Shown here piece by piece: positions 1 to 64,000 of a DNA stretch of 64,000 bases. Origin of the DNA: Phycisphaerales bacterium (GTDB taxonomy: Bacteria > Planctomycetota > Phycisphaerae > Phycisphaerales > UBA1924). The stretch covers positions 186,001 through 250,000 of the forward strand of contig JADLFE010000009.1 in assembly GCA_020845755.1 (NCBI GenBank), read 5' to 3'. The number at the start of each line of letters is the position of its first letter. The stretch's first letter is position 1. The translations under genes were made by a program, and so were the position numbers. Under the pieces are notes generated by a model, which saw only the letters and a program-made list of their open reading frames with translations, did not search any database and was not told the origin of the DNA.

Positions 1-485
1 TCAAGTCCGGCGGCGGGCACGCGATGGCGGCGGGCCTGTCGCTCGAAGCAGCACGCATCGCCGAATTCACCGAGGCGTTCATCGCGATCGCGAATCGCGC
101 GATCGCGCCCGATCGCCTTGTCGGTTCGCTGTGGGTCGACACCCACGCCGCGATCGAAGAACTGACCGAGGGGGCCGTGCGTCAACTCGCGGCGCTAGCG
201 CCGTTCGGGCAGGGTAATCCGTCGGTGCGGGTGCGATTGACCCGCGCGCGGATGGTGGACAAGCCAAGGGCGCTGGGCACGCAGGGCAAGCACCTCTCGC
301 TGCAACTCGCCGGCGAGGGCGGGCGGCATGTGCGCGTGGTCGCGTGGAACTGGGCAAGCCTGTGGAACCGCTTTGCGAGCGACATCCGCGCCGGGACGAT
401 GATCGAGGCGGTGGTGTCGCCGAAGGTGTCGGACTGGAACGGCCAGGTCGAGCCCGAACTGCTCGACCTGCGCATCGCCGAATAA
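1..485 (+). CDS. recJ: RecJ single-strand DNA exonuclease, C-terminal part
   Basis: The reading frame is open from base 3 and has no start in the window, so the gene is cut by the left edge. The first residues contain GGGHAMAAG, the DHHA1-domain motif of RecJ. The remaining 150 residues fit the RecJ OB-fold tail, with the typical LAPFGQGNP segment near the middle. RecJ degrades single-stranded DNA 5' to 3' in recombination and mismatch repair. The DHH catalytic domain lies outside the window. The next gene is convergent and begins about 10 bases beyond the stop. Confidence 0.9.
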   Translation, partial: KSGGGHAMAAGLSLEAARIAEFTEAFIAIANRAIAPDRLVGSLWVDTHAAIEELTEGAVRQLAALAPFGQGNPSVRVRLTRARMVDKPRALGTQGKHLSLQLAGEGGRHVRVVAWNWASLWNRFASDIRAGTMIEAVVSPKVSDWNGQVEPELLDLRIAE

Positions 486-495
486 CCCGGACGGT

Positions 496-1767
496 TTAGT
501 TCTGTTCGTCGACCTGCGTCAGCATCGCCGCCGCCGCGGGATCTTGCGGGTTGGTCTGCAGCGCCTGCGCGAAAACGGCTCTGGCTTCGTCGGTCCGATT
601 CAGATCCTTGAGGGCCATGCCCTTCAGGATCAGAACGTCGGACTTGGCCCCGAGCGCCATCGCCTTCTCGAAGGCCGCGAGCGCATCGCCGAACTTGGCG
701 TCGCGCCGCAACTGGAGCCCGCGGAGCACATACCCATCGGGCCGCTCGGGAGCCATCGCGATCACCCGCGCGGCACACTGGCGCACGCGGGTCGCGTCCT
801 TCAGGACATAACTCAGGTTTCCGAGTTGAACCCAGGCCTCGGTGTCGGCGGCGCCGGCCTGGCCCTGCGTCAGCGCGATCAGCGCCTCGCGCGCGTCGAG
901 TTTTCGATCGACCTCGATCAGGCAGCGGGCGCGGAGGTGCTGAAGATCGCGGCGCTCCTTGGTATCGGGAGACTTGAGAAGGCGCGAGAGGTTCGACTCC
1001 GCGTCCGCGAACTGCGAGGACGCGACCTGGGCTCGCGCAAGGTCCTCAAGAATGGCGTTATCGTCCGGCGCGAGCAGACGCGCCTCGTTGAAGATCGCGA
1101 CGGCCTTGGCGCTGTCCGAACGCATCATCGCGATGTGCCCGAGCGTCTGACGAACGCCGGCGTTGTTCTCGAAACTCCCACTCCGCTCGTTCAGGTATGT
1201 CTCGGCCTCATCGATCTTGCCGAGATCGATCATCATCTCGGACGTGGCGATCGCATACTGCGCGTTCGAAGGCTCGATCTCGGCGGCTTTCTGGTACGCC
1301 GCGAGCGACTGCTCGCGCCGATTGATGCGCTCGAACGCGATACCCAGGTAATACGGGGCATCGACGAAGGTGGGGTCGAGGGTGGCGGCCTTGTTGAAGG
1401 AGTCGATCGCCCCCTCCAGTTCGCCGCGCTCCATCAGGATGCGCCCTTTCAGCACGTGGCTCTTGGCGACGTTATCGTTGATGGCGAGCGAACGATCAAC
1501 GCCCTTGAGCGCCTTGTCGAGTTCGCCCGCCAGGAACGCCTGGTGGGCCATCTCCCACTCCGTGGCGCTCTTCATGATGTTCATCTTCTCTTTCGCGGCC
1601 GAGATGTGCTCGGTGGTGTAACCGCCGTGCCCGTTGGCGCCGCACCCGCCAACAGCGAGGCCCGATGCCAAAACGAGAAAGGCCCCGACCCGCGTGAGCG
1701 TGTCGAGGCCCCCACACACCTGCTTGTTGTCGAGCGACTTCTGAACGCGGCGGGTCTGGAAAGCCAT
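496..1767 (-). CDS. TPR-repeat lipoprotein
   Basis: A 423-residue protein. The ATG at 1767 follows AAGGAGA, so it is preferred over an in-frame start six codons upstream. Residues 20-43 form a signal segment ending in AVGGC, a plausible lipobox. The rest is at least eight tetratricopeptide repeats, recognisable from repeated A-x-x-x-x-P-x(4)-A patterns such as AIDSFNKAATLDPTFVDAPY. It lies 40 bases downstream of the secretin gene on the same strand and probably belongs to the same operon. By analogy with PilF/PilW-type pilotins and TPR lipoproteins, it may help assemble the secretin or dock the pilus at the outer membrane; that role is inference. Confidence 0.75.
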   Translation of the reverse strand: MAFQTRRVQKSLDNKQVCGGLDTLTRVGAFLVLASGLAVGGCGANGHGGYTTEHISAAKEKMNIMKSATEWEMAHQAFLAGELDKALKGVDRSLAINDNVAKSHVLKGRILMERGELEGAIDSFNKAATLDPTFVDAPYYLGIAFERINRREQSLAAYQKAAEIEPSNAQYAIATSEMMIDLGKIDEAETYLNERSGSFENNAGVRQTLGHIAMMRSDSAKAVAIFNEARLLAPDDNAILEDLARAQVASSQFADAESNLSRLLKSPDTKERRDLQHLRARCLIEVDRKLDAREALIALTQGQAGAADTEAWVQLGNLSYVLKDATRVRQCAARVIAMAPERPDGYVLRGLQLRRDAKFGDALAAFEKAMALGAKSDVLILKGMALKDLNRTDEARAVFAQALQTNPQDPAAAAMLTQVDEQN

Positions 1768-1807
1768 GGTCGGTTCTCCTTGCACCCGCGCCTCAATGTC
1801 GCGGGCG

Positions 1808-4800
1808 TTACTTCTGCTCGGCGGGCGGGCCTGTGTCGTCCTGGCCCTTGGTCACGGTCGTCTCGGTCTTCTCGTCGTCGTCGCTCGGACGCAGGAAGTC
1901 AAAGATCCCCCAACTGGACTTCTTCTTCTTGGCTTCCTGCGCGGCCTTGGTCTTGGCGGCCTTGCTGTCCTTGGTGTTCGCCTTGGCGGTCTTCGAGTTC
2001 GTCGAGGCGTTCGTCTTGCCCGTCGTGACGCCCGACTTGCCGGGCTTCACTTCCTTGACGCTCGGTTCCTTGACGGTCTTGCTCTTGGACTTGGCGTTCG
2101 CATTGTTTGCGGATGCCGGGGTGGACTTGGACGTGGACTGGGCGTCCGACGACGAGCCGGCCGCGGTCTTGTTGTCGGCGTTCTGGGACGACAAGTTCTC
2201 TGACTCTGACGAGTTCTCGGCGTTTTGCGAGGCATTCGCCTGATCGCCGCCCTGAACGTTGATCGCGTTGGTCAGAAGTTCAAGGTTTGACTTCTCGCCG
2301 TGGACGACACCGGAGGTCGTGCTCTCGCTTGCCTCAAAGCCGGCGTTGGGCTGGGAGGCGGTTTCACTCGACGGCGTGCCGGTGCCCTCGTTGGTCGCGT
2401 TCGTGTTATTGCCGACCTGGTCGGTACCGCCATGAGTTGTGCTGCTTGTCACCCCCGCCGCTGCCGTGTCGGTCTGCGTCGCATCTGTGTTGGTGCTCTC
2501 CGGGGCTGTGGTCGTTGCGGTCGGCGTGGCTGCCGTCGTCGCCTCGGTCGGGGTGCCGGCTGAAGTCTCGGTGTTGGTGGGCGCCGCATCGGACGGGCTC
2601 GTCTGGGTCGGGATTCCATTCGCGGTCGCGCCGGTGTCGCTGTTGGAAGTTGAAGTAGAAGTCGCGCTCGCGGCGGAGGTCGCCTCGGTCGCACTCGGGT
2701 TGTTCGTGGCCGTGCTCGTATCCACGGAATTGACAGGCGTCGGTTCGGTGCTCGCCGGTGCCGAACCCGTCGTGGCGTCGGTCGCCGGGACCGCGCCACC
2801 CGGTGTGGTGGTCGTCGCGCCGACCTCGGTCGGGGTGGGAGTGGAAGCATCCGTCGGAGCAGCCTGGCGTTCGGCCTGTGTGCCGGCGACGGCTGTCTCG
2901 GCGCTGGTCGTGTTCCCCGTCTGGCTGGTGGCGCCGGTATCTGTTGTGCCGGAGGTCGCGCTGGTTGTCGTGGCACTCACGGGCGTGCCCGCGTTCGTTG
3001 TGCCGGCGATCGAACCCGAGTCATACGAATCAGCGCTGCCCGTCGTGCTCATGCCTTGATCGGTCGTGGTGTTGTCGGGCGTCGCGGGAGTCACCTGGCT
3101 CGGCGTCTCCGTGTTATTCGGCGTGGGCGGAGTGAAGTCATTGGTCTCCGGCGTCGGTTCCGTCGCCGGCTGAGTCTCCGGCTGTGTCGTGTTATTGAAG
3201 TTCGGCTCGGTCTGAGGCTGGGTCTGCGGATCAGCCGCGGGCTGCTCGCGCAAGTCCGGTGTCGCGAACGTGTTGGAACTCGAATCAAAGTTCTCATTGG
3301 TCGTCGGCTGGCTCGACGGCACGTCGCTGGGCGTGAATGTCACGCTCGCGGTGTCCTCGTTCGTGGTCGTATGTGACTCGCCCTGCGCACCGGTGTGCTG
3401 GTGCGTGCCGTGATTTGCGTCGTGGTTCTCGGGCGTCGGCCAGTGGTTGGGGTCGTACTCAAACTTCGAGGTCTTCAGTTCGGTTTTGACCTCGTTGTTG
3501 ACGATGTCCTCCATCAGGCTCCGGCTCGACCAGGTGTTCACGTCGCCGCCCAGTTCCTTCAGCAACCCGATCGCATCGGGCTGGTTCTCGTTGAGCGAGA
3601 GCGACTGCTGCAACTTCCAGCGGGCCTTCTCGGTATCGCCGGCCGCGGCGAGCTTCTGGGCCTCGATGAGTTTCATACCCGTCATCTTGTCACGGCTCCA
3701 GGGGAGGAGCCCCTCACGCGAGCCGGTCCGCGCGTGATCGACATAGTCCTTGGCGATCTTGCCCTGCTTGGAGAGCAGTTCATCCTTCACGATCGACGGC
3801 GTGATGAGGAAGATGATCTCGGAACGCTGCACCTCATCCTCGTGCCCGCGGAAGGCGTTTCCGATCAGCGGGATGTCGCCCAGGAACGGGACCTGCTTGC
3901 GGCTCGATTTGGTCGACTCGCGGAACAAGCCACCGAGCACGATCGTCTGGCCGTCCTTCACCATGACGTTGGTAACCAGTTCGTTGGTGATCTCGTCGGG
4001 GATGGTGACAGCGGCGCCGGTGACGTCGGTCGCGTCGCGGATAATCGCTTCCGAGACCTGCGGCTTGAGTTCCATGCGGATCATGTTGTCGTTGAGCGAC
4101 ACGAAGGGACGGAAGTAGAGCTGGGTACCAGTATCGAGGAACTCGACCGTCTGCGTCGTGGTCGTGTCCGTGGACGTGGTGCTCAGATAACCGACCTTGC
4201 GACCGACCAGGACCCGCGAGGGCTGGCGGTTGACGGCCAAGATCTTGGGATTCGAGAGGATCGTCGTGTCCGACACTTCGTCGAGCATCTTGACGAAGAC
4301 GGCGACGTCCTTGTCCACCAGGCCGATCTTCAGCGTGCCGGGGCCGGCGGTGTTGCCGGGTGAACTGACCAGACCGCGACCTTCGTCGTCGGCGGGAACC
4401 TGCAGCGGAACGCTGCTGCCGCCCGTGAGCTGCCCGCCCTTGCCGGTGATCATGGAATCAACGGCTTTGAGTGGGCCGCCGATGCCGGAGAAGTCGGCGA
4501 AGTTCATGTCGGCGATGAGAGAGAAATCGACGCCGAAGGCGTTGTTCTCGTTGAGCGCGGTCTGGACGATCGTCGCCTCGACGAGCACCTGGGCGGGCTT
4601 GCTGTCCAGGCCCTTCAGGAGTTTCTCGATCTCCGCGACGTTCTGCTCGTAGTCATAGACAACAAGCGTCGCGTCCAAGGCGTATTCGTCCGCTCCGGTC
4701 GGCGTGTCGCCGGGGATCGAGAAGTCCTTGGTCTTGCCTGGCGTCTTGATCGATCCGCCCTCGGAGAGAAGCGGCTTGACGAACTCGGCGGCGTCGATGG

Positions 4801-5428
4801 CGTTCAGATAACTGAGCGTGACGAGTTTGGAAACGCGGACGCGCGATTCCTGCTCGATCTGCTTCAACTCTTCGAGCGTGTGGACATAGATCATGTTGCC
4901 GCGATCGATGTAGCCGTAGCCGTTCGGGTGCAGGATGGCGTCGAGGGCCTCGTAGAAGGTCACGCCGTAGAGGTTCGCCGAGACCTTGGCGTTGGCGATT
5001 CCGCCGGAGGCGACGATGTTTCGCTGGCTCTGAATCGAGAGCATCTCGAGGACCTTGGAGAGGTCCTCGTTGTTGAGGTGCAGGTCAACGATGAGGTTAT
5101 CGTCGACCTTCACGTCGTCAGGATCGGGCGTGTTGCCCGGCTCGGATACGCCTCGGGTATCCTGCGCCGATTCACTCTGGGGATTCGACGCGGGCGTCGC
5201 CTGCACGGGCGGCGTGAAGTTGCGGTTCTGGCTCGTGCCGTTCTGCGCCTGCTTCGGCGTCGGAGGGAGCATCGGGAGATTGGACAGCCCGGTGTTGACT
5301 GGTGGCTGCGCAGACTGCGCGAGGGTCGCGCTGCTCCCGGCCATCATCACGACCGCGACCGCCGACCAGGTCGCCTGACGATTGAAACGACCGTTGACAT
5401 CACGCCGATCGGTGGGCTTGTGCCGCAT
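1808..5428 (-). CDS. GspD/PilQ-type secretin with a long low-complexity C-terminal tail
   Basis: The start chosen is the ATG at 5428, preceded by AGAGGAAG and followed by a signal peptide (residues 1-38), giving 1206 residues; the frame is open further upstream but that part is not protein-like. Residues 110-180 are an STN/N0 domain, 195-280 an N1-like domain, and 280-550 the secretin core, with IPLIGNAFRG and FLITPSIV signatures. Residues 580-640 look TPR-like. From about 690 to 1060 the chain is almost entirely Thr, Ser, Ala, Pro, Asn and Gln, then Lys/Ser/Ala-rich until a C-terminal SSWGIFDFLRPSDDD patch. Secretins form the outer-membrane pore of type II secretion and type IV pili. The core matches the family length; the tail roughly doubles it and is unusual. 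Confidence 0.88.
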   Translation of the reverse strand: MRHKPTDRRDVNGRFNRQATWSAVAVVMMAGSSATLAQSAQPPVNTGLSNLPMLPPTPKQAQNGTSQNRNFTPPVQATPASNPQSESAQDTRGVSEPGNTPDPDDVKVDDNLIVDLHLNNEDLSKVLEMLSIQSQRNIVASGGIANAKVSANLYGVTFYEALDAILHPNGYGYIDRGNMIYVHTLEELKQIEQESRVRVSKLVTLSYLNAIDAAEFVKPLLSEGGSIKTPGKTKDFSIPGDTPTGADEYALDATLVVYDYEQNVAEIEKLLKGLDSKPAQVLVEATIVQTALNENNAFGVDFSLIADMNFADFSGIGGPLKAVDSMITGKGGQLTGGSSVPLQVPADDEGRGLVSSPGNTAGPGTLKIGLVDKDVAVFVKMLDEVSDTTILSNPKILAVNRQPSRVLVGRKVGYLSTTSTDTTTTQTVEFLDTGTQLYFRPFVSLNDNMIRMELKPQVSEAIIRDATDVTGAAVTIPDEITNELVTNVMVKDGQTIVLGGLFRESTKSSRKQVPFLGDIPLIGNAFRGHEDEVQRSEIIFLITPSIVKDELLSKQGKIAKDYVDHARTGSREGLLPWSRDKMTGMKLIEAQKLAAAGDTEKARWKLQQSLSLNENQPDAIGLLKELGGDVNTWSSRSLMEDIVNNEVKTELKTSKFEYDPNHWPTPENHDANHGTHQHTGAQGESHTTTNEDTASVTFTPSDVPSSQPTTNENFDSSSNTFATPDLREQPAADPQTQPQTEPNFNNTTQPETQPATEPTPETNDFTPPTPNNTETPSQVTPATPDNTTTDQGMSTTGSADSYDSGSIAGTTNAGTPVSATTTSATSGTTDTGATSQTGNTTSAETAVAGTQAERQAAPTDASTPTPTEVGATTTTPGGAVPATDATTGSAPASTEPTPVNSVDTSTATNNPSATEATSAASATSTSTSNSDTGATANGIPTQTSPSDAAPTNTETSAGTPTEATTAATPTATTTAPESTNTDATQTDTAAAGVTSSTTHGGTDQVGNNTNATNEGTGTPSSETASQPNAGFEASESTTSGVVHGEKSNLELLTNAINVQGGDQANASQNAENSSESENLSSQNADNKTAAGSSSDAQSTSKSTPASANNANAKSKSKTVKEPSVKEVKPGKSGVTTGKTNASTNSKTAKANTKDSKAAKTKAAQEAKKKKSSWGIFDFLRPSDDDEKTETTVTKGQDDTGPPAEQK

Positions 5429-5883
5429 GACGAGTCTTCCTCTTGTCTGCCCGTGGGTGGGTCCCGATCGGCGGCCTTTCCGCCGGCGCGCCCCGAGTTG
5501 GGCGCTGGTGCATGGGCGAAACCCGCCCACGGAGCACGATCGTTTTCGGCCCGTTGTCAATCGTGCTTGGCCAACAATCGCTTTTCGCACCTTCGTGTGG
5601 TCGGTCTCGAACGCACAGCGCGATTGTGCCGTTTGGGAAAGCGCCACGTCAAGCGAAGTTTGCGCGGCGGAAGGAGAACGTGCGATCATGGCACGCCGGT
5701 CATTGCTCCGCACCATGCGCCGCCGCGACACGCCGCGCCGGCGACGTGAAGTCACTCCGGACACGCGGGGCTTCGACGAGAACACGCCGCCCCGATCTCG
5801 TTCCATGATGTCAGATGAATGGGTGGGCGCACACCCACGCCGCGGGTCGGCGCGAGCACCGGATCAGCACACGACCCCGCTCG
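5429..5883. other. intergenic stretch upstream of the secretin gene
   Basis: The 455 bases hold no supported gene. An open frame in phase with the secretin extends through them, but its product is Arg/Ser-rich with no conserved pattern, as expected of chance open frames in GC-rich DNA. A secretin promoter may lie here, but no convincing -35/-10 pair was found. Confidence 0.4.
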
Positions 5884-6162
5884 TCATTCGAACGGCGGGA
5901 TGCGATCGCGCTTCGACCAGTCCTCGTTCGGGGTGGGTGTTGCATCGCCCTTGGGAAGCGCGGGGCGATCGGCGTTTGTCCTCCGATAACCGGCGGGATG
6001 CGCAACCTCCATCGACGGATCCGCCACCGCTGTGCGCGGGATCCCGTTCACCAGGCGGAGTTTGGTCCACAAAAGCAGCGTCGCCGCCAGCGCGCACATC
6101 CCGAGCACGGCCGTGAACGGCCGGACGCGACGTCGACGATCCTGGGTCCGTGTCTGGCTCAC
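5884..6162 (-). CDS. small single-pass membrane protein of the pilus cluster
   Basis: A 92-residue protein starting 6 bases after the stop of the GspH-like gene. After a basic N-terminus (TRTQDRRRRVR) comes one hydrophobic segment, roughly residues 17-33 (TAVLGMCALAATLLLWT), then a polar Pro/Arg-rich tail. No family was recognised. Size, topology and position suggest an accessory inner-membrane component of the pseudopilus machine, but this rests on context only. Confidence 0.5.
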   Translation of the reverse strand: MSQTRTQDRRRRVRPFTAVLGMCALAATLLLWTKLRLVNGIPRTAVADPSMEVAHPAGYRRTNADRPALPKGDATPTPNEDWSKRDRIPPFE

Positions 6163-6168
6163 GCGCGA

Positions 6169-6678
6169 TCAACCCCCCGTTCGGGCAACGGTGATGCGCC
6201 CGGTGTATGCCTCGACGGTGATGGTGAACTCCTGGCCCGAGCCCGAAACCACGATCGTGCCGTTCGACGCCGGATCGCTCCCCATCGGCTCCTGCACGGG
6301 CGATCCCATCTCGTCAAACACCAGCGTCGTATCGTCGTCGAAATCCGCGCTGGTGATCCGCGCGTCGCCGAACTCCGCGCCCTGGATAACCGTCCGCCGC
6401 ACCAGGTCGTTCTCCACGTCCAACTCGGCGCTGTTCACGTCGACGATTGAATACCCGTTGTGATCCGTGTCGAACACGATGGCGCGCCCCTTCTGGAACG
6501 CCAACGCGTCGGACTGTGCCTCGGTCAGGTCCGCGACGATCGTGCGTACAGCCGCCTGCACACGCAACGATCCCGTGCCCCCCATCGAGGGCACGATCAA
6601 CGCCGCCGCGATCCCCAGTACGAGAATCACGATCAGAAGTTCGATCAGCGTGTACGCACGCGCCGTCCGACGACGCAT
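6169..6678 (-). CDS. GspH/FimT-like pseudopilin
   Basis: A 169-residue prepilin-like protein. After the basic leader MRRRTARA comes the type IV prepilin signature YTLIELLIVILVLGIAAALI, with the conserved Glu at position 5 of the mature chain. The C-terminal beta-rich part (TEAQSDALAFQKGRAIVFD, then GSGQEFTITVEAYTGRITV) fits the GspH/FimT family of minor pseudopilins that cap or initiate the pseudopilus. It should be cleaved and N-methylated by a prepilin peptidase encoded elsewhere. Confidence 0.85.
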   Translation of the reverse strand: MRRRTARAYTLIELLIVILVLGIAAALIVPSMGGTGSLRVQAAVRTIVADLTEAQSDALAFQKGRAIVFDTDHNGYSIVDVNSAELDVENDLVRRTVIQGAEFGDARITSADFDDDTTLVFDEMGSPVQEPMGSDPASNGTIVVSGSGQEFTITVEAYTGRITVARTGG

Positions 6679-6700
6679 CGGTCCCCCCTCCTCTCCGGCA

Positions 6701-7039
6701 TCAGTTCGCCTTGGTCGGCGCGACGCCGGAGTCCTTCTGCTGAGGCATCTCGGTGATCTTGATGCCCCTCTTGAGCGTCGCTTCCAGTTGCGACACCTTC
6801 GTGTTCAGCGACTTGAGTTCGGCGATGATCTGCTTGCGCTGGTCGGCGGGGTTCACACGCCCGGTCGGATCGACGATCTCTTCTTCCGGCGGCTGGGCCA
6901 GCGCGGTCGACACGCCGAGCACACGCCCGTCCGACGGCGCACGATCAAAGATCAGCACGCCGACACCGGCGACCAGCAGCGTGAGCATCAGGTTGTGATA
7001 CGCGTGACGAGGGCGCGAGGTGGGTGTGGTGGATTCCAT
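6701..7039 (-). CDS. small membrane protein of the pilus cluster, coiled-coil
   Basis: A 112-residue protein. The ATG at 7039 is preceded by GAGG at about 6 bases; a second in-frame ATG at 7051 gives four more residues and cannot be excluded. One membrane segment is visible (LMLTLLVAGVGVLIF), then a Pro/Glu-rich linker and a short predicted coiled coil (LKSLNTKVSQLEATLKRG). That architecture resembles small assembly proteins such as PilO/GspM in outline, but no sequence signature supports an assignment. It sits between two pilin genes. Confidence 0.5.
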   Translation of the reverse strand: MESTTPTSRPRHAYHNLMLTLLVAGVGVLIFDRAPSDGRVLGVSTALAQPPEEEIVDPTGRVNPADQRKQIIAELKSLNTKVSQLEATLKRGIKITEMPQQKDSGVAPTKAN

Positions 7040-7097
7040 GCGTGGCCTCATCGGGCATTCACAGGCCCGCCATCAGAGAAACTTTCCAAAGTCATGA

Positions 7098-7520
7098 TCA
7101 CTCGCGCGGGAGCGCCCGGTCCTGAACGTTGAACCCTCCCGCGTACACCGTGCCCGTCGTCGGGTCGTAGATCCACGCGTAGTCCCCCTGCCAGACGTCG
7201 TCGGCGCTGTCGCCGATCACGATCTTCCTGGAGTTCTCGGGCCTCACCCACGCGTTCACGGGAGCATTCCGCATGTAGTCCGGCAAGAGTTCGCCCCACG
7301 TCCCGTCCCCCTCGGTCACCGCGGGGTACGCGCTGGCGTTCCTCACAAAGTACACCGCCAGGGCACGCCGAACCTTGTCCAACTGATCCAGCGTCGCGGT
7401 CTCCGAACTCTGCTCAACCGCGTTCGTGAACTTCGGCACGACGATCGAGGCCAGGATCCCGAGGATCACCACCACGATCAGGATTTCGACGAGCGTAAAG
7501 GCCCGGCGTAGTGCTCGCAT
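7098..7520 (-). CDS. GspG-like major pseudopilin (copy 2)
   Basis: A 140-residue protein starting at 7520 with GGAG upstream. The leader MRALRRA is followed by FTLVEILIVVVILGILASIV, an ideal type IV prepilin N-terminus with Glu5. The segment around residues 45-75 (QLDKVRRALAVYFVRNASAYP) matches the GspG alpha1-C/loop pattern. About 100 bases separate it from a second pilin with a nearly identical N-terminus, so the pair probably arose by duplication. Confidence 0.88.
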   Translation of the reverse strand: MRALRRAFTLVEILIVVVILGILASIVVPKFTNAVEQSSETATLDQLDKVRRALAVYFVRNASAYPAVTEGDGTWGELLPDYMRNAPVNAWVRPENSRKIVIGDSADDVWQGDYAWIYDPTTGTVYAGGFNVQDRALPRE

Positions 7521-7624
7521 GCTTGGAACTCCGGCGAAACCATCACTCGTCGATCGCGATAACAAAGACGGCCGGGCCCGGTCAAGGGTCCGGCCGTTCT
7601 GGTTCAACTCAGATCAGCACGCGA

Positions 7625-8062
7625 TTACGGAGTGCCCGGGGTCATCGTCTCGGTCGACTCATCGTAATAGCAGGCGCCGATCACGCCGGTATCCTCGTCG
7701 TAGTGCCAGCCGTTGCCTTCCGTGGCTTCAGCGGCAATCACCGGCGAACCGTTGTAGGGGTTCTTGGCCGGCGCCTTCAGATAGTTCCCGTCGATCAGCG
7801 CGCCCCACCCCATGTCGGCAAAGTCGGCGTTGGCCGAGTCGGCGGACAACTGAGCAAGCGTCGGGTACGCGTTGTTGCGGGCGCGATACAACTCCAACTG
7901 ATTCTGGATGCTCTTGATCTGCGCACGCAGATTGCCCACCTGGGCGTCCTGCGTCGCGTTCGTGAACTGCGGAACGACGATGGCGGCGAGAATGCCGAGG
8001 ATGACGACGACGATCAGGATTTCGACGAGCGTGAAGGCCTTGCTCAAACGGCGGGTACGCAT
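7625..8062 (-). CDS. GspG-like major pseudopilin (copy 1)
   Basis: A 145-residue protein starting at an ATG with GAGGAG eleven bases upstream. MRTRRLSKA precedes FTLVEILIVVVILGILAAIV, the prepilin peptidase site and hydrophobic spine. The next helix (LRAQIKSIQNQLELYRARNNAYP) is the classic GspG signature, and NPYNGSPV near residue 105 resembles the family's KDPWGNPY motif. It is first in the cluster and has the strongest ribosome site, consistent with the most abundant subunit of the pseudopilus. Confidence 0.9.
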   Translation of the reverse strand: MRTRRLSKAFTLVEILIVVVILGILAAIVVPQFTNATQDAQVGNLRAQIKSIQNQLELYRARNNAYPTLAQLSADSANADFADMGWGALIDGNYLKAPAKNPYNGSPVIAAEATEGNGWHYDEDTGVIGACYYDESTETMTPGTP

Positions 8063-8417
8063 GCTGCTGACTCCTCAATTCCGGACGTTCGGACCGGGCC
8101 GCGGGCCCGAGGTCCGCAAGCCGAACGATCGATCGCGACACACGACCGACCCTTAATCCCCATCGCACGCTCGGGGCGCCCGACGGATTCCGTGGCCCAA
8201 CGCCACGAACGCTTCTGACATCGGATTCAGGAGTTGCGCACTTGCGGCCGCGGACCGCGACGCCCGCCGCGACCCGTCGGTTGTGCGCTCTATATCGATG
8301 GCAACGCCCCCACCCCTGCCTGGGTTGCGCCGGGGCACGCCCGAAAATGAAAAAACCCGGGCCGATAAGCCCGGGCTGGTCGTGATTCTCGGTGCTGAGA
8401 GCCGTGATCGACTCCGG
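8063..8417. other. intergenic stretch upstream of the pilin cluster
   Basis: It separates the pilin cluster from the gene at 8418, and both are on the minus strand. It contains the terminator of the upstream gene (8350-8376) and presumably the pilin promoter. A GC-rich imperfect hairpin lies at about 8085-8125 in the pilin 5' region (GGACCGGGCC facing GGCCCGAGGTCC). No clear -35/-10 or sigma-54 site was seen. Confidence 0.4.
8350..8376 (-). terminator. Rho-independent terminator
   Basis: On the minus strand this reads CCCGGGC-TTATCG-GCCCGGG followed by TTTTTT. The 7-bp GC-only stem, 6-base loop and T-run are a textbook intrinsic terminator, 40 bases past the stop of the secreted protein gene at 8418-8978. 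Confidence 0.85.
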
Positions 8418-8978
8418 TCACGGGTTTGGGTCGATGACGACAGGGTAAAACTTGCAGATGTACTTCTGTTCTGCTCCGCACTTCACGGTAGTGCCGCTGC
8501 AATCCCCAGGCTTGCATGTCAACGTCGTCCGATCCGAACAGTCACAAATCGTTCCCGAGAGAATCTGAATCGAGTCTCCAGCCGCCTGCACAACAAAAGT
8601 TGCCGGTCTGCGCCCGGGCACGTTGAGTTCCACGAGCCATGTTGTTCCGTTCGGGTTATCGACAGCTCCGGTAAGGGTCGGTTGCCCAGCGACAAACCGC
8701 CCAGAGAACTCGTAGCGAGAATGCGCTGTCGCGCGCGACGAAAGGTCGCCCACCGGGGTGCCGTCGATCGACATGGAAAAAGAAGCGGATGCCTCGCTCC
8801 AATACAGCACGACACCCTGGTAGCCAAGCAGGAGTCGACCCGATTCGAGTTCCGAAGTAGCGTTGGTAACGAGCGGCTGGGTCGGCACCCCGCACGCAGC
8901 CGCCGCGCTCAGGCTCGGGTCCGACGAGGTCGCCACGCCGGAAAACAGGGCGATCGATCCAAGAAGGCTCAGCATCAT
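8418..8978 (-). CDS. secreted Cys-rich protein of unknown function
   Basis: A 186-residue protein. The ATG at 8978 is preceded by AAAGGAG at 8 bases and opens a signal peptide (MMLSLLGSIALFSGVA), which decides the start against an upstream in-frame codon. The middle is beta-rich with no recognised domain. The C-terminal 45 residues carry seven cysteines (ICDCSDRTTLTCKPGDC and onward), suggesting disulfides and export. It follows the gene at 9032-10015 by 53 bases and ends at a strong terminator, so the two probably form an operon. Confidence 0.6.
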   Translation of the reverse strand: MMLSLLGSIALFSGVATSSDPSLSAAAACGVPTQPLVTNATSELESGRLLLGYQGVVLYWSEASASFSMSIDGTPVGDLSSRATAHSRYEFSGRFVAGQPTLTGAVDNPNGTTWLVELNVPGRRPATFVVQAAGDSIQILSGTICDCSDRTTLTCKPGDCSGTTVKCGAEQKYICKFYPVVIDPNP

Positions 8979-9031
8979 CGAAAGAACTCCTTTCACAATG
9001 AGTTCGACGGGCCGGGAACATCCCAAGACGG

Positions 9032-10015
9032 TTATGGGCTCTGAACTTTCAGAAGGGAATCGACAGCCTTGTCGACGTCGCCAACAAATGAAGACATAAC
9101 GGCCGCGAGGTGATCTGGCATTCGGTCATGAAACTCGTACTGAAACCGCCGAATCCACACGACTCGGTATGCAAGTTGGCCGTTCCCCTTGGAATCCGCG
9201 GTGATGATGGTGCGCCATTCGCGGAGTTCGGGCTGCCCGCCTTGGGTCCTCGCCAGCAGCATGCAGTCGCTGCGACGGTGCATTCGCTCGGGATCATCCG
9301 GTTCGGTATCGCGCACAATCGTCTCCTCGTTCCCAAAGTCCAACCAGTAGCCCGCACAATCCGGGTTTGGAGGGATCAATGGAAGAGAGGCGTTACGGAC
9401 GGAGAAGCCCGAATACAGACCGGATTCCGTTTTCCGCCTTCCTGACAGGCACATGCTGCGAATCGCGACCAATGATTCCAGCCCCGTTGAAAATGCACAC
9501 CCTTGTGCATCAAAATGGGGCCACTCGGGCCCGGCCGATGTCGAGTCTACTTCCACTCGGAACACGTCAAAGCTTTGATTCGGCTCGGACCATCGCCGCT
9601 CCCAGACCATGCTACGCTCTGCCGACCAGTAAACCTGGTAGATCGGAAACGTGGTATCTGGCTGCTCGTCTTTGTATGGATAGATAACTGCCCAGAGCCG
9701 GTCCGCCATCATCCAACTATGAAGCTGAAGGCGCTGACGCGACACCCTTGCGGGCGACCCACTCTGATCTATCTTGTTCAGGTCAGACCATGTGTCGTCG
9801 AGGTCTGTGACAATCTTGAGGCATGCGACCTTGTCCAGCCTCGCCCGCCACGCCAGGATTTCCTTCTCCGCTGCAAGAGGAAGATGCGCCAAACCAGGAT
9901 CGCGCGGTGATTCAACCGCCGCGCTAGGCTGGGCGGGCGGTTCGACGATTGTCCGACTCGGCGCTTCCTGCGGCCAGAGCAGCCCGATGCATGATGCGAA
10001 AAGAACAAGGAACAC
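9032..10015 (-). CDS. secreted protein of unknown function
   Basis: A 327-residue protein with a GTG start at 10015 preceded by GAAGGGG. The N-terminus MFLVLFASCIGLLW is a short signal sequence, possibly a lipoprotein signal around Cys9. No family was recognised. The chain has many Trp and Arg residues and no repeats. A consensus-like promoter lies just upstream (10055-10084). It is transcribed together with the Cys-rich gene downstream. Confidence 0.55.
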   Translation of the reverse strand: MFLVLFASCIGLLWPQEAPSRTIVEPPAQPSAAVESPRDPGLAHLPLAAEKEILAWRARLDKVACLKIVTDLDDTWSDLNKIDQSGSPARVSRQRLQLHSWMMADRLWAVIYPYKDEQPDTTFPIYQVYWSAERSMVWERRWSEPNQSFDVFRVEVDSTSAGPEWPHFDAQGCAFSTGLESLVAIRSMCLSGRRKTESGLYSGFSVRNASLPLIPPNPDCAGYWLDFGNEETIVRDTEPDDPERMHRRSDCMLLARTQGGQPELREWRTIITADSKGNGQLAYRVVWIRRFQYEFHDRMPDHLAAVMSSFVGDVDKAVDSLLKVQSP

Positions 10016-10054
10016 GCTTCACCCCTTCAAGAGCTTCCGGCGATTCTCGGCCCC

Positions 10055-10084
10055 ACTGTAACGCAAAAAAAAAGTGCTTGTCAA
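10055..10084 (-). promoter_or_regulatory. sigma70-type promoter for the gene starting at 10015
   Basis: On the minus strand TTGACA (10079-10084) is followed after 18 bases by TACAGT (10055-10060). The spacer includes a run of nine T. The predicted start point is about 33 bases before the GTG start codon. The same pair with the same spacing occurs at 12681-12710. Confidence 0.65.
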
Positions 10085-10284
10085 GTCACTTCAGCAGAAG
10101 GCTCTCCAGAATCACCAATAATGTATCAAAATGATCTGGAACTCCCACCCAATTGGGGTGTGCGACCTCGCATAATCCGCAGACTATCCGTGAGCCGGCG
10201 CAATTGCTGGCCATTTCACAGGATTTGCGTCCGACGGGATCCGCACTCTCGAGTGACATCGATCGCAGCGATGGACGACTCAAC

Positions 10285-12492
10285 TTACTTCTTGGCGTGC
10301 TCGAGGATCAGCGGAACCACGCGGTTGTCCTTCATTCCAAGAGCGCCGAGCAGCGCGGCCGCCGCGTTCGCCTCCGGGTCCGGTCCCTTGGCGACCAGTT
10401 CCACGATCTGATCGACGTGGCGAGCCTGGAGCATCGAGCCGAAACGACGGGCCGACGCCGTCACCTTGTGCATGAGTTCCACGCGCTCCGCGCCCGACGA
10501 GGCCATGGCGGCGTCCATCAGCGCGATCTGCGACCGATCCTGGCCGATACGCGCCAGAATCTCCGCGATATCCAGGCGCATCGCGCCCTTCCGCTCGCCC
10601 AAGGCCGCGATGAGCGCCGTGGTCGATTCAGAAACGCTCAGCACCGAGTTACCGGACACGGCCAGGTCACGCAGGGCCGACAGCGAGCGCTTCGCATAAG
10701 AAGTAGCTTCGTCGGTCGAGAGGGCGCCGCCTGAGGCATCGTCGATCAACTGCTGGATCGCCTTGGCGACCGTAGCCTCGGCCAGCGCGCTCTGACGCAC
10801 CGACACCGTCTGATCGGTCTCATAACGACGACGCAGCGACTGGTACACATCCGCGCGGGTCAGAACCATGATCGGCGAAGCGGAGACGCGCGACGTGCCG
10901 CGAACCTGATCAATCAGCGCCGGCACCGCGTCGCCCGCGACGTTCGCGGAGACCACAAGGTCAACACTCGGCGCATCGGCGAGCGCGGGGGCCAGTTCAT
11001 CGAGCGTCTTGCCGAATGGCAGGACAGAGAACTTCATCCGCTCCAGCATGCCGCGGACGGCCTGATAGGTTTCGTTATCCGGTGCGACCACGGCCGCGAC
11101 CATATTGGCACTCTCGTGGATCGCGCCCGCCAAGATTGGAACGACGCGCTCCGAGCCGTCGAACGCCGTGTTGGGCTGGGCCGCGGCAAGGGCCAGGGCG
11201 GCATCAAACTGCACGCGCCGATTCGGGTAGGTCAGGGCTGAGAGCAACGGACGCTGCCCGGCCGTGTCCGACCAGAGCGAACTACCGCCCGCAGTCTGCT
11301 CGATCGCCGCGATCGCCCGACGAGCCAACGGCGTGTCGTTGGTCGCCAACGCACGTCCGAGAACTCGCTGATCAACGCCCGCGCCAGAGGCCACGGCGTA
11401 GTACATCGCGTCACGGCGTCCCTTCGGGTATGTCGGATTCTCGTAACCCGCGGGCGAGTCGATCTCGCGTGAAAAATTGGACGCGACCCAGAGTGCCAGG
11501 GCATCGGGGTTATCGGGCCGAAGTTCCAACGAGCGGGCCGCCAGACGCATCGACATCGCCTCGTGGTACACCGGGGTACGAATCGCGCTCATGAGCAGGC
11601 CCGTGCCCGGATCGAACGACCACAGGAGTTGGAAATCCTCACCGGCGAAACTGGTAAGTTCCTTGCGCTCCTGGTAATAACTCTCCGCCAGCGACTGGTA
11701 CAGTCCGGCCACATCCGCCCCAGCGGGTGCTCCGCCGAGGCGCTCGATCGCGCGCTGGGCGGCATCCTTGACCGGCTGAACCGATGTAGAGGCTGCCAGG
11801 TCAGCCAGGAACGGGATCGACGTAGCATAAGGCACGTCAGCAACAAGATTTACGACCAATTCCTGCTGCTCGGAGCTGAGTTTGGGCAGGGCCGTCACCA
11901 GCGGAACCACCGCGTGGGAGCCCAACGACACAATAACCTGTCGAACCTGGCTGGCAACAGCCGGGTTGTTGCGATCGAGATACGCCGCCAGAAGTTGGGG
12001 CATGGCGTATTCGCCCGCCATCTTCAGGCGTTCGCTCCCCAGCAGTCGTCCACGGATCGTGCCCGAGAGGAGCGCAATATTGGCCTTGATCTGCTCCGGA
12101 TCGCGGGCCCGCTCGAGTTTGCCCAGTTCATAGGTCTTGAAGAGCCAGCCGGCCAATTCCTCAAGTTCCACCTTCCGCATGGCACGGGGCACGGTCTGTT
12201 CGAAGCGTTCCTTCTGGTCAGAACCCTCAACGACCTGCACCAACTCGACCGGCTTGAGATTCAAGTCCTTGAGTTGACGGAGATAACCCGCGGCGACCTC
12301 GTAATTGTCGATCCGCGTGTAGTAGATGAAATCCTTCAGGAGATCGGCCGGAGTGGCCTTCTCGGCGGGTTGGGCCTCGGCGGCATCCTTGGCGGCGTCC
12401 TGCGCCATCGCCATGCCGGAGGGCAGGCCGGCCAGCGAGAGGAGAACGAGGGGCAGGGCGGAAAGAACCGGGCGGCGGGCAAACTTCGACAC
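10285..12492 (-). CDS. secreted HEAT-repeat protein with a degenerate receiver-like domain
   Basis: A 735-residue protein. The GTG at 12492 has AGGAG six bases upstream and opens a signal peptide ending near AMA/QD. Residues 150-260 and 375-450 show HEAT-like helical repeats. Residues about 464-575 resemble a CheY fold: VVAPDNETYQAVRGMLE stands where VDDD...LLRRLLE is usual, followed by VDLVVSA and PIMVLTRAD. The phosphoacceptor Asp position appears to be Ala516, so it would not be phosphorylated. More HEAT-like helices follow to the end. A signal peptide on a receiver-containing chain implies a non-signalling, scaffold-like role outside the cytoplasm; that is inference. Confidence 0.7.
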   Translation of the reverse strand: MSKFARRPVLSALPLVLLSLAGLPSGMAMAQDAAKDAAEAQPAEKATPADLLKDFIYYTRIDNYEVAAGYLRQLKDLNLKPVELVQVVEGSDQKERFEQTVPRAMRKVELEELAGWLFKTYELGKLERARDPEQIKANIALLSGTIRGRLLGSERLKMAGEYAMPQLLAAYLDRNNPAVASQVRQVIVSLGSHAVVPLVTALPKLSSEQQELVVNLVADVPYATSIPFLADLAASTSVQPVKDAAQRAIERLGGAPAGADVAGLYQSLAESYYQERKELTSFAGEDFQLLWSFDPGTGLLMSAIRTPVYHEAMSMRLAARSLELRPDNPDALALWVASNFSREIDSPAGYENPTYPKGRRDAMYYAVASGAGVDQRVLGRALATNDTPLARRAIAAIEQTAGGSSLWSDTAGQRPLLSALTYPNRRVQFDAALALAAAQPNTAFDGSERVVPILAGAIHESANMVAAVVAPDNETYQAVRGMLERMKFSVLPFGKTLDELAPALADAPSVDLVVSANVAGDAVPALIDQVRGTSRVSASPIMVLTRADVYQSLRRRYETDQTVSVRQSALAEATVAKAIQQLIDDASGGALSTDEATSYAKRSLSALRDLAVSGNSVLSVSESTTALIAALGERKGAMRLDIAEILARIGQDRSQIALMDAAMASSGAERVELMHKVTASARRFGSMLQARHVDQIVELVAKGPDPEANAAAALLGALGMKDNRVVPLILEHAKK

Positions 12493-12680
12493 GATTGGCT
12501 CCTGCTCGGCGAGGCCGGAACGACGGGAATCTTCGGGAACGCCACGCAGAGCGGGTGGTTGGCCCGTGATCTCGTGGACGGGGGGAAAGGCCGCGTTTGG
12601 GTCGTTCCGCCCGATAGGTTTGCCCCGATACGACAGCAAGCCCGGCGCTGATGCGTCGGGGGTGTGAATCGAGGGAGGTC

Positions 12681-12710
12681 ACTGTAACGGGGCGTGCTTG
12701 GGCATGTCAA
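12681..12710 (-). promoter_or_regulatory. sigma70-type promoter for the HEAT-repeat gene
   Basis: On the minus strand TTGACA (12705-12710) is followed after 18 bases by TACAGT (12681-12686). This leaves an untranslated leader of about 180 bases before the GTG at 12492. The 366-base region 12493-12858 between the divergent genes shows nothing else recognisable; the promoter of the plus-strand regulator was not found. Confidence 0.55.
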
Positions 12711-12858
12711 TCCGGGGGGCGAATCAGGGTCCCAGAACGGGAACTTTCCGCCGGGATCGATTCTGCGGTCAAGAACGACTGAATTGACGCCGATCTACCG
12801 GAGTCTCCGGGGGCCGAGTGCTCGGCACGCCCACCCCTGCGTGATTCGAGGTGAGACG

Positions 12859-13440
12859 ATGCCCATCGAAAAAGAAGTCCTGACGACCGGTGAAGTGGCG
12901 AAGATCTGTAACGTGGCGCCGCGCACGGTCTCCAAATGGTTCGACTCCGGCACCCTGAAGGGGTACCGGATCCCGGGCTCGCGTGACCGACGCATCCCGA
13001 CCGCCGAACTCATCAAGTTCATGAAGGCGCACAACATCCCGCTGGAGGGGATTTCGAGCGGCCGCACGCGGGTGCTCATCGTGGACGACGAACGCGAGAT
13101 CGTCGAGACCATGGAGAAGATCCTCACCGAACAGACGAATTACGAGGTGCGCACGGCGCTCTCGGGGTTCCAGGCCGGCATGGAGTGCGAGCGCTTCAAG
13201 CCCCATTGCATCCTCCTCGACCTCCACATCGGCGGCGAGGGGGACGGCAAGGCCTTCATGGACATGGTCCGCAAGAACGAGCACCTGCAGTTCACCAAGA
13301 TCGTCGCCATGAGCGGAAAACTCACCGACGGGCAGGCCCACGGCCTGCGCGGGCAGGGCTACGACGGATTCCTCAAGAAGCCGTTCCAACTCCGCCAGGT
13401 GATCGAGTCAATCGAGGCGGCGACCAACCTGGTTCACTGA
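12859..13440 (+). CDS. HTH-receiver response regulator
   Basis: A 193-residue protein. The ATG at 12859 follows GAGGTGAG. Residues 8-55 are an excisionase/MerR-type helix-turn-helix (LTTGEVAKICNVAPRTVSKW, then a basic wing RIPGSRDRRIP). Residues 70-190 are a receiver domain with acidic pocket Asp76/Asp77, phosphoacceptor Asp121 (CILLDLHIGG), Ser152 and Lys174 (FLKKPF), so phosphorylation should be possible. The DNA-binding part precedes the receiver, the reverse of OmpR or NarL regulators. It is divergent to the HEAT-repeat gene. No histidine kinase is encoded nearby. Confidence 0.85.
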   Translation: MPIEKEVLTTGEVAKICNVAPRTVSKWFDSGTLKGYRIPGSRDRRIPTAELIKFMKAHNIPLEGISSGRTRVLIVDDEREIVETMEKILTEQTNYEVRTALSGFQAGMECERFKPHCILLDLHIGGEGDGKAFMDMVRKNEHLQFTKIVAMSGKLTDGQAHGLRGQGYDGFLKKPFQLRQVIESIEAATNLVH

Positions 13441-13444
13441 TCCA

Positions 13445-13479
13445 CGCTTGCGGACGGCGTCCGCCGCCACCCGCAAGCG
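13445..13479 (+). terminator. hairpin after the HTH-receiver gene
   Basis: CGCTTGCGG (13445-13453) pairs perfectly with CCGCAAGCG (13471-13479) across a GC-rich 17-base loop, starting 5 bases after the stop codon. There is no long T-run, so it may be a weak terminator or an mRNA-stabilising hairpin. Confidence 0.5.
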
Positions 13480-13651
13480 CCGTTTACCCAACTCGGGAAT
13501 CACGCGCGCCGATCGCCGGGAGGGTGGTCGGCGCGTTTGTTTGGGGAAGGCATCAGGATTCAGGCATCGGGCATCAGAGAAGAAGCAAAGGGAACGAGGT
13601 TCGCCTCGCGGAGTGGCGCGCGCGCGACGAATCGATCCTCCAGCCCGTTGT

Positions 13652-14446
13652 TCACTTGGGCAGCGTGGCCGGATCGAATTCAAACGCGTCGTCGGGGATC
13701 GGCTGGTCAAAGACGGGGCGCAGCACGGTTTCGGTTACGACGGCCTCGGGCGAGCCGGCACTCATCACGTTCTTGATCTTTCGGATGGCGTGATCGGTGT
13801 CAACCCAGAGCGTTGTGGTGAGGTTCTGTTGTGCAGGGAACTCCAGCGTCGCACATTCGACGCCCTCCACCAATTCAACGCCCTTGTCGACCGGCTCGCC
13901 CACGCCACCGCTGAATGGACTCTTCATCCCGAAGAACAGCGGCAGAATGGCCGCGCTGTTACCTTTGCTCACGCCCTGCGGCACACCGATCGCGTATTTC
14001 ACATCTCCCGTGTCAGACTTCGCCGGGTCCAGCGTCCACCACAGAAGAAACTCGCGCTGGTCACTCGATCGGACGACATAGAGCCAGCCGGCCCCGAATT
14101 CGTCCTCGTCCGATTGACGGAATGCCCAGAGCGAGCGCCCGTCCCGCTCGAACGCCATGGTGAATGTTGCATGATTCGCGAACTCGAAGGGAGAGGTGAA
14201 TCTCTGCACCAGTTCGCCCCGATCGCGGTAACTCGTGGCGTCGAGGTACCGCTTCCGCACCGCCGCGATGCGGTCGGCCGCGGGCATCGGTGTGATCGCG
14301 CCGGGTGTGTTGGTCGCAGGGAGGGGAATCGAAACGCCGGGGAGCGGCGGCACCGGTGGTCTGACCAGTCCCTTGATAAGGCGCGGCAACAGCAACGGGA
14401 TCGCGATCATCAGCGCAAAGGACACGACCACCAGAACGCGTCTCAT
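13652..14446 (-). CDS. LolA/DUF2092-like periplasmic protein
   Basis: A 264-residue protein with GGAGG upstream of its ATG. Residues 1-25 are a membrane anchor or uncleaved signal. Residues 55-264 follow the LolA-like half-barrel pattern: an opening RYLDATSYRDRGELVQRF, and late TTLWVDTDHAIRKIKNVMSA and PDDAFEFDPATL, typical of proteins that bind a lipid or prosthetic group in the periplasm. Function is not established. Its neighbour downstream on the minus-strand map is an unrelated regulator on the other strand. Confidence 0.65.
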   Translation of the reverse strand: MRRVLVVVSFALMIAIPLLLPRLIKGLVRPPVPPLPGVSIPLPATNTPGAITPMPAADRIAAVRKRYLDATSYRDRGELVQRFTSPFEFANHATFTMAFERDGRSLWAFRQSDEDEFGAGWLYVVRSSDQREFLLWWTLDPAKSDTGDVKYAIGVPQGVSKGNSAAILPLFFGMKSPFSGGVGEPVDKGVELVEGVECATLEFPAQQNLTTTLWVDTDHAIRKIKNVMSAGSPEAVVTETVLRPVFDQPIPDDAFEFDPATLPK

Positions 14447-14510
14447 GTCACGCCTCCGTCGATGCAGGCCCGAGTTGTCCGCACCGCTGGTCGTCAGCGG
14501 CTCATTACGA

Positions 14511-15581
14511 TCAAGCCTTGGCCATGTACGCCGCGAGGATGTCGCGGGCCGCGGCCAGGTCCTTCTTGTCGATCATCTCGGTCACGGTGTGGATGTAGCG
14601 AGTGCCGACGGTGATGCCGAGGGCGCGAGCGCCGGCCGCCGCCTGCTGGGCCGCCGCGCCGTCCTGGCCGCCCGCGGCCAGAATCGTCCGCTGGTAGGCG
14701 ATCTTCTTCTTCTTGGCGAGTTCCTCGAACTCGGCGGTCAGCGCGTAATCGCTGATGAACGACGAGTCCTTGATGTGCAGGCCGAAGCCGCGCCCCTGCA
14801 CGGTCACCGCTTCCTCCTCGGGCACGCCGGGTGTATCGCACGAGAGCGTGACGTCGATACCGAGGCCGACATCGGGCGCGACGGCATGAGACGCGGTCTT
14901 GGCGCCGCGCAGCCCCACTTCTTCCTGGGTAGTAAACGCGACGACGACCTCGCACGAGTTGCCTTCACCCGACTTGTCGAGTTGGCGGACCGATTCGATG
15001 CCCAGCCAGCAGGCGACACGGTTGTCGAGCGCCTTGCTCACGATCTTGTTGCCGACCTCGATGAGCGGCTCGTCCATGACGACGTAGTCGCCGACCTTGA
15101 TCTTCTTCTTGACCTGATCGCCGGGCAGGCCGATGTCGACGAAGAACTCCTTGACCTCCGGGACCTTTTCGCGGTCCTTCGGCGACGAGATGTGGACGGG
15201 GCGGCCGCCGGGGTTCATCACGCCCTTGTAGTCGCCCGTGTCGGCGCACACGAGCACACGGCGCGAGAAGAGGTTGCGGGTGTCAAAGCCGCCCGCGGGG
15301 TTCATCCACAGGAAGCCCTTGCTGTCGATAGCGGTGACATAGAAGCCGATCTCGTCCATGTGGCAGAGGAGCATGACGCGGGTCGGGCTCGCGTCGGACT
15401 TCTTCTTGCCGGGCTTCTTTCCCTTGCGCGGGTGGCGAGTGCAGATGAGCGAGCCCATCGCGTCGGTGCGCACCTCGTCGAACAGGCCGTTGATCTCGGA
15501 TTCGATGAGCGTGCGGACGCGTTCTTCGCGGCCGGGGACGCCGGGGGTTTCGCAGAGACGCTTGAGAAGATCAATGTTCAC
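14511..15581 (-). CDS. M42-family metallo-aminopeptidase
   Basis: A 356-residue enzyme of the glutamyl aminopeptidase/deblocking aminopeptidase family, the usual length. The GTG at 15581 is preceded by AAAGG at 7 bases; two in-frame GTG codons further up lack a spaced ribosome site. The two-metal ligands are visible in order: LLCHMDEIGF (His), ALDNRVACW (bridging Asp), TTQEEVGLRGA (catalytic Glu and ligand Glu), GIDVTLSCD (Asp) and RYIHTVTEMID (His). It should trim N-terminal residues from peptides in a dodecameric cytosolic shell. It is divergent to the YgfZ-like gene, 93 bases apart. Confidence 0.9.
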   Translation of the reverse strand: MNIDLLKRLCETPGVPGREERVRTLIESEINGLFDEVRTDAMGSLICTRHPRKGKKPGKKKSDASPTRVMLLCHMDEIGFYVTAIDSKGFLWMNPAGGFDTRNLFSRRVLVCADTGDYKGVMNPGGRPVHISSPKDREKVPEVKEFFVDIGLPGDQVKKKIKVGDYVVMDEPLIEVGNKIVSKALDNRVACWLGIESVRQLDKSGEGNSCEVVVAFTTQEEVGLRGAKTASHAVAPDVGLGIDVTLSCDTPGVPEEEAVTVQGRGFGLHIKDSSFISDYALTAEFEELAKKKKIAYQRTILAAGGQDGAAAQQAAAGARALGITVGTRYIHTVTEMIDKKDLAAARDILAAYMAKA

Positions 15582-15674
15582 GAGAGAGCCTTTCACAATA
15601 CCGCACACTCGCGCGGGTGAATGAGCATACCCTCGCGCCGGGCCCGGAGTTGCCGATTCCTACGGGAGAACGCG

Positions 15675-16874
15675 ATGGGACGAGAGACACCGCTGCGACC
15701 GCTACACGAACAGGCCGGGGCGATGCTGGCGGTGTATGGTCCGACCGAGGGCGTGGGAGGCGTGCCGGTCGACGTGCCGCAGATCTTCGGCGAACTTGAG
15801 ATCGAATACGCCGCGATCCGCAAGCACGCCGGTCTGCTCGATCAGGCGACGCGTGCGACGATCGAGTTGACCGGCGGAGATCGCCTGGACTTCCTGAATC
15901 GGATGTTGACGCAGGAATTGAAGGGTGTTCAACCCGGCTCGGTGCGGCGTGCCTTCTGGCTCAACCGCAAGGGACGCATCGACGCGGACATGCACGTCGT
16001 TCACCTGGCGAATCGAACGCTGATCGATGTCGACATCCTCGCGCTGGAGCGCACGACAACGAGCCTCGCGTCGTTCATCATCACCGAGGACGCGAGCCTG
16101 CGCGAGATGTCGGGCCAGATGTATCGCCTGGCGATCCACGGGCCGACAACGCCGGATCTTCTGTCTGGCCTCGGCGCATCACTCCCGCCCGATGGCGGCG
16201 CGACGGAAGCGACGATCGCGGATGTCCCCGTCACAATGTGGCGCTTCGACGCGACGGGCGAGATCGGCATCGAAATCCTGTGCGCGATGAGCGACGCGGC
16301 GGGGCTGTATTCGACGTTGATCGATCGCGCCGGCGAGCAGGAATCGGGCGCGGCCGCGTTGCGGGCGGGCGATCCGTCGTCACTCAATCGGCGCGTGCGT
16401 CTGGCTCGCGTGGGCTGGCACGCGTTTAACATCGCGCGGATCGAGGCCGGCACCCCGCTCTACAACATCGACTTCGGGCCCGAATCGCTCCCGGCGGAAT
16501 CGGGCGTGCTCGGCGACCGCGTGAGTTTTACGAAGGGCTGCTATCTGGGGCAGGAGATTGTGGCGCGGATGCACAGCCGCGGACATCCCAAGCAGTGCCT
16601 CGTGGCCCTGCGCCTTGATCGAGTGCTCAACAGCGCGACGGGGGAGCCATCGCTCCCGAACAGCGGCGCGGCGGTGCTGGATTCGGGCGGCGTGCCCATC
16701 GGCGCGGTGACGAGTTCGACCGTGGCGCCGATGCTGGGGGCAGCACCGGTGTGCTTCGCACAGGTGAAGTGGGAACAGAGCAAGCCGGGCACGGAACTTT
16801 CGGTACAGACCGACTCGGGCGTGGTGAAGGGCGCGGTGCAGGAGTCGCTGGCGTTCTGGAAGCGTGGCAAGTAA
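15675..16874 (+). CDS. ygfZ: YgfZ/GcvT-like folate-binding protein
   Basis: A 399-residue protein starting at an ATG with GGGAGA upstream. The fold is that of the glycine-cleavage T-protein, and residues about 290-297 are KGCYLGQE, the diagnostic motif of YgfZ/IbaG57-type proteins that act with folate in Fe-S cluster assembly or repair. The N-terminal half contains LTGGDRLDFLNRMLTQ, also typical. No other glycine-cleavage genes are present, supporting the YgfZ reading over GcvT. QueG and other Fe-S enzymes in the window could be clients, but that is speculation. Confidence 0.85.
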   Translation: MGRETPLRPLHEQAGAMLAVYGPTEGVGGVPVDVPQIFGELEIEYAAIRKHAGLLDQATRATIELTGGDRLDFLNRMLTQELKGVQPGSVRRAFWLNRKGRIDADMHVVHLANRTLIDVDILALERTTTSLASFIITEDASLREMSGQMYRLAIHGPTTPDLLSGLGASLPPDGGATEATIADVPVTMWRFDATGEIGIEILCAMSDAAGLYSTLIDRAGEQESGAAALRAGDPSSLNRRVRLARVGWHAFNIARIEAGTPLYNIDFGPESLPAESGVLGDRVSFTKGCYLGQEIVARMHSRGHPKQCLVALRLDRVLNSATGEPSLPNSGAAVLDSGGVPIGAVTSSTVAPMLGAAPVCFAQVKWEQSKPGTELSVQTDSGVVKGAVQESLAFWKRGK

Positions 16875-16893
16875 CCGAAAGTTCACAAGCAAG

Positions 16894-18024
16894 TCACGCC
16901 AATCGCCGGCGGTACGTCACCTCAATGTCGTCGCCCACGCGCGCAACGCGATGCAGGCCAAACCTCGGCACGCTTGCCAGCCTGCCCACGATGTGCCCCT
17001 CGATCGAAGACCGCGCCATCTCGTCGCCGAAAAGCAGCGGCGCGATGTACACCACCGCTTCGTCGATCAGATCATCACGCATCAACGAACCAAGCAAGCG
17101 CGGCCCGGCCTCGACCAGAACGCTCGCCACACCGAAATCCGCGTGGAGCCGCTCGAGCATGTGCGTCAGGTCGATCCCGCCGCGTTCGTCGGCCCGGACG
17201 CCGATGATCTCAACACCCTTGTCGCGCAGCATCGAGCGGCGCGGTGTGGTGATACCGCTGCTGGAGAGGTCCTGATCGCACGCGACGATGGTCGGGATTT
17301 CCGACGCCGTCTCGACCAGCGCACATTCCGGCGGGATATCAAGATCGCTGTCAACAACCACACGGCGCGCCAGGCGCCGAACACGCCGCACGTCTCGCGC
17401 ATTGAGCATCGGGTCGTCGGCCAGGATCGTTCCCATGCCCGTCAGCATCGCGTCGACGCGGGCGCGCAGGCGATGCACACGCATCCGCGAACGCGGGTTG
17501 CTGATCCACTTCGATTCGCCGGTGCGCGTCGCGATGCGTCCGTCGATCGTCTGGGCCCATTTGGCGATCACCCACGGCCTGCCCGTCGCCAATCTCCGCA
17601 GGAACGGCTGCGCCAGCGAGCACGCCAGCGGGCTCTGGCACGAGTACTCAACCGCCACGCCGTGGGACGCAAGTCGAGCGGCGCCGCCCGATTTCCCGGG
17701 GTTTGGGTCCGCCACGGCGTAGACCACGTGCGTGATGCCGCTCTCCAGCAGCGCATCGACGCACGCGGGCTGTTTGCCCTGGGCGTTGCACGGTTCGAGC
17801 GTGACATACGCCGTCGCACCGCGGGGGTCGTTGCCCAGGCGCTTGCACGACGCCAGGGCCTCGCGCTCGGCGTGCAGCCCGCCGAACCTGCGATGATGCC
17901 CGATGCCAAGCACCTGCTCGCCGCGAGCGAGAACACAACCGACCAGCGGGTTGGGCTCGACATCGCCCGCGGCACGGAGCGCGTGGCGGGCGGCAAGGTC
18001 GAGCATGCGCTTGGCGAGACTCAT
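16894..18024 (-). CDS. ribD: RibD, bifunctional riboflavin biosynthesis deaminase/reductase
   Basis: A 376-residue protein of normal RibD length. The N-terminal deaminase domain (1-150) has the zinc motifs HAEREAL and PCNAQGKQPAC. The C-terminal domain (155-376) has the RibD_C reductase pattern from GRPWVIAKWAQTIDGRIATR through VLVEAGPRLLGSLM. It deaminates diaminohydroxyphosphoribosylaminopyrimidine and then reduces the ribosyl group. It lies 9 bases downstream of the RNase H-like gene and is convergent with the YgfZ-like gene. No FMN riboswitch or other rib genes are nearby. Confidence 0.93.
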   Translation of the reverse strand: MSLAKRMLDLAARHALRAAGDVEPNPLVGCVLARGEQVLGIGHHRRFGGLHAEREALASCKRLGNDPRGATAYVTLEPCNAQGKQPACVDALLESGITHVVYAVADPNPGKSGGAARLASHGVAVEYSCQSPLACSLAQPFLRRLATGRPWVIAKWAQTIDGRIATRTGESKWISNPRSRMRVHRLRARVDAMLTGMGTILADDPMLNARDVRRVRRLARRVVVDSDLDIPPECALVETASEIPTIVACDQDLSSSGITTPRRSMLRDKGVEIIGVRADERGGIDLTHMLERLHADFGVASVLVEAGPRLLGSLMRDDLIDEAVVYIAPLLFGDEMARSSIEGHIVGRLASVPRFGLHRVARVGDDIEVTYRRRLA

Positions 18025-18033
18025 CAGGAAACC

Positions 18034-19035
18034 TTACGCGTTGCGGACGATCGCCGATCGCTCGGCGTCGCTCAGAATATCACGGGCATCGGCGAGCCAG
18101 CGCCGCGCGTCGAGCGTGTAGCCCGCCGTGGGCTTGAGTTCGATGCCAAGGTCACGGGCCCGCGCGCCGAAATAGCGGTTGAATCGGGCCATGAGCAGTT
18201 CGCGGGCATACTTGGCCGTCATCGACGCCAGCGCCACGGGAAAGTGCGCCGATTCCGCCTCGGTCTGAAAGTGGACGATCACGACACGCGAATCGGCGAG
18301 CGTGACCGAGTACCTGCTGTGACGCTCGGCATGCTCCAGCGCCGCCACGCTCGCGCCCGGGAGCATGCGCTCCAAGGGCTTGGTGTAGTCCTCGCGCCCG
18401 CCAAGACGATCGCACACGAGCCGCACCGACTCATTGTGGTCCGTGCTCATCGCCAGCGCCTGATGGATCAACTCTCGCACCGCCCACAGCGACACCGACG
18501 CCTTCGAGCCCGTCTTCTCGATGATCGAATTGAACCGCGGCTCGTCGATCGACAAACAGGAGAGCCCCGCCAGCGAAACTCCCGCTCGCCTCATCGCGGG
18601 CCCGAGTTGATTCGCCGCGATCGAGACCTGTTCCCCCCGCCACGCCGTCGGAAGCGCCGTGGACTCGCCGCGATAACACGCAGACCCCGGGATCGTGAGT
18701 TTGATCGCGTCAAACAGCGCTTCGTCATCGCCGGGAGGCGCGAGCCCCGACGCACGCAGGAACGAGAGCACGCCGCGCTCAAGGTGCAGGAGCGGCTTGC
18801 CGCTGGCGACGGAGTTCGGAAGTTTCAGCCTCTTGGAATCCGCGACGGGAATCGGCGTCACGCCCTTGGTTCGCCCCGGCTCTCGCGAAACGATCGGCGC
18901 CAAGAGCGCCCACGGATCCGGCGGCGCATCCCCATCGCGCCATGCCTCGATGCGAAGGGCGCACATCGCGACACACATCGGCCCCAAGAGGGGGCCGAAC
19001 CCGGCTTCGTCGATTCCGCAATACAGGAGCGACAC
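18034..19035 (-). CDS. divergent RNase HII/HIII-like protein
   Basis: A 333-residue protein with a GTG start. The N-terminus GIDEAGFGPLLGP and later VADSKRL (about 64-70) are the RNase HII/HIII core motifs. Catalytic residues Asp9 and Glu10 are present, with a candidate Asp in VCDRLGGREDY and Glu in MTAKYARELLMARF, an Asp-Glu-Asp-Glu set like RNase HIII. The GRG or GKG motif that reads the ribonucleotide is GFG here. The protein is longer than bacterial RNase HII (about 200), with an insertion between residues 70 and 190. The role in removing RNA from DNA is plausible but not certain. It has no Shine-Dalgarno; TAGGCT lies 6 bases before the GTG. Confidence 0.7.
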   Translation of the reverse strand: MSLLYCGIDEAGFGPLLGPMCVAMCALRIEAWRDGDAPPDPWALLAPIVSREPGRTKGVTPIPVADSKRLKLPNSVASGKPLLHLERGVLSFLRASGLAPPGDDEALFDAIKLTIPGSACYRGESTALPTAWRGEQVSIAANQLGPAMRRAGVSLAGLSCLSIDEPRFNSIIEKTGSKASVSLWAVRELIHQALAMSTDHNESVRLVCDRLGGREDYTKPLERMLPGASVAALEHAERHSRYSVTLADSRVVIVHFQTEAESAHFPVALASMTAKYARELLMARFNRYFGARARDLGIELKPTAGYTLDARRWLADARDILSDAERSAIVRNA

Positions 19036-19041
19036 GTCGCT

Positions 19042-19047
19042 AGCCTA
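19042..19047 (-). promoter_or_regulatory. leaderless-type -10 element for the RNase H-like gene
   Basis: On the minus strand TAGGCT is followed by AGCGAC and then the GTG start codon. A -10 box six bases before the start would place the transcription start at or next to the first codon. No ribosome site is present. Confidence 0.4.
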
Positions 19048-19088
19048 CCGCGCGAAACAACCCGCGCAAAGACCCGATCGCCCGCCCA

Positions 19089-19310
19089 CTACTTGTCAGC
19101 GCCCGGGACCGCACGACGATTGCCCGCCGGCTTCCCCTTGCCCTCAGCCGCGTTGATCGGAGCGCCCTGAGAGTTGGGATCAACGGGCTTCTCCGCGGGC
19201 TCCTTGCTGCCCATGAAGTACCACCCGATGACGCCGATCGCCACCACGAGCACGCCAACCGCGACGCTCAACTTGACCTTGTCCGCCTTGTCCATGTCAG
19301 CGAAGCCCAT
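19089..19310 (-). CDS. small single-pass membrane protein
   Basis: A 73-residue protein with GGAGG eight bases before the ATG. Residues 12-33 are one membrane segment (VKLSVAVGVLVVAIGVIGWYFM) after a charged cytoplasmic start (DMDKADK); the tail is polar and Pro/Gly/Lys-rich. No family was recognised. The clear ribosome site and clean signal-like topology support a real gene. Confidence 0.6.
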   Translation of the reverse strand: MGFADMDKADKVKLSVAVGVLVVAIGVIGWYFMGSKEPAEKPVDPNSQGAPINAAEGKGKPAGNRRAVPGADK

Positions 19311-19336
19311 GCTGAGTTCCTCCGGGGCGCGAGAAA

Positions 19337-19420
19337 TGCGGCTGAGAGGAGTCGAACCTCCACGGGTGTTACCCCACTAGAACCTGAATCTAGCGCGTCT
19401 GCCAGTTCCGCCACAGCCGC
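19337..19420 (-). tRNA. tRNA-Leu (anticodon CAG)
   Basis: Read on the minus strand the 84 bases start GCGGCTGTGGCGGAACTGGC and end CAGCCGCA, giving a paired 7-bp acceptor stem GCGGCTG/CAGCCGC with discriminator A. The anticodon arm CTAGA-TTCAGGT-TCTAG carries CAG. The T arm contains GTTCGACTC. A long variable arm, as expected for leucine, makes up the extra length. The 3' CCA is not encoded. It lies between the small membrane protein and the rearranged ruvC/Rhs region. Confidence 0.95.
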
Positions 19421-19498
19421 AGGGTGTGGAACGGAAGGTTAGCCACCTGATCGACCGCCGGCAATGCTCTCCCCTCTCCCGCGCCCCAATCACCACCC

Positions 19499-19720
19499 CG
19501 CGGCGTCGTCCTGCTCGCCATCCGACAGGCCGGCGTGCAACTCATGGAGTTCAAGCCAAACCTCGTCAAGCGAGCCATGACGGCCCACGGCCTGGCGAGC
19601 AAGGGCCAGATGCAGCGGGCCGTCCAGTCCATGTTCGACTTGCCCGAGCCCCCCAGCCCGCCCGACGTCGCCGACGCGATCGCCATCGCGCTGTGCGCGG
19701 CACGAAGGCATGGGGTGTGA
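19499..19720 (+). pseudogene. ruvC: ruvC 3' remnant
   Basis: The frame encodes 73 residues beginning RGVVLLAIRQAGVQLMEF and containing KPNLVKRAMTAHGLASKGQM, PPSPPDVADAIAIALC and a terminal RHGV. This is the last ~45% of RuvC, the Holliday junction resolvase, including the C-terminal catalytic Asp region (DVADA). The first ~100 residues, with the first catalytic Asp and Glu pair, are missing: upstream lies only ~80 bases before the tRNA. It has no start codon or ribosome site of its own. It is best read as a deletion scar, unless a start elsewhere is joined by an assembly error. Confidence 0.75.
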
Positions 19721-19742
19721 GGCGAGTTCCGCGTCCCTCGCA

Positions 19743-20075
19743 TCACTCCGTCACGCCGCCGGTGTTGTTGACCTCGTGCGGCCAGCGGTGCGTGCCCACG
19801 CCGTACGACGTGGAGCACATCCTCCGGCGCAGCACCGCGTTCTTGTCGATCACCGCGACGGTGCTGAACTGCGCATCGGACAACTGCCAGAAGAGCTCGC
19901 CCGAGTCCCGGCTGTCGCCGTCGAGGTTCTTGTCCAGCAGCCGCACCATCGCGTCATCAATATACCGCAGACCCCACACCTGCTGCGAGCGCGAATTCGT
20001 CCCGTCCGGCGAGCCGCCGTTCGTGTGGTCGTCCACGTCCTCCTGGAGGAGCTGCCAGCCCGCCGAGTAGTACAT
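19743..20075 (-). pseudogene. Rhs-repeat fragment A (truncated)
   Basis: A 110-codon frame beginning YYSAGWQLLQEDVDD and containing VWGLRYIDDAMVRL, a standard Rhs/YD-repeat segment. It stops just after HRWPHEVNNTGG, before the conserved core end. From QVWGLRYIDD to EVNN it is about 80% identical to Rhs fragment B (20538-21869), and the DNA at 19757-19995 parallels 21648-21885. It lacks both the N-terminal shell-forming repeats and a C-terminal toxin, so it cannot be functional alone. Confidence 0.7.
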
Positions 20076-20150
20076 CGTTCGGTGCCCTTTGACAAACCGG
20101 GCGCTGCATTCCTGTCGGACCTGCCGGGGTATATGGATGCGCGCTCGCTG

Positions 20151-20513
20151 TCACATCGAATCTGCGATAACTTCACGCGCCCAGTGCCAACTCAGCCAGC
20201 CCACCCCGGGCACTCCAATGATGTGAAACCAGATCATCTTCGGCAATCTTGTCCAAGAGCCCAGCGCGTACGCGGAATAAGACATACAGCTATGCCATAC
20301 AACCACGGACACCGTTCCGACAAAGACCGCGGCGATACATACAACAAGTACATATGAACCGATGGCATCGCGCCACAACCTTGGCGAGCACATGTTAGCG
20401 TTCACACGCGCACGCATTTCATACAGAATATGACACACCAATGTCGGCACATAAATGCTAATAATTAGCACATCATTGATGTTCGGACCAAGCTTGATCA
20501 GTGCCTGCGACAT
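20151..20513 (-). CDS. small multi-pass membrane protein, candidate immunity protein
   Basis: A 120-residue protein with three or four membrane segments (around residues 14-32, 52-76 and 92-112). GGAGG lies 13 bases before the ATG, somewhat far. It starts 24 bases after the stop of the Rhs C-terminal gene, the position an immunity gene takes in Rhs/CDI toxin loci, and the local sequence is clearly lower in GC than the surroundings, as is usual for such cassettes. No family was recognised. A membrane immunity protein would suggest a membrane-acting toxin; this is inference. Confidence 0.5.
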   Translation of the reverse strand: MSQALIKLGPNINDVLIISIYVPTLVCHILYEMRARVNANMCSPRLWRDAIGSYVLVVCIAAVFVGTVSVVVWHSCMSYSAYALGSWTRLPKMIWFHIIGVPGVGWLSWHWAREVIADSM

Positions 20514-20537
20514 CGTTACTTATTTGCCTCCGGTCGA

Positions 20538-21869
20538 CTAGTTAGCTGGCTTTTCATCAGAATTGCACGGTGGCTTGTCACATTTTTCCGCGCACTGGGT
20601 TTTTAGGTCTTGAATGGCTGCGTGGACAGCCTTCAATATTTGATACGCCGTATTGGCCTTCCCGAGAGCTTTCGTGCCGGCCGAAAGCAATTTCAAGTGC
20701 GCAGCACGCTTTGCAGCGGATACAGCCTTGGACTTCGCTCTTGCCTTCGCCATCGCTTCGACTAGTTTCGTCTGGTCAGTCGGGGTGCTTGCTCCGTTCT
20801 TCAGGTATCCTTCGATCGCACTCGAGAAGCTAGCCTGCACTCGTCCATACGACTTGCACGTCTCGGTCGACTGTTCAGCCATGATATCGATTGCCCTCGC
20901 ACCAACTTCATACCAGTCGTACTTAATCTCGCCTGTGTTCGGATCGATCTCAATGACATCAATCGTTGTCTGCGCAAGTTGACCAAGAAAGTCCGCAATC
21001 TTGATGTAGTCCTTGACAACGTCATACCCTGCGGCAGCCAGAGCATGGGCGAGTTTGTCGGGATTCTCTGCTATGCACTCGGCAAGACAATCCATATAAT
21101 CAAGATAGCATTTTGCTCGATCCTTCAATTCCTTCCCGTTCAACCCGATCGTCCGTCCGAGCGCACTGCCCCCAACCGCGTCCATCTCCTTGATCAATTG
21201 ATCAAGCTCGTCCTCACCTCCAGGCGCGATCATCAATCCATAGGTATCCAAGTACATGACTGGCATCCCACTCACGTATTCGTACAGCGCCGCACCACTG
21301 CCAAAGAATCCAAGTGGGTCTCTCTCCAGCCACCTGCCGAAGGTCGGGCTGTACCACCTGAACCTGACCGTGTACAGCCCCTGGTCCGCGTTGTAGACGT
21401 AGCCGTCATACCCAAACACGTTGTCCGGCCCGTTCGGATCAGAGATCAGCCCACTCGCCAGCGCCGACTTGGCCCCGCCCATCGAGGTGAAGAGCGAGGT
21501 GTCGCCCGAGTCGATCACGCCGTCGCGGTTGAGGTCCGCGGCCACGTTGTAGTTGGTGTTGTCGATCGCTGTCCCCGCGCCGGAGTTGGCCTGGGCCAAA
21601 CCGTCGATGACTCCATAGTCGCTGGTTCCGCCGGAGGTGGTGACACCGCCCGAATTGTTGACCTCGTGCGGCCAGCGGTGAGTCGCGGCGCCGTACGACG
21701 TGTAGCTCACCCGCTCCTGCAGCACGGCGTTCTGGTCGATCACGGCCACGCTGCTGAACTGTGCATCGCTGAGCTGCCAGAAGAGTTCTCCGGCATCTCG
21801 GCTGTCCCCGTCGAGGTTCTTGTCGTGCAGCCTGACCATCGCGTCATCAATATACCGCAGACCCCACAC
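20538..21869 (-). CDS. Rhs fragment B: core end plus variable C-terminal domain
   Basis: The 443-codon frame begins within an Rhs repeat (VWGLRYIDDAMVRL), passes a dockerin-like DLNRDGVIDSGD, then RFRWYSPTFGRWLERDPLGF and YEYVSGMPVMYLDTYGL, the conserved Rhs core end. Residues 213-443 are a unique, helix-prone Lys/Ala/Cys-rich domain of unknown family, the position of the toxic tip in Rhs proteins. The apparent GTG start has no usable ribosome site, and the frame continues upstream without a start until a stop beside recA. The thousand or so residues of the Rhs shell are missing, so this is a displaced (orphan) Rhs C-terminus. Confidence 0.65.
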   Translation of the reverse strand: MWGLRYIDDAMVRLHDKNLDGDSRDAGELFWQLSDAQFSSVAVIDQNAVLQERVSYTSYGAATHRWPHEVNNSGGVTTSGGTSDYGVIDGLAQANSGAGTAIDNTNYNVAADLNRDGVIDSGDTSLFTSMGGAKSALASGLISDPNGPDNVFGYDGYVYNADQGLYTVRFRWYSPTFGRWLERDPLGFFGSGAALYEYVSGMPVMYLDTYGLMIAPGGEDELDQLIKEMDAVGGSALGRTIGLNGKELKDRAKCYLDYMDCLAECIAENPDKLAHALAAAGYDVVKDYIKIADFLGQLAQTTIDVIEIDPNTGEIKYDWYEVGARAIDIMAEQSTETCKSYGRVQASFSSAIEGYLKNGASTPTDQTKLVEAMAKARAKSKAVSAAKRAAHLKLLSAGTKALGKANTAYQILKAVHAAIQDLKTQCAEKCDKPPCNSDEKPAN

Positions 21870-21902
21870 CTCCTGCGAGCGCGAATTCAGCCCCCTTTCA
21901 AC

Positions 21903-21931
21903 GAAAAAGCCCGCCGGAATTCCCGGCGGGC
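21903..21931 (-). terminator. recA terminator
   Basis: On the minus strand a perfect 9-bp stem GCCCGCCGG/CCGGCGGGC encloses a 5-base loop and is followed by TTTTT. It lies about 40 bases past the recA stop. The Rhs-like sequence begins within ten bases of its end. Confidence 0.88.
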
Positions 21932-21971
21932 CCTGTGATTCACGGAGTCACTCACGTTCGGCGGCCGAGTC

Positions 21972-23087
21972 TTATTCCTCGTCGCCCTCGTCCTCATCGC
22001 TCGCGGCCACAACCGCCGGCGCGACGTGCGCCATCTTGATCGCCAGGATCTTCTGGCGGATTTCCTTGGCCAGTTCAGCGTTCTCGCGGAGGAACTGCTT
22101 GGACGCCTCGCGACCCTGGCCCACGCGCACCTCGCCGTAGCTGTACCACGCCCCGCTCTTCTGCACCACCCCAGCCTCCACACCCAGATCGATCAGGTCG
22201 CCCTCGGCCGAGATGCCCTCGTTGTACATGATGTCGAACTCCGCCTCGCGGAACGGCGGGGCGATCTTGTTCTTCACCACGCGACCGCGTGTGCGGCTGC
22301 CCACCGTGACCTCGCCCTCCTTGATCGCGCCCGTGCGCCGAACATCGATGCGCACCGACGAATAGAACTTGAGGGCCCGCCCGCCCGTGGTCGTCTCCGG
22401 CGAGCCGTACATCACGCCGATCTTTTCGCGGATCTGGTTGATGAAGATGACGGTGCAGTTAGAGCGGGCGATGACGCCCGTGAGCTTGCGCATCGCCTGC
22501 GACATCAGGCGGGCCTGCAGGCCGACCACCGCGTCGCCCATCTCGCCCTCGATTTCGGCCTTGGGAATCAGGGCCGCGACGGAGTCGACGACGATGATGT
22601 CGACCGCGTTGGAGCGGACGAGCAGTTCGCAGATCTCCAGGGCCTGCTCGCCCGTGTCGGGCTGCGACACCAGAAGATCATCGATGTTCACGCCGATCTT
22701 GCGGGCCCAGGAGGGGTCGAGCGCGTGCTCGGCGTCGATAAACGCCGCCACGCCGCCCTCGCGCTGCGCGTGGGCCGCCACCGTCAGGGCCAGCGTGGTC
22801 TTGCCGGAGGATTCCGGCCCGAAGATCTCGACGATTCGCCCGCGCGGGATTCCCTTGCCGCCCAGGGCAAGATCGAGCGAGAGAGCGCCGGTTGAGATGC
22901 CGGGGATGCTGAGGTACGCGGCCTCGTCCATCCGCATGATCGAGCCCTTGCCAAAGGTCTTCTCGATCTGGGAGACGGCCCTGCCCAGGGCCTGCGACTT
23001 TTCCTTGTCCTCAAGTTTCAGTTCGACTTTGTTGGCGATCTTGGAGACGGCCGGAACCGAAGCCTGGGCGGTCGATGACGCTGCCAT
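21972..23087 (-). CDS. recA: RecA recombinase
   Basis: A 371-residue RecA. The ATG at 23087 is chosen because it begins a plausible N-terminus; the frame upstream is not conserved. Walker A is GPESSGKTT at residues 90-98, Walker [13 protein letters not shown], and the L2 region contains [21 protein letters not shown]. The C-terminus is acidic (SDEDEGDEE), as in other RecA proteins. The N-terminus is about 25 residues longer than in E. coli. RecA forms the ssDNA filament for recombination and SOS signalling. No recX or lexA follows; the gene has its own promoter and terminator. Confidence 0.97.
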
Positions 23088-23249
23088 GAAACACCTGCCT
23101 TTTCTGCCGCGGGTGGCCTCGTCGTCCTGAAGTTCCGCGTGGCGGAGCCGGACTCTCTGAGGGCCCAACGGGGGCCGAGCGCAGGGCACGGGAAATCACT
23201 CGATTCCGCCGCGGCCGGGGGCGGCGCTGGACGCGAGCCCGGCACGAAC

Positions 23250-23278
23250 ACTTTATCAACACCCGAACATCGCGTCAA
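23250..23278 (-). promoter_or_regulatory. recA promoter
   Basis: On the minus strand TTGACG (23273-23278), a 17-base spacer and TAAAGT (23250-23255). The predicted 5' leader is about 155 bases. No inverted repeat of the known LexA-box types was seen around it. The whole 349-base gap 23088-23436 holds no gene. Confidence 0.65.
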
Positions 23279-23423
23279 GTGACTGATCGGATTCGAGAAC
23301 TATCGACAACTTGTCCACAGTTGCCCGTAACCCAATTCAAATCCTAATTCAAGCCTTTCCAGTCACTTACAAACCCTTCTCGACGCGGCAATCTCATCCG
23401 CACAACCCGTCCACCGCGTCCCC

Positions 23424-23429
23424 TACCAT
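23424..23429 (+). promoter_or_regulatory. leaderless-type -10 element for the MBL-fold gene
   Basis: TACCAT lies 7 bases before the ATG at 23437, and there is no Shine-Dalgarno sequence between them. Confidence 0.4.
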
Positions 23430-23436
23430 CCGCGCC

Positions 23437-24444
23437 ATGCCGAACACAGCACAACCGCTCATCGACACCAGCACCCGCTATCGCTGGGAAATCCTCCGCG
23501 CCGGCGCCTTCCGACTCGACGGCGGCTCGATGTTCGGCCTGATTCCACGCGTTGTCTGGGAGCGCACCGCCAAGCCCGACGAGCGCGGCCGCATCGAAGT
23601 CCAGCACAATTGCCTCCTCCTTGAACGCGTCGGCGACGGCAGCGGCCCAAAGCTCGTCCTCATCGAGGTCGGCACCGGCGACAAGCTCGACCCCAAGAGC
23701 CGCGACATCTTCGCCATGAGCACGCGCTGGATCGGTGATGCGCTGCAGGAAAGGAACTGCCGCTGCGAGGACATCGGCGCGGTGGTGACGACCCACCTGC
23801 ACTTTGATCACGCCGGCGCGCTCACGCGCCTGGCCCGCCCCGGCGAGAAAGCCGACTGGACCGGAACCGCCTCGTGCTTTGCCGGTTCGCGCGGCGAGCA
23901 CGGCGTGAAACTCACGTTTCCGAACGCCGCCCTGCACACCCAGACGCGCGAGTGGAACGACGCCATCGCCAACCGCAGCGTGATGACCCGCACCTATTTC
24001 CGCGATCATCTCGAACTCATCCGCGAGCGACTCGTGCTGGCCGATTCGCCGCGGCCGTTCCCGACCGGGCACATCCCCGGGCGCGACGAACTGCCGCTCG
24101 CGCCGGTGTTCAACCGCGTGTCAACGCTCGCGGGGCTGCCGGGCGTGGGCGTCTTCCTCGCGCCCGGACACACCTGGGGCCAGCAGGCGATCACGTTTAT
24201 CGACGACAAGGGGCGAACGGTGGTCTTCACGCCCGACGTCATGCCGACGGCCTGGCACCTGGGCGCCGCGTACAGCCTCGGCTATGACGTCGAGCCCTAC
24301 ACCAGCATGGTGACGCGACACTGGTTCCTTCGAGCCGCGAGCGAGAACGGCTGGCTCCTCGTGCTCGATCACGAACCCGGAAACCCGTGCCGCCGCGTCA
24401 AGGAAGCGGGGCCTTGGTTTGAGTTGGTGGAGGATGTCCGGTAA
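23437..24444 (+). CDS. metallo-beta-lactamase-fold hydrolase
   Basis: A 335-residue protein. The dinuclear metal site is complete: THLHFDHAG near residue 125, His in FLAPGHTWGQQ, Asp in VFTPDVMPT and a final His in LVLDHEP. The pattern and length match the quorum-quenching/AHL-lactonase-like and related MBL subgroup, whose members cleave esters or lactones; the substrate cannot be told from sequence. It is the first gene right of recA and is transcribed the other way. Confidence 0.85.
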   Translation: MPNTAQPLIDTSTRYRWEILRAGAFRLDGGSMFGLIPRVVWERTAKPDERGRIEVQHNCLLLERVGDGSGPKLVLIEVGTGDKLDPKSRDIFAMSTRWIGDALQERNCRCEDIGAVVTTHLHFDHAGALTRLARPGEKADWTGTASCFAGSRGEHGVKLTFPNAALHTQTREWNDAIANRSVMTRTYFRDHLELIRERLVLADSPRPFPTGHIPGRDELPLAPVFNRVSTLAGLPGVGVFLAPGHTWGQQAITFIDDKGRTVVFTPDVMPTAWHLGAAYSLGYDVEPYTSMVTRHWFLRAASENGWLLVLDHEPGNPCRRVKEAGPWFELVEDVR

Positions 24445-24540
24445 AGAAGTGGTCAAGTGACCAAGTGGTCGGGTGGCGGAGTGAAAGACACGAATCCTGC
24501 TGGGGCCGCCAACCACGCAAACCGGGCCGCCTGCTCCGCC

Positions 24541-24549
24541 TGCTAGAAT
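24541..24549 (+). promoter_or_regulatory. extended -10 promoter element
   Basis: TGCTAGAAT is a TGn-extended -10 (TAGAAT at 24544-24549) 17 bases before the ATG at 24567. The -35 region is GC-rich without a consensus. Confidence 0.4.
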
Positions 24550-24566
24550 TGTGGTGCGTCGAGGAG

Positions 24567-25229
24567 ATGTCGGAGTTGGAGCAGGCCGCGACGAGTCCCA
24601 GCACATCGATCGAGCCCGCGGGCAAGCGGGCCATGGTCGCGTCCAAGCCCACGATCATGGATCGCCTCGACGCGTGGGTCAGCCGCCTCTCGGCCCGCAA
24701 CGCCTTCTGGCATCGCGTCTGCTCCATGATCTGGCTGCCGTATGCGTTCCGCTCCGGCATCCGCATGAAGCGTGTCGACGAGAACACCTTCGCGGCCGAA
24801 CTCCCCTTCACCCGCTTCAACCGCAACTGGTACAACGCCATGGCGGGCGCGGCACTCCTGGGCAACAGCGAGATCGCCGGCGGCATGTACGTCTTCAACG
24901 CGTGCGGCGGGGAATACACCGTCGTGTGCAAGAATCTCGAATACAAGTTTCTCCGCCCCTGCCACGGACCGGCGCTCTACAAGATCATGCCGCGTGAGGA
25001 CATCAAAGCGATGATCGCCGCCGGCGGCGAGTTCAATGTCACGCTCGACATGGACATCGTGCAGACCGGGATCATCCCCCGGCGCCTGCGCCCCGGGGCC
25101 GAATTGGTCCTGCCCAAGTCGATCAACGAAAAGGTCGCGGGCAAGGATCGACGCGTCGGCAAGAGCGTGGCAACCTTCCACGTGACGCCCAAGGCCCACC
25201 AGCAGAGCAAGGGGCGGACGATCCGCTGA
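24567..25229 (+). CDS. hotdog-fold protein (DUF4442/PaaI-like thioesterase)
   Basis: A 220-residue protein. The ATG at 24567 has GAGGAG directly in front of it, rather too close, so the in-frame ATG at 24633 is a possible alternative. The body (FTRFNRNWYNAMAGAALLGNSEIAGG, read in two parts) matches the DUF4442 hotdog domain, in which the Asn-x-x-Gly-x-x region forms the acyl-CoA thioesterase helix. The C-terminus is a polar, basic tail. It probably hydrolyses or binds an acyl-CoA; the substrate is unknown. Confidence 0.7.
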   Translation: MSELEQAATSPSTSIEPAGKRAMVASKPTIMDRLDAWVSRLSARNAFWHRVCSMIWLPYAFRSGIRMKRVDENTFAAELPFTRFNRNWYNAMAGAALLGNSEIAGGMYVFNACGGEYTVVCKNLEYKFLRPCHGPALYKIMPREDIKAMIAAGGEFNVTLDMDIVQTGIIPRRLRPGAELVLPKSINEKVAGKDRRVGKSVATFHVTPKAHQQSKGRTIR

Positions 25230-25301
25230 ATCGATCCGCGGCGTGCGTGTTCTGGCTACTTCCGATCTGTGCCCCTCCCGCCGCGCGTACGCTTGCATTG
25301 C

Positions 25302-26549
25302 ATGAGCGACGCGGCCCACGCACGATCCGATGGCCCCATCTCCTCCTCGGCACGCAGCCTCACCTGGGGCGCGTACCTCGCCGCGTCGTGGACGTGGTGC
25401 ATCGGCATGTTCCTCCCCACCATGCTCATCCGCGATTTCGGCGGCTGGGCATTCTGGGCCTTCGCCATTCCAAACGTCGTCGGCGCCGCCGCCATGGGCC
25501 TTGTCCTCGCTCGCCCAGGCGACAGCGAGCGCATGGTCGCCAAGCACTGGCCCGCCCTCTCGCTCTTCTCCCTCGTCACGGCCTCATTCCAGGTCTTTTT
25601 CATGCTCTGGCTCGCCCGCTCCGTGAACTTCCACGACACGGCCCTGAAGGACCCCGCCGTGCTCGCGGCCTTGGCCGCTGGAGTCATCGCGTGCGTCTTG
25701 GCGATGGCCCGCGAGTCACTCGCCTCCCTCGCGGGCGTTGTCGTCATGCTCGTCAGCACCACGGCCGGCGTCATGATGTGGCGCGCCGGCACGCTCATCC
25801 CGCCCGACATGGCGGCACCCGCCGGCGATTCGGCCACACGCCTGACCTATCTCGCCCCCGTGTGCGTGTTCGGCTTCGCTCTCTGCCCATACACCGACCT
25901 CACCTTCCACCGCGCCCGCCAAGTCGCCAAGGGCGGCACGGGCAGCGCGGCCTTCGTGATCGGCTTCGGGCTCATGTTCGCCGCCATGATCGCCATGACC
26001 GCCGGATACGCGCACCTCTTCTCGGGCGGCAATCTCTCCGCCGGGCTCGCGCGGGCCGGTTCTACCGGCGCCTGGCTCGTCGTCCATCTCTTCGTGCAAC
26101 TCCTCTATACCTGCAGCGTGCACGCCCGCGCGTGGATGGACTTCCGCGGCGAAACGGTCGAAGGCTCGAGCGTTGGCTGGGGTTTGATGGCCCTCGCTCT
26201 GATCGCCATCGGCGTCATCCCCGCCGCGGGAGCAGTCGCCGATCGCTGGCTGCACGACGCCCGCGGATGGGAGCCGCACGAACTCGTGTACCGCGTCTAC
26301 ATGAGCGCGTACGGCCTGCTCTTCCCCGCTTACGTCTGGCTCTGCATCGCGCCCACCCACCACGGCGCGACGCGCGTCACCAAGTGGCACGTGGGCGTTT
26401 GGCTCTTGGCGTGCCTCGTCGCCGCCCCCGCGTTCTGGATGGGCTTCATCGAACGCCGCGAGATGTGGCTCGCGCCCGGCTTGGGCGTGGTGCTGCTCGC
26501 GGGAGTGCTGGTACCTTGGAGCAGGAAGAGCGAGTCGGCTCAGGGTTGA
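25302..26549 (+). CDS. multi-pass membrane protein, possible solute transporter
   Basis: A 415-residue protein with about ten to twelve hydrophobic segments through its length. The early FAIPNVVGAAAMGLVLARP resembles the first helices of sodium:solute symporters, but no sodium-site motif could be confirmed. A long polar loop lies near residues 300-325 (WLHDARGWEPHELVYR). No ribosome site precedes the ATG. It stands alone; its partner on the right (QueG) is convergent. Confidence 0.6.
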   Translation: MSDAAHARSDGPISSSARSLTWGAYLAASWTWCIGMFLPTMLIRDFGGWAFWAFAIPNVVGAAAMGLVLARPGDSERMVAKHWPALSLFSLVTASFQVFFMLWLARSVNFHDTALKDPAVLAALAAGVIACVLAMARESLASLAGVVVMLVSTTAGVMMWRAGTLIPPDMAAPAGDSATRLTYLAPVCVFGFALCPYTDLTFHRARQVAKGGTGSAAFVIGFGLMFAAMIAMTAGYAHLFSGGNLSAGLARAGSTGAWLVVHLFVQLLYTCSVHARAWMDFRGETVEGSSVGWGLMALALIAIGVIPAAGAVADRWLHDARGWEPHELVYRVYMSAYGLLFPAYVWLCIAPTHHGATRVTKWHVGVWLLACLVAAPAFWMGFIERREMWLAPGLGVVLLAGVLVPWSRKSESAQG

Positions 26550-26591
26550 ATCGCGTGTCTTCGAGCGCAGGCACTTAAGTCGTTGCGATGA

Positions 26592-26613
26592 CCGGGTTGA
26601 TCGGTGAACCCGG
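26592..26613. terminator. hairpin between convergent genes
   Basis: CCGGGTT (26592-26598) and AACCCGG (26607-26613) form a 7-bp stem with an 8-base loop, flanked on both sides by the direct repeat CGTTGCGA (26581-26588 and 26615-26622). It lies between two convergent stops and may end both transcripts; no T-run is present. Confidence 0.4.
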
Positions 26614-26634
26614 ACGTTGCGAGCCAAGGATGCA

Positions 26635-27813
26635 TCACGCCAGTCCGATGCGTTCCAGCGTCTGCCGTGCGGTCTGGCGCACCAGCGCATCCTCGCCGTC
26701 ATCTCCAGTGATCTCGCGAAGTCGCGCGATGAGCGCGACTCGATCCTGATCGCGGAACGTGTTGGCGGCGACGATGATCGCGTTGCGCCGGAGCATCGCC
26801 AGCGTCGCGCGTTTCATGGCCGAGCCCGAGAGCACGCGTGAACGGTCCTCAGCCTTCCAATCCAGAACCTCGAGCAGCGGCAGCGACCGGCGCGCTTCCC
26901 GATACTCGGCGCAAGCGGAGCCCGTCACGCGATCTTCACCGGAACCACGCTCGTTCAACGCCGTGTTTGCGGCCCGGGCTTCGTCGTCGCGATCCGCGGC
27001 GTTCACTTGCGCGTGGTTCGCCCGCGCCGAGTTGTGCGGGCAGACTTCCTGGCACACATCGCAGCCGTACAGCCAATGGCCCATCGTGGCGTGCAACTCG
27101 GGCTCGATCAAACCGCGATGTTCGATCGTCAGGTAACTTATGCAGCGTGACGCATCCACGGAATGCGGCGTGATCGCCCTCGTCGGGCAGGCGTCGATGC
27201 AGCGGGTGCATGTGCCGCAGTGGTCGGGTTCCTGACCTCGCTCCGGGATCGTCGGCAGCTCCAGCGACGTGGCGATGCCGCCCAGGAAGAAGTAGCTCCC
27301 GCGCCGCGAATGGATCAGCAGCGTGTGCTTGCCGATCCAGCCCAGGCCCGCGCGGGCGGCGTGCTCGCGCTCGAGCACCGGCGCGGTGTCGACGAACGCG
27401 CGGAAAAGTTCGCCGGGAAACTCCGCGCGCAGCGCGTCGCAAAGTTCGTGCAGGCGGCGTTTGACAACCTCGTGATAGTCACGCCCCCGTGCATACCGCG
27501 CGATGTTGCCATGGCCAGTTGCAACGCCGTCCGCGTCTTGGTGTTCACCGGCCCCGTCGCGCCCGCGCGGCCAGTATTGGTCCGCGACCAGGACGAGCGA
27601 CCGAGCGCCCGGGATCGCCCGCGCCGGGTCCAGCCTCTCCGCCACGTTCGCTGCCAGGTACGCCATGCTCCCGTGCTTCCCAGCCGCCAGCCAGGCGCGA
27701 AGTTCGTCCGCCCACGCCGAGGGCGCGACGGGGGTGACACCCGCGTCGGCGAATCCGCGCGAGAGCGCTAACTGAATGACGCGGCGCGAGAGTTCGATGG
27801 GGGAGTCGGACAC
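26635..27813 (-). CDS. queG: epoxyqueuosine reductase QueG
   Basis: A 392-residue protein. The GTG at 27813 gives VSDSPIELSRRV, which lines up with the N-terminus of known QueG; another GTG five codons upstream is possible. The cobalamin-binding N-terminal half contains RYARGRDYHEVVKRRL and GLGWIGKHTLLI, QueG signatures. The ferredoxin-like centre has CGTCTRCIDACPT and CDVCQEVCPHN, eight cysteines for two [4Fe-4S] clusters. A HEAT-like C-terminal tail follows. It performs the last step of queuosine synthesis in tRNA. No other que genes are in the window. Confidence 0.95.
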   Translation of the reverse strand: MSDSPIELSRRVIQLALSRGFADAGVTPVAPSAWADELRAWLAAGKHGSMAYLAANVAERLDPARAIPGARSLVLVADQYWPRGRDGAGEHQDADGVATGHGNIARYARGRDYHEVVKRRLHELCDALRAEFPGELFRAFVDTAPVLEREHAARAGLGWIGKHTLLIHSRRGSYFFLGGIATSLELPTIPERGQEPDHCGTCTRCIDACPTRAITPHSVDASRCISYLTIEHRGLIEPELHATMGHWLYGCDVCQEVCPHNSARANHAQVNAADRDDEARAANTALNERGSGEDRVTGSACAEYREARRSLPLLEVLDWKAEDRSRVLSGSAMKRATLAMLRRNAIIVAANTFRDQDRVALIARLREITGDDGEDALVRQTARQTLERIGLA

Positions 27814-27970
27814 GAGTGATCTTTCCACTCCTACGCTCAGAATCGACGATCTTCTCGGACCATCGTGTCTGGTTTGCTGATTTTCGGATGCACTATTCTT
27901 GATTCTTGACTCACGCGTCCAAAACTACAGGCACGGGCGTTACCCACGCTCGTGAGGGAGGCGTTCACAG

Positions 27971-29518
27971 GTGGCCAGGCTCCACGAGTACGAAGGGAAA
28001 GCCGTCCTGAAAGCCCGCGGCATCGAGATCCCGCGTGGCGGCGTGGCGGGAAGCCCGAGCGACGCGGCCAAGATCGCCAAGAACCTCGGCGGCTCGGTCG
28101 TCGTGAAGATCCAGGCCTGGACCACAGGGCGGAAGGCGATGGGCGGCGTCGTCTTTGCCACGTCCGAGTCCGAGGTCAGCGAGGCCGCCAAACGCCTGCT
28201 CTCGATGAAGGTTGGCAACTTCCCCGTCACTCAAGTGCTGGTCGAAGAGCAACTCAAGATCGCGCACGAGTTGTTCGTGTCGCTCACGATCGATGACTCG
28301 ACGCGTCGACCCATGCTCCTGATCGCAGGTGGTGGCGGCACGGGCATCGAAGAGCGTGCCGCGAGCGTGTCCCGCATTCCATGCGACATCTCGACGGGCC
28401 CGGAGCGAGCGGCGCTATCAGACGCGATCGCGAAGGCCGGCGTGCCCGAGGCCTCGCGTGGCAGAGTCGCCGACGCCGCGAGTGCGATGTTCGACGCGGG
28501 GCGAGCGGTGGAAGCACGGAGCGTCGAGATCAACCCGCTGGTGGTGCTGGCGGATGGGCGTGTCGTCGCGGCCGACTGCCGCATGACCATCGACGACTAC
28601 GCCGTTTTTCGTCACCCCGAACTCGGCATCGAGATCGCGCGTGAACTCGACCACCCCCCTACCGCGCTGGAGCGCACCGCGTACCGCATCGAGCAGGAAG
28701 ACCACCGCGGCACGTTCTTCTTCGCCCAGATGAACACGCAGGCCAAGGCCGGACAAAGCAGCAAGGGCCTGATCGGCTTCCACGGCGCGGGCGGCGGCGG
28801 GTCGATGATGTCCATGGACGCCATCGCGGCCGAAGGATTCACGCTCGCCAACTTCTGCGACACCAGCGGCAACCCCTCGGTCGCCAAGGTCTATCGCGCC
28901 GCGCGCATCATCCTCAGCCAGCCCGGGCTCGTCGGCTACTTTGGCTCTGGCTCCGGCGTTGCAAACCAGGAACAGTTCTGGAGCGCCTATGGCCTGGCGA
29001 AGGCCTTCAACGAATTGCGGCTTGATATCCCGGCCGTCATCCGGCTTGGAGGCAACGGCGAGGATCGCGCCGTTGACATCCTCACGAGCGCCTGCCGCGG
29101 GCTCCCGGTGAAGGTCGAGGGATACAAGAAGACCGATCCGCCCGCGCGGATCGCGGCCCGATTCGCGGGTCTCGTGGAAGCACGGCGCGGGAGCAATGGC
29201 GAGCTCCCGGCATGGACGCCGCGCCGGACGATCAAGCCCGCGTTCGTCGGGAGCGGCATCTCGTTGCCGGTGCGCGCCGGGCGCGTCTGGATCGATCCGG
29301 CGGCGTGGCGAGCGCACGGCGCGGCGATTGTCGCCCGCTCCGGCGGGCTCCTGCGCGACGAGGGAGGCAGGCCCGTCGCGGCCTTGCCGCCCGAGTCATT
29401 TGCGACCAAGGACAATGAACTGATCGCCTGCGAAGTCGAGTGTCTTCGCGACGGGATCTGTGGTTTCTTCGTGGAGCTGGACATGCCGGAACTCGGCGCC
29501 AGCGCGGGCGTGCCCTAA
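27971..29518 (+). CDS. ATP-grasp acyl-CoA synthetase subunit (SucC/AclB-like)
   Basis: A 515-residue protein with a GTG start behind GAGGGAGG. Residues 1-220 are an ATP-grasp domain like succinyl-CoA synthetase beta (start ARLHEYEGKAVLKARGI; VEINPLVVLADGRVVAAD near 190). Residues 260-400 are the ligase/citrate-binding type domain (SGSGVANQEQFWSAYGLAKA, IPAVIRLGGNGEDRAVDIL). The last ~110 residues are not seen in SucC and are Cys-containing (ACEVECLRDGICGFF). With the SucD-citrate synthase fusion two genes on, it would form a heteromeric ATP-citrate lyase-like enzyme. The true acyl substrate is unproven. Confidence 0.8.
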   Translation: MARLHEYEGKAVLKARGIEIPRGGVAGSPSDAAKIAKNLGGSVVVKIQAWTTGRKAMGGVVFATSESEVSEAAKRLLSMKVGNFPVTQVLVEEQLKIAHELFVSLTIDDSTRRPMLLIAGGGGTGIEERAASVSRIPCDISTGPERAALSDAIAKAGVPEASRGRVADAASAMFDAGRAVEARSVEINPLVVLADGRVVAADCRMTIDDYAVFRHPELGIEIARELDHPPTALERTAYRIEQEDHRGTFFFAQMNTQAKAGQSSKGLIGFHGAGGGGSMMSMDAIAAEGFTLANFCDTSGNPSVAKVYRAARIILSQPGLVGYFGSGSGVANQEQFWSAYGLAKAFNELRLDIPAVIRLGGNGEDRAVDILTSACRGLPVKVEGYKKTDPPARIAARFAGLVEARRGSNGELPAWTPRRTIKPAFVGSGISLPVRAGRVWIDPAAWRAHGAAIVARSGGLLRDEGGRPVAALPPESFATKDNELIACEVECLRDGICGFFVELDMPELGASAGVP

Positions 29519-29554
29519 CCGGGCTCGCTCATACGGAGTTCAAGGAAGTGTGTC

Positions 29555-30835
29555 ATGAGCCGCGTCAGTACTTTCGATGAAGCCGTTTCGCTCATCAAGC
29601 CCGGGATGAATGTCTTTGTGCAGGGCGGGAGCGCCACCCCCTCGGGGATGCTCGACGCACTCTCGCGCCGCAAGAACCTGGACGGCGTGCGCCTGTACCA
29701 CCTGCACCTGGCCGGGCCCGTGGGATTCGCGGACCGCGCATACAAGGACGGCATCAAGTCGTGCTCGATGTTCGTCGCCCAGAACATGCGTGAGGCGGTG
29801 CGCGACGGGCGCGCCGAGTACATCCCGGTCTTCCTCTCGGACATCGCGGGCCTGTTCAGATCAGGACGCATCAAACTCGACGCCGCCATCGTGCAACTCT
29901 CCCCGGCGGATCGTCACGGCCTGTGCTCGCTGGGCGTCTCGGTCGACGTGGCGCGCGCCGCCGTCGACACGGCGGGGATCATCATCGCGGACATCAACCG
30001 CCAGATGCCGCGAACCCACGGCAACACCGTCGTTCCCCTCACCAAACTCGCGGCGTGGGTTGAGTCCGATCACCCCATCCACGAGCACCCGCCCGAGGCC
30101 AAGGCCGAGGTGACCGAACGCATCGGCGAGATCATCGCGGGCCTGATCGAAGACGGCTCGACGCTGCAGATGGGCATCGGCGCCGTTCCCGACGCCGTCC
30201 TCGCCCGCCTCGGAAACAAGCATGAACTTGGCATCCACACGGAGATGTTCTCCGACGGCGTGGTCGACCTGGTGCGCGGCGGCGTGATCACCAACCGCAA
30301 CAAGAGCGTCCACCCGGGCCGGAGCGTTACCAGTTTCGTGGTCGGGAGCCAGCGCCTCTTCGACTTCGTCAACGACAACCCGCTCGTCGAGTTTCACCCC
30401 GCCGATCGCACCAACGACACCTCCCTCATCCGCAAGAACGACCGCACCATCGCGATCAACTCCGCGCTCCAGGTCGACCTCACCGGACAGGTCTGCGCCG
30501 ACAGCCTCGGGCACAACATCTATTCAGGCATCGGCGGGCAGATGGACTTCATCCGCGGCGCGGCGCTCTCGCGCGGCGGCAAGGCCATCATTGCACTGCC
30601 CGCCACCGCCTCCGGCGGACGCCTCTCACGGATCGCCACCGAACTTACCCCCGGCGCCGGCGTCGTCACTACCCGCGGGCACGTCCACTGGATCGTCACC
30701 GAGTTCGGCGCTGTTGACCTTCACGGTCGCTCCCTCCGCGAACGCGGCGAGGCACTGATCTCGATCGCCCACCCCGACTTCCGCGCGGAACTCCGCAAGA
30801 GCCTCGCCAACGTCCGACACTACATCCTCGGCTGA
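29555..30835 (+). CDS. acetyl-CoA hydrolase/4-hydroxybutyrate CoA-transferase family protein
   Basis: A 426-residue protein with AAGGAAG before its ATG, of normal family length. LQMGIGAVPDAVLARLG is followed by the catalytic Glu230 in GIHTEMFSDGVVDL, which forms the glutamyl-CoA thioester. The late GGQMDFIRGAALSRGGKAI and ALPATASGGRLSRI are family signatures. It exchanges CoA between acetyl-CoA (or a related acyl-CoA) and a carboxylate. It lies between the two subunits of the ATP-citrate lyase-like enzyme, 36 and 23 bases from its neighbours, so the three are almost certainly co-transcribed. Confidence 0.88.
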   Translation: MSRVSTFDEAVSLIKPGMNVFVQGGSATPSGMLDALSRRKNLDGVRLYHLHLAGPVGFADRAYKDGIKSCSMFVAQNMREAVRDGRAEYIPVFLSDIAGLFRSGRIKLDAAIVQLSPADRHGLCSLGVSVDVARAAVDTAGIIIADINRQMPRTHGNTVVPLTKLAAWVESDHPIHEHPPEAKAEVTERIGEIIAGLIEDGSTLQMGIGAVPDAVLARLGNKHELGIHTEMFSDGVVDLVRGGVITNRNKSVHPGRSVTSFVVGSQRLFDFVNDNPLVEFHPADRTNDTSLIRKNDRTIAINSALQVDLTGQVCADSLGHNIYSGIGGQMDFIRGAALSRGGKAIIALPATASGGRLSRIATELTPGAGVVTTRGHVHWIVTEFGAVDLHGRSLRERGEALISIAHPDFRAELRKSLANVRHYILG

Positions 30836-30858
30836 TCCGCCGGAGACCTGAGCACGCC

Positions 30859-32595
30859 ATGGCCATCCTCATCGACCACAATACACGCGTGATCGTCCAG
30901 GGAATCACGGGACGCGAGGGACAAGCCCGCACGCGACTCATGCTGGACTATGGCACCAACGTCATCGGCGGCGTCACACCCGGCAAGGGCGGTGCCAGCG
31001 TGCTCGGGCTCCCCGTCTTCAACTCCTGCAAGGACGCCGCCGCGTCGCTCGGCCCGATCGACCTCTCGGTCCTCTTCGTTCCCGCCGCGGGCATCAAGGA
31101 AGCGGCCCTCGACGCGATCGACGCGGGCGTGAAACTGCTCGTGCTCGTCGCCGATCGTGTTCCTGTGTGGGACGCGATGGAGATCGCCAAGGCCGCCGCC
31201 GCCAAGGGCGCGAAGTTCGTCGGGCCGAACACGCTGGGCATCGCAAGCCCCGGGCGTGCCGTCGCGGGCATGATCGGCGGGCGCGCCGAATCCGCACGCG
31301 AGTGGTTCAAGCCGCCGCTCCCCGGCGGCACGGGCGTCGGGATCATCTCCCGCTCCGGGGGCATGTCGTCCAGCACCGCCTATTACTGCGGGCAGGCCGG
31401 CGTCCGCATCAGTTCCATCGTCCACATCGGCGGCGACGCCGTGCTCGGGCTTCGCATCCCCGACGTCGCCGCGCTCTTCCAGGACGATCCGCAGACCGAC
31501 GCCATCGTCGTCTTCGGCGAGATCGGCGGCTCGCAGGAAGAGGAACTCGCCGAACTCATCACCAGCGGCAAGGTCACCAAGCCCGTCATCGCCTACATCG
31601 GCGGGAAGGCCGCCACGAGCGGCACGCGTTTCAGCCACGCCGGCGCGATCATCGAAGGGAACCGCGGCACGCACGCGGGCAAGGTCGCGGCGCTGCGCGG
31701 CGCGGGCGCGACGGTGGTTGACGCGTTCGGCGAACTCCCCCAGGCCGTCGCGGGCGTGCTCCGCTCGAACGGGAGCAGGAGCCTGATGACCGACGCGGAG
31801 CGTCGCGCCGTGTGGACCACCGGCGTGACACGAATCGAGCCGAACTCCGTCGCGGTGCGCGGGCACGACATCGCGGGCCTGATGGGCCAAACGAGTTTCG
31901 GCGCGACGGTGTACCTCATCCTCACCGGCAAACTCCCCGACGACAAGGTCGGGCGGCTGATGGACGCGATACTCGTCAGTAGCATCGACCACGGCGCCAC
32001 GCCGCCCAGTTGCCTCGCCGCACGCACCGTCGCCAGCACCGGCGCCTCGCTCTCCGCCAGCGTCGCCGCGGGCATCATGTCGATCAATCGCCATCACGGC
32101 GGCGCGATCGAGGACGCGGCCCGATACCTTGGCACCCTGCTCGCCAAGGCACGCACGGCCGCGACCAGCCCCGGCGCTTTCTCTGCCGCGCTCGACGCCG
32201 TCGCCACCGACGAAGTCACCCGCATCAAGTCGAGCGGCGACCGGATCAGCGGCTTTGGCCATCGCATCCACACCAAGGATCCGCGCACCGCGCGGCTCTT
32301 TGAACTCGCCGCCGTCGCAGGTCTTTCCGATCAGGGCGCCACGCACATCGCCGCCGCCCGCGCCGTCGAGCGTGCCTTCGCCGCGATCGGGCGCCCGCTT
32401 CCCATCAACGTCGACGGCGCGTTGGGAGCGATCCTCGCCGATCTTGGCATGGACCCTCGCGTGTTCAACGGCATCTTCATGATCGCGCGCACACCCGGCC
32501 TGGTCGCCCATGTCGTCGAAGAGCAGACCCGCGAGAAGCCCATGCGCCGTATCGATCCCGTCAACCACGCGTACGACGGCCCGAGCGGGAAGTGA
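30859..32595 (+). CDS. SucD-citrate synthase fusion (ATP-citrate lyase AclA-like)
   Basis: A 578-residue protein. Residues 1-300 are a CoA-binding/CoA-ligase domain with the phospho-His site RFSHAGAI (His260). Residues about 335-575 are a citrate synthase-type lyase domain: SSIDHGATPPS (His378), SINRHHGGAIEDA (His413), GFGHRIHTKDPR and PINVDGALGAILADLG (Asp519), so the catalytic His-His-Asp set is intact. The DHG opening and SINxxxGGA spacing resemble eukaryotic ACLY and chlorobial AclA more than housekeeping citrate synthase. The predicted reaction is ATP-driven cleavage of citrate to acetyl-CoA and oxaloacetate, or the reverse; a related 2-hydroxyacid is possible. Confidence 0.82.
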   Translation: MAILIDHNTRVIVQGITGREGQARTRLMLDYGTNVIGGVTPGKGGASVLGLPVFNSCKDAAASLGPIDLSVLFVPAAGIKEAALDAIDAGVKLLVLVADRVPVWDAMEIAKAAAAKGAKFVGPNTLGIASPGRAVAGMIGGRAESAREWFKPPLPGGTGVGIISRSGGMSSSTAYYCGQAGVRISSIVHIGGDAVLGLRIPDVAALFQDDPQTDAIVVFGEIGGSQEEELAELITSGKVTKPVIAYIGGKAATSGTRFSHAGAIIEGNRGTHAGKVAALRGAGATVVDAFGELPQAVAGVLRSNGSRSLMTDAERRAVWTTGVTRIEPNSVAVRGHDIAGLMGQTSFGATVYLILTGKLPDDKVGRLMDAILVSSIDHGATPPSCLAARTVASTGASLSASVAAGIMSINRHHGGAIEDAARYLGTLLAKARTAATSPGAFSAALDAVATDEVTRIKSSGDRISGFGHRIHTKDPRTARLFELAAVAGLSDQGATHIAAARAVERAFAAIGRPLPINVDGALGAILADLGMDPRVFNGIFMIARTPGLVAHVVEEQTREKPMRRIDPVNHAYDGPSGK

Positions 32596-32602
32596 AGCCC
32601 GT

Positions 32603-33004
32603 GTGACATCCGCCACGCCGCCAACCCGCGTCTCAAAGCAGCAACGGACGCAGCATCTCATCGATCAGCCGCCCGTCACGCGGAAGATCGTTGAGACACT
32701 CCGCGCCACGATCCTCGCCACCGCTCCACACGCCTCCGAGGCCTTCAAGTTCCGCGTCCTCTGCTATTTCCACGCCGACGCCTCCTTCGGCGCACTCGGC
32801 GGCAATATCTGCATGATCGAAGTCAAGCGCGGCGAGGTGTTCCTGTCGTTCATCCACGGCGCGCTCCTGCCCGATCCACGCGGACTTCTCGCCGGCAAGG
32901 GCAAGTTCAAGCGATTCGCCCGCATCGCGGACGCACAACACGCGGCGGGTACGCCGATCAAAGACCTCGTGCGCGCCGCCGCCACACTCAGACCCTGGGA
33001 TTGA
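32603..33004 (+). CDS. DUF1801 protein
   Basis: A 133-residue protein. The GTG at 32603 lies 7 bases after the preceding stop, suggesting coupled translation. From VTRKIVETLRATILATAPH to KDLVRAAATLRPWD it follows the DUF1801/YdhG pattern, a small alpha/beta fold of unknown function that often appears near stress and regulatory genes. It is the last gene of the ATP-citrate lyase-like operon by position; a functional link is not established. Confidence 0.7.
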   Translation: MTSATPPTRVSKQQRTQHLIDQPPVTRKIVETLRATILATAPHASEAFKFRVLCYFHADASFGALGGNICMIEVKRGEVFLSFIHGALLPDPRGLLAGKGKFKRFARIADAQHAAGTPIKDLVRAAATLRPWD

Positions 33005-33099
33005 ACGAGCATCATGTCGGGGAGCGCGCCCGTCGCGTGCACCTTCGGCGCGATCAGCGCGTCCCGATGCCGCTCTGTCACTTGACCATGCTGTCGCTG

Positions 33100-33666
33100 C
33101 TACAGCACCACCGCCCCGCCCCTGAGCGTCTGCCTCGATAGCCCCAGCCTCTCGCACAACGCCGCCATCCCGCGGGCATCGTGCTGAGCGAACGCGCCGA
33201 CATCGAAACTGTCCACATCCAGCACGCCCCAACAGCCGCGATCATCAAACATCGGGAGCACGAGTTCGGCCTTGTCGTTCGGATCGCACGCGATATACCC
33301 CGCTCCCAGCGTCGAAACATCCGGGATCACCAGCACCCGCTGCTCGGTCCAACTCCTGCCGCACGCGCCGTGCAGCCCGATCGGCGAGCACGCCGGCTTG
33401 TCGCGTCGCACGACGAGGATCATCTCGTCCGCGTCCGTAGCCTTCTCATAGAACCCGACCCACGACACCTTCGCAAAGCCGCCGGTATCGGGACCGGCGC
33501 TCTCCAGCCCGAAGGCGTCCCACACCAGATCACAGCACAGCGTCATCGCCCGCGTGCGATCGATCATGCCGCGCGACACCGTCGCACCCGCCGCGTGCAG
33601 CAGCGGCGCGTAGTCACGTCCTGCGCCGGACTTTGCACCAGCACGCTCGTGGGCGTGTGCGCTCAT
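33100..33666 (-). CDS. msrC: GAF-domain free methionine-(R)-sulfoxide reductase
   Basis: A 188-residue protein whose GAF fold fits the fRMsr/MsrC family. The three family cysteines are Cys93 (DKPACSPI), Cys102 (HGACGRS) and Cys127 (YIACDPND), with the spacing of E. coli Cys84/94/118. VSWVGFYEK near 68 and VLPMFDDRGCWGVLDVDS are also typical. It would reduce free methionine-R-sulfoxide in the cytosol. The GRGVCGT loop reads LHGACGRS here, a modest departure. Confidence 0.8.
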   Translation of the reverse strand: MSAHAHERAGAKSGAGRDYAPLLHAAGATVSRGMIDRTRAMTLCCDLVWDAFGLESAGPDTGGFAKVSWVGFYEKATDADEMILVVRRDKPACSPIGLHGACGRSWTEQRVLVIPDVSTLGAGYIACDPNDKAELVLPMFDDRGCWGVLDVDSFDVGAFAQHDARGMAALCERLGLSRQTLRGGAVVL

Positions 33667-33777
33667 GACCCTGATCCTCGCGATTGAAATAACGAGCGCC
33701 GTCAGGCACCCGAGCGGTGCTCGCCGACGCTCGAGCAGGCGGCATCAAATCTCGTCCGACGGGCCCTCGCGAAAGGC

Positions 33778-34020
33778 TTACAGCGTCGCCGAGGTGTAAG
33801 GCAGGAGCGCCATGAAACGCGCCCGCTTGATCGCCTGCGCCACCATCCGCTGCTCCGCGGCCGAGGTCGCCAGACGCTTCCGCCCGTAGATCTTGCCGTT
33901 GGGGCTCATCAGGCGACGGAGCGTCTCGATGTCCTTCCAATCAACCACGACCTTGCCGTGACCGGTGGTCTTGGTGACGCGGATCTTCTGAACGGGCGCG
34001 AATCGCTGGAACTTGCTCAT
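33778..34020 (-). CDS. rpsR: ribosomal protein bS18
   Basis: An 80-residue protein of usual S18 length when started at ATG 34020; an ATG five codons upstream is possible. The core KVVVDWKDIETLRRLMSPNGKIYGRKR and the tail MVAQAIKRARFMALLPYT are bS18 signatures. It normally sits beside rpsF, ssb and rplI; here none of these is adjacent. Confidence 0.93.
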   Translation of the reverse strand: MSKFQRFAPVQKIRVTKTTGHGKVVVDWKDIETLRRLMSPNGKIYGRKRLATSAAEQRMVAQAIKRARFMALLPYTSATL

Positions 34021-34123
34021 GATCGTCCCCGACATCGCGGGGCTCCGTCCTGGTCTTGGGCCCGGGGCACTCGGCCAACACGGCCGGGAACACGGGCGAC
34101 GGTCTTGAAATGTGGTCGAAACT

Positions 34124-34642
34124 CTAGGTCGACGCCCCACCGGCGTCCACCGCACCAGCGCTGCAGGCCCCCGAACCGCACCCGCACGCACCGTCAATCC
34201 CAAGCCGCCCGTGCCCTTTGAGCATGAGCAGGATCGCCGGGAGCATCAGGATGGTGTTCTGAATGACATTGCACCAACCGAGTTTTTCCGGGCATAGCAG
34301 CCGGACCTTGCCAAAGCACCCGCACGACAGGCTCAGGTTCCGCATGATCGCCGAGATCGTCAGCGCGATGAACCCCACGAGCATCAGACCCGCCACCCCC
34401 GCCGCCGCCCGCGCCCACACGCCCGCCAGCAACATCGCCGCGCAGATCGCCTCGATCCACGGCACGACGAACGTCGCGACCGGAACCATGTTCTTGGGGA
34501 GCACGCCGAACGCGTCAACCGCGAACGCGAACTCCTGCGGCGAAGACAGTTTGGTGTACGCCGCCAGGCCGAACACACCCGCCAGCATCACCCGCGACAC
34601 AAAGAGCAATCCGTCAATGACGGGATTGGAGTTCGGCTTCAT
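34124..34642 (-). CDS. MauE/DoxX-like membrane protein
   Basis: A 172-residue protein with four membrane segments. The ATG at 34642, with GGAG five bases upstream, lies 2 bases from the stop of the rhodanese gene, so translation is probably coupled. LSLSCGCFGKV near 105 is the Cys-Gly-Cys motif of MauE-type proteins involved in disulfide or redox chemistry of exported partners. The C-terminus is Gly/Cys-rich (CGCGSGACSAG). Together with the DUF1573 and rhodanese neighbours it suggests a periplasmic thiol/sulfur function. Confidence 0.7.
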   Translation of the reverse strand: MKPNSNPVIDGLLFVSRVMLAGVFGLAAYTKLSSPQEFAFAVDAFGVLPKNMVPVATFVVPWIEAICAAMLLAGVWARAAAGVAGLMLVGFIALTISAIMRNLSLSCGCFGKVRLLCPEKLGWCNVIQNTILMLPAILLMLKGHGRLGIDGACGCGSGACSAGAVDAGGAST

Positions 34643-34644
34643 GC

Positions 34645-35184
34645 TCACTCCGGCGGCAAGGGAGACGTGTCCACCTCATATCCCGCCGCGACCCAGCCGG
34701 GGAATCCGTCCGTGAACACCAGGAGTTTGGTAAACCCGCGCGCCTCCAGCAGCGTGGCCAGATTGTGCGAGTCGTGGCAATCTCCGCCGATGCAGTAGAT
34801 CACCACTTCCTTCTCCGGGTCGAGGACGTCGAGGATCGCGGGCGGCGGGCTTCGATCCAAATCACCCGGTCCGAGCAACTGCGAGCCGGGAATGCGCCCG
34901 TCACGCTCGGAGTCTTTCCGTGGCCGCGCGTCAAGAAATATCGCGCCCTTGTCGTACCACTCCTTGGCCTCGGCCGGCGTGATCTCACGGACCGCGCTGT
35001 TCTGCTCGACGGACGGCGTCTGTGTCGGGGACGTCTGATCGGGGCTCGGGCGCGGCGCGGGCGCAACAGGCGGCGTCCTTTCCTTTGCGACGACGATGTT
35101 CCCGCCGCGCATCGACATGTCGGCCAGGCCAACGCCCACGCCCAAGGCGATCACCGCCAGCGCCTTGATTGGTGTGTGAGGCAT
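34645..35184 (-). CDS. membrane-anchored rhodanese-domain protein
   Basis: A 179-residue protein. The ATG at 35184 has GGGAG eight bases upstream. Residues 1-23 are a signal or anchor; residues 24-70 a Pro/Thr-rich linker; the rest a rhodanese domain with active loop VIYCIGGDCHDSHNLA (Cys in CIGGDC) and DGFPGWVAAGYEV at the end. It probably transfers or carries sulfur outside the cytoplasm. It lies between the DUF1573 and MauE-like genes. Confidence 0.82.
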   Translation of the reverse strand: MPHTPIKALAVIALGVGVGLADMSMRGGNIVVAKERTPPVAPAPRPSPDQTSPTQTPSVEQNSAVREITPAEAKEWYDKGAIFLDARPRKDSERDGRIPGSQLLGPGDLDRSPPPAILDVLDPEKEVVIYCIGGDCHDSHNLATLLEARGFTKLLVFTDGFPGWVAAGYEVDTSPLPPE

Positions 35185-35216
35185 GGTCAAGACTCCCGGA
35201 CAGCGTCAGCCGCGCG

Positions 35217-36467
35217 TTACTTGTTCGTCGCCGGGTCGCGTGCGGGAGCCCCCGCCGGTGCCGGTGCCTGGGCCGGGGGATTGGCGGCGGCCTGGTTGCG
35301 CCGCACCACGCCGTACGCGCGGGTCTGGATCATCTCCTCGCCGGCAACATCGGTCGTGATCTTCGCGACGACGTTGACGCTCGGGCGGTCCATCGGGGCG
35401 ATGCACACGGCCTTGATGCGCCACTTGTTAGGCGTAGCGGCATCCACCGGCTCAAATTGGAAGGTGATCTCCGGGTCCGGGAGCGTTGGCTTGGCGTTGC
35501 CCGCCGCGACCGCCGCCTCGACCTTCAGGATCTTGAACGGCTGATCCTTGCGATGCTTGATGATGATTTCGCCCTTCATCTCACCGCCGGGCTGGGCGCT
35601 GGAAAGGGCGAGCACGTTCGGCTCGCTCGCGAGGAGCCCCTGGATCATGTAGGTGATGGAGACAGGCTTCAGCGGCTCGTTCTTGTCGCTGGTGCGAACA
35701 TTCAGGGTGTCGTTGCCGCGCCCGGACTTGGTGTTGGCCTTGAGGGTGATCTCGAACTCAGTCGCGCGGAGTTTCTTCCCGCCGCGCTCGACCTCTCGCG
35801 TCTCGCCCTTCTTGATATCGAACAACTCCCCGAGCGTCACGGTGGCATCGGTGGCCGCGAAATCGGGCGTGCGTCCCACGACCGTCAGTTTCAGCACCTT
35901 GCTGGCTCCGCGTTCGATCGTGCCGAAGTTCAGGATCGTCGGCTCGATCATGATGTTCTGCTCAACCATCACGGTGAACGTGAGGATGATCTCGCCTCGT
36001 TCATCATCGTCCGAGATAACCGTCACGGTTTTGCTCTGTGTACCGGACTTGCCCTTGGGGTCGAAGGTCGCCGCGATCTCGCACTTGGCGCCCGCCGGGA
36101 CGACGAACCATGAGTTGGCGTCGGACTCCTTGGGCTCGGCGAACTTGTCGCCGCCGACGATGTGAACCTTGGCTTCCGTGCAGCCGCACGAGCGCTTCAA
36201 CTCCTTGATCGTCACCGGCAGGGCGGTCTTGTTCTCGAAGGAGTATTTGATCTCCTTGATCTCGTTCTGGACGATGGTGCCCAGATCGATTGTCTCTCTT
36301 TCGAACACGAGCGTCCCAGTCCGGACCGTATCCAATGCGGGCTCGCCCGCCTGAGCCGGTGGTTGAGCCGCGGGCGCGGCGTCCTGCGCGTGCGCCAAGC
36401 CGCACGCCGACACCATCGCTGAGAGCCCGAACGCCAGACCGAAGGCACGACCGATATTCCGCCACAT
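35217..36467 (-). CDS. DUF1573 secreted protein
   Basis: A 416-residue protein with signal peptide (residues 1-27, cleaved after AHA). The first DUF1573 unit (about 45-150) contains TIDLGTIVQNEIKEIKYSFEN and ELKRSCGCTEAKV, and a second Ig-like unit (about 170-270) repeats LNFGTIERGASKVLKLTV. The Cys-Gly-Cys is conserved in DUF1573 and may be redox-active or metal-binding. It ends in a Pro/Ala tail. It is the first gene of a three-gene operon with the rhodanese and MauE-like proteins. Confidence 0.85.
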   Translation of the reverse strand: MWRNIGRAFGLAFGLSAMVSACGLAHAQDAAPAAQPPAQAGEPALDTVRTGTLVFERETIDLGTIVQNEIKEIKYSFENKTALPVTIKELKRSCGCTEAKVHIVGGDKFAEPKESDANSWFVVPAGAKCEIAATFDPKGKSGTQSKTVTVISDDDERGEIILTFTVMVEQNIMIEPTILNFGTIERGASKVLKLTVVGRTPDFAATDATVTLGELFDIKKGETREVERGGKKLRATEFEITLKANTKSGRGNDTLNVRTSDKNEPLKPVSITYMIQGLLASEPNVLALSSAQPGGEMKGEIIIKHRKDQPFKILKVEAAVAAGNAKPTLPDPEITFQFEPVDAATPNKWRIKAVCIAPMDRPSVNVVAKITTDVAGEEMIQTRAYGVVRRNQAAANPPAQAPAPAGAPARDPATNK

Positions 36468-36700
36468 GATGTACTCCCCGTTTCAACCCGGCGTGCGCCG
36501 GAAACCATCTGCTTGATCTGGCGCGCAATGAACCGCGCCCGATTGAACCTTCAGACGGATGAACCACCCCTCGAGTTCACGACCCAGTCAGCATATCAAA
36601 CCAACGCGGAGAATCACCCCCGCAACCGCCAAACACGCGCCATAAACATCGCGCTCGCCGACATCTGAATCTCACAAACTCGGACCCAAACAAAGATCGA

Positions 36701-37996
36701 TCACGCGGAATCGGGCTCGGCCTCATCGACCTCGGCGATCTGGATCAACTCGCCGGCGGCAAAGCGATCAAAGGCCATATGAATATCCGTCGGACCGGCC
36801 GCGACCCTGATCGCTTCCTTCAGCGGTTTCACACCAACGATCCGCCCGGTCACCGGGTCTTTCCTGATCATCCGCTTGGCAAACCACGCGATCCGGCGTC
36901 TGATCTGAGTCATCGCGTAATGATCACCGCGATAGGCGCGCATCAACTCAAAGTACCGGCGCATCATCGTGGTCTTCTCCGCGTCGTCGGGAGTCGCTGG
37001 GATCTCCTCCCCGCGCATGGACGCCCACGCGTCACGGAAAAGCCACGGCGCCGACAACGCCCCGCGCCCGATCATCACGCCGCCGCACCCAGTCTCTCGC
37101 ATCATGCGGATCGCGTCTTCCGGATCGCGGACATCGCCGTTGCCGATAATCGGGATGCGCCCGTCGACTTCCTCCACCACGCGTGCGATGCCCGCGAGTT
37201 GGACCACGCCGCTGAACTTCATCTCCGTCGTCCGCCCGTGGACCGTCACGCCGATAACGCCGACATCCGCCAGCATCCGCGCCAGCAGCGGCGAGCACGC
37301 CCGCCCGCCGTGATAGTCAGCGTCCGACCAGCACAGACGCATCTTGCACGTCAATGGCACGGGGGAAGTAGGCACGAGGCACGTGGCACTGGGGATTCGG
37401 GAAGAAGAAGAAGAAGAAGAACAAGCAGGCGACATTCGCGGTTCGGCATGCGACGACTGAAACCGACCGCTGGGAGTTGAGTCCGGATGCCGTTTGCCGA
37501 GCGCCGAGTGCCGATCTGTCACTACCTGCCCGATCCGCCTCCCCCACTCGTGCGTATCCAGCGGGCACTTTTCCAGTTCTCGCACCACGCGCTCCGCGAT
37601 TTTCACGGCGCGGTCCAGGTTGGTCAGGAGCGCGCTCCCGCCGTCTTTCTTCGTCACCTTGTCGACCGGGCAGCCCATGTTGATGTCGACGATGGTCGCG
37701 CCGTGCTCGACCGCCCATCGCGCCCCTTGCGCCATGATCTCCGGGTCGCTCCCGTATAACTGCATGCCGATCGGCTTGTCGACCTCGTTGGTCCGCGCCA
37801 GGTCGAGGCTCGTGGCCGTTCCACGGAGCAACCCCATCGGGCTGAGCAGGTCCGTGCACGCCAGGCCCACGCCGCCATATTCACGGCAGATCGTGCGGAA
37901 CGCCAGGTCGCAATAGCCCGCGATCGGCGCGAGCAACAGCGGCGTTTCCAGCGGCACGTGCCCGAGTTTCAGCGTTGCAATGTCCCGTGTCGCCAT
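36701..37996 (-). CDS. dus: tRNA-dihydrouridine synthase with an in-frame insertion
   Basis: A 431-residue protein; usual Dus length is about 330-360. The FMN-barrel motifs are intact: LLLAPIAGYCDLAFRTIC at 20-37, VDINMGCPVDKV with catalytic Cys109, PLTCKMRLCWSD, GVTVHGRTTEMKFSG and PIIGNGDVRDPEDA. Between residues about 143 and 211 lies foreign-looking sequence, including seven consecutive serines encoded by a TTC-type triplet run. The insertion falls in a loop before the CKMRL strand. The gene reduces uridine in tRNA D-loops. No ribosome site is visible; TACGAT lies 6 bases before the ATG. Confidence 0.85.
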   Translation of the reverse strand: MATRDIATLKLGHVPLETPLLLAPIAGYCDLAFRTICREYGGVGLACTDLLSPMGLLRGTATSLDLARTNEVDKPIGMQLYGSDPEIMAQGARWAVEHGATIVDINMGCPVDKVTKKDGGSALLTNLDRAVKIAERVVRELEKCPLDTHEWGRRIGQVVTDRHSALGKRHPDSTPSGRFQSSHAEPRMSPACSSSSSSSRIPSATCLVPTSPVPLTCKMRLCWSDADYHGGRACSPLLARMLADVGVIGVTVHGRTTEMKFSGVVQLAGIARVVEEVDGRIPIIGNGDVRDPEDAIRMMRETGCGGVMIGRGALSAPWLFRDAWASMRGEEIPATPDDAEKTTMMRRYFELMRAYRGDHYAMTQIRRRIAWFAKRMIRKDPVTGRIVGVKPLKEAIRVAAGPTDIHMAFDRFAAGELIQIAEVDEAEPDSA

Positions 37997-38002
37997 CGAT
38001 CA

Positions 38003-38008
38003 ATCGTA
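38003..38008 (-). promoter_or_regulatory. leaderless-type -10 element for dus
   Basis: On the minus strand TACGAT is followed by TGATCG and the ATG start. A transcript would begin at or next to the initiation codon. Confidence 0.4.
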
Positions 38009-38148
38009 GAGCCGCGGATGGCCGCGGCTTCCGATCGCGTGCTTCAACCCGTTGCGACCACGATCGCGAAGCACGTGCCGTTGTATTCGTCCGGGCATGC
38101 CGACACGGATCACGACCTACACTGGTCCGCCAACGACCAGGGGGCTCC

Positions 38149-39720
38149 GTGTATCAGGCGCTGCTGACCCGAAAATATCTGACCAGCAAAGTCATGCCGC
38201 TGCTGGCGTCGCTGGCCGTCATCCTCTGCACCGCCATGGTTCTCATCACCTGGTCCGTGATGGGCGGCTTTCTCGCCATGCTCCTCAACTCCGGGCGAAC
38301 ACTCCTCGGCGATGTCAACATCTCCTGGCCCTCGACCGGCTTTGCCTATTACGCCGAACTCATCGACCGCATCGAGAAGGACGACGCCGTCGCAGGCGCG
38401 ACGCCCGTCATCGAAACCTACGGCCTCATCTCCCTCCCCGACGGACGACGCGAGGCCATCGTCATCAAAGGCATCGACGGCCCGGGCTATGCCAAGGTCA
38501 CCGAGTACGAGCGCACCCTCTGGTGGCGCCCGCTCGAAACGCCGCTCCGCAAAGACATCAAGCGCGATGACCCGCGCATCGCTGACGAAACGTTCTGGAA
38601 GGGCTTCAACTGGAAGCAGTTCCTCGACAACGGGCGAAACCTCCAGCGCCGCGACGAGAAGACCGGCGAATTCAGGCCCGCCGCCGTGCTCGGCATCGAA
38701 GTCAGCGGCTTCAACTCGCGCCGCCCCGAGGGCTATTTCGAGCCGCGCCTGCCCTACCGCCGCACCGCCAAGGGCGACCTCGAACCGACGCGCGTCTTCG
38801 CCCCCGACAACATGTCCGTCACGCTCAACCTCATCCCGCTTGATTCCAGCGGGCGCACCATCGACATGGTCTCCTGGTCGCTCCCTGTCGCCAATGAGGT
38901 CCACAGCGGCATCTATGAGACCGACAACCGCGTCGTCTTCGCGCCGCTCAAGGATCTGCAGCGCAAACTCCACCTCGATCAGGGCGTGAAGGCGGAGCGA
39001 ACAACCAACGGCCTGGGCGCGCGGATCGAGATCGACCCCGCGACCGGCGAAGAGCGCATCGTCACGCCGCAGGTCGTCGCCGAAGACCCCGCTCGCGTCA
39101 CCAACGTCTACGTCCGCGCCAAGGACGGCACGAGCGCCGACGAACTCAAGAAGCGCGTCGCGACGATCTACGCCCAGTTCGAGCACGACCATGCGGGAAA
39201 GGTCCCCGCGCCCGAGGACATCAAGATCCTCACCTGGGAAGACCAGAACCGCACCATGATCAACGCCGTCAAGAAAGAGACGGGCCTGGTGCTCTTCATC
39301 TTCAGTTTCATCTCGCTGACGGCCGTCTTCCTCGTGCTCGCCATCTTCTGGTCCATGGTGAGCGAGAAGACCAAGGACGTCGGCATCCTCCGCGCCGTCG
39401 GCGCCAGTCGCGCCGGCATCGCGGGCGTGTGGCTGGCCTACGGCATGATGATCGGCGTCGTCGGCTCCGGCCTCGGCGGCGCACTGGCCTATGTCGTCGT
39501 CAAGAACATCAACCCTATCCACGAATGGCTGGGCGAGACTTTCAATCTGTATATCTGGGACCCGCGCATCTACTACTTCAGCGAGGTACCAAGCCAGATG
39601 GACGCATCCAAGGCCGCGATCGTGCTCGCCGGCGGCGTCATCTCCAGCGTGCTGGGCGCGCTCATCCCCGCCGTCCGCGCTGCTTCGATGGACCCCGTGA
39701 AAGCGCTCCGGTTCGAATAG
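38149..39720 (+). CDS. LolC/E-like ABC transporter permease
   Basis: A 523-residue protein. The GTG at 38149 with AGGGGG upstream opens the characteristic VYQALLTRKYLTSK, so the longer frame is not used. One membrane segment (about 20-45) precedes a large periplasmic domain (about 50-390), then FtsX-type helices near 400-430, 445-475 and 495-520, with SEKTKDVGILRAVGASRAGI, the coupling-helix motif. It ends PAVRAASMDPVKALRFE, as in Lol/MacB permeases. With LolD downstream it would extract lipoproteins or export a related substrate. Confidence 0.85.
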   Translation: MYQALLTRKYLTSKVMPLLASLAVILCTAMVLITWSVMGGFLAMLLNSGRTLLGDVNISWPSTGFAYYAELIDRIEKDDAVAGATPVIETYGLISLPDGRREAIVIKGIDGPGYAKVTEYERTLWWRPLETPLRKDIKRDDPRIADETFWKGFNWKQFLDNGRNLQRRDEKTGEFRPAAVLGIEVSGFNSRRPEGYFEPRLPYRRTAKGDLEPTRVFAPDNMSVTLNLIPLDSSGRTIDMVSWSLPVANEVHSGIYETDNRVVFAPLKDLQRKLHLDQGVKAERTTNGLGARIEIDPATGEERIVTPQVVAEDPARVTNVYVRAKDGTSADELKKRVATIYAQFEHDHAGKVPAPEDIKILTWEDQNRTMINAVKKETGLVLFIFSFISLTAVFLVLAIFWSMVSEKTKDVGILRAVGASRAGIAGVWLAYGMMIGVVGSGLGGALAYVVVKNINPIHEWLGETFNLYIWDPRIYYFSEVPSQMDASKAAIVLAGGVISSVLGALIPAVRAASMDPVKALRFE

Positions 39721-39727
39721 ACACCGC

Positions 39728-40480
39728 ATGACATCCGCCCAGACCATACCCGCGACCACCGAGCCGCGCAACGCCGAGGCGCTCGTGCGCGTGCGCGATC
39801 TCAAGAAGACCTATCGCCTCGGGCGCGTCGACGTCCCCGTCCTCCGCGGCATGGACCTCGACATCAAGCGCGGCGAGTGGCTGGCGGTGCTCGGCGCTTC
39901 GGGCTCGGGCAAGTCAACACTGCTCCACCTGCTCGGCGCGCTCGACCGCGCCGACAAGGCGCCCGGTTCTCCGCCCATCACCTTCGAAGGCCGCGCCATC
40001 GACGCCATGTCCGCGTCCGAACTCAACCACTACCGCCGCGCCCGCGTCGGCTTCATCTTTCAGTTCTATCACCTGCTCCCCGAACTCACCGTCCTCGAAA
40101 ACGTGCTCCTCTCTCCCATGGTGCTCCACGGCCGCCTCGGCTACCTCCAGCACCGCAACGACGCCATCAACAGCGCCCGCGACATCCTCACCCACGTCGG
40201 CCTCGGGCATCGCCTCAAGCACCGCCCCGCCGAACTCTCCGGCGGCGAGCGCCAGCGCGTCGCCATCGCCCGCGCCCTGGTCAATAAGCCCACCCTCCTT
40301 CTGGCCGACGAACCCACCGGCAACCTCGACCGCGTCACCGGCGGCTCGATCCTCGATCTACTCGCCGGGCTGCACAAGGCCGGGCAGACCCTCGTCGTCG
40401 TCACCCATGACCCCGAGACCGCCGCCCGCGCCGACCGCGTGGTCCACCTCCGCGACGGCAAGGTCGTCAGTGGCGAATAG
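39728..40480 (+). CDS. lolD: LolD/MacB-type ABC transporter ATPase
   Basis: A 250-residue protein starting 7 bases after the permease stop. Walker A LGASGSGKST, the signature LSGGERQRVAIARAL, Walker B LLLADEPTGNLD and the H-loop VVVTHD are all present. The family (LolD, FtsE, MacB) is clear; the direct link to a LolCE-like permease supports lipoprotein release from the inner membrane. Confidence 0.9.
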   Translation: MTSAQTIPATTEPRNAEALVRVRDLKKTYRLGRVDVPVLRGMDLDIKRGEWLAVLGASGSGKSTLLHLLGALDRADKAPGSPPITFEGRAIDAMSASELNHYRRARVGFIFQFYHLLPELTVLENVLLSPMVLHGRLGYLQHRNDAINSARDILTHVGLGHRLKHRPAELSGGERQRVAIARALVNKPTLLLADEPTGNLDRVTGGSILDLLAGLHKAGQTLVVVTHDPETAARADRVVHLRDGKVVSGE

Positions 40481-40758
40481 CCCGCGTGCTCGGAAATGAA
40501 GCAAATCGCCAACACCGAGTACTTGACCAGATCGTCACGTCATCGCCTGCAGCAGCCGCGGACATTGGCGCGTCGGCGGATGGTCGCCGTTTCGCGGCGT
40601 CGTGCCGCACCGCGCCACACGCCTCTCCTTCAGTATTCCCCTCGTGCTTTGTGCCACGTGCCCAGTGTCTTTCTTTCCGCCCTTGACACTTCCCAAACGA
40701 TCTCTCGCCAGCGGCGAACATATGATCGCCCCAACACGCAGCCGGAGTCCCCATCCTC

Positions 40759-41613
40759 GTGACCACCGCGCCAACCAATTCCGCCCCCAACGCCGCGCCA
40801 GCCCCAGCGCCTACGACGCTCAGCCTCCGCGGCCTGGAGGGTCGCGAAGTCCCCGCACGCGTCGTTGATTTCGGCTCCGGACGACCCTTCGTCTTCCTCC
40901 ACGGGCTCGTCGGCCTCAACGACCACTGGGAACAATCCGCCCATGCCCTCGCCCCACACGCCCGCGCCGTCATGCTCGAGTTCCCGCTCCTGGACCTCCA
41001 GGGCGAGGACTGCTCGATCCACGGGGTGACCGAACTCACCATCCGCTTCCTCGAGCGATACGTCCGCGAGCCCGCCGTCCTCGTCGGCAACTCATTCGGC
41101 GGGCACGTCGCGCTCCGCGTCGCGGTCGATCGCCCGCAGCTCGTCAGCGGCCTGGTCCTCGCGGGCTCCTCCGGCCTCACCGAGCGCACCACCGTCCGCG
41201 AGGTGCAGCTCCGCCCCTCGCGCGAGTGGCTCGTTGAAAAGATCGGCGAACTCTTCTTCGATCGCGCCAAGATGAATCACGGCGACGTCGATCGCGCCCA
41301 CCGCGAGCTCTCCCGCCGCGGCGGCGCCCGCGCGATGGTCAAACTCTCGCGCTCCGCCCGCCGCAATCACATGGGCGATCGCCTCGCCGAGATCAAGGCG
41401 CCCACGCTCCTGGTGTGGGGCAAGCAAGACGCCGTCACGCCACCCGAGGCCGCGGACCAGTTCCATCAGTTCATCCGCGGCTCTAGGCTCGTCTGGCTCG
41501 ATCGCTGCGGGCACGCGCCGATGATCGAGCAGCCCGACGAGTTCGCGTCGCTCCTCATCGACTTCAATCGCTCCCTCTCCGCCACGCTGCCCGTGCACGC
41601 CGCGCCGCGCTAG
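40759..41613 (+). CDS. alpha/beta-hydrolase
   Basis: A 284-residue protein with a GTG start. The nucleophile elbow is GNSFGG (Ser near 113), the acid is Asp in VWGKQDAVTPPEAA, and the base His in CGHAPMIEQPDEF, so the triad is complete. The N-terminal 20 residues are Pro/Ala-rich. The substrate is not predictable. Its stop is 9 bases from the GH3-family gene, so the two are probably an operon. Confidence 0.8.
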   Translation: MTTAPTNSAPNAAPAPAPTTLSLRGLEGREVPARVVDFGSGRPFVFLHGLVGLNDHWEQSAHALAPHARAVMLEFPLLDLQGEDCSIHGVTELTIRFLERYVREPAVLVGNSFGGHVALRVAVDRPQLVSGLVLAGSSGLTERTTVREVQLRPSREWLVEKIGELFFDRAKMNHGDVDRAHRELSRRGGARAMVKLSRSARRNHMGDRLAEIKAPTLLVWGKQDAVTPPEAADQFHQFIRGSRLVWLDRCGHAPMIEQPDEFASLLIDFNRSLSATLPVHAAPR

Positions 41614-41622
41614 AGCACCACC

Positions 41623-43254
41623 ATGACCTCACACCCCCGCTCATCCTGGCTCACGGGCCTGATCGGCGTCGGGATGCGCGCCTATCTCGCACGCCGTATC
41701 CGCCTCCTCTCCAACCTCCAGCACTGGAAACGCAACAGCGCCGGCATCCAGCGCAGCCAACTCCGACAGCTCCTCTCCGAGGCCGCGGAAACCGAAATCG
41801 GCCGCATATCCAACTACGCCAGGCTCGCCACGCTCTCCGACGACGACATGCTCAAGGGCTATCGCGACGCCGTCCCCATCGGCGACTGGATCGCCTACAA
41901 GGACCGCGTCGCGCGCATGCGCGAGCACGCTGAGCCCAACATCCTCTGGCCCGGCCTCGTCCGCGACTACGCCCAGACCAGCGGCACCACCGCTGGCGAC
42001 AAGTTCATCCCCGTCTCAAAGGACATGCTCGCTTCGAACTTCCGCGCCTCCCTCGACATCTTCTCCCACATGGCCCGCATGGGCGTCTCCCTCCCCTCCC
42101 TCCTCACCGGCAAGTCCCTCTTCCTCGGCGGCTCCACCGATCTCTCCACCAACTCCCACGGCGTGCGCACGGGTGACCTCTCCGGAATCGTCACGCCCCT
42201 CATCCGCTGGCCCGTCAGCAAGGTCTATCTCCCCGGGCCCGACATCGCCCTCATGAGCCACTGGCCGTCCAAGATCGACGCCATGGCCAAGGCCTGCCTC
42301 GATCAAGACGTCCGCATGGTCAGCGGCATGTGCTCCTGGGCCCTCGTCCTCTTTGAGCGCCTCATCGCCATGGCCCGCGAGCAAGGCCGCACCGTCAGCA
42401 CCATCCACGACGTCTGGCCGAACTTCACCATCTTCGTCCACGGCGGCGTGAAATACGCCCCCTTCGACCCGCGCGTCCGCCAGGCCTACAGCGGCGCGCC
42501 CGACGGCCCGGACATCCCCTTCCGCCTCGAGCTCTACCCCGCCTCCGAAGGCTTCATCGCCATCCAGGACACCCGCGGCGATCCCGGCCTGCGCCTCCTC
42601 ACCGACAACCACAACTTCTTTGAGTTCGTCCCCCTCGAAGACATCGCCCGCCCCGACGCCCCCGCCTTCACCTGCGACGCCGTCGAGAAGGGCCAGAAAT
42701 ACGTCGTCGTCCTCACCACCTGCGCCGGCCTCTGGCGCTACATCCTCGGCGACGTCGTCGAGTTCGACACCATCCCCTCGCGCCCCGACGGCTCGGGCGG
42801 CGACGGCCCGTCACGCCTCCGCATCGTCGGGCGTCACAAGCACTTCATCAACGCCTTCGGCGAGAACCTCATCGTCGACAACATCGAAAACGCCGTCGCC
42901 AAGGCCGCGAGTCAGACCGGCCTCATCGTCGGCGAGTTCACCGCCGCGCCCGTCTATCCCGGCCCGGGCCGCCGCGCCGGACTCGAGATCGCCGTCGAGG
43001 CCGCCAACGCATCGCCCGATCGCCTCGCCGCGTTTGTTCCCGCCTTCGACGCCGCGCTCAAGCAAGAGTGCGTGGACTACGGCATCAAGCGCACGGGAGA
43101 TTTGGGCATGACCGAGCCCACCGTCACGCCGCTGGCCCTGGGCACCTTCCACCGCTGGATGGAATCACGCGGCAAGCTCGGCGGCCAGCACAAGTGCCCG
43201 CGCTGCGCCAACACCCGCGACATCATCGATCAAGTGCTGGCCTTCGCGAAGTAG
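41623..43254 (+). CDS. GH3-family acyl-adenylate ligase
   Basis: A 543-residue protein of usual GH3 length. The adenylating-enzyme motif is YAQTSGTTAGDKFIPV; later motifs are LELYPASEGFIA and RYILGDVVEF, then IVGRHKHFINAFGENL, where the C-terminal domain turns. GH3 proteins join acids such as auxin to amino acids in plants; bacterial members are of unknown substrate. Gene order with an alpha/beta hydrolase suggests conjugation and its reversal; that is inference. Confidence 0.85.
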   Translation: MTSHPRSSWLTGLIGVGMRAYLARRIRLLSNLQHWKRNSAGIQRSQLRQLLSEAAETEIGRISNYARLATLSDDDMLKGYRDAVPIGDWIAYKDRVARMREHAEPNILWPGLVRDYAQTSGTTAGDKFIPVSKDMLASNFRASLDIFSHMARMGVSLPSLLTGKSLFLGGSTDLSTNSHGVRTGDLSGIVTPLIRWPVSKVYLPGPDIALMSHWPSKIDAMAKACLDQDVRMVSGMCSWALVLFERLIAMAREQGRTVSTIHDVWPNFTIFVHGGVKYAPFDPRVRQAYSGAPDGPDIPFRLELYPASEGFIAIQDTRGDPGLRLLTDNHNFFEFVPLEDIARPDAPAFTCDAVEKGQKYVVVLTTCAGLWRYILGDVVEFDTIPSRPDGSGGDGPSRLRIVGRHKHFINAFGENLIVDNIENAVAKAASQTGLIVGEFTAAPVYPGPGRRAGLEIAVEAANASPDRLAAFVPAFDAALKQECVDYGIKRTGDLGMTEPTVTPLALGTFHRWMESRGKLGGQHKCPRCANTRDIIDQVLAFAK

Positions 43255-43276
43255 CGGCGTGCGGCGTCTCTCGTGC

Positions 43277-43300
43277 CACGGACACGCCTTGGTGTCCGTG
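43277..43300. terminator. hairpin between convergent genes
   Basis: CACGGACAC (43277-43285), loop GCCTTG and GTGTCCGTG (43292-43300) form a perfect 9-bp stem 22 bases after the GH3 stop. It is followed by pyrimidine-rich DNA rather than a T-run. It may end transcription from both sides, because the kelch-like gene is convergent. Confidence 0.5.
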
Positions 43301-43313
43301 CCTCCTCTTCCCC

Positions 43314-43345
43314 TGTCTCGCTGCTTCGCTGCCTCGCTGTCTCGC
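43314..43345. repeat. 8-bp tandem repeat (4 copies)
   Basis: Four units of TGYYTCGC in a row (TGTCTCGC, TGCTTCGC, TGCCTCGC, TGTCTCGC), within an intergenic run of similar short words up to about 43380. No gene lies within it. Confidence 0.85.
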
Positions 43346-43372
43346 TCTTCCCCCAATGCCCGATGCCTCTCC

Positions 43373-44497
43373 TCAACACCCCACATCAAAGTGATCCGCG
43401 AACTCGTCGTAGTCATTGCCGTTGACGAACCCATCGCCGTTGAAGTCCGCGCCGGGGTCGCCCGCCTCAAACAACTCGGCGAACGCGTCGTAGTCGTCCT
43501 CGTTCACGCTGCCATTGTGATCGAGGTCGGCAGGACAATCCTTGAAACCAAGTTCCCAGGTCTCATCGCTATAGGTGGTGACGCCGTTGTATCCCCCAAA
43601 GAGGACGACGACACCGCGGGCGGCGTCGTATGCCATCGCATGCTCAAGTCTCTTTGATGGGCCGCTGATCACGCGCTGGGTCCACGCAATCCCGTTCCAT
43701 TCCCATGTCTCGGCGTTGGGCACGCCATTACCTGTATATCCCCCGAAGAGAACGGTGACACCACGTGCCGCGTCGTAGGCCATGGCGTGCCCATACCTTG
43801 CCGACGGGCCGCTCACAGCACGCTGGTTCCAAGCCATCCCGTTCCATTCCCAAGTCTCGTCGCTCGATGTGGTGTTGCTCGTTTTTCCCCCGAAGAGCAC
43901 GGCGACGCCGCGGGCTACGTCGTAGGCCATCGCGTGCTGAGATCTGCCCGAGGGGCCGCTGACCAATCGCCATGCCCACGCCGTCCCGTCCCATTCCCAG
44001 GTCTCATCGGTATATTGTGCGGATCCACCAAAGAGCACTGTGACGCCGCGGGTCGCGTCGTACGCCATCGCGTGCCCGCCTCTTGGCGAAGGGCCGCTAA
44101 GCGAGCGCCGGGTCCAGCTCGTACCGTCCCACTCCCATGTGTCACCACCACCGAGGAAACCCGAGAAGAGAACCGTGACGCCGCGGGCCGAGTCGTAGGC
44201 CATGGCATGGATGTATCTCGCCGCGGGGCTGCTCGCAGTCCGCTTTGTCCAAACCGTCCCGTTCCATTCCCACGTCTCGTTATTGGGAGGTCCAGCATCC
44301 CGTCCCGCGAAGAGGACCGTCACGCCGCGGCGTCCGTCGTATGCCATCGCATGAGCGGACCGTGCCGAGGGGCCGCTGACCATTCGCCGGGTCCACTCAA
44401 GTGTCTGCGCCTGCGAAGGTGTGGCCCCGACAAGCGTTGACGCCAGCACGCACGCCAAAGCGATCCTCCGCACGCCCGAAATCGCGTTCCTCAGCAT
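43373..44497 (-). CDS. secreted kelch-like repeat protein with dockerin-like C-terminus
   Basis: A 374-residue protein with a signal peptide (1-30, cleaved after SQA). Six units of about 45 residues follow, each with HAMAYDxARGVTVLFGG and ETWEWNGxxW, a kelch-like beta-propeller pattern. The C-terminal ~50 residues are two calcium-binding-type loops (DLDHNGSVNEDDYDAF, DFNGDGFVNGNDYDEF) and the chain ends VGC. Such tails are common in exported proteins of Phycisphaerae; they probably attach or sort the protein at the surface. Confidence 0.85.
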   Translation of the reverse strand: MLRNAISGVRRIALACVLASTLVGATPSQAQTLEWTRRMVSGPSARSAHAMAYDGRRGVTVLFAGRDAGPPNNETWEWNGTVWTKRTASSPAARYIHAMAYDSARGVTVLFSGFLGGGDTWEWDGTSWTRRSLSGPSPRGGHAMAYDATRGVTVLFGGSAQYTDETWEWDGTAWAWRLVSGPSGRSQHAMAYDVARGVAVLFGGKTSNTTSSDETWEWNGMAWNQRAVSGPSARYGHAMAYDAARGVTVLFGGYTGNGVPNAETWEWNGIAWTQRVISGPSKRLEHAMAYDAARGVVVLFGGYNGVTTYSDETWELGFKDCPADLDHNGSVNEDDYDAFAELFEAGDPGADFNGDGFVNGNDYDEFADHFDVGC

Positions 44498-44729
44498 GGC
44501 TATTCACCTACCAAGCAGCGATAGCAAGCGATCATCGCCCACGCGTCCATAACCGACAGAGTGAACTCTGCACCCCGATCCGTCTTGGCGACGCACCCAT
44601 TCAGATTACCGATGCACGACAAGACGAACAAGGGGTTTCGTCCCGCTCAGCCGCCCCGCCGCCCCACCCCCCATTTCCCGCTCCCCGCACTCGATGACCG
44701 GGCTTTGTCCGCGTACAGTACGGGCCTCT

Positions 44730-46073
44730 ATGGATAAGCCCGAATTCCTCACCGCCCAGCTCATCGTGAACGCGGTCGTGGTCGCGCTCACGATCCACGT
44801 CATGCTCCTCACCGTCGCCTACCTCATCTACTTCGAGCGAAAAATCTCCGCCTACATCCAGGACCGCATCGGCCCCAACCGCGTCGGCCTGGACTTCGGC
44901 CTCCCCGCCCTCTCCTTCCTCAAGAACGTCATCGGACTGGGCCAGCCGCTCGCCGACGGCCTGAAGTTCTTCCTCAAAGAGGACTACACGCCCTCCAAGG
45001 TCGACAAGGTTCTCTTCTCCCTCGCCCCCATGATGTCCATCACGCCCGCGCTCATGGGCTTTGCCGTCATCAACTGGGGCGGCGTGTGGAATTTCCCCGA
45101 CTTCACCATCCCCCTCCTCAACTGGCACATTGAGGGCGGGCCCGTCCAGGTCGCCGGCGCCAACATCGGCGTCGGCATCATCTACATGCTCGCCATCGCC
45201 TCCCTCGGCGTATACGGCATCACCCTCGGCGGCTGGGCCAGCAACAACAAGTACTCCTTCCTCGGCGGGCTCCGCGCCACCGCCCAGATGATCTCCTACG
45301 AGATCCCGCTGGGCCTCGCGCTCCTCTCCGCCCTGCTCGTCTATGGCACCACGATGCCCGATCAGATCGTGCGTCAGCAGGTCTCCGAAGGCTGGATGGT
45401 CCTCACCCAGCCCCTCGCCGCTGTCATCTTCTTCACCGCCATCCTCGCCGAGGCCAACCGCGCCCCGTTCGACAACGCCGAGGCCGAAAACGAACTTGTC
45501 GGCGGGTATCACACCGAATACTCGTCGATGCGTTTCGCGCTCTTCTTCCTGGCCGAATACGCCCACATGCTCACCTCCGGCGCGCTCTTCACGCTTCTCT
45601 TCCTCGGCGGCTATCACCTGCCCGGCTCGTCGCTCCCGGGGCTTGATCTGCTCTCGCCCGAGTCAACGACTTTCGTGGCGGTGGTCGCCAAGTATGCGGT
45701 CTTCTTCACCAAGGTTGTTCTGGTGATCTGCTTCCAGATGGTGGTCCGCTGGACGCTCCCCCGCATTCGTTACGACCAGGTGATGGCCGTCGCGTGGCAG
45801 GTGTGCATCCCGCTGGCGCTGGCCCACGTCGTGGTGATCTCGGTCGCGCTGTACATGGATTGGCGTGCCCCGTGGCAGTTGTTTGTTGCCAACGTCGCGG
45901 TCGCGCTGGTCTTCACCGCGCTGCAGGGCCGCGTCGGCATCCCCAGCACCAACAAGCGCCTGCCGCTCTACGGCTCGCGTTTCAGCCCGATGCCCGGCGA
46001 GAAGGTCGTCACCGGCCCCACCAACCCCGTCGCGCTGGAGGATCGCCCCGTGCAAAGCCTGCACGCTCGCTGA
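44730..46073 (+). CDS. nuoH: NADH-quinone oxidoreductase subunit H
   Basis: A 447-residue membrane protein. The first helix is followed by YLIYFERKISAYIQDRIGPN, the NuoH signature, and AEANRAPFDNAEAENELVGGYHTEYS lies on the matrix loop that contacts quinone. It is about 100 residues longer than E. coli NuoH (325), owing to loop extensions and a C-terminal polar tail. No other nuo genes flank it. No ribosome site; TACAGT lies 10 bases before the ATG. Confidence 0.95.
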   Translation: MDKPEFLTAQLIVNAVVVALTIHVMLLTVAYLIYFERKISAYIQDRIGPNRVGLDFGLPALSFLKNVIGLGQPLADGLKFFLKEDYTPSKVDKVLFSLAPMMSITPALMGFAVINWGGVWNFPDFTIPLLNWHIEGGPVQVAGANIGVGIIYMLAIASLGVYGITLGGWASNNKYSFLGGLRATAQMISYEIPLGLALLSALLVYGTTMPDQIVRQQVSEGWMVLTQPLAAVIFFTAILAEANRAPFDNAEAENELVGGYHTEYSSMRFALFFLAEYAHMLTSGALFTLLFLGGYHLPGSSLPGLDLLSPESTTFVAVVAKYAVFFTKVVLVICFQMVVRWTLPRIRYDQVMAVAWQVCIPLALAHVVVISVALYMDWRAPWQLFVANVAVALVFTALQGRVGIPSTNKRLPLYGSRFSPMPGEKVVTGPTNPVALEDRPVQSLHAR

Positions 46074-46125
46074 TGCACGCCGCTCGGCACACGAAGTCGT
46101 GACCGCGAGTCGCTGTGACCCCCGT

Positions 46126-46905
46126 TCAATGAATCTCCAGATCCTTGATAGTCCCGCCTTCGGCACGCCGGAGGTCCGCATCGATCGCTTCGAGTTCGTC
46201 GATGAGTTTCCGACGCGCCGCGGCCGCGAATGGGTTGTCGTTCTGGATGACGCTGAACAGATGCCCGGCGTCGACCCGAACGGTATCGACGGTCTGTTTC
46301 ATAGCGCGGAACGACGGCGGAACGAAGGCCGCGTCCTCTCCCGCACCGACGCCGATCATCCCTTTGGCGACAAAGAACGCCAGCGCATGGGTCATGGCCA
46401 TGAGTTGATCGTGCTCCTCGGGCGTCTGGTCGATCACTTCGCACCCGATTCGCTCGTAGAGCGAGCGAGCCTCGTCCGCGGCGGCGGGGTGTTGCGTGTT
46501 GGGGCAGATGACGGCGCGGAGGGGACGCTCTTTGCGGGCCAGCGACGCCGGGCCGAAGAGCGGGTGCGTCGCGCACCATGCGACGCCGGCGCCGAGTTCA
46601 CGCGACATCTGCCTGGTCGGTAGGACCTTGACACTTCCCACATCGAGCACAAGGTGCTCTCGCGTGAGGCATGGGCGGGCCGCCCGGAGCACACCCTCCA
46701 GCGAACGCACCGGTACGCAACAGATGATCGTGCGGGCCCGGCGCAGGAGGTCCTGCATCGTCGCGTCTGCGTGAGGCAACTGGCCCGGGAGCACATGCGG
46801 GTCGTACGCGCGATATGACATCCCCGCAGTATCGAGGAGCGACACCAGCGCACGCCCGAAGTGCCCGAATCCAACCACGCCGATCGGCTCGCGAACCTGC
46901 GTCAT
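46126..46905 (-). CDS. tyrA: prephenate dehydrogenase
   Basis: A 259-residue protein. The start at 46905 gives MTQVREPIGVVGFGHFGRAL, a Rossmann glycine motif; the longer upstream frame reads through the dockerin gene out of frame. Further TyrA motifs are LVLDVGSVKVLPTRQM, CATHPLFGPAS, and MTHALAFFVAKGM. It oxidatively decarboxylates prephenate in tyrosine synthesis. It is shorter than E. coli TyrA because it lacks chorismate mutase. TACACT lies 6 bases before the ATG. Confidence 0.85.
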   Translation of the reverse strand: MTQVREPIGVVGFGHFGRALVSLLDTAGMSYRAYDPHVLPGQLPHADATMQDLLRRARTIICCVPVRSLEGVLRAARPCLTREHLVLDVGSVKVLPTRQMSRELGAGVAWCATHPLFGPASLARKERPLRAVICPNTQHPAAADEARSLYERIGCEVIDQTPEEHDQLMAMTHALAFFVAKGMIGVGAGEDAAFVPPSFRAMKQTVDTVRVDAGHLFSVIQNDNPFAAAARRKLIDELEAIDADLRRAEGGTIKDLEIH

Positions 46906-46911
46906 GGGGCG

Positions 46912-46917
46912 AGTGTA
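46912..46917 (-). promoter_or_regulatory. leaderless-type -10 element for tyrA
   Basis: On the minus strand TACACT is followed by CGCCCC and the ATG at 46905, with no purine-rich ribosome site. Confidence 0.4.
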
Positions 46918-46964
46918 TCGACTTCGCCGCTCGGTCCGGTATCGATCACCCGAGAGAACGGACT

Positions 46965-47849
46965 TCAGCAGCCTCCCTCGAATGCACCGGCGAACTCGTC
47001 GTAATCCAGCGCGTTGACAAAGCCGTCGCCGTTGAAATCGGCGTCCGGGCTTCCTTCCTCGAAGGCGCCGGCAAACTCGTCGTAATCCAGCGCGTTGACG
47101 AAGCCGTCGCCGTTCACGTCCGCCGGACAATCGGGCCCGAGCAGCATGACGGAGCCGCTGCACCCCGGAGAGAGCGACGTGGTACCGAAGCTGATGCCAC
47201 CGACATTCAGCGTATACGCGGGATCGAAGTAGACCTCGAGTCGATCACCGGCGAAGTTGATCTGCACGCCGAAGTGCGGTGCTTGTGGAGCAAGCCGCTG
47301 GAACAAGGCCTGGCAGATGATCGGGCCGTCGGTCTGAAAATCGAGTTCCTCCGCGGAGACGACGGCGGTAAGTTCGCCAAGGTCGGTGAAGATCCCGGCG
47401 GTAAACTCCGACGGCAATCCGTTCGGATCGATCGGGTCGAACGAGCCCTGGAATCCGACCTTACCCTCGCGGACGTTCTTGCCGACAACATCATCCTTCT
47501 TTTCGCCGGTGGTGCCGGGATCGAATGAGATTTCGGTGCCGTTCGCCAGATGCTTGATGGTGATCTGGTTGCCGCCCGGGCCGTCGTCGGATACGTCGTA
47601 GCCCTTGGCGATGAGGGCGTCGCGGATGGCGTTGCGCTTCTTCTCGGCGGACCAGTCCTTTTCGATGGTTGCGGTCACGTCGGCGCCGGGCTTGATGAAC
47701 ACCGTAACGCTGGTGTCCTTCGGGTTGGTGGGCTTGGAGAACGTCATGGTGACGCTCTCCGTGGCGAGTGCCGTGCCGGCCATGGCCGTCAGGATGACCG
47801 CCGAAAAAGCGAGGCGAGCCGCGTTGATGAGCCGGGTCGTGCGTGCCAT
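46965..47849 (-). CDS. secreted protein with dockerin-like C-terminus
   Basis: A 294-residue protein. The ATG at 47849 is preceded by AAGGAGA; a signal peptide (about 1-28, cleaved after ALA) follows. The central 200 residues match no family; they include a segment with alternating Thr/Val (SVTMTFSKPTNPKDTSVTVF). The tail has two near-identical loops, DVNGDGFVNALDYDEFAGAF and DFNGDGFVNALDYDEFAGAF, and ends EGGC, like the kelch-like protein at 43373. Confidence 0.8.
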   Translation of the reverse strand: MARTTRLINAARLAFSAVILTAMAGTALATESVTMTFSKPTNPKDTSVTVFIKPGADVTATIEKDWSAEKKRNAIRDALIAKGYDVSDDGPGGNQITIKHLANGTEISFDPGTTGEKKDDVVGKNVREGKVGFQGSFDPIDPNGLPSEFTAGIFTDLGELTAVVSAEELDFQTDGPIICQALFQRLAPQAPHFGVQINFAGDRLEVYFDPAYTLNVGGISFGTTSLSPGCSGSVMLLGPDCPADVNGDGFVNALDYDEFAGAFEEGSPDADFNGDGFVNALDYDEFAGAFEGGC

Positions 47850-47871
47850 GGGTATCTCCTTGCTGTGGCCG

Positions 47872-47914
47872 CACGGAATTGCGCGGCTTGCATGCAAGCG
47901 ACGGGGATTCCGTG
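47872..47914. repeat. nested palindrome in the divergent region
   Basis: CACGGAAT (47872-47879) and ATTCCGTG (47907-47914) flank a perfect 10-base palindrome TTGCATGCAA (47888-47897). The structure lies just upstream of the secreted gene's ribosome site and may be an operator or an mRNA hairpin. Confidence 0.5.
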
Positions 47915-47997
47915 TCGTCACGCGCGAGAAATCAGGTTGGCGTCCCGGCCCCGCTCATTGCACACGGATCGAGGGCGATCAGCACATTCGCCGCTTC

Positions 47998-48006
47998 TGA
48001 TATCAT
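47998..48006 (+). promoter_or_regulatory. extended -10, leaderless-type, for the PrsW-like gene
   Basis: TGATATCAT is a TGn-extended -10 (TATCAT at 48001-48006). The GTG start codon is 6 bases downstream, exactly where transcription should start. There is no Shine-Dalgarno. Confidence 0.55.
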
Positions 48007-48012
48007 GACCAT

Positions 48013-48762
48013 GTGCTTGCCTCCACGATCATCCTGTATCTGACGCTCGCGTTGTGCGCGGTTGCGATCGGGGCCGCGGCGCTGCGCTACGACGCGTATG
48101 TCCGCGAGCCGCTCCGCATGATCCTGCTCACCGCCGTGATGGGCGCGGCTCTCATGTGGCTCGCGGGACGACTGCAGGTGTGGACCATCAACCACTTCGC
48201 CGAGCAGGGCAGGCTCATGCCCAACATCTCGCTCGCCTCGCTCGCTGGCCTGACGGAAGAACTCGCCAAGATCGGCGTGGTGCTGATTCTCTCGCGCCTT
48301 GCGGCACGATACGTCAACGAACCGATCGACGGCATGATCTACGGCTCGTTCGCGGGCCTCGGCGCGGCCATCGAAGAATCGATCTGGGTGCTGAATCTTG
48401 ACCACGCGACGCATCTGTCGCCGCAGGAGCCGGTGAGACTGGCCGGGCACCTGGTCTTCGGCGGGATCGGCGGCTATGGCGTGGGTCTGCTCGTCACGCG
48501 CTCGCCGCGGGCCTTGCTCGTCACGATCCTGGCGCTGCTGTGCGCGGCGACGATCCACACGCTCTGGGATGTCGTCGCGTTCGACGCCGCGGAAAAGTTC
48601 AACGCGAGCCGGTCGCTCCGCTGGTATCACACAACGGGCGGCGTCACCCTCATGCTGCTCGGGATGGCGATCTATCGCCTGCTGATCGCCGACGCGGCCA
48701 GACGCACGCGCGCCTGGATGACGGCGGGCGAACCACGCTCGGCGTCGAACATCGTCAAATGA
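48013..48762 (+). CDS. PrsW-like intramembrane protease
   Basis: A 249-residue protein with seven or eight membrane segments and a GTG start. The family residues are visible: the Glu pair of LTEELAKIGVV, DGMIYGSFAGLGAAIEES and the His-rich AATIHTLWDVVAF. PrsW cleaves anti-sigma factors within the membrane in Bacillus; other members have unknown targets. No anti-sigma gene is nearby. It is divergent to the dockerin-tailed gene. Confidence 0.8.
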   Translation: MLASTIILYLTLALCAVAIGAAALRYDAYVREPLRMILLTAVMGAALMWLAGRLQVWTINHFAEQGRLMPNISLASLAGLTEELAKIGVVLILSRLAARYVNEPIDGMIYGSFAGLGAAIEESIWVLNLDHATHLSPQEPVRLAGHLVFGGIGGYGVGLLVTRSPRALLVTILALLCAATIHTLWDVVAFDAAEKFNASRSLRWYHTTGGVTLMLLGMAIYRLLIADAARRTRAWMTAGEPRSASNIVK

Positions 48763-48916
48763 GAGGCCCGCCGGATTCCGCACTCGCCTTCGGGATCATG
48801 TGACTTCGGAAGCCCGCTCATGCGTACCCACCGCTCCGCCCCGGGCTTTTCGGCGTCGCGTGCGGCATTCTCGCGGTATGCTGGTGCATCAGCAGCACAC
48901 ATTCCGGAGCTTTTCC

Positions 48917-49837
48917 ATGCGCCGCACGATTCTGAAGTCAGCCGTCACGCTCGCCGCCCTCGTCGCCTTCGCCGGTCTTGCGGCGCTGGCGCAGCCCGCG
49001 TCCCCCGCCGCCAAGCCCGCGCCGCGAAACTCCGCGCCCGCGGACGCGCTGGGCCTCTCTCTTGGCACACAGGCGTGGACGTTCCGCGATCGCACGGCGT
49101 TCGAGGCGATCGACATCGCGGCCGACCTTGGCCTCACCAACATCGAACTCTTCGCGGGGCAGGAACTCTCGCCCGAGCACAAGGACATCAAGGTCGGGCC
49201 GGGGATGGCCAAGGAGCACATGGACGCGCTGAAGAAGAAGATGGCGGAGCGGAAGGTCGTCGCCAGCAGCTTCGGCGTGGTGGGTTTCAAGAAGGACGAG
49301 GCCGACGCGCGGGCGAAATTCGACTTCGCCAAGGCGATGGGGATGGGCGCGATCTCGTGCGAGCCGGAGTTCGACGCGTGGGACATGGTGGAGAAGCTGG
49401 CGGTTGAATATAACATCCGCCTGGCGGTGCATAACCATCCCAAGCCGTCGCGGTACTGGAGCCCGGAGATCGTGCTGGAGCAGGTGGGCAAGCGATCGAA
49501 GCTGATCGGCGCGTGCGCGGATACGGGGCACTGGCCGCGCTCGGGCCTGTCGCCGGTCGATCAGCTCAAGAAGCTCGAGGGTCGGATCATCGAACTGCAC
49601 TTCAAGGACGTGGCGCCGGAGGCGGGCAAGCCGGGCGAGTATCTGGATCGCCCGTGGGGCACGGGGCACGGCGACGCCAAGGCGATGCTGCGCGAGCTGG
49701 TGCGCCAGGGGTTCAAGGGCGTCGTGCTGGTGGAGTACGAGAACACCGAGGGCAAGGAACTGGAAGAGAACGTGCGGAAGTGCGTGGCGTTCTTTGACTC
49801 GGCCGCGGCGGAGATTCTGAAGGAGAGGGGGAAGTAG
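48917..49837 (+). CDS. secreted xylose isomerase-like TIM-barrel protein
   Basis: A 306-residue protein. The ATG at 48917 has GGAG eight bases upstream and opens a signal peptide (about 1-26, cleaved after ALA). The rest follows the AP endonuclease 2/sugar isomerase-epimerase fold: IELFAGQELSPEH, FGVVGFKKDEADARAKF, LAVHNHPKPSRYW, GACADTGHWPRSG, ELHFKDVAPEAG and VLVEYEN. Putative metal residues (Glu, Asp, His, Glu) are present. Planctomycetes carry many such exported proteins, probably for sugar conversion; the substrate is unknown. Confidence 0.8.
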   Translation: MRRTILKSAVTLAALVAFAGLAALAQPASPAAKPAPRNSAPADALGLSLGTQAWTFRDRTAFEAIDIAADLGLTNIELFAGQELSPEHKDIKVGPGMAKEHMDALKKKMAERKVVASSFGVVGFKKDEADARAKFDFAKAMGMGAISCEPEFDAWDMVEKLAVEYNIRLAVHNHPKPSRYWSPEIVLEQVGKRSKLIGACADTGHWPRSGLSPVDQLKKLEGRIIELHFKDVAPEAGKPGEYLDRPWGTGHGDAKAMLRELVRQGFKGVVLVEYENTEGKELEENVRKCVAFFDSAAAEILKERGK

Positions 49838-50027
49838 AGCGACCGATTCCCGTTAACGGCTTGTGCGAGGGGGTTGCGAGTGTTCTGGCTTCGAGATGTT
49901 CGCAAGCAGATCATCTGGCTTCTCCCAGTCATTCGGGCGGACCCGTGGGATTCGAATCTAGAAGTCACGATGCTTAGGCGATCTGCATACAGCACCTTGT
50001 GACTAATTCGTGCTGACAGATTGCATC

Positions 50028-50822
50028 TCATTTCACGCTCATGACCGTACCACGCATCGTAATCAACACACTGTACGTAAATGAGCGGCTGTCTCGCAAT
50101 AGCGACATGAATCGAGTTGAAAGAGATATTGCTCGGATCGGCGACCAGCCGCGAACAGTGAGAGCGTTGCAAACTCCTTCCAGCTTCATGCGCCAGTGCT
50201 CCTCGCGATCAGCGTCGATGCCTCCCGCGATGACATGATAGGGCCGCACATCCACTGACAGGTCCTGCAATCCGGCGTCCACAAACAAACTAAACAGGGA
50301 AAGACCTATGCGGGGTTTGAACCCGCCGGCCAGCGTCGCGAGTGCCGCATCAATCTCTTTCTGAAGGGATGCCTCACAGGGATGGTGCCAGATACAGTTA
50401 CCATCTAAGTCGCTTACGCACACTGTACCGCCGGGCTTGGTCACTCGCATCATCTCGGCGAGCACCTTCTGCGGCTCGGCAAGGTATTCAAACAGAAACC
50501 TCGACCAAACAATGTCGAACTCGCCCTTGCCGGCGGGAATCTCCTCGGCGAAACCTTGGCGGTATTCAATGGTCTGGCGGTGATCGGCGTGCGCGCGACC
50601 CTCTTCAACCCGCTTGTGTGATGCATCAACTCCAACGACCCGTCCGGTGCGACCAACCAACCCCGCCATGATGCGGCATGTGGTTCCCGCGGCGCAGCCG
50701 AGGTCCAGCACGCTTGCTCCGTTCCGTATCCCCGCCCAGCGAAGTTGTTCAATTGTCAGCATTCGATCCGTTTTCCGCTCGATTCGCAGTCCCTCGCTGC
50801 TCGTCTCCATGATGTAGTTCAC
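50028..50822 (-). CDS. SAM-dependent class I methyltransferase
   Basis: A 264-residue protein. The first codon, GTG at 50822, overlaps the stop of the preceding gene (GTGA), so translation is probably coupled; ATG at 50810 is an alternative. Motif I is VLDLGCAAGTTCRIM, motif II GRVVGVDAS, and motif IV FDIVWSRFLFEYLAEPQ. The substrate is unknown. It is the last gene of the five-gene island operon. Confidence 0.82.
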   Translation of the reverse strand: MNYIMETSSEGLRIERKTDRMLTIEQLRWAGIRNGASVLDLGCAAGTTCRIMAGLVGRTGRVVGVDASHKRVEEGRAHADHRQTIEYRQGFAEEIPAGKGEFDIVWSRFLFEYLAEPQKVLAEMMRVTKPGGTVCVSDLDGNCIWHHPCEASLQKEIDAALATLAGGFKPRIGLSLFSLFVDAGLQDLSVDVRPYHVIAGGIDADREEHWRMKLEGVCNALTVRGWSPIRAISLSTRFMSLLRDSRSFTYSVLITMRGTVMSVK

Positions 50823-53461
50823 GGCACACCCCGAGTGATTGACGAGTTGGTGTGGCGGTTTCTCGCAGACATTATCCGTGCGTAGAAACTATTGATATGC
50901 GAGTATGCGGCGATCATGCCGCCGTGCAACCACACCAGACGTTGGTAATCTTGTACGTGTTGCGCGCCAAGTCCTCGGAGAGCTTCACCAGTTCGCCGGT
51001 CGACCGCAAAGAACAGATGCGGCAGCTCGAAGTCGGTGTATGCGGTTCGCACAGCCCTGGCGAGTGCGCAGGCGATTTGCAAGTGCCGTGCACCATCAAG
51101 AGTCGCATCCAGCCACAGTTCGCAGCGATTCTCAAGAAAGGAAAAGCTCAGGCCCAGTGGACCACGGTACGCGACCGCCAAGCCGACCGGATCTGACATG
51201 CCCCGCATGCTTGCGAGAAAGACACGGCGGTATCGTCGCAGGCCAATCTCTTTGTATTGATCATTGAGGTGTGCGAGCTCGACATCGCCAGCATTCCACT
51301 CATCAGCCGTCGCTTGCACGCGACCGCACAGCCGATGAGCTAGACGGTTCACGCTTGCGGCGTCTGTATTATTGCAGCAATGAATATCGATGAGTGTGGC
51401 GTCTTGAGAGTGCAGCTGATCGCGCGGTATCGTGATATATGTGTGCTCATGCAGCATCGCATTCGTAGCGCCGATTGTGGCGACGCAGCTGCCAAAGACC
51501 CGTGCCGGAAAGCGATTCTCGGCGCGATACCAACTCTGGGCGCCCATCCGGCCTTGAGCGAAGAGTTCGGATTGTTCGCTCAACAGGACGGCGCGGCTGC
51601 CTTCTGGACGGCCAATTGAGACGACGTGCTGAGAGTGCACCACGCGACACGTTGTGTTCCAATAGCTGACGGATGCCCAAGAGCCAGTCTCTGGATGATC
51701 ATATATAATCACATGATGAAGCGATCCTTCCGGGCGCGACAGCATACTGCGGCGCCAATTATCCATGATGAGCGACCAATGCGGCTTCAGCCGCTCTCGT
51801 TTGGCCGGATATATGAACCCGCATTGTTCATATCGCGCGAACAGTTCCTCAACGCGTATGGTGTTGATTCTGCAGCCAAAGGCCTCGTACCGGCTGCCGA
51901 ATGGTAAGTCAGCGAGTCCATTCGGCCGAGTGGTCGTTTGCTGCTGCGTCACGCCGCAGCTCTCGTTGGATTGAGCCCTAGGAACTGGCGACGGGGATAC
52001 AGAAATGCGCCGCGAGTCCCCGAGCAAATGGTCGAGCACATCGCCCGCCGTGTAGCTGCAATTGCCCCGACTGAGCAGTGGCTGGATGCTCGCCACGTCC
52101 GCCCCGATGGTAACGAGCGGGTGTTCCTCGTATCCGTTTGTCTGCACCTGTTCAAGCCCGATGTTCGCGGGAAGGGCATTGCACAAGCACTTGCGGCCGA
52201 TGGTCTCAGACGCTAAGCCACCCTTCTTTTCATAGTCCTCAACGGGCTCTGCGGGACATCGGTAGCCGAGGGTGCCATCGGACTTTCTGTAGGGCACGCG
52301 AAGGTAACCCATGTCGCATACGCGAAGACGCGAGCCATAGGTTCCATCGCACGACAGTGTTTGGGGAATGGCGGCGACCCTGAATGGAAAGCCGGTTGGA
52401 GACGCGAGCGGATCGTTGAACACGTCGAGATTGCCGTTCGCGATTCTCTCCAGCATCTCCCGCTTGAGGTCCTGGCGCAGTCCCGATTCGTCGCACAGCG
52501 CGAAAAGGGTTCCGACCTGCACTCCATGCGCGCCGGCGGCCAGTGCCTGCTGGACCTTTTCAGGGGTTCCGTACGCGCCGGCGAGCCAGAATGGCACGCC
52601 GATGGCACGCATCTGCTCCAAGTCCGCGATGTCCCGTTCGCCATAAACAGGCTCGCCGCGCACGGTCAACCGCATATCGCCCCGCGGTGGCGCATTGTGC
52701 CCGCCCGAGGCGTGGCCTTCGACAACAAAGCCGTCGATCTTGCCATTGGCTCGTTTCAGCAGTGCCTTGGCCAGCGTCGCGGAAGAGACAATTGGAAAGA
52801 ACCGTGGGCGTTGAAGCGATATCCGCGACGACAGCGCGAAGCGGGTTGGGTCGAACTCAACTGAGTACGCATGATCCCCCCTGTCGGCCACGTCCAACGG
52901 AAGTGATGCGGGCAGGTGATTAGATAGCTTGTCCAAGGCACCGGGAATCGAAGCGGGAATACCGGCGCCCATCAGCACATGAGACACCCCCGCGAGTATC
53001 GCACCGTAAAGGCTCGGCAGAGTGACCATCTGGACTTTTTCAAGCAGATTCAAGCCGACAATTCCGCCGTGCCCCTCCTTCGCCAGATAGACCTCGGCAA
53101 AGTGAGCCAAAACGAGCAGGTCTTCTCGATCCTGTGTCAGCTTGGCACCAAACAGCGGTAGCCGCGCATACGGCTGGCCGGGTTGACGACCTTCGGGCTT
53201 CAAGTACTTCGTGAGCGCGGCCTCGGCGATGGACGGAACTGGAAAACGCCGGAGCGCACGGCGGAGGTGCCCGCCGGAGTCGCCGTCCTGCAATCGGCGA
53301 ATGAAAACCGTGTCCAGCACACTCCCCGAAACCACTCCGAGTTGCCCGCGCGAAGACACAGCCTTCGCAAGCACCCAGTTCGAGATGCCCACACCCATGC
53401 CGCCTTGAATGATGGTGGGGCCAGCCGGTACCATTCGCCTTGTTTGGTCGCTTTCAGACAC
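50819..53461 (-). CDS. nitronate monooxygenase-family protein with a large C-terminal extension
   Basis: An 880-residue protein with a GTG start behind GAGGAGG. Residues 1-470 match the long nitronate monooxygenase/enoyl-reductase (PfaD-like) family: IIQGGMGVGISNWVLA, KEGHGGIVGLNLLEKVQ, VEGHASGGHNAPPRG, ASPTGFPFRV and RKCLCNALPANIG, an FMN barrel. From about residue 480 to the end is a region not normal for the family, rich in aromatic residues, with parts (for example ANRLAHRLCGRVQATAD and GLRRYRRVFLASMRGM) that vaguely resemble acyltransferase folds. The reaction could be flavin-linked oxidation or enoyl reduction; the second half is unassigned. Confidence 0.75.
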   Translation of the reverse strand: MSESDQTRRMVPAGPTIIQGGMGVGISNWVLAKAVSSRGQLGVVSGSVLDTVFIRRLQDGDSGGHLRRALRRFPVPSIAEAALTKYLKPEGRQPGQPYARLPLFGAKLTQDREDLLVLAHFAEVYLAKEGHGGIVGLNLLEKVQMVTLPSLYGAILAGVSHVLMGAGIPASIPGALDKLSNHLPASLPLDVADRGDHAYSVEFDPTRFALSSRISLQRPRFFPIVSSATLAKALLKRANGKIDGFVVEGHASGGHNAPPRGDMRLTVRGEPVYGERDIADLEQMRAIGVPFWLAGAYGTPEKVQQALAAGAHGVQVGTLFALCDESGLRQDLKREMLERIANGNLDVFNDPLASPTGFPFRVAAIPQTLSCDGTYGSRLRVCDMGYLRVPYRKSDGTLGYRCPAEPVEDYEKKGGLASETIGRKCLCNALPANIGLEQVQTNGYEEHPLVTIGADVASIQPLLSRGNCSYTAGDVLDHLLGDSRRISVSPSPVPRAQSNESCGVTQQQTTTRPNGLADLPFGSRYEAFGCRINTIRVEELFARYEQCGFIYPAKRERLKPHWSLIMDNWRRSMLSRPEGSLHHVIIYDHPETGSWASVSYWNTTCRVVHSQHVVSIGRPEGSRAVLLSEQSELFAQGRMGAQSWYRAENRFPARVFGSCVATIGATNAMLHEHTYITIPRDQLHSQDATLIDIHCCNNTDAASVNRLAHRLCGRVQATADEWNAGDVELAHLNDQYKEIGLRRYRRVFLASMRGMSDPVGLAVAYRGPLGLSFSFLENRCELWLDATLDGARHLQIACALARAVRTAYTDFELPHLFFAVDRRTGEALRGLGAQHVQDYQRLVWLHGGMIAAYSHINSFYARIMSARNRHTNSSITRGVP

Positions 53462-53516
53462 GGACGCCTCCTCGAGAATTCACCACCCACACCGACGGCT
53501 CAAGAGTTCGATTGCG

Positions 53517-53915
53517 TCATGCTCGGACCACCGCGAACAATTGGATCCCCTGCGCCTCGCTGACGATCTCGACGTTTGAAGCGCCCGCATCCCTGGCAAG
53601 GCGCGAGAGTTCGTCGCCGTCCCTGTGCTCCATGTACCACTCACCGAACAACTCCATCCAGTTCCGGCTCGTGTTGCGCGATGAGAAGTTGCCCACGGCG
53701 AGCATCCCGCCCGGGGCCAGCATTGAGATCAATCTCCTGAGCAGGCGAACGAAGAGCCGATCCGACAGATAGTCGAACAGGCCCGCCGACCAGATCAGGT
53801 CGAACTTCTTGTCCGGTCGATAGTGCAGGACGTCTCTCTGGATGAATTGGACTCGATGACCACGCGCAGCGCGACGATTTCGAACATCGGTGCCACCCAG
53901 GCGGATAGCTTTCAC
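53517..53915 (-). CDS. methyltransferase lacking its N-terminal SAM-binding motif
   Basis: A 132-residue frame whose GTG start overlaps the upstream stop (GTGA). It contains VQFIQRDVLHYRPDKKFDLI, YLSDRLFVRLLRRLISMLAP and GGMLAVGNFSSRN, motifs IV-VI of a class I methyltransferase. The glycine-rich motif I and about 100 N-terminal residues are absent. Either it is a truncated pseudogene, or it is a small subunit that works with another methyltransferase in the operon. It is in frame and coupled, so some translation is likely. Confidence 0.55.
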   Translation of the reverse strand: MKAIRLGGTDVRNRRAARGHRVQFIQRDVLHYRPDKKFDLIWSAGLFDYLSDRLFVRLLRRLISMLAPGGMLAVGNFSSRNTSRNWMELFGEWYMEHRDGDELSRLARDAGASNVEIVSEAQGIQLFAVVRA

Positions 53916-54493
53916 AGCACTCCAGGAATGAACCGCCGAGTGTTCCGGAGATACTGGTCGTAGCCCGGCAATTGCTCGGTCATAGCCCGCTCCTCGGCCG
54001 ATGCGCTCCACAGGTAGTAGGCCCCGACCACCAGCACGTTTAAGGCCAGCCAGCCGGATGCACTGGTCAGAGCCAGGCCAATGAGAATGAACAGGTTGGC
54101 CGTGTAGATCGGGTGCCGCACATAGCGATACGGTCCGATCTGAACGAACTTTGCGGGCACAAACGAGTCAAAGCACGGACTGTACGCATCGGCCAGGACT
54201 CGTTTGGCCCAAACAAAGACAGCTAGTCCCAACAGAGCATTCACCATCCCCGTAACTCTCAGCCAAGCAGGAGCTGGCCACAGCAGCAAAGCCGGGTGTG
54301 AGAAAAGCAGCGAGATGGAGCCGATGACCACGGTTGTGGCCTGCACGTAGCGATAAACAGCCCGAAACCAACGCGGTGTGGCGATGCGGACGTGTTTGCC
54401 GCGAGCATACCCCCGCCCCTTGTGCTTGTAGTGGGCGGCCGAGACGGTAACCACGGCCGCAATGGTCAGGACTCCGAGGACATTGAGCAACAT
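53912..54493 (-). CDS. isoprenylcysteine carboxyl methyltransferase-like membrane protein
   Basis: A 193-residue protein. The ATG at 54493 follows AGGAGACACCT. Five membrane segments are predicted. The C-terminal FVQIGPYRYVRHPIYTANL and EERAMTEQLPGYDQYLRNT are the RHPxY and EE motifs of the ICMT/PEMT-like family that bind SAM in the membrane. The bacterial substrate is unknown. It belongs to the same operon as the truncated methyltransferase and the flavin protein. Confidence 0.8.
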   Translation of the reverse strand: MLLNVLGVLTIAAVVTVSAAHYKHKGRGYARGKHVRIATPRWFRAVYRYVQATTVVIGSISLLFSHPALLLWPAPAWLRVTGMVNALLGLAVFVWAKRVLADAYSPCFDSFVPAKFVQIGPYRYVRHPIYTANLFILIGLALTSASGWLALNVLVVGAYYLWSASAEERAMTEQLPGYDQYLRNTRRFIPGVL

Positions 54494-54543
54494 AGGTGTC
54501 TCCTGAACGGCGTCAGCAGTGTGGGGCAAGGACGCTTCATGGG

Positions 54544-55167
54544 TTAGATGAGGAATATCGGAGTCTCCCAGGCGGCTGCGAGACCGTCCTCGACTCCCAT
54601 CAGTCCGCGACAGACGAACTTCTTGTCGCGAAGACGCTTGAGTTCATCAACATAGAGCCATTGCACACAAGCCCTCTGGGTGGTCACCAGTTTGGGCATG
54701 CGGATAGTTGTTTTCGTCCACCACATCTTGAACTGTTCGGAGGCTCCGGACTCGTACTTGAACCCGAAGTGTTGGCATCCCCACACATACAGCAACTTCT
54801 GTGTGTGGGCCAACGCCGTAAACAAGATCAGGTGCTGCGGGCTGTTCCGCATGGAGCTCGAGTACTCTCGATCGAACTCCGCCTCGATGTGCCGATCCCA
54901 GATGCGGTACTCGCGAAGTTCCAGCCTCTCTCGCACCGGGCGCTCGGGCATCGTGTTAAACGCCATATCGATGGTGCTGGACTCGCGGATGACGGTGGGC
55001 ACGCCATCGCGAGCGCCGGCAGGCGGGCGGGCGATCGCATCGAAAGACACACCCAGGGTCGACTCGAGGATTGCGATGCGGTGAGCAGGCACTCCCCTTT
55101 TGGGTTCCTCGACGGAACCGAACGAAGAGGGATTGCGGGCACGGCGGGGAGGACTTGACTTCGACAT
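54544..55167 (-). CDS. unknown protein, first gene of the island operon
   Basis: A 207-residue protein with GGAG 7 bases before its ATG. The N-terminal 50 residues are basic and Pro/Ser-rich; the rest is a globular domain with many aromatic residues (IRESSTIDMAFNTMPERPV; LFTALAHTQKLLYVWGCQHF). It matches no family recognised here. Its position before ICMT, methyltransferase and flavin genes suggests it makes or carries their substrate. Confidence 0.5.
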   Translation of the reverse strand: MSKSSPPRRARNPSSFGSVEEPKRGVPAHRIAILESTLGVSFDAIARPPAGARDGVPTVIRESSTIDMAFNTMPERPVRERLELREYRIWDRHIEAEFDREYSSSMRNSPQHLILFTALAHTQKLLYVWGCQHFGFKYESGASEQFKMWWTKTTIRMPKLVTTQRACVQWLYVDELKRLRDKKFVCRGLMGVEDGLAAAWETPIFLI

Positions 55168-55949
55168 GGCTGACTCCGGCTTGGGACGACGGCGAGACGT
55201 TCATCGGTGTTTTCTCACTACAACCAGGCGGCGGCGCCGTCGGGAGCGTTGGCTGAAAGTTGCAGAAGGAGGCGCTTCGCGAGGGTGAAGGTCGGTTGGG
55301 TATGTGCTCGTCGTCTGGGCAAAGCCCGGGCGCAGTCGGGCCGCCGTTCGCTCACAACCAGCCCGCGGGCATTCGATTTCACCCAATGTGACCTCTGCAC
55401 AACGGCACGACGCCCATGCGGATTGGCGTCAGATCCGCCATCGCATGGGGGCACTCGAATTCGCTTGGGCGTTACTCGACACAGTCGATGTCATTCCAAC
55501 CAGCGCTGCAACCAACTAGGCTCCGACTGATTGGGGCTTACTGGAGAGTCAACTTCGGGTTGTATCGCGACATCGGTTCTTGCTCTGTCCATGCATCCGG
55601 CCCTTTGCGCCCAGTCACCGCGTTCACTCGATCGGGGTTGTCAGGAAAGGCGTGGCTTCCGCGACTGTCGCGGCGAGCCGTCATTCGGATGGCGTGAGCC
55701 GTGCGCGCTGTGGAGCGCCAAATCGCAGATTTCTGTGCAAATTTCAGAGCGACGCGCCTCGGCGTGAACTGGTCGCCCGGAATGCCTCGATTGGTTTGGG
55801 CCTCCGTGAGCTCGCCCAATCTCCTCGAATCCCACGACTCTTCCTCTCCTTGAATACTTGACTTGCCGATCCTGTATTCGTATAGTGGTGTGCGGCCTGC
55901 TTTTCCTCCATCCGCCGGCCGACCGCCGCCACTCAAGGAGGTCTACTGC
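55168..55949. other. intergenic stretch left of the macrodomain gene
   Basis: About 780 bases. Short open frames occur on both strands but none shows a ribosome site, signal peptide or recognisable motif. The only clear element is the promoter at 55858-55886. It may contain a degraded gene and separates the island operon from the macrodomain gene. Confidence 0.45.
55858..55886 (+). promoter_or_regulatory. promoter of the macrodomain gene
   Basis: TTGACT (55858-55863), a 17-base spacer and TATAGT (55881-55886), the strongest promoter seen in the window. The transcript would begin about 57 bases before the GTG at 55950. Confidence 0.8.
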
Positions 55950-56477
55950 GTGAAACCCGCCCACAACATCCACGAGGTCACCGGCGACATCCTCCTCAGT
56001 AAGGCCGCGGTCATCGCGCACGGCGTGGCGCCCAACGACGATTTCCACGCGGGTCTGGCGCTGCAGCTGCGCGAGCGTTTTCCGGCGATGTACAAGGACT
56101 TCCGCCACTACTGCCAGACCCATCACCCCAAGTCGGGCGACATGTGGGTGTGGTCCGGATCGGGCCCGAATGGGCCGGTGCGGATCGCGTGCCTCCTGAC
56201 GCAGGAGGCGGCGTATGACCACGGCAAGCACCCCGGGCGCGCGACGCACGAGTCGGTCAATCACTCGCTCAAGAAACTGCGGGCGCTGATCGACGCCGAC
56301 AAGCCCAGCGCCGTGGCGCTGCCAAAGCTGGCGACCGGCGTGGGTGGGCTGAAGTGGGAAGAAGTCGCGCCGCTGATCCACAAGCACCTGGGCAACACCG
56401 AGATGCCGGTGTGGTTGTACACGAATTTCCAGAAGGGACAGGCCGCCAACGAGACACTCCTCAATGCTCGTCACTGA
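55950..56477 (+). CDS. macrodomain (ADP-ribose-processing) protein
   Basis: A 175-residue protein. The GTG at 55950 has a perfect AGGAGG eight bases upstream. VTGDILLSKAAVIAHGVAPN, VRIACLLTQEA, LPKLATGVGGLKWEEVAP and VWLYTNF match the macrodomain fold; the Asp of GDIL and glycines of GVGGL would bind ADP-ribose. Related proteins de-ADP-ribosylate DNA or proteins (for example DarG) or hydrolyse ADP-ribose-1-phosphate. No toxin gene is adjacent. Confidence 0.85.
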   Translation: MKPAHNIHEVTGDILLSKAAVIAHGVAPNDDFHAGLALQLRERFPAMYKDFRHYCQTHHPKSGDMWVWSGSGPNGPVRIACLLTQEAAYDHGKHPGRATHESVNHSLKKLRALIDADKPSAVALPKLATGVGGLKWEEVAPLIHKHLGNTEMPVWLYTNFQKGQAANETLLNARH

Positions 56478-56501
56478 CATTGGTGACGAGCAACCCTCCT
56501 G

Positions 56502-56548
56502 CAACCGCCTCTGCCCGCGACTTCTTCATCCGCGGGCAAAGGCGGTTG
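56502..56548. terminator. long hairpin between convergent genes
   Basis: CAACCGCCTCTGCCCGCG (56502-56519) pairs with CGCGGGCAAAGGCGGTTG (56531-56548) across an 11-base loop, with one mismatch in 18 pairs. It lies 24 bases past the macrodomain stop and 57 bases before the HD protein stop, so it may serve both strands. Confidence 0.65.
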
Positions 56549-56605
56549 TCGCTTTGGGGGACTTTCGAGGGGGACGGCCATGGACGACGCGTGGCGAACG
56601 CGTAC

Positions 56606-57166
56606 TCACGCGCTCGCCCGCGCGTGCCTGACCAATGCCGCGACGATCTTGATCGCGCGTGCCGATTCTTCGTGGCGTTTGGCGTCGTCCCCGGCGAGTT
56701 TCATGGCGCGCTGGGCCTTGGCGATCATCTTCGCGAGGCTCTTGCGCTTTTCCTGCGTCTGCAGCATGTCGCTGAGGTTGTCGTAGACATCCGCGAGTTT
56801 GATGAGGCGGGCCCGCCAGTCCGCCGCGGCAAGGCGACGATCGTAATCCACCTCGCGCTTGGGCTCAGGGAGGATCATGCTCTTGGTCAGAGCGGCGACG
56901 ATCTTCGCCACGCCGTCGCCGAAGTGTTCCGCGATGTCGTCGTAGTCGGTGGGTGTATCCTCGATGGTGTCGTGGAGCATGGCCGCCGCGATCGCCTCGG
57001 GGTCCGTGCACCCGTACTCATGTCGGAGCACAAGCGTCACGCGGACGACATGGGAGAAATACGGCGTGATGCCGTCGGCCCGCGCATGCCCCGCGTGTGC
57101 CCGCGCGGCGAAACTGGCGGCCTTCTGAATCAGTGCCATCCCGCCCTTGCCGACGTCTTTGGCCAT
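56606..57166 (-). CDS. HD-domain protein, SpoT/MESH1-like
   Basis: A 186-residue protein with GAGGTG before its ATG. The HD-type residues are His in YFSHVVRVT, LHDTIEDTPTDY and KLADVYDNLSDM, in the SpoT/RelA hydrolase order. It has no synthetase, TGS or ACT domain, and its length equals that of stand-alone small alarmone hydrolases. It could hydrolyse (p)ppGpp or a related nucleotide. It is convergent with the macrodomain gene. Confidence 0.82.
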   Translation of the reverse strand: MAKDVGKGGMALIQKAASFAARAHAGHARADGITPYFSHVVRVTLVLRHEYGCTDPEAIAAAMLHDTIEDTPTDYDDIAEHFGDGVAKIVAALTKSMILPEPKREVDYDRRLAAADWRARLIKLADVYDNLSDMLQTQEKRKSLAKMIAKAQRAMKLAGDDAKRHEESARAIKIVAALVRHARASA

Positions 57167-57331
57167 GTTGCACCTCGGGGAAGAGGATATGAGTCACGAA
57201 GCCGCGAAGACCGTGAATCGTGAGCGGTGATGCGTGCCGGTATTGAGGCGAACCGACCCCGCTGGTCCGCCACTTCCCGCACTTCTTCCCTGCCTTGCAG
57301 TCTCGCTGATTCCTGTCTCGCTTTGGCCCGC

Positions 57332-60175
57332 CTACATCGGCTTGGCGTTCACGACCTGACGCGTGTGATCGAAGACCGCGCGCGACTTGATCGGGTTCCC
57401 GCCGTGCTCGTCGAAGATCACGACCTCGTTGTCGACGCCGGGCTTGATCCATGACGCGGGAACAAACCAGCGGCTCTGCGGGCCGACGCTCTTGCCGTCC
57501 GGCGTCGCAACAAGATATCGCGCCAGGTGCCGACCGTTCACAAAGATCTGACCCTTGGTCACACCCTCGAGTTCGAGATACAGCGGGGACGCGCAGGCGA
57601 CGGGATTCAGTGTCGCACGCCACCACGTCGGCCCGTGGACCTTGCCCTTGGGGGTGTGGAACGCGCCGGACACGGGCTGCTCCCACTTCGCGAACGCCCA
57701 GTCTGCCTTGGCGGTCAGATTCTCCTCCACCTCATAGAATGTGACGGCCTTGTCGGCGTCGTTCACCAGTTCTTCCGCGGTGCGCGTGTGCCCGCTGGCC
57801 TCGGAAACGATCGCCAGTTGCACGTGCGATGCGCCCTTGGAGAGCATCTCGCCGTCGATCGACACCCACGTCGGGCCCGCTCGATCGACATACGCGATCG
57901 GCTTGTCGTTCACGAGCACGATCGCGCGGCACGGCGCCGCCACGCCGCCCTCGCCCGCGAACTTCATCATCAGCCCGCTCTTGCGCTTCCCGATACTCCA
58001 GTCCAGCCGTGAGGCGAGTGTGGTATCGCCCTCGCGCACGTCCCACAGAGGCGATCGGAACGCGAGAATGTCGACCGGATCGGTCGAGACGACTTTCGGC
58101 TTTCCGGGCGTGATCTCCGACACCTCGAGCAGATGCCCCCAGAGGCCCTTGCCGAGTCCGCCGGACGCGCCGATATGCGCGCCGGACGAAAACTCGCCGA
58201 GATTCTCCGCGAGCACGACAACGGTGCCGCCGCCCTTCTTCAGTGAGAGCGCCGCGTGATCGGCCGCGCCCGGGCCGTGCCCGACGACGCCCAGTTCCTT
58301 GCCATCCTGGAAGAAGTGGAGTCGGTCACCGCCCTGCGTGACGTAGGCCGCCGCACGGCGCGTCGCGTTCGACTTGAGCCCGATGCGATACCAGCCGTAA
58401 CCGCTCGGCGCGCCCAGCGAAGCCAGCGGCGCGGGGCCCGGGATCGACGCGAACCTCGGCCCGCTCCCGTCGATGTATTCCGCCGTCCCGGCGCACGTCC
58501 AGTGACCGAGCGTCGCCTTCTCGTGCCCGGTGGGCGCGTGGACCTTGAGCGCGTCGTGGGCCGCGTGCGACTGGCCCGATGAATCGATGCGCGTGTAGGT
58601 TTTGTACGACAGGTGCGCGATCGGCTTGTGGTCCCAGGTCAATCCCGAGACACCGACCAGCACCGCGTCATCGGTGAAGTACGTCGCCTCCGAGAGTTCC
58701 ATGTTCAGGACGACGATCGAGATCCCCTCGACCTCGACGATCTCGGGGGTCTTGCCCGCGGGGACGGTGACCTCGACCGGCGAGCCATTGACCGACATCA
58801 CGCCGCGCGTGCCCGCGTTGCCGAAGACCACCAGCGTGCGCCCGACGACACCCATGGCGCTGAGGTTGGAGTAGTCGAGGTTGGCGCGAGGGCCGACGGG
58901 CGCGTCCATCAGGCACCACACGACGGAGTGCCCGTCGAGATCGACGGGGAGGTTCGTGCCGTCGGGGAGCAGGAGCGCTGTGCTCTTGGCCGACATCGCG
59001 CCGTCGTTGAAGACCATCGCAAAGCCGCCCTGCGCGCCCGTGCGATGCACGACCGACACGCCGGGAACCAGCGGCGACAGAGCGCCCTTGGCGGGCTTGA
59101 TGCTCTGCACGCCCCGCGCCGGATCAATCGCCACCGGCTGGTACGCCGCGTTGAGATTGGAGAAGACGCGCCCGAACTTCGCCGCAAACGTCGCGATGCG
59201 TCGCAGCGCGTGATACGACGCGGACGGCGCGCCGGTCTCATCCAGCGGCGCGCCGCGGTCGGCGCTGGCGATGCCGAACCATTCCGAGCCCGCGTCGCTG
59301 CGCCCCGGCGCAAAGCCGAAATTGGTCCCGCCGTGGAACGGCATGAGGCTGAACTGCCCGCCGCCGGCGATCACTTCCGCGATGCGCCGCGTCAGCCCCG
59401 GGCCGTCGAGCCCGACGCGGAGACTTCCGCCCCACACATCGCGGGCCACCCGCTCGTCTCCCGATTCGCACGACAGATCGATGATGAACTTGGGCTGATC
59501 GGCGCGGACAACATTGAGTTGGCGCATCGCCGAGAGCATGTCCTCGCCGCCAGACCACCCGTCGATCTCTCCCTCGACACTCTGCCATAGATTGTGCGAG
59601 TTGATGACCGGGATGTTGATGCCCGCCTCGCGCAGGTACCGGTTGAGTTCGCCGAGGTACGAGACCGCCAGGTCGTCGTGCCCGCACGTCCAGTTGCCCT
59701 CGCTCTTGACCAGAAGCAGCGGCCCGCCACGCCCCGTGCTCGAGAGTTGCAGGTCCTTGACCTGATCCACCAGCGCCGTGATGTAACGCGACGACGCCTC
59801 AAGAAACGCGGCGTTCTTCGTGCGCAGCGACACGCCCGCCTGGCTCGTCAGCCATGCCGGCAGCCCGCCGCCATCCAGCCCCGCGCCGACATACGGCCCG
59901 ACGCGGAGGATCAGCCACATGCCCGCCTCACCCACGAGTTTCACAAAGTGGCGAACGTCGTTGTCACCCGTGAAATCGAAGACCCCCGCGCGCGGCTCGT
60001 GCCGCGCCCACACCGCAGTCGTGTCGATCGTGTTGAATCCGGCGAGTTTGGCGGCCTGAATCCGGTCGGCCCACGACGCCCGCGCTACGCGACCGTACTC
60101 GACCGCCGCGCTGACGATCCACACGCGCCGCCCGTCCAGCATGAAGCTCTGACCGTCATAGGTCACCGCAGGCAT
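57332..60175 (-). CDS. GH35 (beta-galactosidase family) protein with altered active site
   Basis: A 947-residue protein starting at an ATG behind GAGGAG. Residues 1-330 follow the GH35 barrel (WADRIQAAKLAGFNTIDT; RVGPYVGAGLDGGGLPAWL), with a usual beta-sandwich tail. Key residues differ: SGEIHY is SAAVEY, the CAEWD Glu is Gly98-Ala-Gly, and the acid/base region reads VKSEGNW (Glu159) instead of VENEYG. The nucleophile Glu appears to be Asp233 or Glu237 in IIDLSCESG. There is no signal peptide. It may bind or cleave an unusual sugar, or be catalytically altered. Confidence 0.7.
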   Translation of the reverse strand: MPAVTYDGQSFMLDGRRVWIVSAAVEYGRVARASWADRIQAAKLAGFNTIDTTAVWARHEPRAGVFDFTGDNDVRHFVKLVGEAGMWLILRVGPYVGAGLDGGGLPAWLTSQAGVSLRTKNAAFLEASSRYITALVDQVKDLQLSSTGRGGPLLLVKSEGNWTCGHDDLAVSYLGELNRYLREAGINIPVINSHNLWQSVEGEIDGWSGGEDMLSAMRQLNVVRADQPKFIIDLSCESGDERVARDVWGGSLRVGLDGPGLTRRIAEVIAGGGQFSLMPFHGGTNFGFAPGRSDAGSEWFGIASADRGAPLDETGAPSASYHALRRIATFAAKFGRVFSNLNAAYQPVAIDPARGVQSIKPAKGALSPLVPGVSVVHRTGAQGGFAMVFNDGAMSAKSTALLLPDGTNLPVDLDGHSVVWCLMDAPVGPRANLDYSNLSAMGVVGRTLVVFGNAGTRGVMSVNGSPVEVTVPAGKTPEIVEVEGISIVVLNMELSEATYFTDDAVLVGVSGLTWDHKPIAHLSYKTYTRIDSSGQSHAAHDALKVHAPTGHEKATLGHWTCAGTAEYIDGSGPRFASIPGPAPLASLGAPSGYGWYRIGLKSNATRRAAAYVTQGGDRLHFFQDGKELGVVGHGPGAADHAALSLKKGGGTVVVLAENLGEFSSGAHIGASGGLGKGLWGHLLEVSEITPGKPKVVSTDPVDILAFRSPLWDVREGDTTLASRLDWSIGKRKSGLMMKFAGEGGVAAPCRAIVLVNDKPIAYVDRAGPTWVSIDGEMLSKGASHVQLAIVSEASGHTRTAEELVNDADKAVTFYEVEENLTAKADWAFAKWEQPVSGAFHTPKGKVHGPTWWRATLNPVACASPLYLELEGVTKGQIFVNGRHLARYLVATPDGKSVGPQSRWFVPASWIKPGVDNEVVIFDEHGGNPIKSRAVFDHTRQVVNAKPM

Positions 60176-60407
60176 GGGTGCTCCTCATACTTCTTCACTT
60201 CCACCGGCCTGCCGCGGGGACCCACACGCGCCGTTGATTCGCAAACCTAACGAAACGCGAATAACGAGGCCGGAGAAAATGGAACAGGACTCTAGCGCTC
60301 GCCGAGGCGAACTGCAACGAAAGGGCCACCTTCGAGGTACTCATTTCGGGATTCGGTCGGACAAAGAGGCCGCTATTCTGTTGTTCACGCGCCGGGAGCC
60401 GACCAAA

Positions 60408-62207
60408 GTGACCCGAACAAAGTCCCATTTTCTGACCCCCGCCGTCCTGCTGCTCTTGGCGGGCTGTTCGTCGCGCCTCGAGTCGCTCGACCGCGAGATC
60501 AACGACCTGGTCGCCGAGCGCTCCACGCGCCTCGGAACCGTCTCGCCCACGCGCACTCTCCCGGGGGAAACCAAGGCGACCGACACGTCCAAAGCCCCGG
60601 AAACGCGCAATCCCACGGCCCAGGAACTGTCGTTCAAGCCCGCCGACGAGGCACGCGACGTCGCCAAGCGACTCGAGTCCTTCAACGCAGGCATCGCGGA
60701 GACCTCGGGTCTTGCCGATGCGTACGCGACCAACGAGGCGCTTGATGCGATCGCGGAAGACCCGGCCTCGCAGGCGGTTTCGATCGATAGCGCGATCGAA
60801 GTCACGCTCATGGAATCGTGGCGGACCGGCCAGCGCGCCGCACCCGACTATCTCGCGTCGGAGGAGCAGTACCTCCTCTCGGCCATCTCGCTGCTCATCG
60901 AACGCCATCAATGGTCGCCGCGCCTGAGCAACACGACCAATGCCACGCTCTCCGGTTCGGGCGAGGACGGCAACTTCGACCACACGGCACGACTCCTCAA
61001 CGAACTGGCCGTCACGCAGAAACTCCCCTACGGCGGCGACGTGCAGGCCCAGTGGCTCTGGGACGCGACCGAGCACCTGCGCGAGCAGTCGACCGGGCGT
61101 TACCGCCAATCGTCGTCGATCGCGCTCGACGCGTCGATCCCGCTGATGCGCGGCGCCGGACTCATCGCGCAGGAATCCCTGATCCAGGCCGAGCGGAACC
61201 TGGTGTACGCCGCTCGATCGTTCGAGCGCGCTCGCCGCCAGTTCCTCGTCGACGTCGCGACGGATTACTTCGCGCTCCTCCAGATACAGGCGAGCATCCG
61301 CAACCAGGTACAGCAACTCAAGAGCCTGCGTACCTTCGAGCAGGAGACCGCGGAGCTTGTCAAGGCCGGGCGAAAGGCCGAGTTCGATCGCGCCGACGCG
61401 TCCAACCGCGTGCTCAGCGGCATGGCGAGCCTCGAGAACCTGCGCGAGTCGTACCGATTGCAGCTCGATCGCTTCAAGGTTTCGCTCGGATTGCCCGTGG
61501 AAAAGCCGCTGGTCATCAAGCCGCTCAAACTCGAACTCCCCGAGCCCGACGCCGACCTCACCGAGGCGGCGCGGCTCGCGCTGGACCTGCGTCTCGACCT
61601 CCAGAACCGGCGCGATCAGGTCGAGGACTCACGCCGGAATCTCGACAATGCCAAGAACGGCCTGCTCCCCGACCTCAACCTCACCGCCGGCGCGTCGATC
61701 CCGACCGACGCCGACACGCGCGAGGGCGGCGTGATGTTCGACACCGACGACACGTCCTACAACGCGGGACTCAGGCTCTCGCTTCCGCTGGACCGACGGA
61801 GCGAGCAGCTCCGCATCAAGCAGGCGACCATCTCGCTCGATAAGGCCGAGCGGGATTACGGCACAGCGCGCGACAACGTGGTGCTCAACGTCCGCGCCGC
61901 ACTCCGCGCCGTGGACCTGGCACGCTTCCAATTGCGGTTGGCCGAGCAGCAGGTGCAGATAACGCAGCGTCGTCGCCTTGAGCAGGAGATCAAGAAGGCC
62001 GAGATCGACACGCGCAAGCGCCTCGAGGCCGAGAGCGACCTTCTCGACGCGCTCAACTCACGCGATCGCGCCGTGACGGCGCTCCGAACCGCCGTGCTCC
62101 GCTATCTGCTGGAGACCGACACGCTGCGCGTCAAGCGCGACGGCACGTTCGAGCCGCTCCCGGGCATGCAGACCGATGCCTCGCCGGCTACCCCGCCGAA
62201 CTCGTGA
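60408..62207 (+). CDS. TolC-like outer-membrane efflux lipoprotein
   Basis: A 599-residue protein. The GTG at 60408, with GGGAG upstream, opens a lipoprotein signal ending LLLLAGC, a standard lipobox. After a Thr/Pro-rich linker come two outer-membrane-efflux repeats (about 165-370 and 380-560), long amphipathic helices with RQFLVDVATDYFALLQIQAS and RDNVVLNVRAALRAVDLAR. It forms a trimeric channel for an efflux or secretion system whose inner-membrane pump is elsewhere. It overlaps the convergent GNAT gene by about 20 bases. Confidence 0.85.
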   Translation: MTRTKSHFLTPAVLLLLAGCSSRLESLDREINDLVAERSTRLGTVSPTRTLPGETKATDTSKAPETRNPTAQELSFKPADEARDVAKRLESFNAGIAETSGLADAYATNEALDAIAEDPASQAVSIDSAIEVTLMESWRTGQRAAPDYLASEEQYLLSAISLLIERHQWSPRLSNTTNATLSGSGEDGNFDHTARLLNELAVTQKLPYGGDVQAQWLWDATEHLREQSTGRYRQSSSIALDASIPLMRGAGLIAQESLIQAERNLVYAARSFERARRQFLVDVATDYFALLQIQASIRNQVQQLKSLRTFEQETAELVKAGRKAEFDRADASNRVLSGMASLENLRESYRLQLDRFKVSLGLPVEKPLVIKPLKLELPEPDADLTEAARLALDLRLDLQNRRDQVEDSRRNLDNAKNGLLPDLNLTAGASIPTDADTREGGVMFDTDDTSYNAGLRLSLPLDRRSEQLRIKQATISLDKAERDYGTARDNVVLNVRAALRAVDLARFQLRLAEQQVQITQRRRLEQEIKKAEIDTRKRLEAESDLLDALNSRDRAVTALRTAVLRYLLETDTLRVKRDGTFEPLPGMQTDASPATPPNS

Positions 62208-62847
62208 GCGAGCCGGACGACAACGCAAAGATGTCGTGCGTTCGCCACTCCTCGCCGATACGAACCTTGCCCGTCACGCCCAGCACGCGCGTGAAGCCGA
62301 TCCTGTCCGCGATCCGCCGGCTGATCGCATTCCCCGGCTCGATCAACGCATGGAGCGTGTGCAGACCCAGACCTTCGGGCAGATCGGTCAGCGCATACAC
62401 CGCGATCGCGCGAACACCCTCGGTCGCCAGGCCGCGACCCGCCATGTCGCTCCGCACCCACCATGCTAGTTCACCCTCGAAGGTGAGCCCGCGCGCGATC
62501 GCCGTCACGTTGAACGCGCCGATGATCCGCCCGTCGCCGAGCACGCCCACGCGACGGCATGCGCGCCCGGTGCGTTCACCCTCGGACAGCAGTTTGATCT
62601 GGCGGAGGAATAGTTCTTCGTCGCTTTCGCCCGCCTCGTGGAGCGGGTGTGTGCGGTCAAGTTCGCTCCGCGACACTCTCACCGCCTCCAGATACGCATC
62701 GCGATCATCGGCGACGAGCGGGCGGAGGACGAACCGCTCCGTCGTCAGGATGCGTGAGGGAACTTCAAGGGCATAACGGGCTCCCAGTTCCCCCAACGGG
62801 CCGTCGGGCCCGGGAACGATGGTTCGCCTTGAGGAATAGGAAGACAT
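62188..62847 (-). CDS. GNAT N-acetyltransferase (RimJ/RimL-like)
   Basis: A 219-residue protein starting at ATG 62847 behind GGGAG. ILTTERFVLRPLVADDRDAY opens the RimJ/RimL fold; the acetyl-CoA loop is SDMAGRGLATEGVRAIAVYA, and the late NAISRRIADRIGFTRV is the family signature. It could acetylate the N-terminus of a ribosomal protein or another amine; the target is unknown. Confidence 0.85.
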   Translation of the reverse strand: MSSYSSRRTIVPGPDGPLGELGARYALEVPSRILTTERFVLRPLVADDRDAYLEAVRVSRSELDRTHPLHEAGESDEELFLRQIKLLSEGERTGRACRRVGVLGDGRIIGAFNVTAIARGLTFEGELAWWVRSDMAGRGLATEGVRAIAVYALTDLPEGLGLHTLHALIEPGNAISRRIADRIGFTRVLGVTGKVRIGEEWRTHDIFALSSGSLTSSAG

Positions 62848-63106
62848 CGGCTGGTGCTCCCGATCGCGCACACAACACCCCACCGCAACACCGCGGCATG
62901 GTGTTCAATCGGCCGCCTCCCGCGATTTTCTTGATGGAACACCACACCGACGCGTGGGTCGGATCACCCCACCGTTCGGGATCCCCGCCGGCCGCCGCGA
63001 CGTGCGCCCCCCCCCTCCCGCTCTGGCCTCACGCCCGATTCAACCGATGGAAGGAGCAACTTCCCACCCGATCGCGGGTACAACGGTCTATCCCGAGGAG
63101 CGACCC

Positions 63107-64000
63107 ATGCGATTCGACTTCTGGCAGCCACATCCCGCCGCGTTCGCGCTCGCCGGCGTCGTCTGCGTCGCGACAACCGCTCTATCGCACGCGCAGGAGG
63201 TCGATCTCCGCCCGAAGTTCGAGCAAGGTCAGGTCGCCCGTTACTCGCTCGAACAGAACAGCACCAGCAAGACCACCGCCGACCGCGACAAGACCAAGAA
63301 CACCGCGACGCAGATGGACCAGACGATCTGGATTTCGATGCGCACGATGCAGGTCGATGAATCGGGCGTCGCGACCGTCGAAGTCACCTACGAACGTGTG
63401 TCCCTGTCGATCGACTCCGACGATTTCAAGGGCTCGTACGACACCGCCCGGCCCGCGGCGACCACCCCTTCGCCTTCGTCGCCCGCCACCAGATCGCCCG
63501 CCACCCCCACCACGCCCTCGCGCCCCGCTCCGCCGCCCAAGCAGAATCCCGACGAGCGCGAGAACGCCGAGATGCTCGCGCTGGTTGTGCGACCGATGCT
63601 CGACTCCAAACTCACGCTGAAGATCGACCCGGCGGGAAACATCATCTCCGCCACCGGCGGGGCCGAACTTTCGCCCTCGGCATTGATCGGCGTTGACGGG
63701 CTCAAGTCCTTGCCCTCGAGGTCCAACGCGGGTCTGCTCGGACCGATCTTCACCGCCAAGAAATCCAGCGGACGGGCTCGCATCGGCGAATCGTGGACCA
63801 ACGAGGACACCCTCGACGCCTCCGCGCTCGGCTCAATGAAAATGCGCACCACCCACACGCTGCGCTCCGCCAGCGGCGGCGTCGCGAACATCGACGTCGC
63901 CGGGCTCATCGACAAGACCAGCGAGAGCACATCGGGCCCGGTGCAGATCAAGGATTCGTCGTTCGCCGGCCGCTACAAGTGGGACACTGCCAAAGGTCAA
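63107..64000 (+). CDS. DUF6263-like secreted protein, N-terminal part
   Basis: A frame from ATG 63107 runs open to the right edge (298 codons), so the C-terminus is missing. GAGGAG precedes the start. Residues 1-30 are a signal peptide (cleaved after SHA). The rest (VDLRPKFEQGQVARYSLEQN, MRTMQVDESGVATVEVTYE) matches the DUF6263 pattern seen in planctomycete exported proteins. A Pro/Ser/Thr-rich linker sits at residues about 120-145. Function is unknown. Confidence 0.7.
   Translation, partial: MRFDFWQPHPAAFALAGVVCVATTALSHAQEVDLRPKFEQGQVARYSLEQNSTSKTTADRDKTKNTATQMDQTIWISMRTMQVDESGVATVEVTYERVSLSIDSDDFKGSYDTARPAATTPSPSSPATRSPATPTTPSRPAPPPKQNPDERENAEMLALVVRPMLDSKLTLKIDPAGNIISATGGAELSPSALIGVDGLKSLPSRSNAGLLGPIFTAKKSSGRARIGESWTNEDTLDASALGSMKMRTTHTLRSASGGVANIDVAGLIDKTSESTSGPVQIKDSSFAGRYKWDTAKGQ

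Follow-up and report, generated by a model that had tools for sequence, protein, structure and literature searches.

The segment directly behind recA in the genome of a Phycisphaerales bacterium represents, with a probability of roughly 0.8, a displaced orphan rhs-CT/rhsI cassette with a putative and probably silent toxin, a retained gene for its putative immunity protein and, at about even odds, an inner-membrane target. The window, that is, the whole stretch of DNA analyzed, spans 64,000 nt of contig JADLFE010000009.1, and coordinates without a contig or locus label refer to it. An earlier note had proposed an orphan rhs-CT/immunity cassette at this site. This proposal is borne out by long rhs genes that carry matching cores at other genomic sites, by seven differing tails, by a related pair in another genome (G487) and by the lack of a match to known families. 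The type of system is already well known (PMC3150448, PMC3482391). New are the recA-linked array and, judged from profile searches, a putative toxin family represented in two genomes and a putative immunity family represented in three, neither of which matches an existing profile.

Gene arrangement beside recA

A terminator-like hairpin of recA (21972–23189; TIGR02012, E 1e-162), assigned from the sequence at 21903–21932 on the minus strand, lies directly before the cassette. An open reading frame (fragment B) then extends on the minus strand from 21889 to 20538. It starts with the C-terminal end of an Rhs core (21315–21889, minus strand; TIGR03696), an orphan without a shell that ends in GRWLERDP, and continues into a polymorphic C-terminal region (20538–21314, minus strand) consisting of a short pre-toxin segment, LGFFGSGAALYEYVSGMPVMYLDTYGLM, and a putative toxin of 230 amino acids (20541–21230). 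The putative immunity gene follows on the same strand (20151–20513) and encodes a protein of 120 amino acids with two to three predicted transmembrane helices. As previously described, its start lies 24 bases past the stop codon of fragment B; it is preceded by its own GGAGG motif. Next comes fragment A (about 19749–20082, minus strand), the start of the Rhs core of a next cassette, truncated before the core end. The locus is bordered by a 3′ fragment of ruvC on the plus strand (19496–19720, ~74 amino acids; Pfam RuvC, E 5e-15), whose 5′ half is absent, and by a tRNA-Leu gene (19336–19421), the sole match in an RNA-family search. The coordinates given in the earlier note for both fragments and the membrane ORF were reproduced.

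The cassette locus lacks an Rhs shell, a signal for export and an evident promoter, and upstream of the core there is nothing beyond an in-frame GTG that could serve as a start signal. Given these missing elements and the position of the frame immediately after the recA terminator, we regard the putative toxin as probably silent. In our reading, the cassette comprises the last ~190 core residues, the putative C-terminal toxin and its immunity gene; behind it, a next cassette begins but is cut short.

Homologous Rhs cores in the same genome

Fragment B matches the Rhs_assc_core model TIGR03696 with an E value of 2.9e-14 and 53 bits (cut-off 32.5 bits), and the match covers the expected core end, RFRWYSPTFGRWLERDP. 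The subsequent ~230 amino acids match no family, in agreement with the earlier description of a core end joined to a unique tail. At the DNA level, the 574-bp core (21316–21889) is 81–87% identical to six other sites on contigs C25, C53 and C62 of the same genome, comprising long rhs genes as well as orphan cassettes. The similarity stops exactly at the core end, at the RDP codons. With E values of 4e-75 for the match inside the window and of about 1e-150 to 1e-203 for those to the other contigs, the resemblance of these sequences is not attributable to chance.

The absence of an Rhs shell, noted before, holds for the locus itself; contigs C25, C53 and C62 of the genome do carry long rhs genes whose cores match, the likely parents of the cassette. 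A search for such genes had been proposed as a check and yielded products of 1506–1602 amino acids, all with their 5′ ends lost at contig ends. The genes on C53 (1602 amino acids) and C62 (1564 amino acids) are each cut in this way, and C62 carries a further cassette. On C25, an rhs gene of 1506 amino acids is followed by a small ORF, a core with C-terminal region, a small ORF, another core with C-terminal region, an ORF and a core start. Among the seven units of this one genome, the cores are 79–91% identical, and the tails are unrelated past ~30–57 pre-toxin residues. At the sequence level, constant cores with differing tails constitute the pattern of polymorphic toxins.

Fragment A had been interpreted as a core that has lost its toxin. 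The two fragments are indeed related, with 249 bp in common at 83.9% identity, and fragment A shows 81–91% identity to the cores on C25, C53 and C62. It shares, however, the 5′ boundary of the C25 cassettes (MYYSAGWQ/MHNSARWQ) and represents an upstream stretch of the core that breaks off short of the core end. We therefore assign fragment A to the beginning of a following, truncated cassette and reject the interpretation as a core that was deprived of its toxin.

Several of the sibling tails in this genome (L009, L010, L011) look like further toxins by their sequences: nuclease-like motifs containing HH were seen in the main C25 tail and in the C62 orphan, and the C53 tail matches DUF6765 (E 7.7e-9). 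Most of these tails are without a Pfam family match. Contig C10 carries a second rhs gene, which is diverged (L042, 107–5072, plus strand); its C-terminal region contains a metallopeptidase-like HELTHARQ motif, and an ORF of 205 amino acids with hydrophobic stretches follows. Isolated core pieces of 50–90 bp also occur outside rhs genes (L012, 5305–5381; L013, 5264–5349; L010, 2285–2334). They center on NSRSQEVWGLRYIDDAMVRL or MYYSAGWQ, the same stretch that forms the junction behind recA, possibly marking a preferred breakpoint.

A conserved pair of putative toxin and membrane protein

Neither the tail nor the membrane protein had been recognized before, and neither matched a known toxin or immunity family in Pfam, NCBIfam or PADLOC. 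The tail had no match in PDB or plasmids either, and searching with the tail alone yielded no relative in 392 genomes of the phylum, genome_contigs, viral_contigs and plasmids. Matches to Agrobacterium VirB1 at an E value of 0.05 were taken as chance. Only by searching with the membrane protein did we find the sole relative of the tail, encoded in G487, which belongs to another genus of the family (29% identity over 214 amino acids, E 1e-38). Six cysteines are in register between the two tails. Profile searches detected no further toxins in the family, in 397 genomes of the class or in genome_contigs, and only these two toxin homologues are known.

The 120-amino-acid protein has two to three transmembrane helices by hydropathy and three long helices in an AF2 model (pLDDT 62); by both predictions it is almost wholly embedded in the membrane, with little soluble domain. 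Homologues are encoded at L031:8680–9042 in G418 (59% identity) and at L040:1638–2006 in G487 (21–22%, E 4e-9), and all three proteins are predicted integral membrane proteins. An immunity profile run over 311 genomes of the order gave no further homologue. A weak match in G095 was rejected as it contains stops and lies inside dnaE.

In G487 (contig JADZER010000046.1, Phycisphaerales bacterium SJ83), the membrane gene overlaps the stop codon of the Rhs ORF that bears the related tail. The two genes are hence adjacent in the window and also in G487, there on a different Rhs shell. That both are conserved side by side is the strongest computational indication that they would form a cognate toxin/immunity module. 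It also speaks against a small gene of unrelated function that came to lie between two Rhs fragments by chance. Such an origin could be suspected from the missing match to any known immunity family, but the gene takes the same position behind a homologous tail in another genus, and, of the genomes searched within the family, G418 and G487 alone gave convincing homologues; we consider it very improbable.

The recA junction in related genomes

A four-copy alignment showed that the junction between the recA hairpin and the rhs sequence is common to the window, G416 and G418. In G418, which belongs to the same genus as the window, the junction is followed by unrelated sequence, the last codons of the toxin, the immunity gene, a next core start and part of ruvC. 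Apart from these last codons (SNKKPTNQ, compared to NSDEKPAN), the toxin is absent, and the immunity gene is intact. The ruvC piece (L031:9489–9682) is 93% identical, lies on the same side of the locus and adjoins frr. In G416 (L030, 1225–2764, minus strand), the hairpin and rhs-remnant junction occurs twice behind recA, each time followed by small ORFs. These encode 169 (strongly hydrophobic, membrane), 154 and 110 amino acids and could be further orphan immunity genes; a transposase gene with winged-helix domains comes after them. For G417, also part of the same-genus comparison, the contig ends at the recA junction. At eight loci from other genera, no core, C-terminal region or immunity match was found in the ~1.5 kb beside recA, and in one of them the distance from tRNA-Leu to recA is ~0.5 kb, compared to 2.55 kb in the window. 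Judged from these alignments, the recA-linked array decays differently in each species of the genus.

The immunity genes of the window and G418 differ by a dN of 0.31 and a dS of 2.36, the latter near saturation. The resulting dN/dS ratio of 0.13 indicates that the immunity protein has been under purifying selection. For recA, dS is 0.22, about one tenth of the value for the immunity genes, so that the two alleles far exceed their flanks in age; they were exchanged or acquired separately and are not simple vertical orthologues.

These comparisons bear on the question of whether toxin and membrane protein still have a function, or whether the locus is debris that repeats have driven together beside recA. 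A relic of this kind would explain a cassette truncated at both ends, a core with only an in-frame GTG as start signal and the further decay in G416 and G418, and some of the selection on the immunity gene may predate its displacement. Yet the toxin frame is unbroken throughout the tail, for which a conserved homologue exists, and two species retain an intact immunity frame with a low dN/dS ratio and a conserved GGAGG motif. We therefore regard a dead relic as unlikely. In the preferred reading of a displaced cassette with retained immunity, the membrane protein plausibly also works alone, because its gene carries a separate ribosome-binding site and persists in the sister species that lost the toxin. 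It would then plausibly guard the cell against neighbors that carry the same toxin.

Possible target of the toxin

All three homologues of the immunity protein are predicted to be integral to the membrane, which makes a membrane-acting toxin the most likely. We see about even odds that its target lies at or in a rival cell's inner membrane, which might be attacked, for example, by a depolarizing pore, as formed by Tse5-CT. The idea of a pore is weakened by the lack of a hydrophobic segment of transmembrane grade: the maximum 19-residue mean hydropathy is 0.8 in the tail and 1.2 in the G487 homologue, both below the transmembrane range. The toxin is predicted to be entirely helical and has six conserved cysteines; an AF2 model of the tail was unusable (pLDDT 44).

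The same cassette could instead encode a toxin for a periplasmic or envelope (or cytoplasmic) target, with an immunity protein that is located in the membrane and blocks no pore. The conserved cysteines would fit disulfides outside the cytoplasm, and a tail lacking a transmembrane-grade helix would fit as well. The immunity protein, however, lies almost entirely in the membrane with little soluble domain, and the tail matched no enzymatic profile in Pfam or NCBIfam. We rate this alternative as a real but lesser possibility and favor the inner membrane as target.

Comparison with known Rhs systems

Orphan rhs-CT/rhsI and cdiA-CT/cdiI modules (Poole et al. 2011, PMC3150448; PMC3967940) resemble the arrangement described here in having a core fragment before a variable toxin, a small immunity ORF directly behind it, no translation start of their own, a full-length gene with a homologous core in the same genome and transposase genes nearby. 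Unlike those modules, the present cassette belongs to a planctomycete, lies behind recA on a contig separate from those of the long rhs genes and encodes new toxin and immunity sequences. In Salmonella, loading of an orphan toxin was selected via a 522-bp, 95% identical stretch (Koskiniemi et al. 2014, PMC3967940), whereas the core identity here is 81–87%. By analogy, we infer that the toxin would be deployed only after the 574-bp core has recombined with a full-length rhs gene, placing the toxin onto that shell.

Tse5-CT of Pseudomonas aeruginosa is an Rhs toxin that forms a depolarizing pore and is paired with the immunity protein Tsi5 (PMC9637101). Both systems combine an Rhs C-terminal toxin without enzymatic motif with a small integral membrane immunity protein, predicted in our case. 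The tail described here differs in having six conserved cysteines, no segments of transmembrane grade and no match in a PDB sequence search, where no relevant match to Tse5-CT appeared.

In polymorphic toxin systems, C-terminal toxin domains are swapped on a constant RHS part, and planctomycetes are among the hosts (Zhang et al. 2012, PMC3482391). The sequences analyzed here show the same pattern of exchange, and related shells start signal-peptide-like, one of them ending in Ntox16; neither Pfam nor NCBIfam contains a model for the present toxin/immunity family. An orphan Rhs immunity protein of Serratia was shown to protect on its own (PMC10539506). G418 likewise retains an immunity gene without toxin, and its product may protect in the same way.

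By our literature search, planctomycete Rhs systems seem little studied, and the putative 230-amino-acid toxin and 120-amino-acid membrane immunity families gain a first pair of annotation anchors. That an orphan cassette serves as a reservoir, with the immunity gene kept as defense, becomes directly testable, as cassette, likely parent genes, the G487 pair and a toxin-less sister can be compared. As a tentative and rather doubtful extension, these elements might define a new class of helical, cysteine-rich, Sec-exported and membrane-acting Rhs toxins in Phycisphaerales, with their own membrane immunity family, organized in a recA-linked array from which immunity genes are kept and exchanged toxin-free.

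Possible routes of delivery

A full-length Rhs relative in G487 has, by eye, a signal-peptide-like start, and it ends in an Ntox16 domain (E 5.7e-11). No PAAR match was found in the related Rhs shells, and the N-termini of the Rhs proteins of the own genome fall off the contigs. From their sequences, the related shells look Sec-exported. The genome that contains the window also encodes the T6SS sheath protein VipB/TssC within a type VI cluster (L059, G000:C33:535000–554999), which adjoins a filamentous-haemagglutinin-like ORF of 3827 amino acids.
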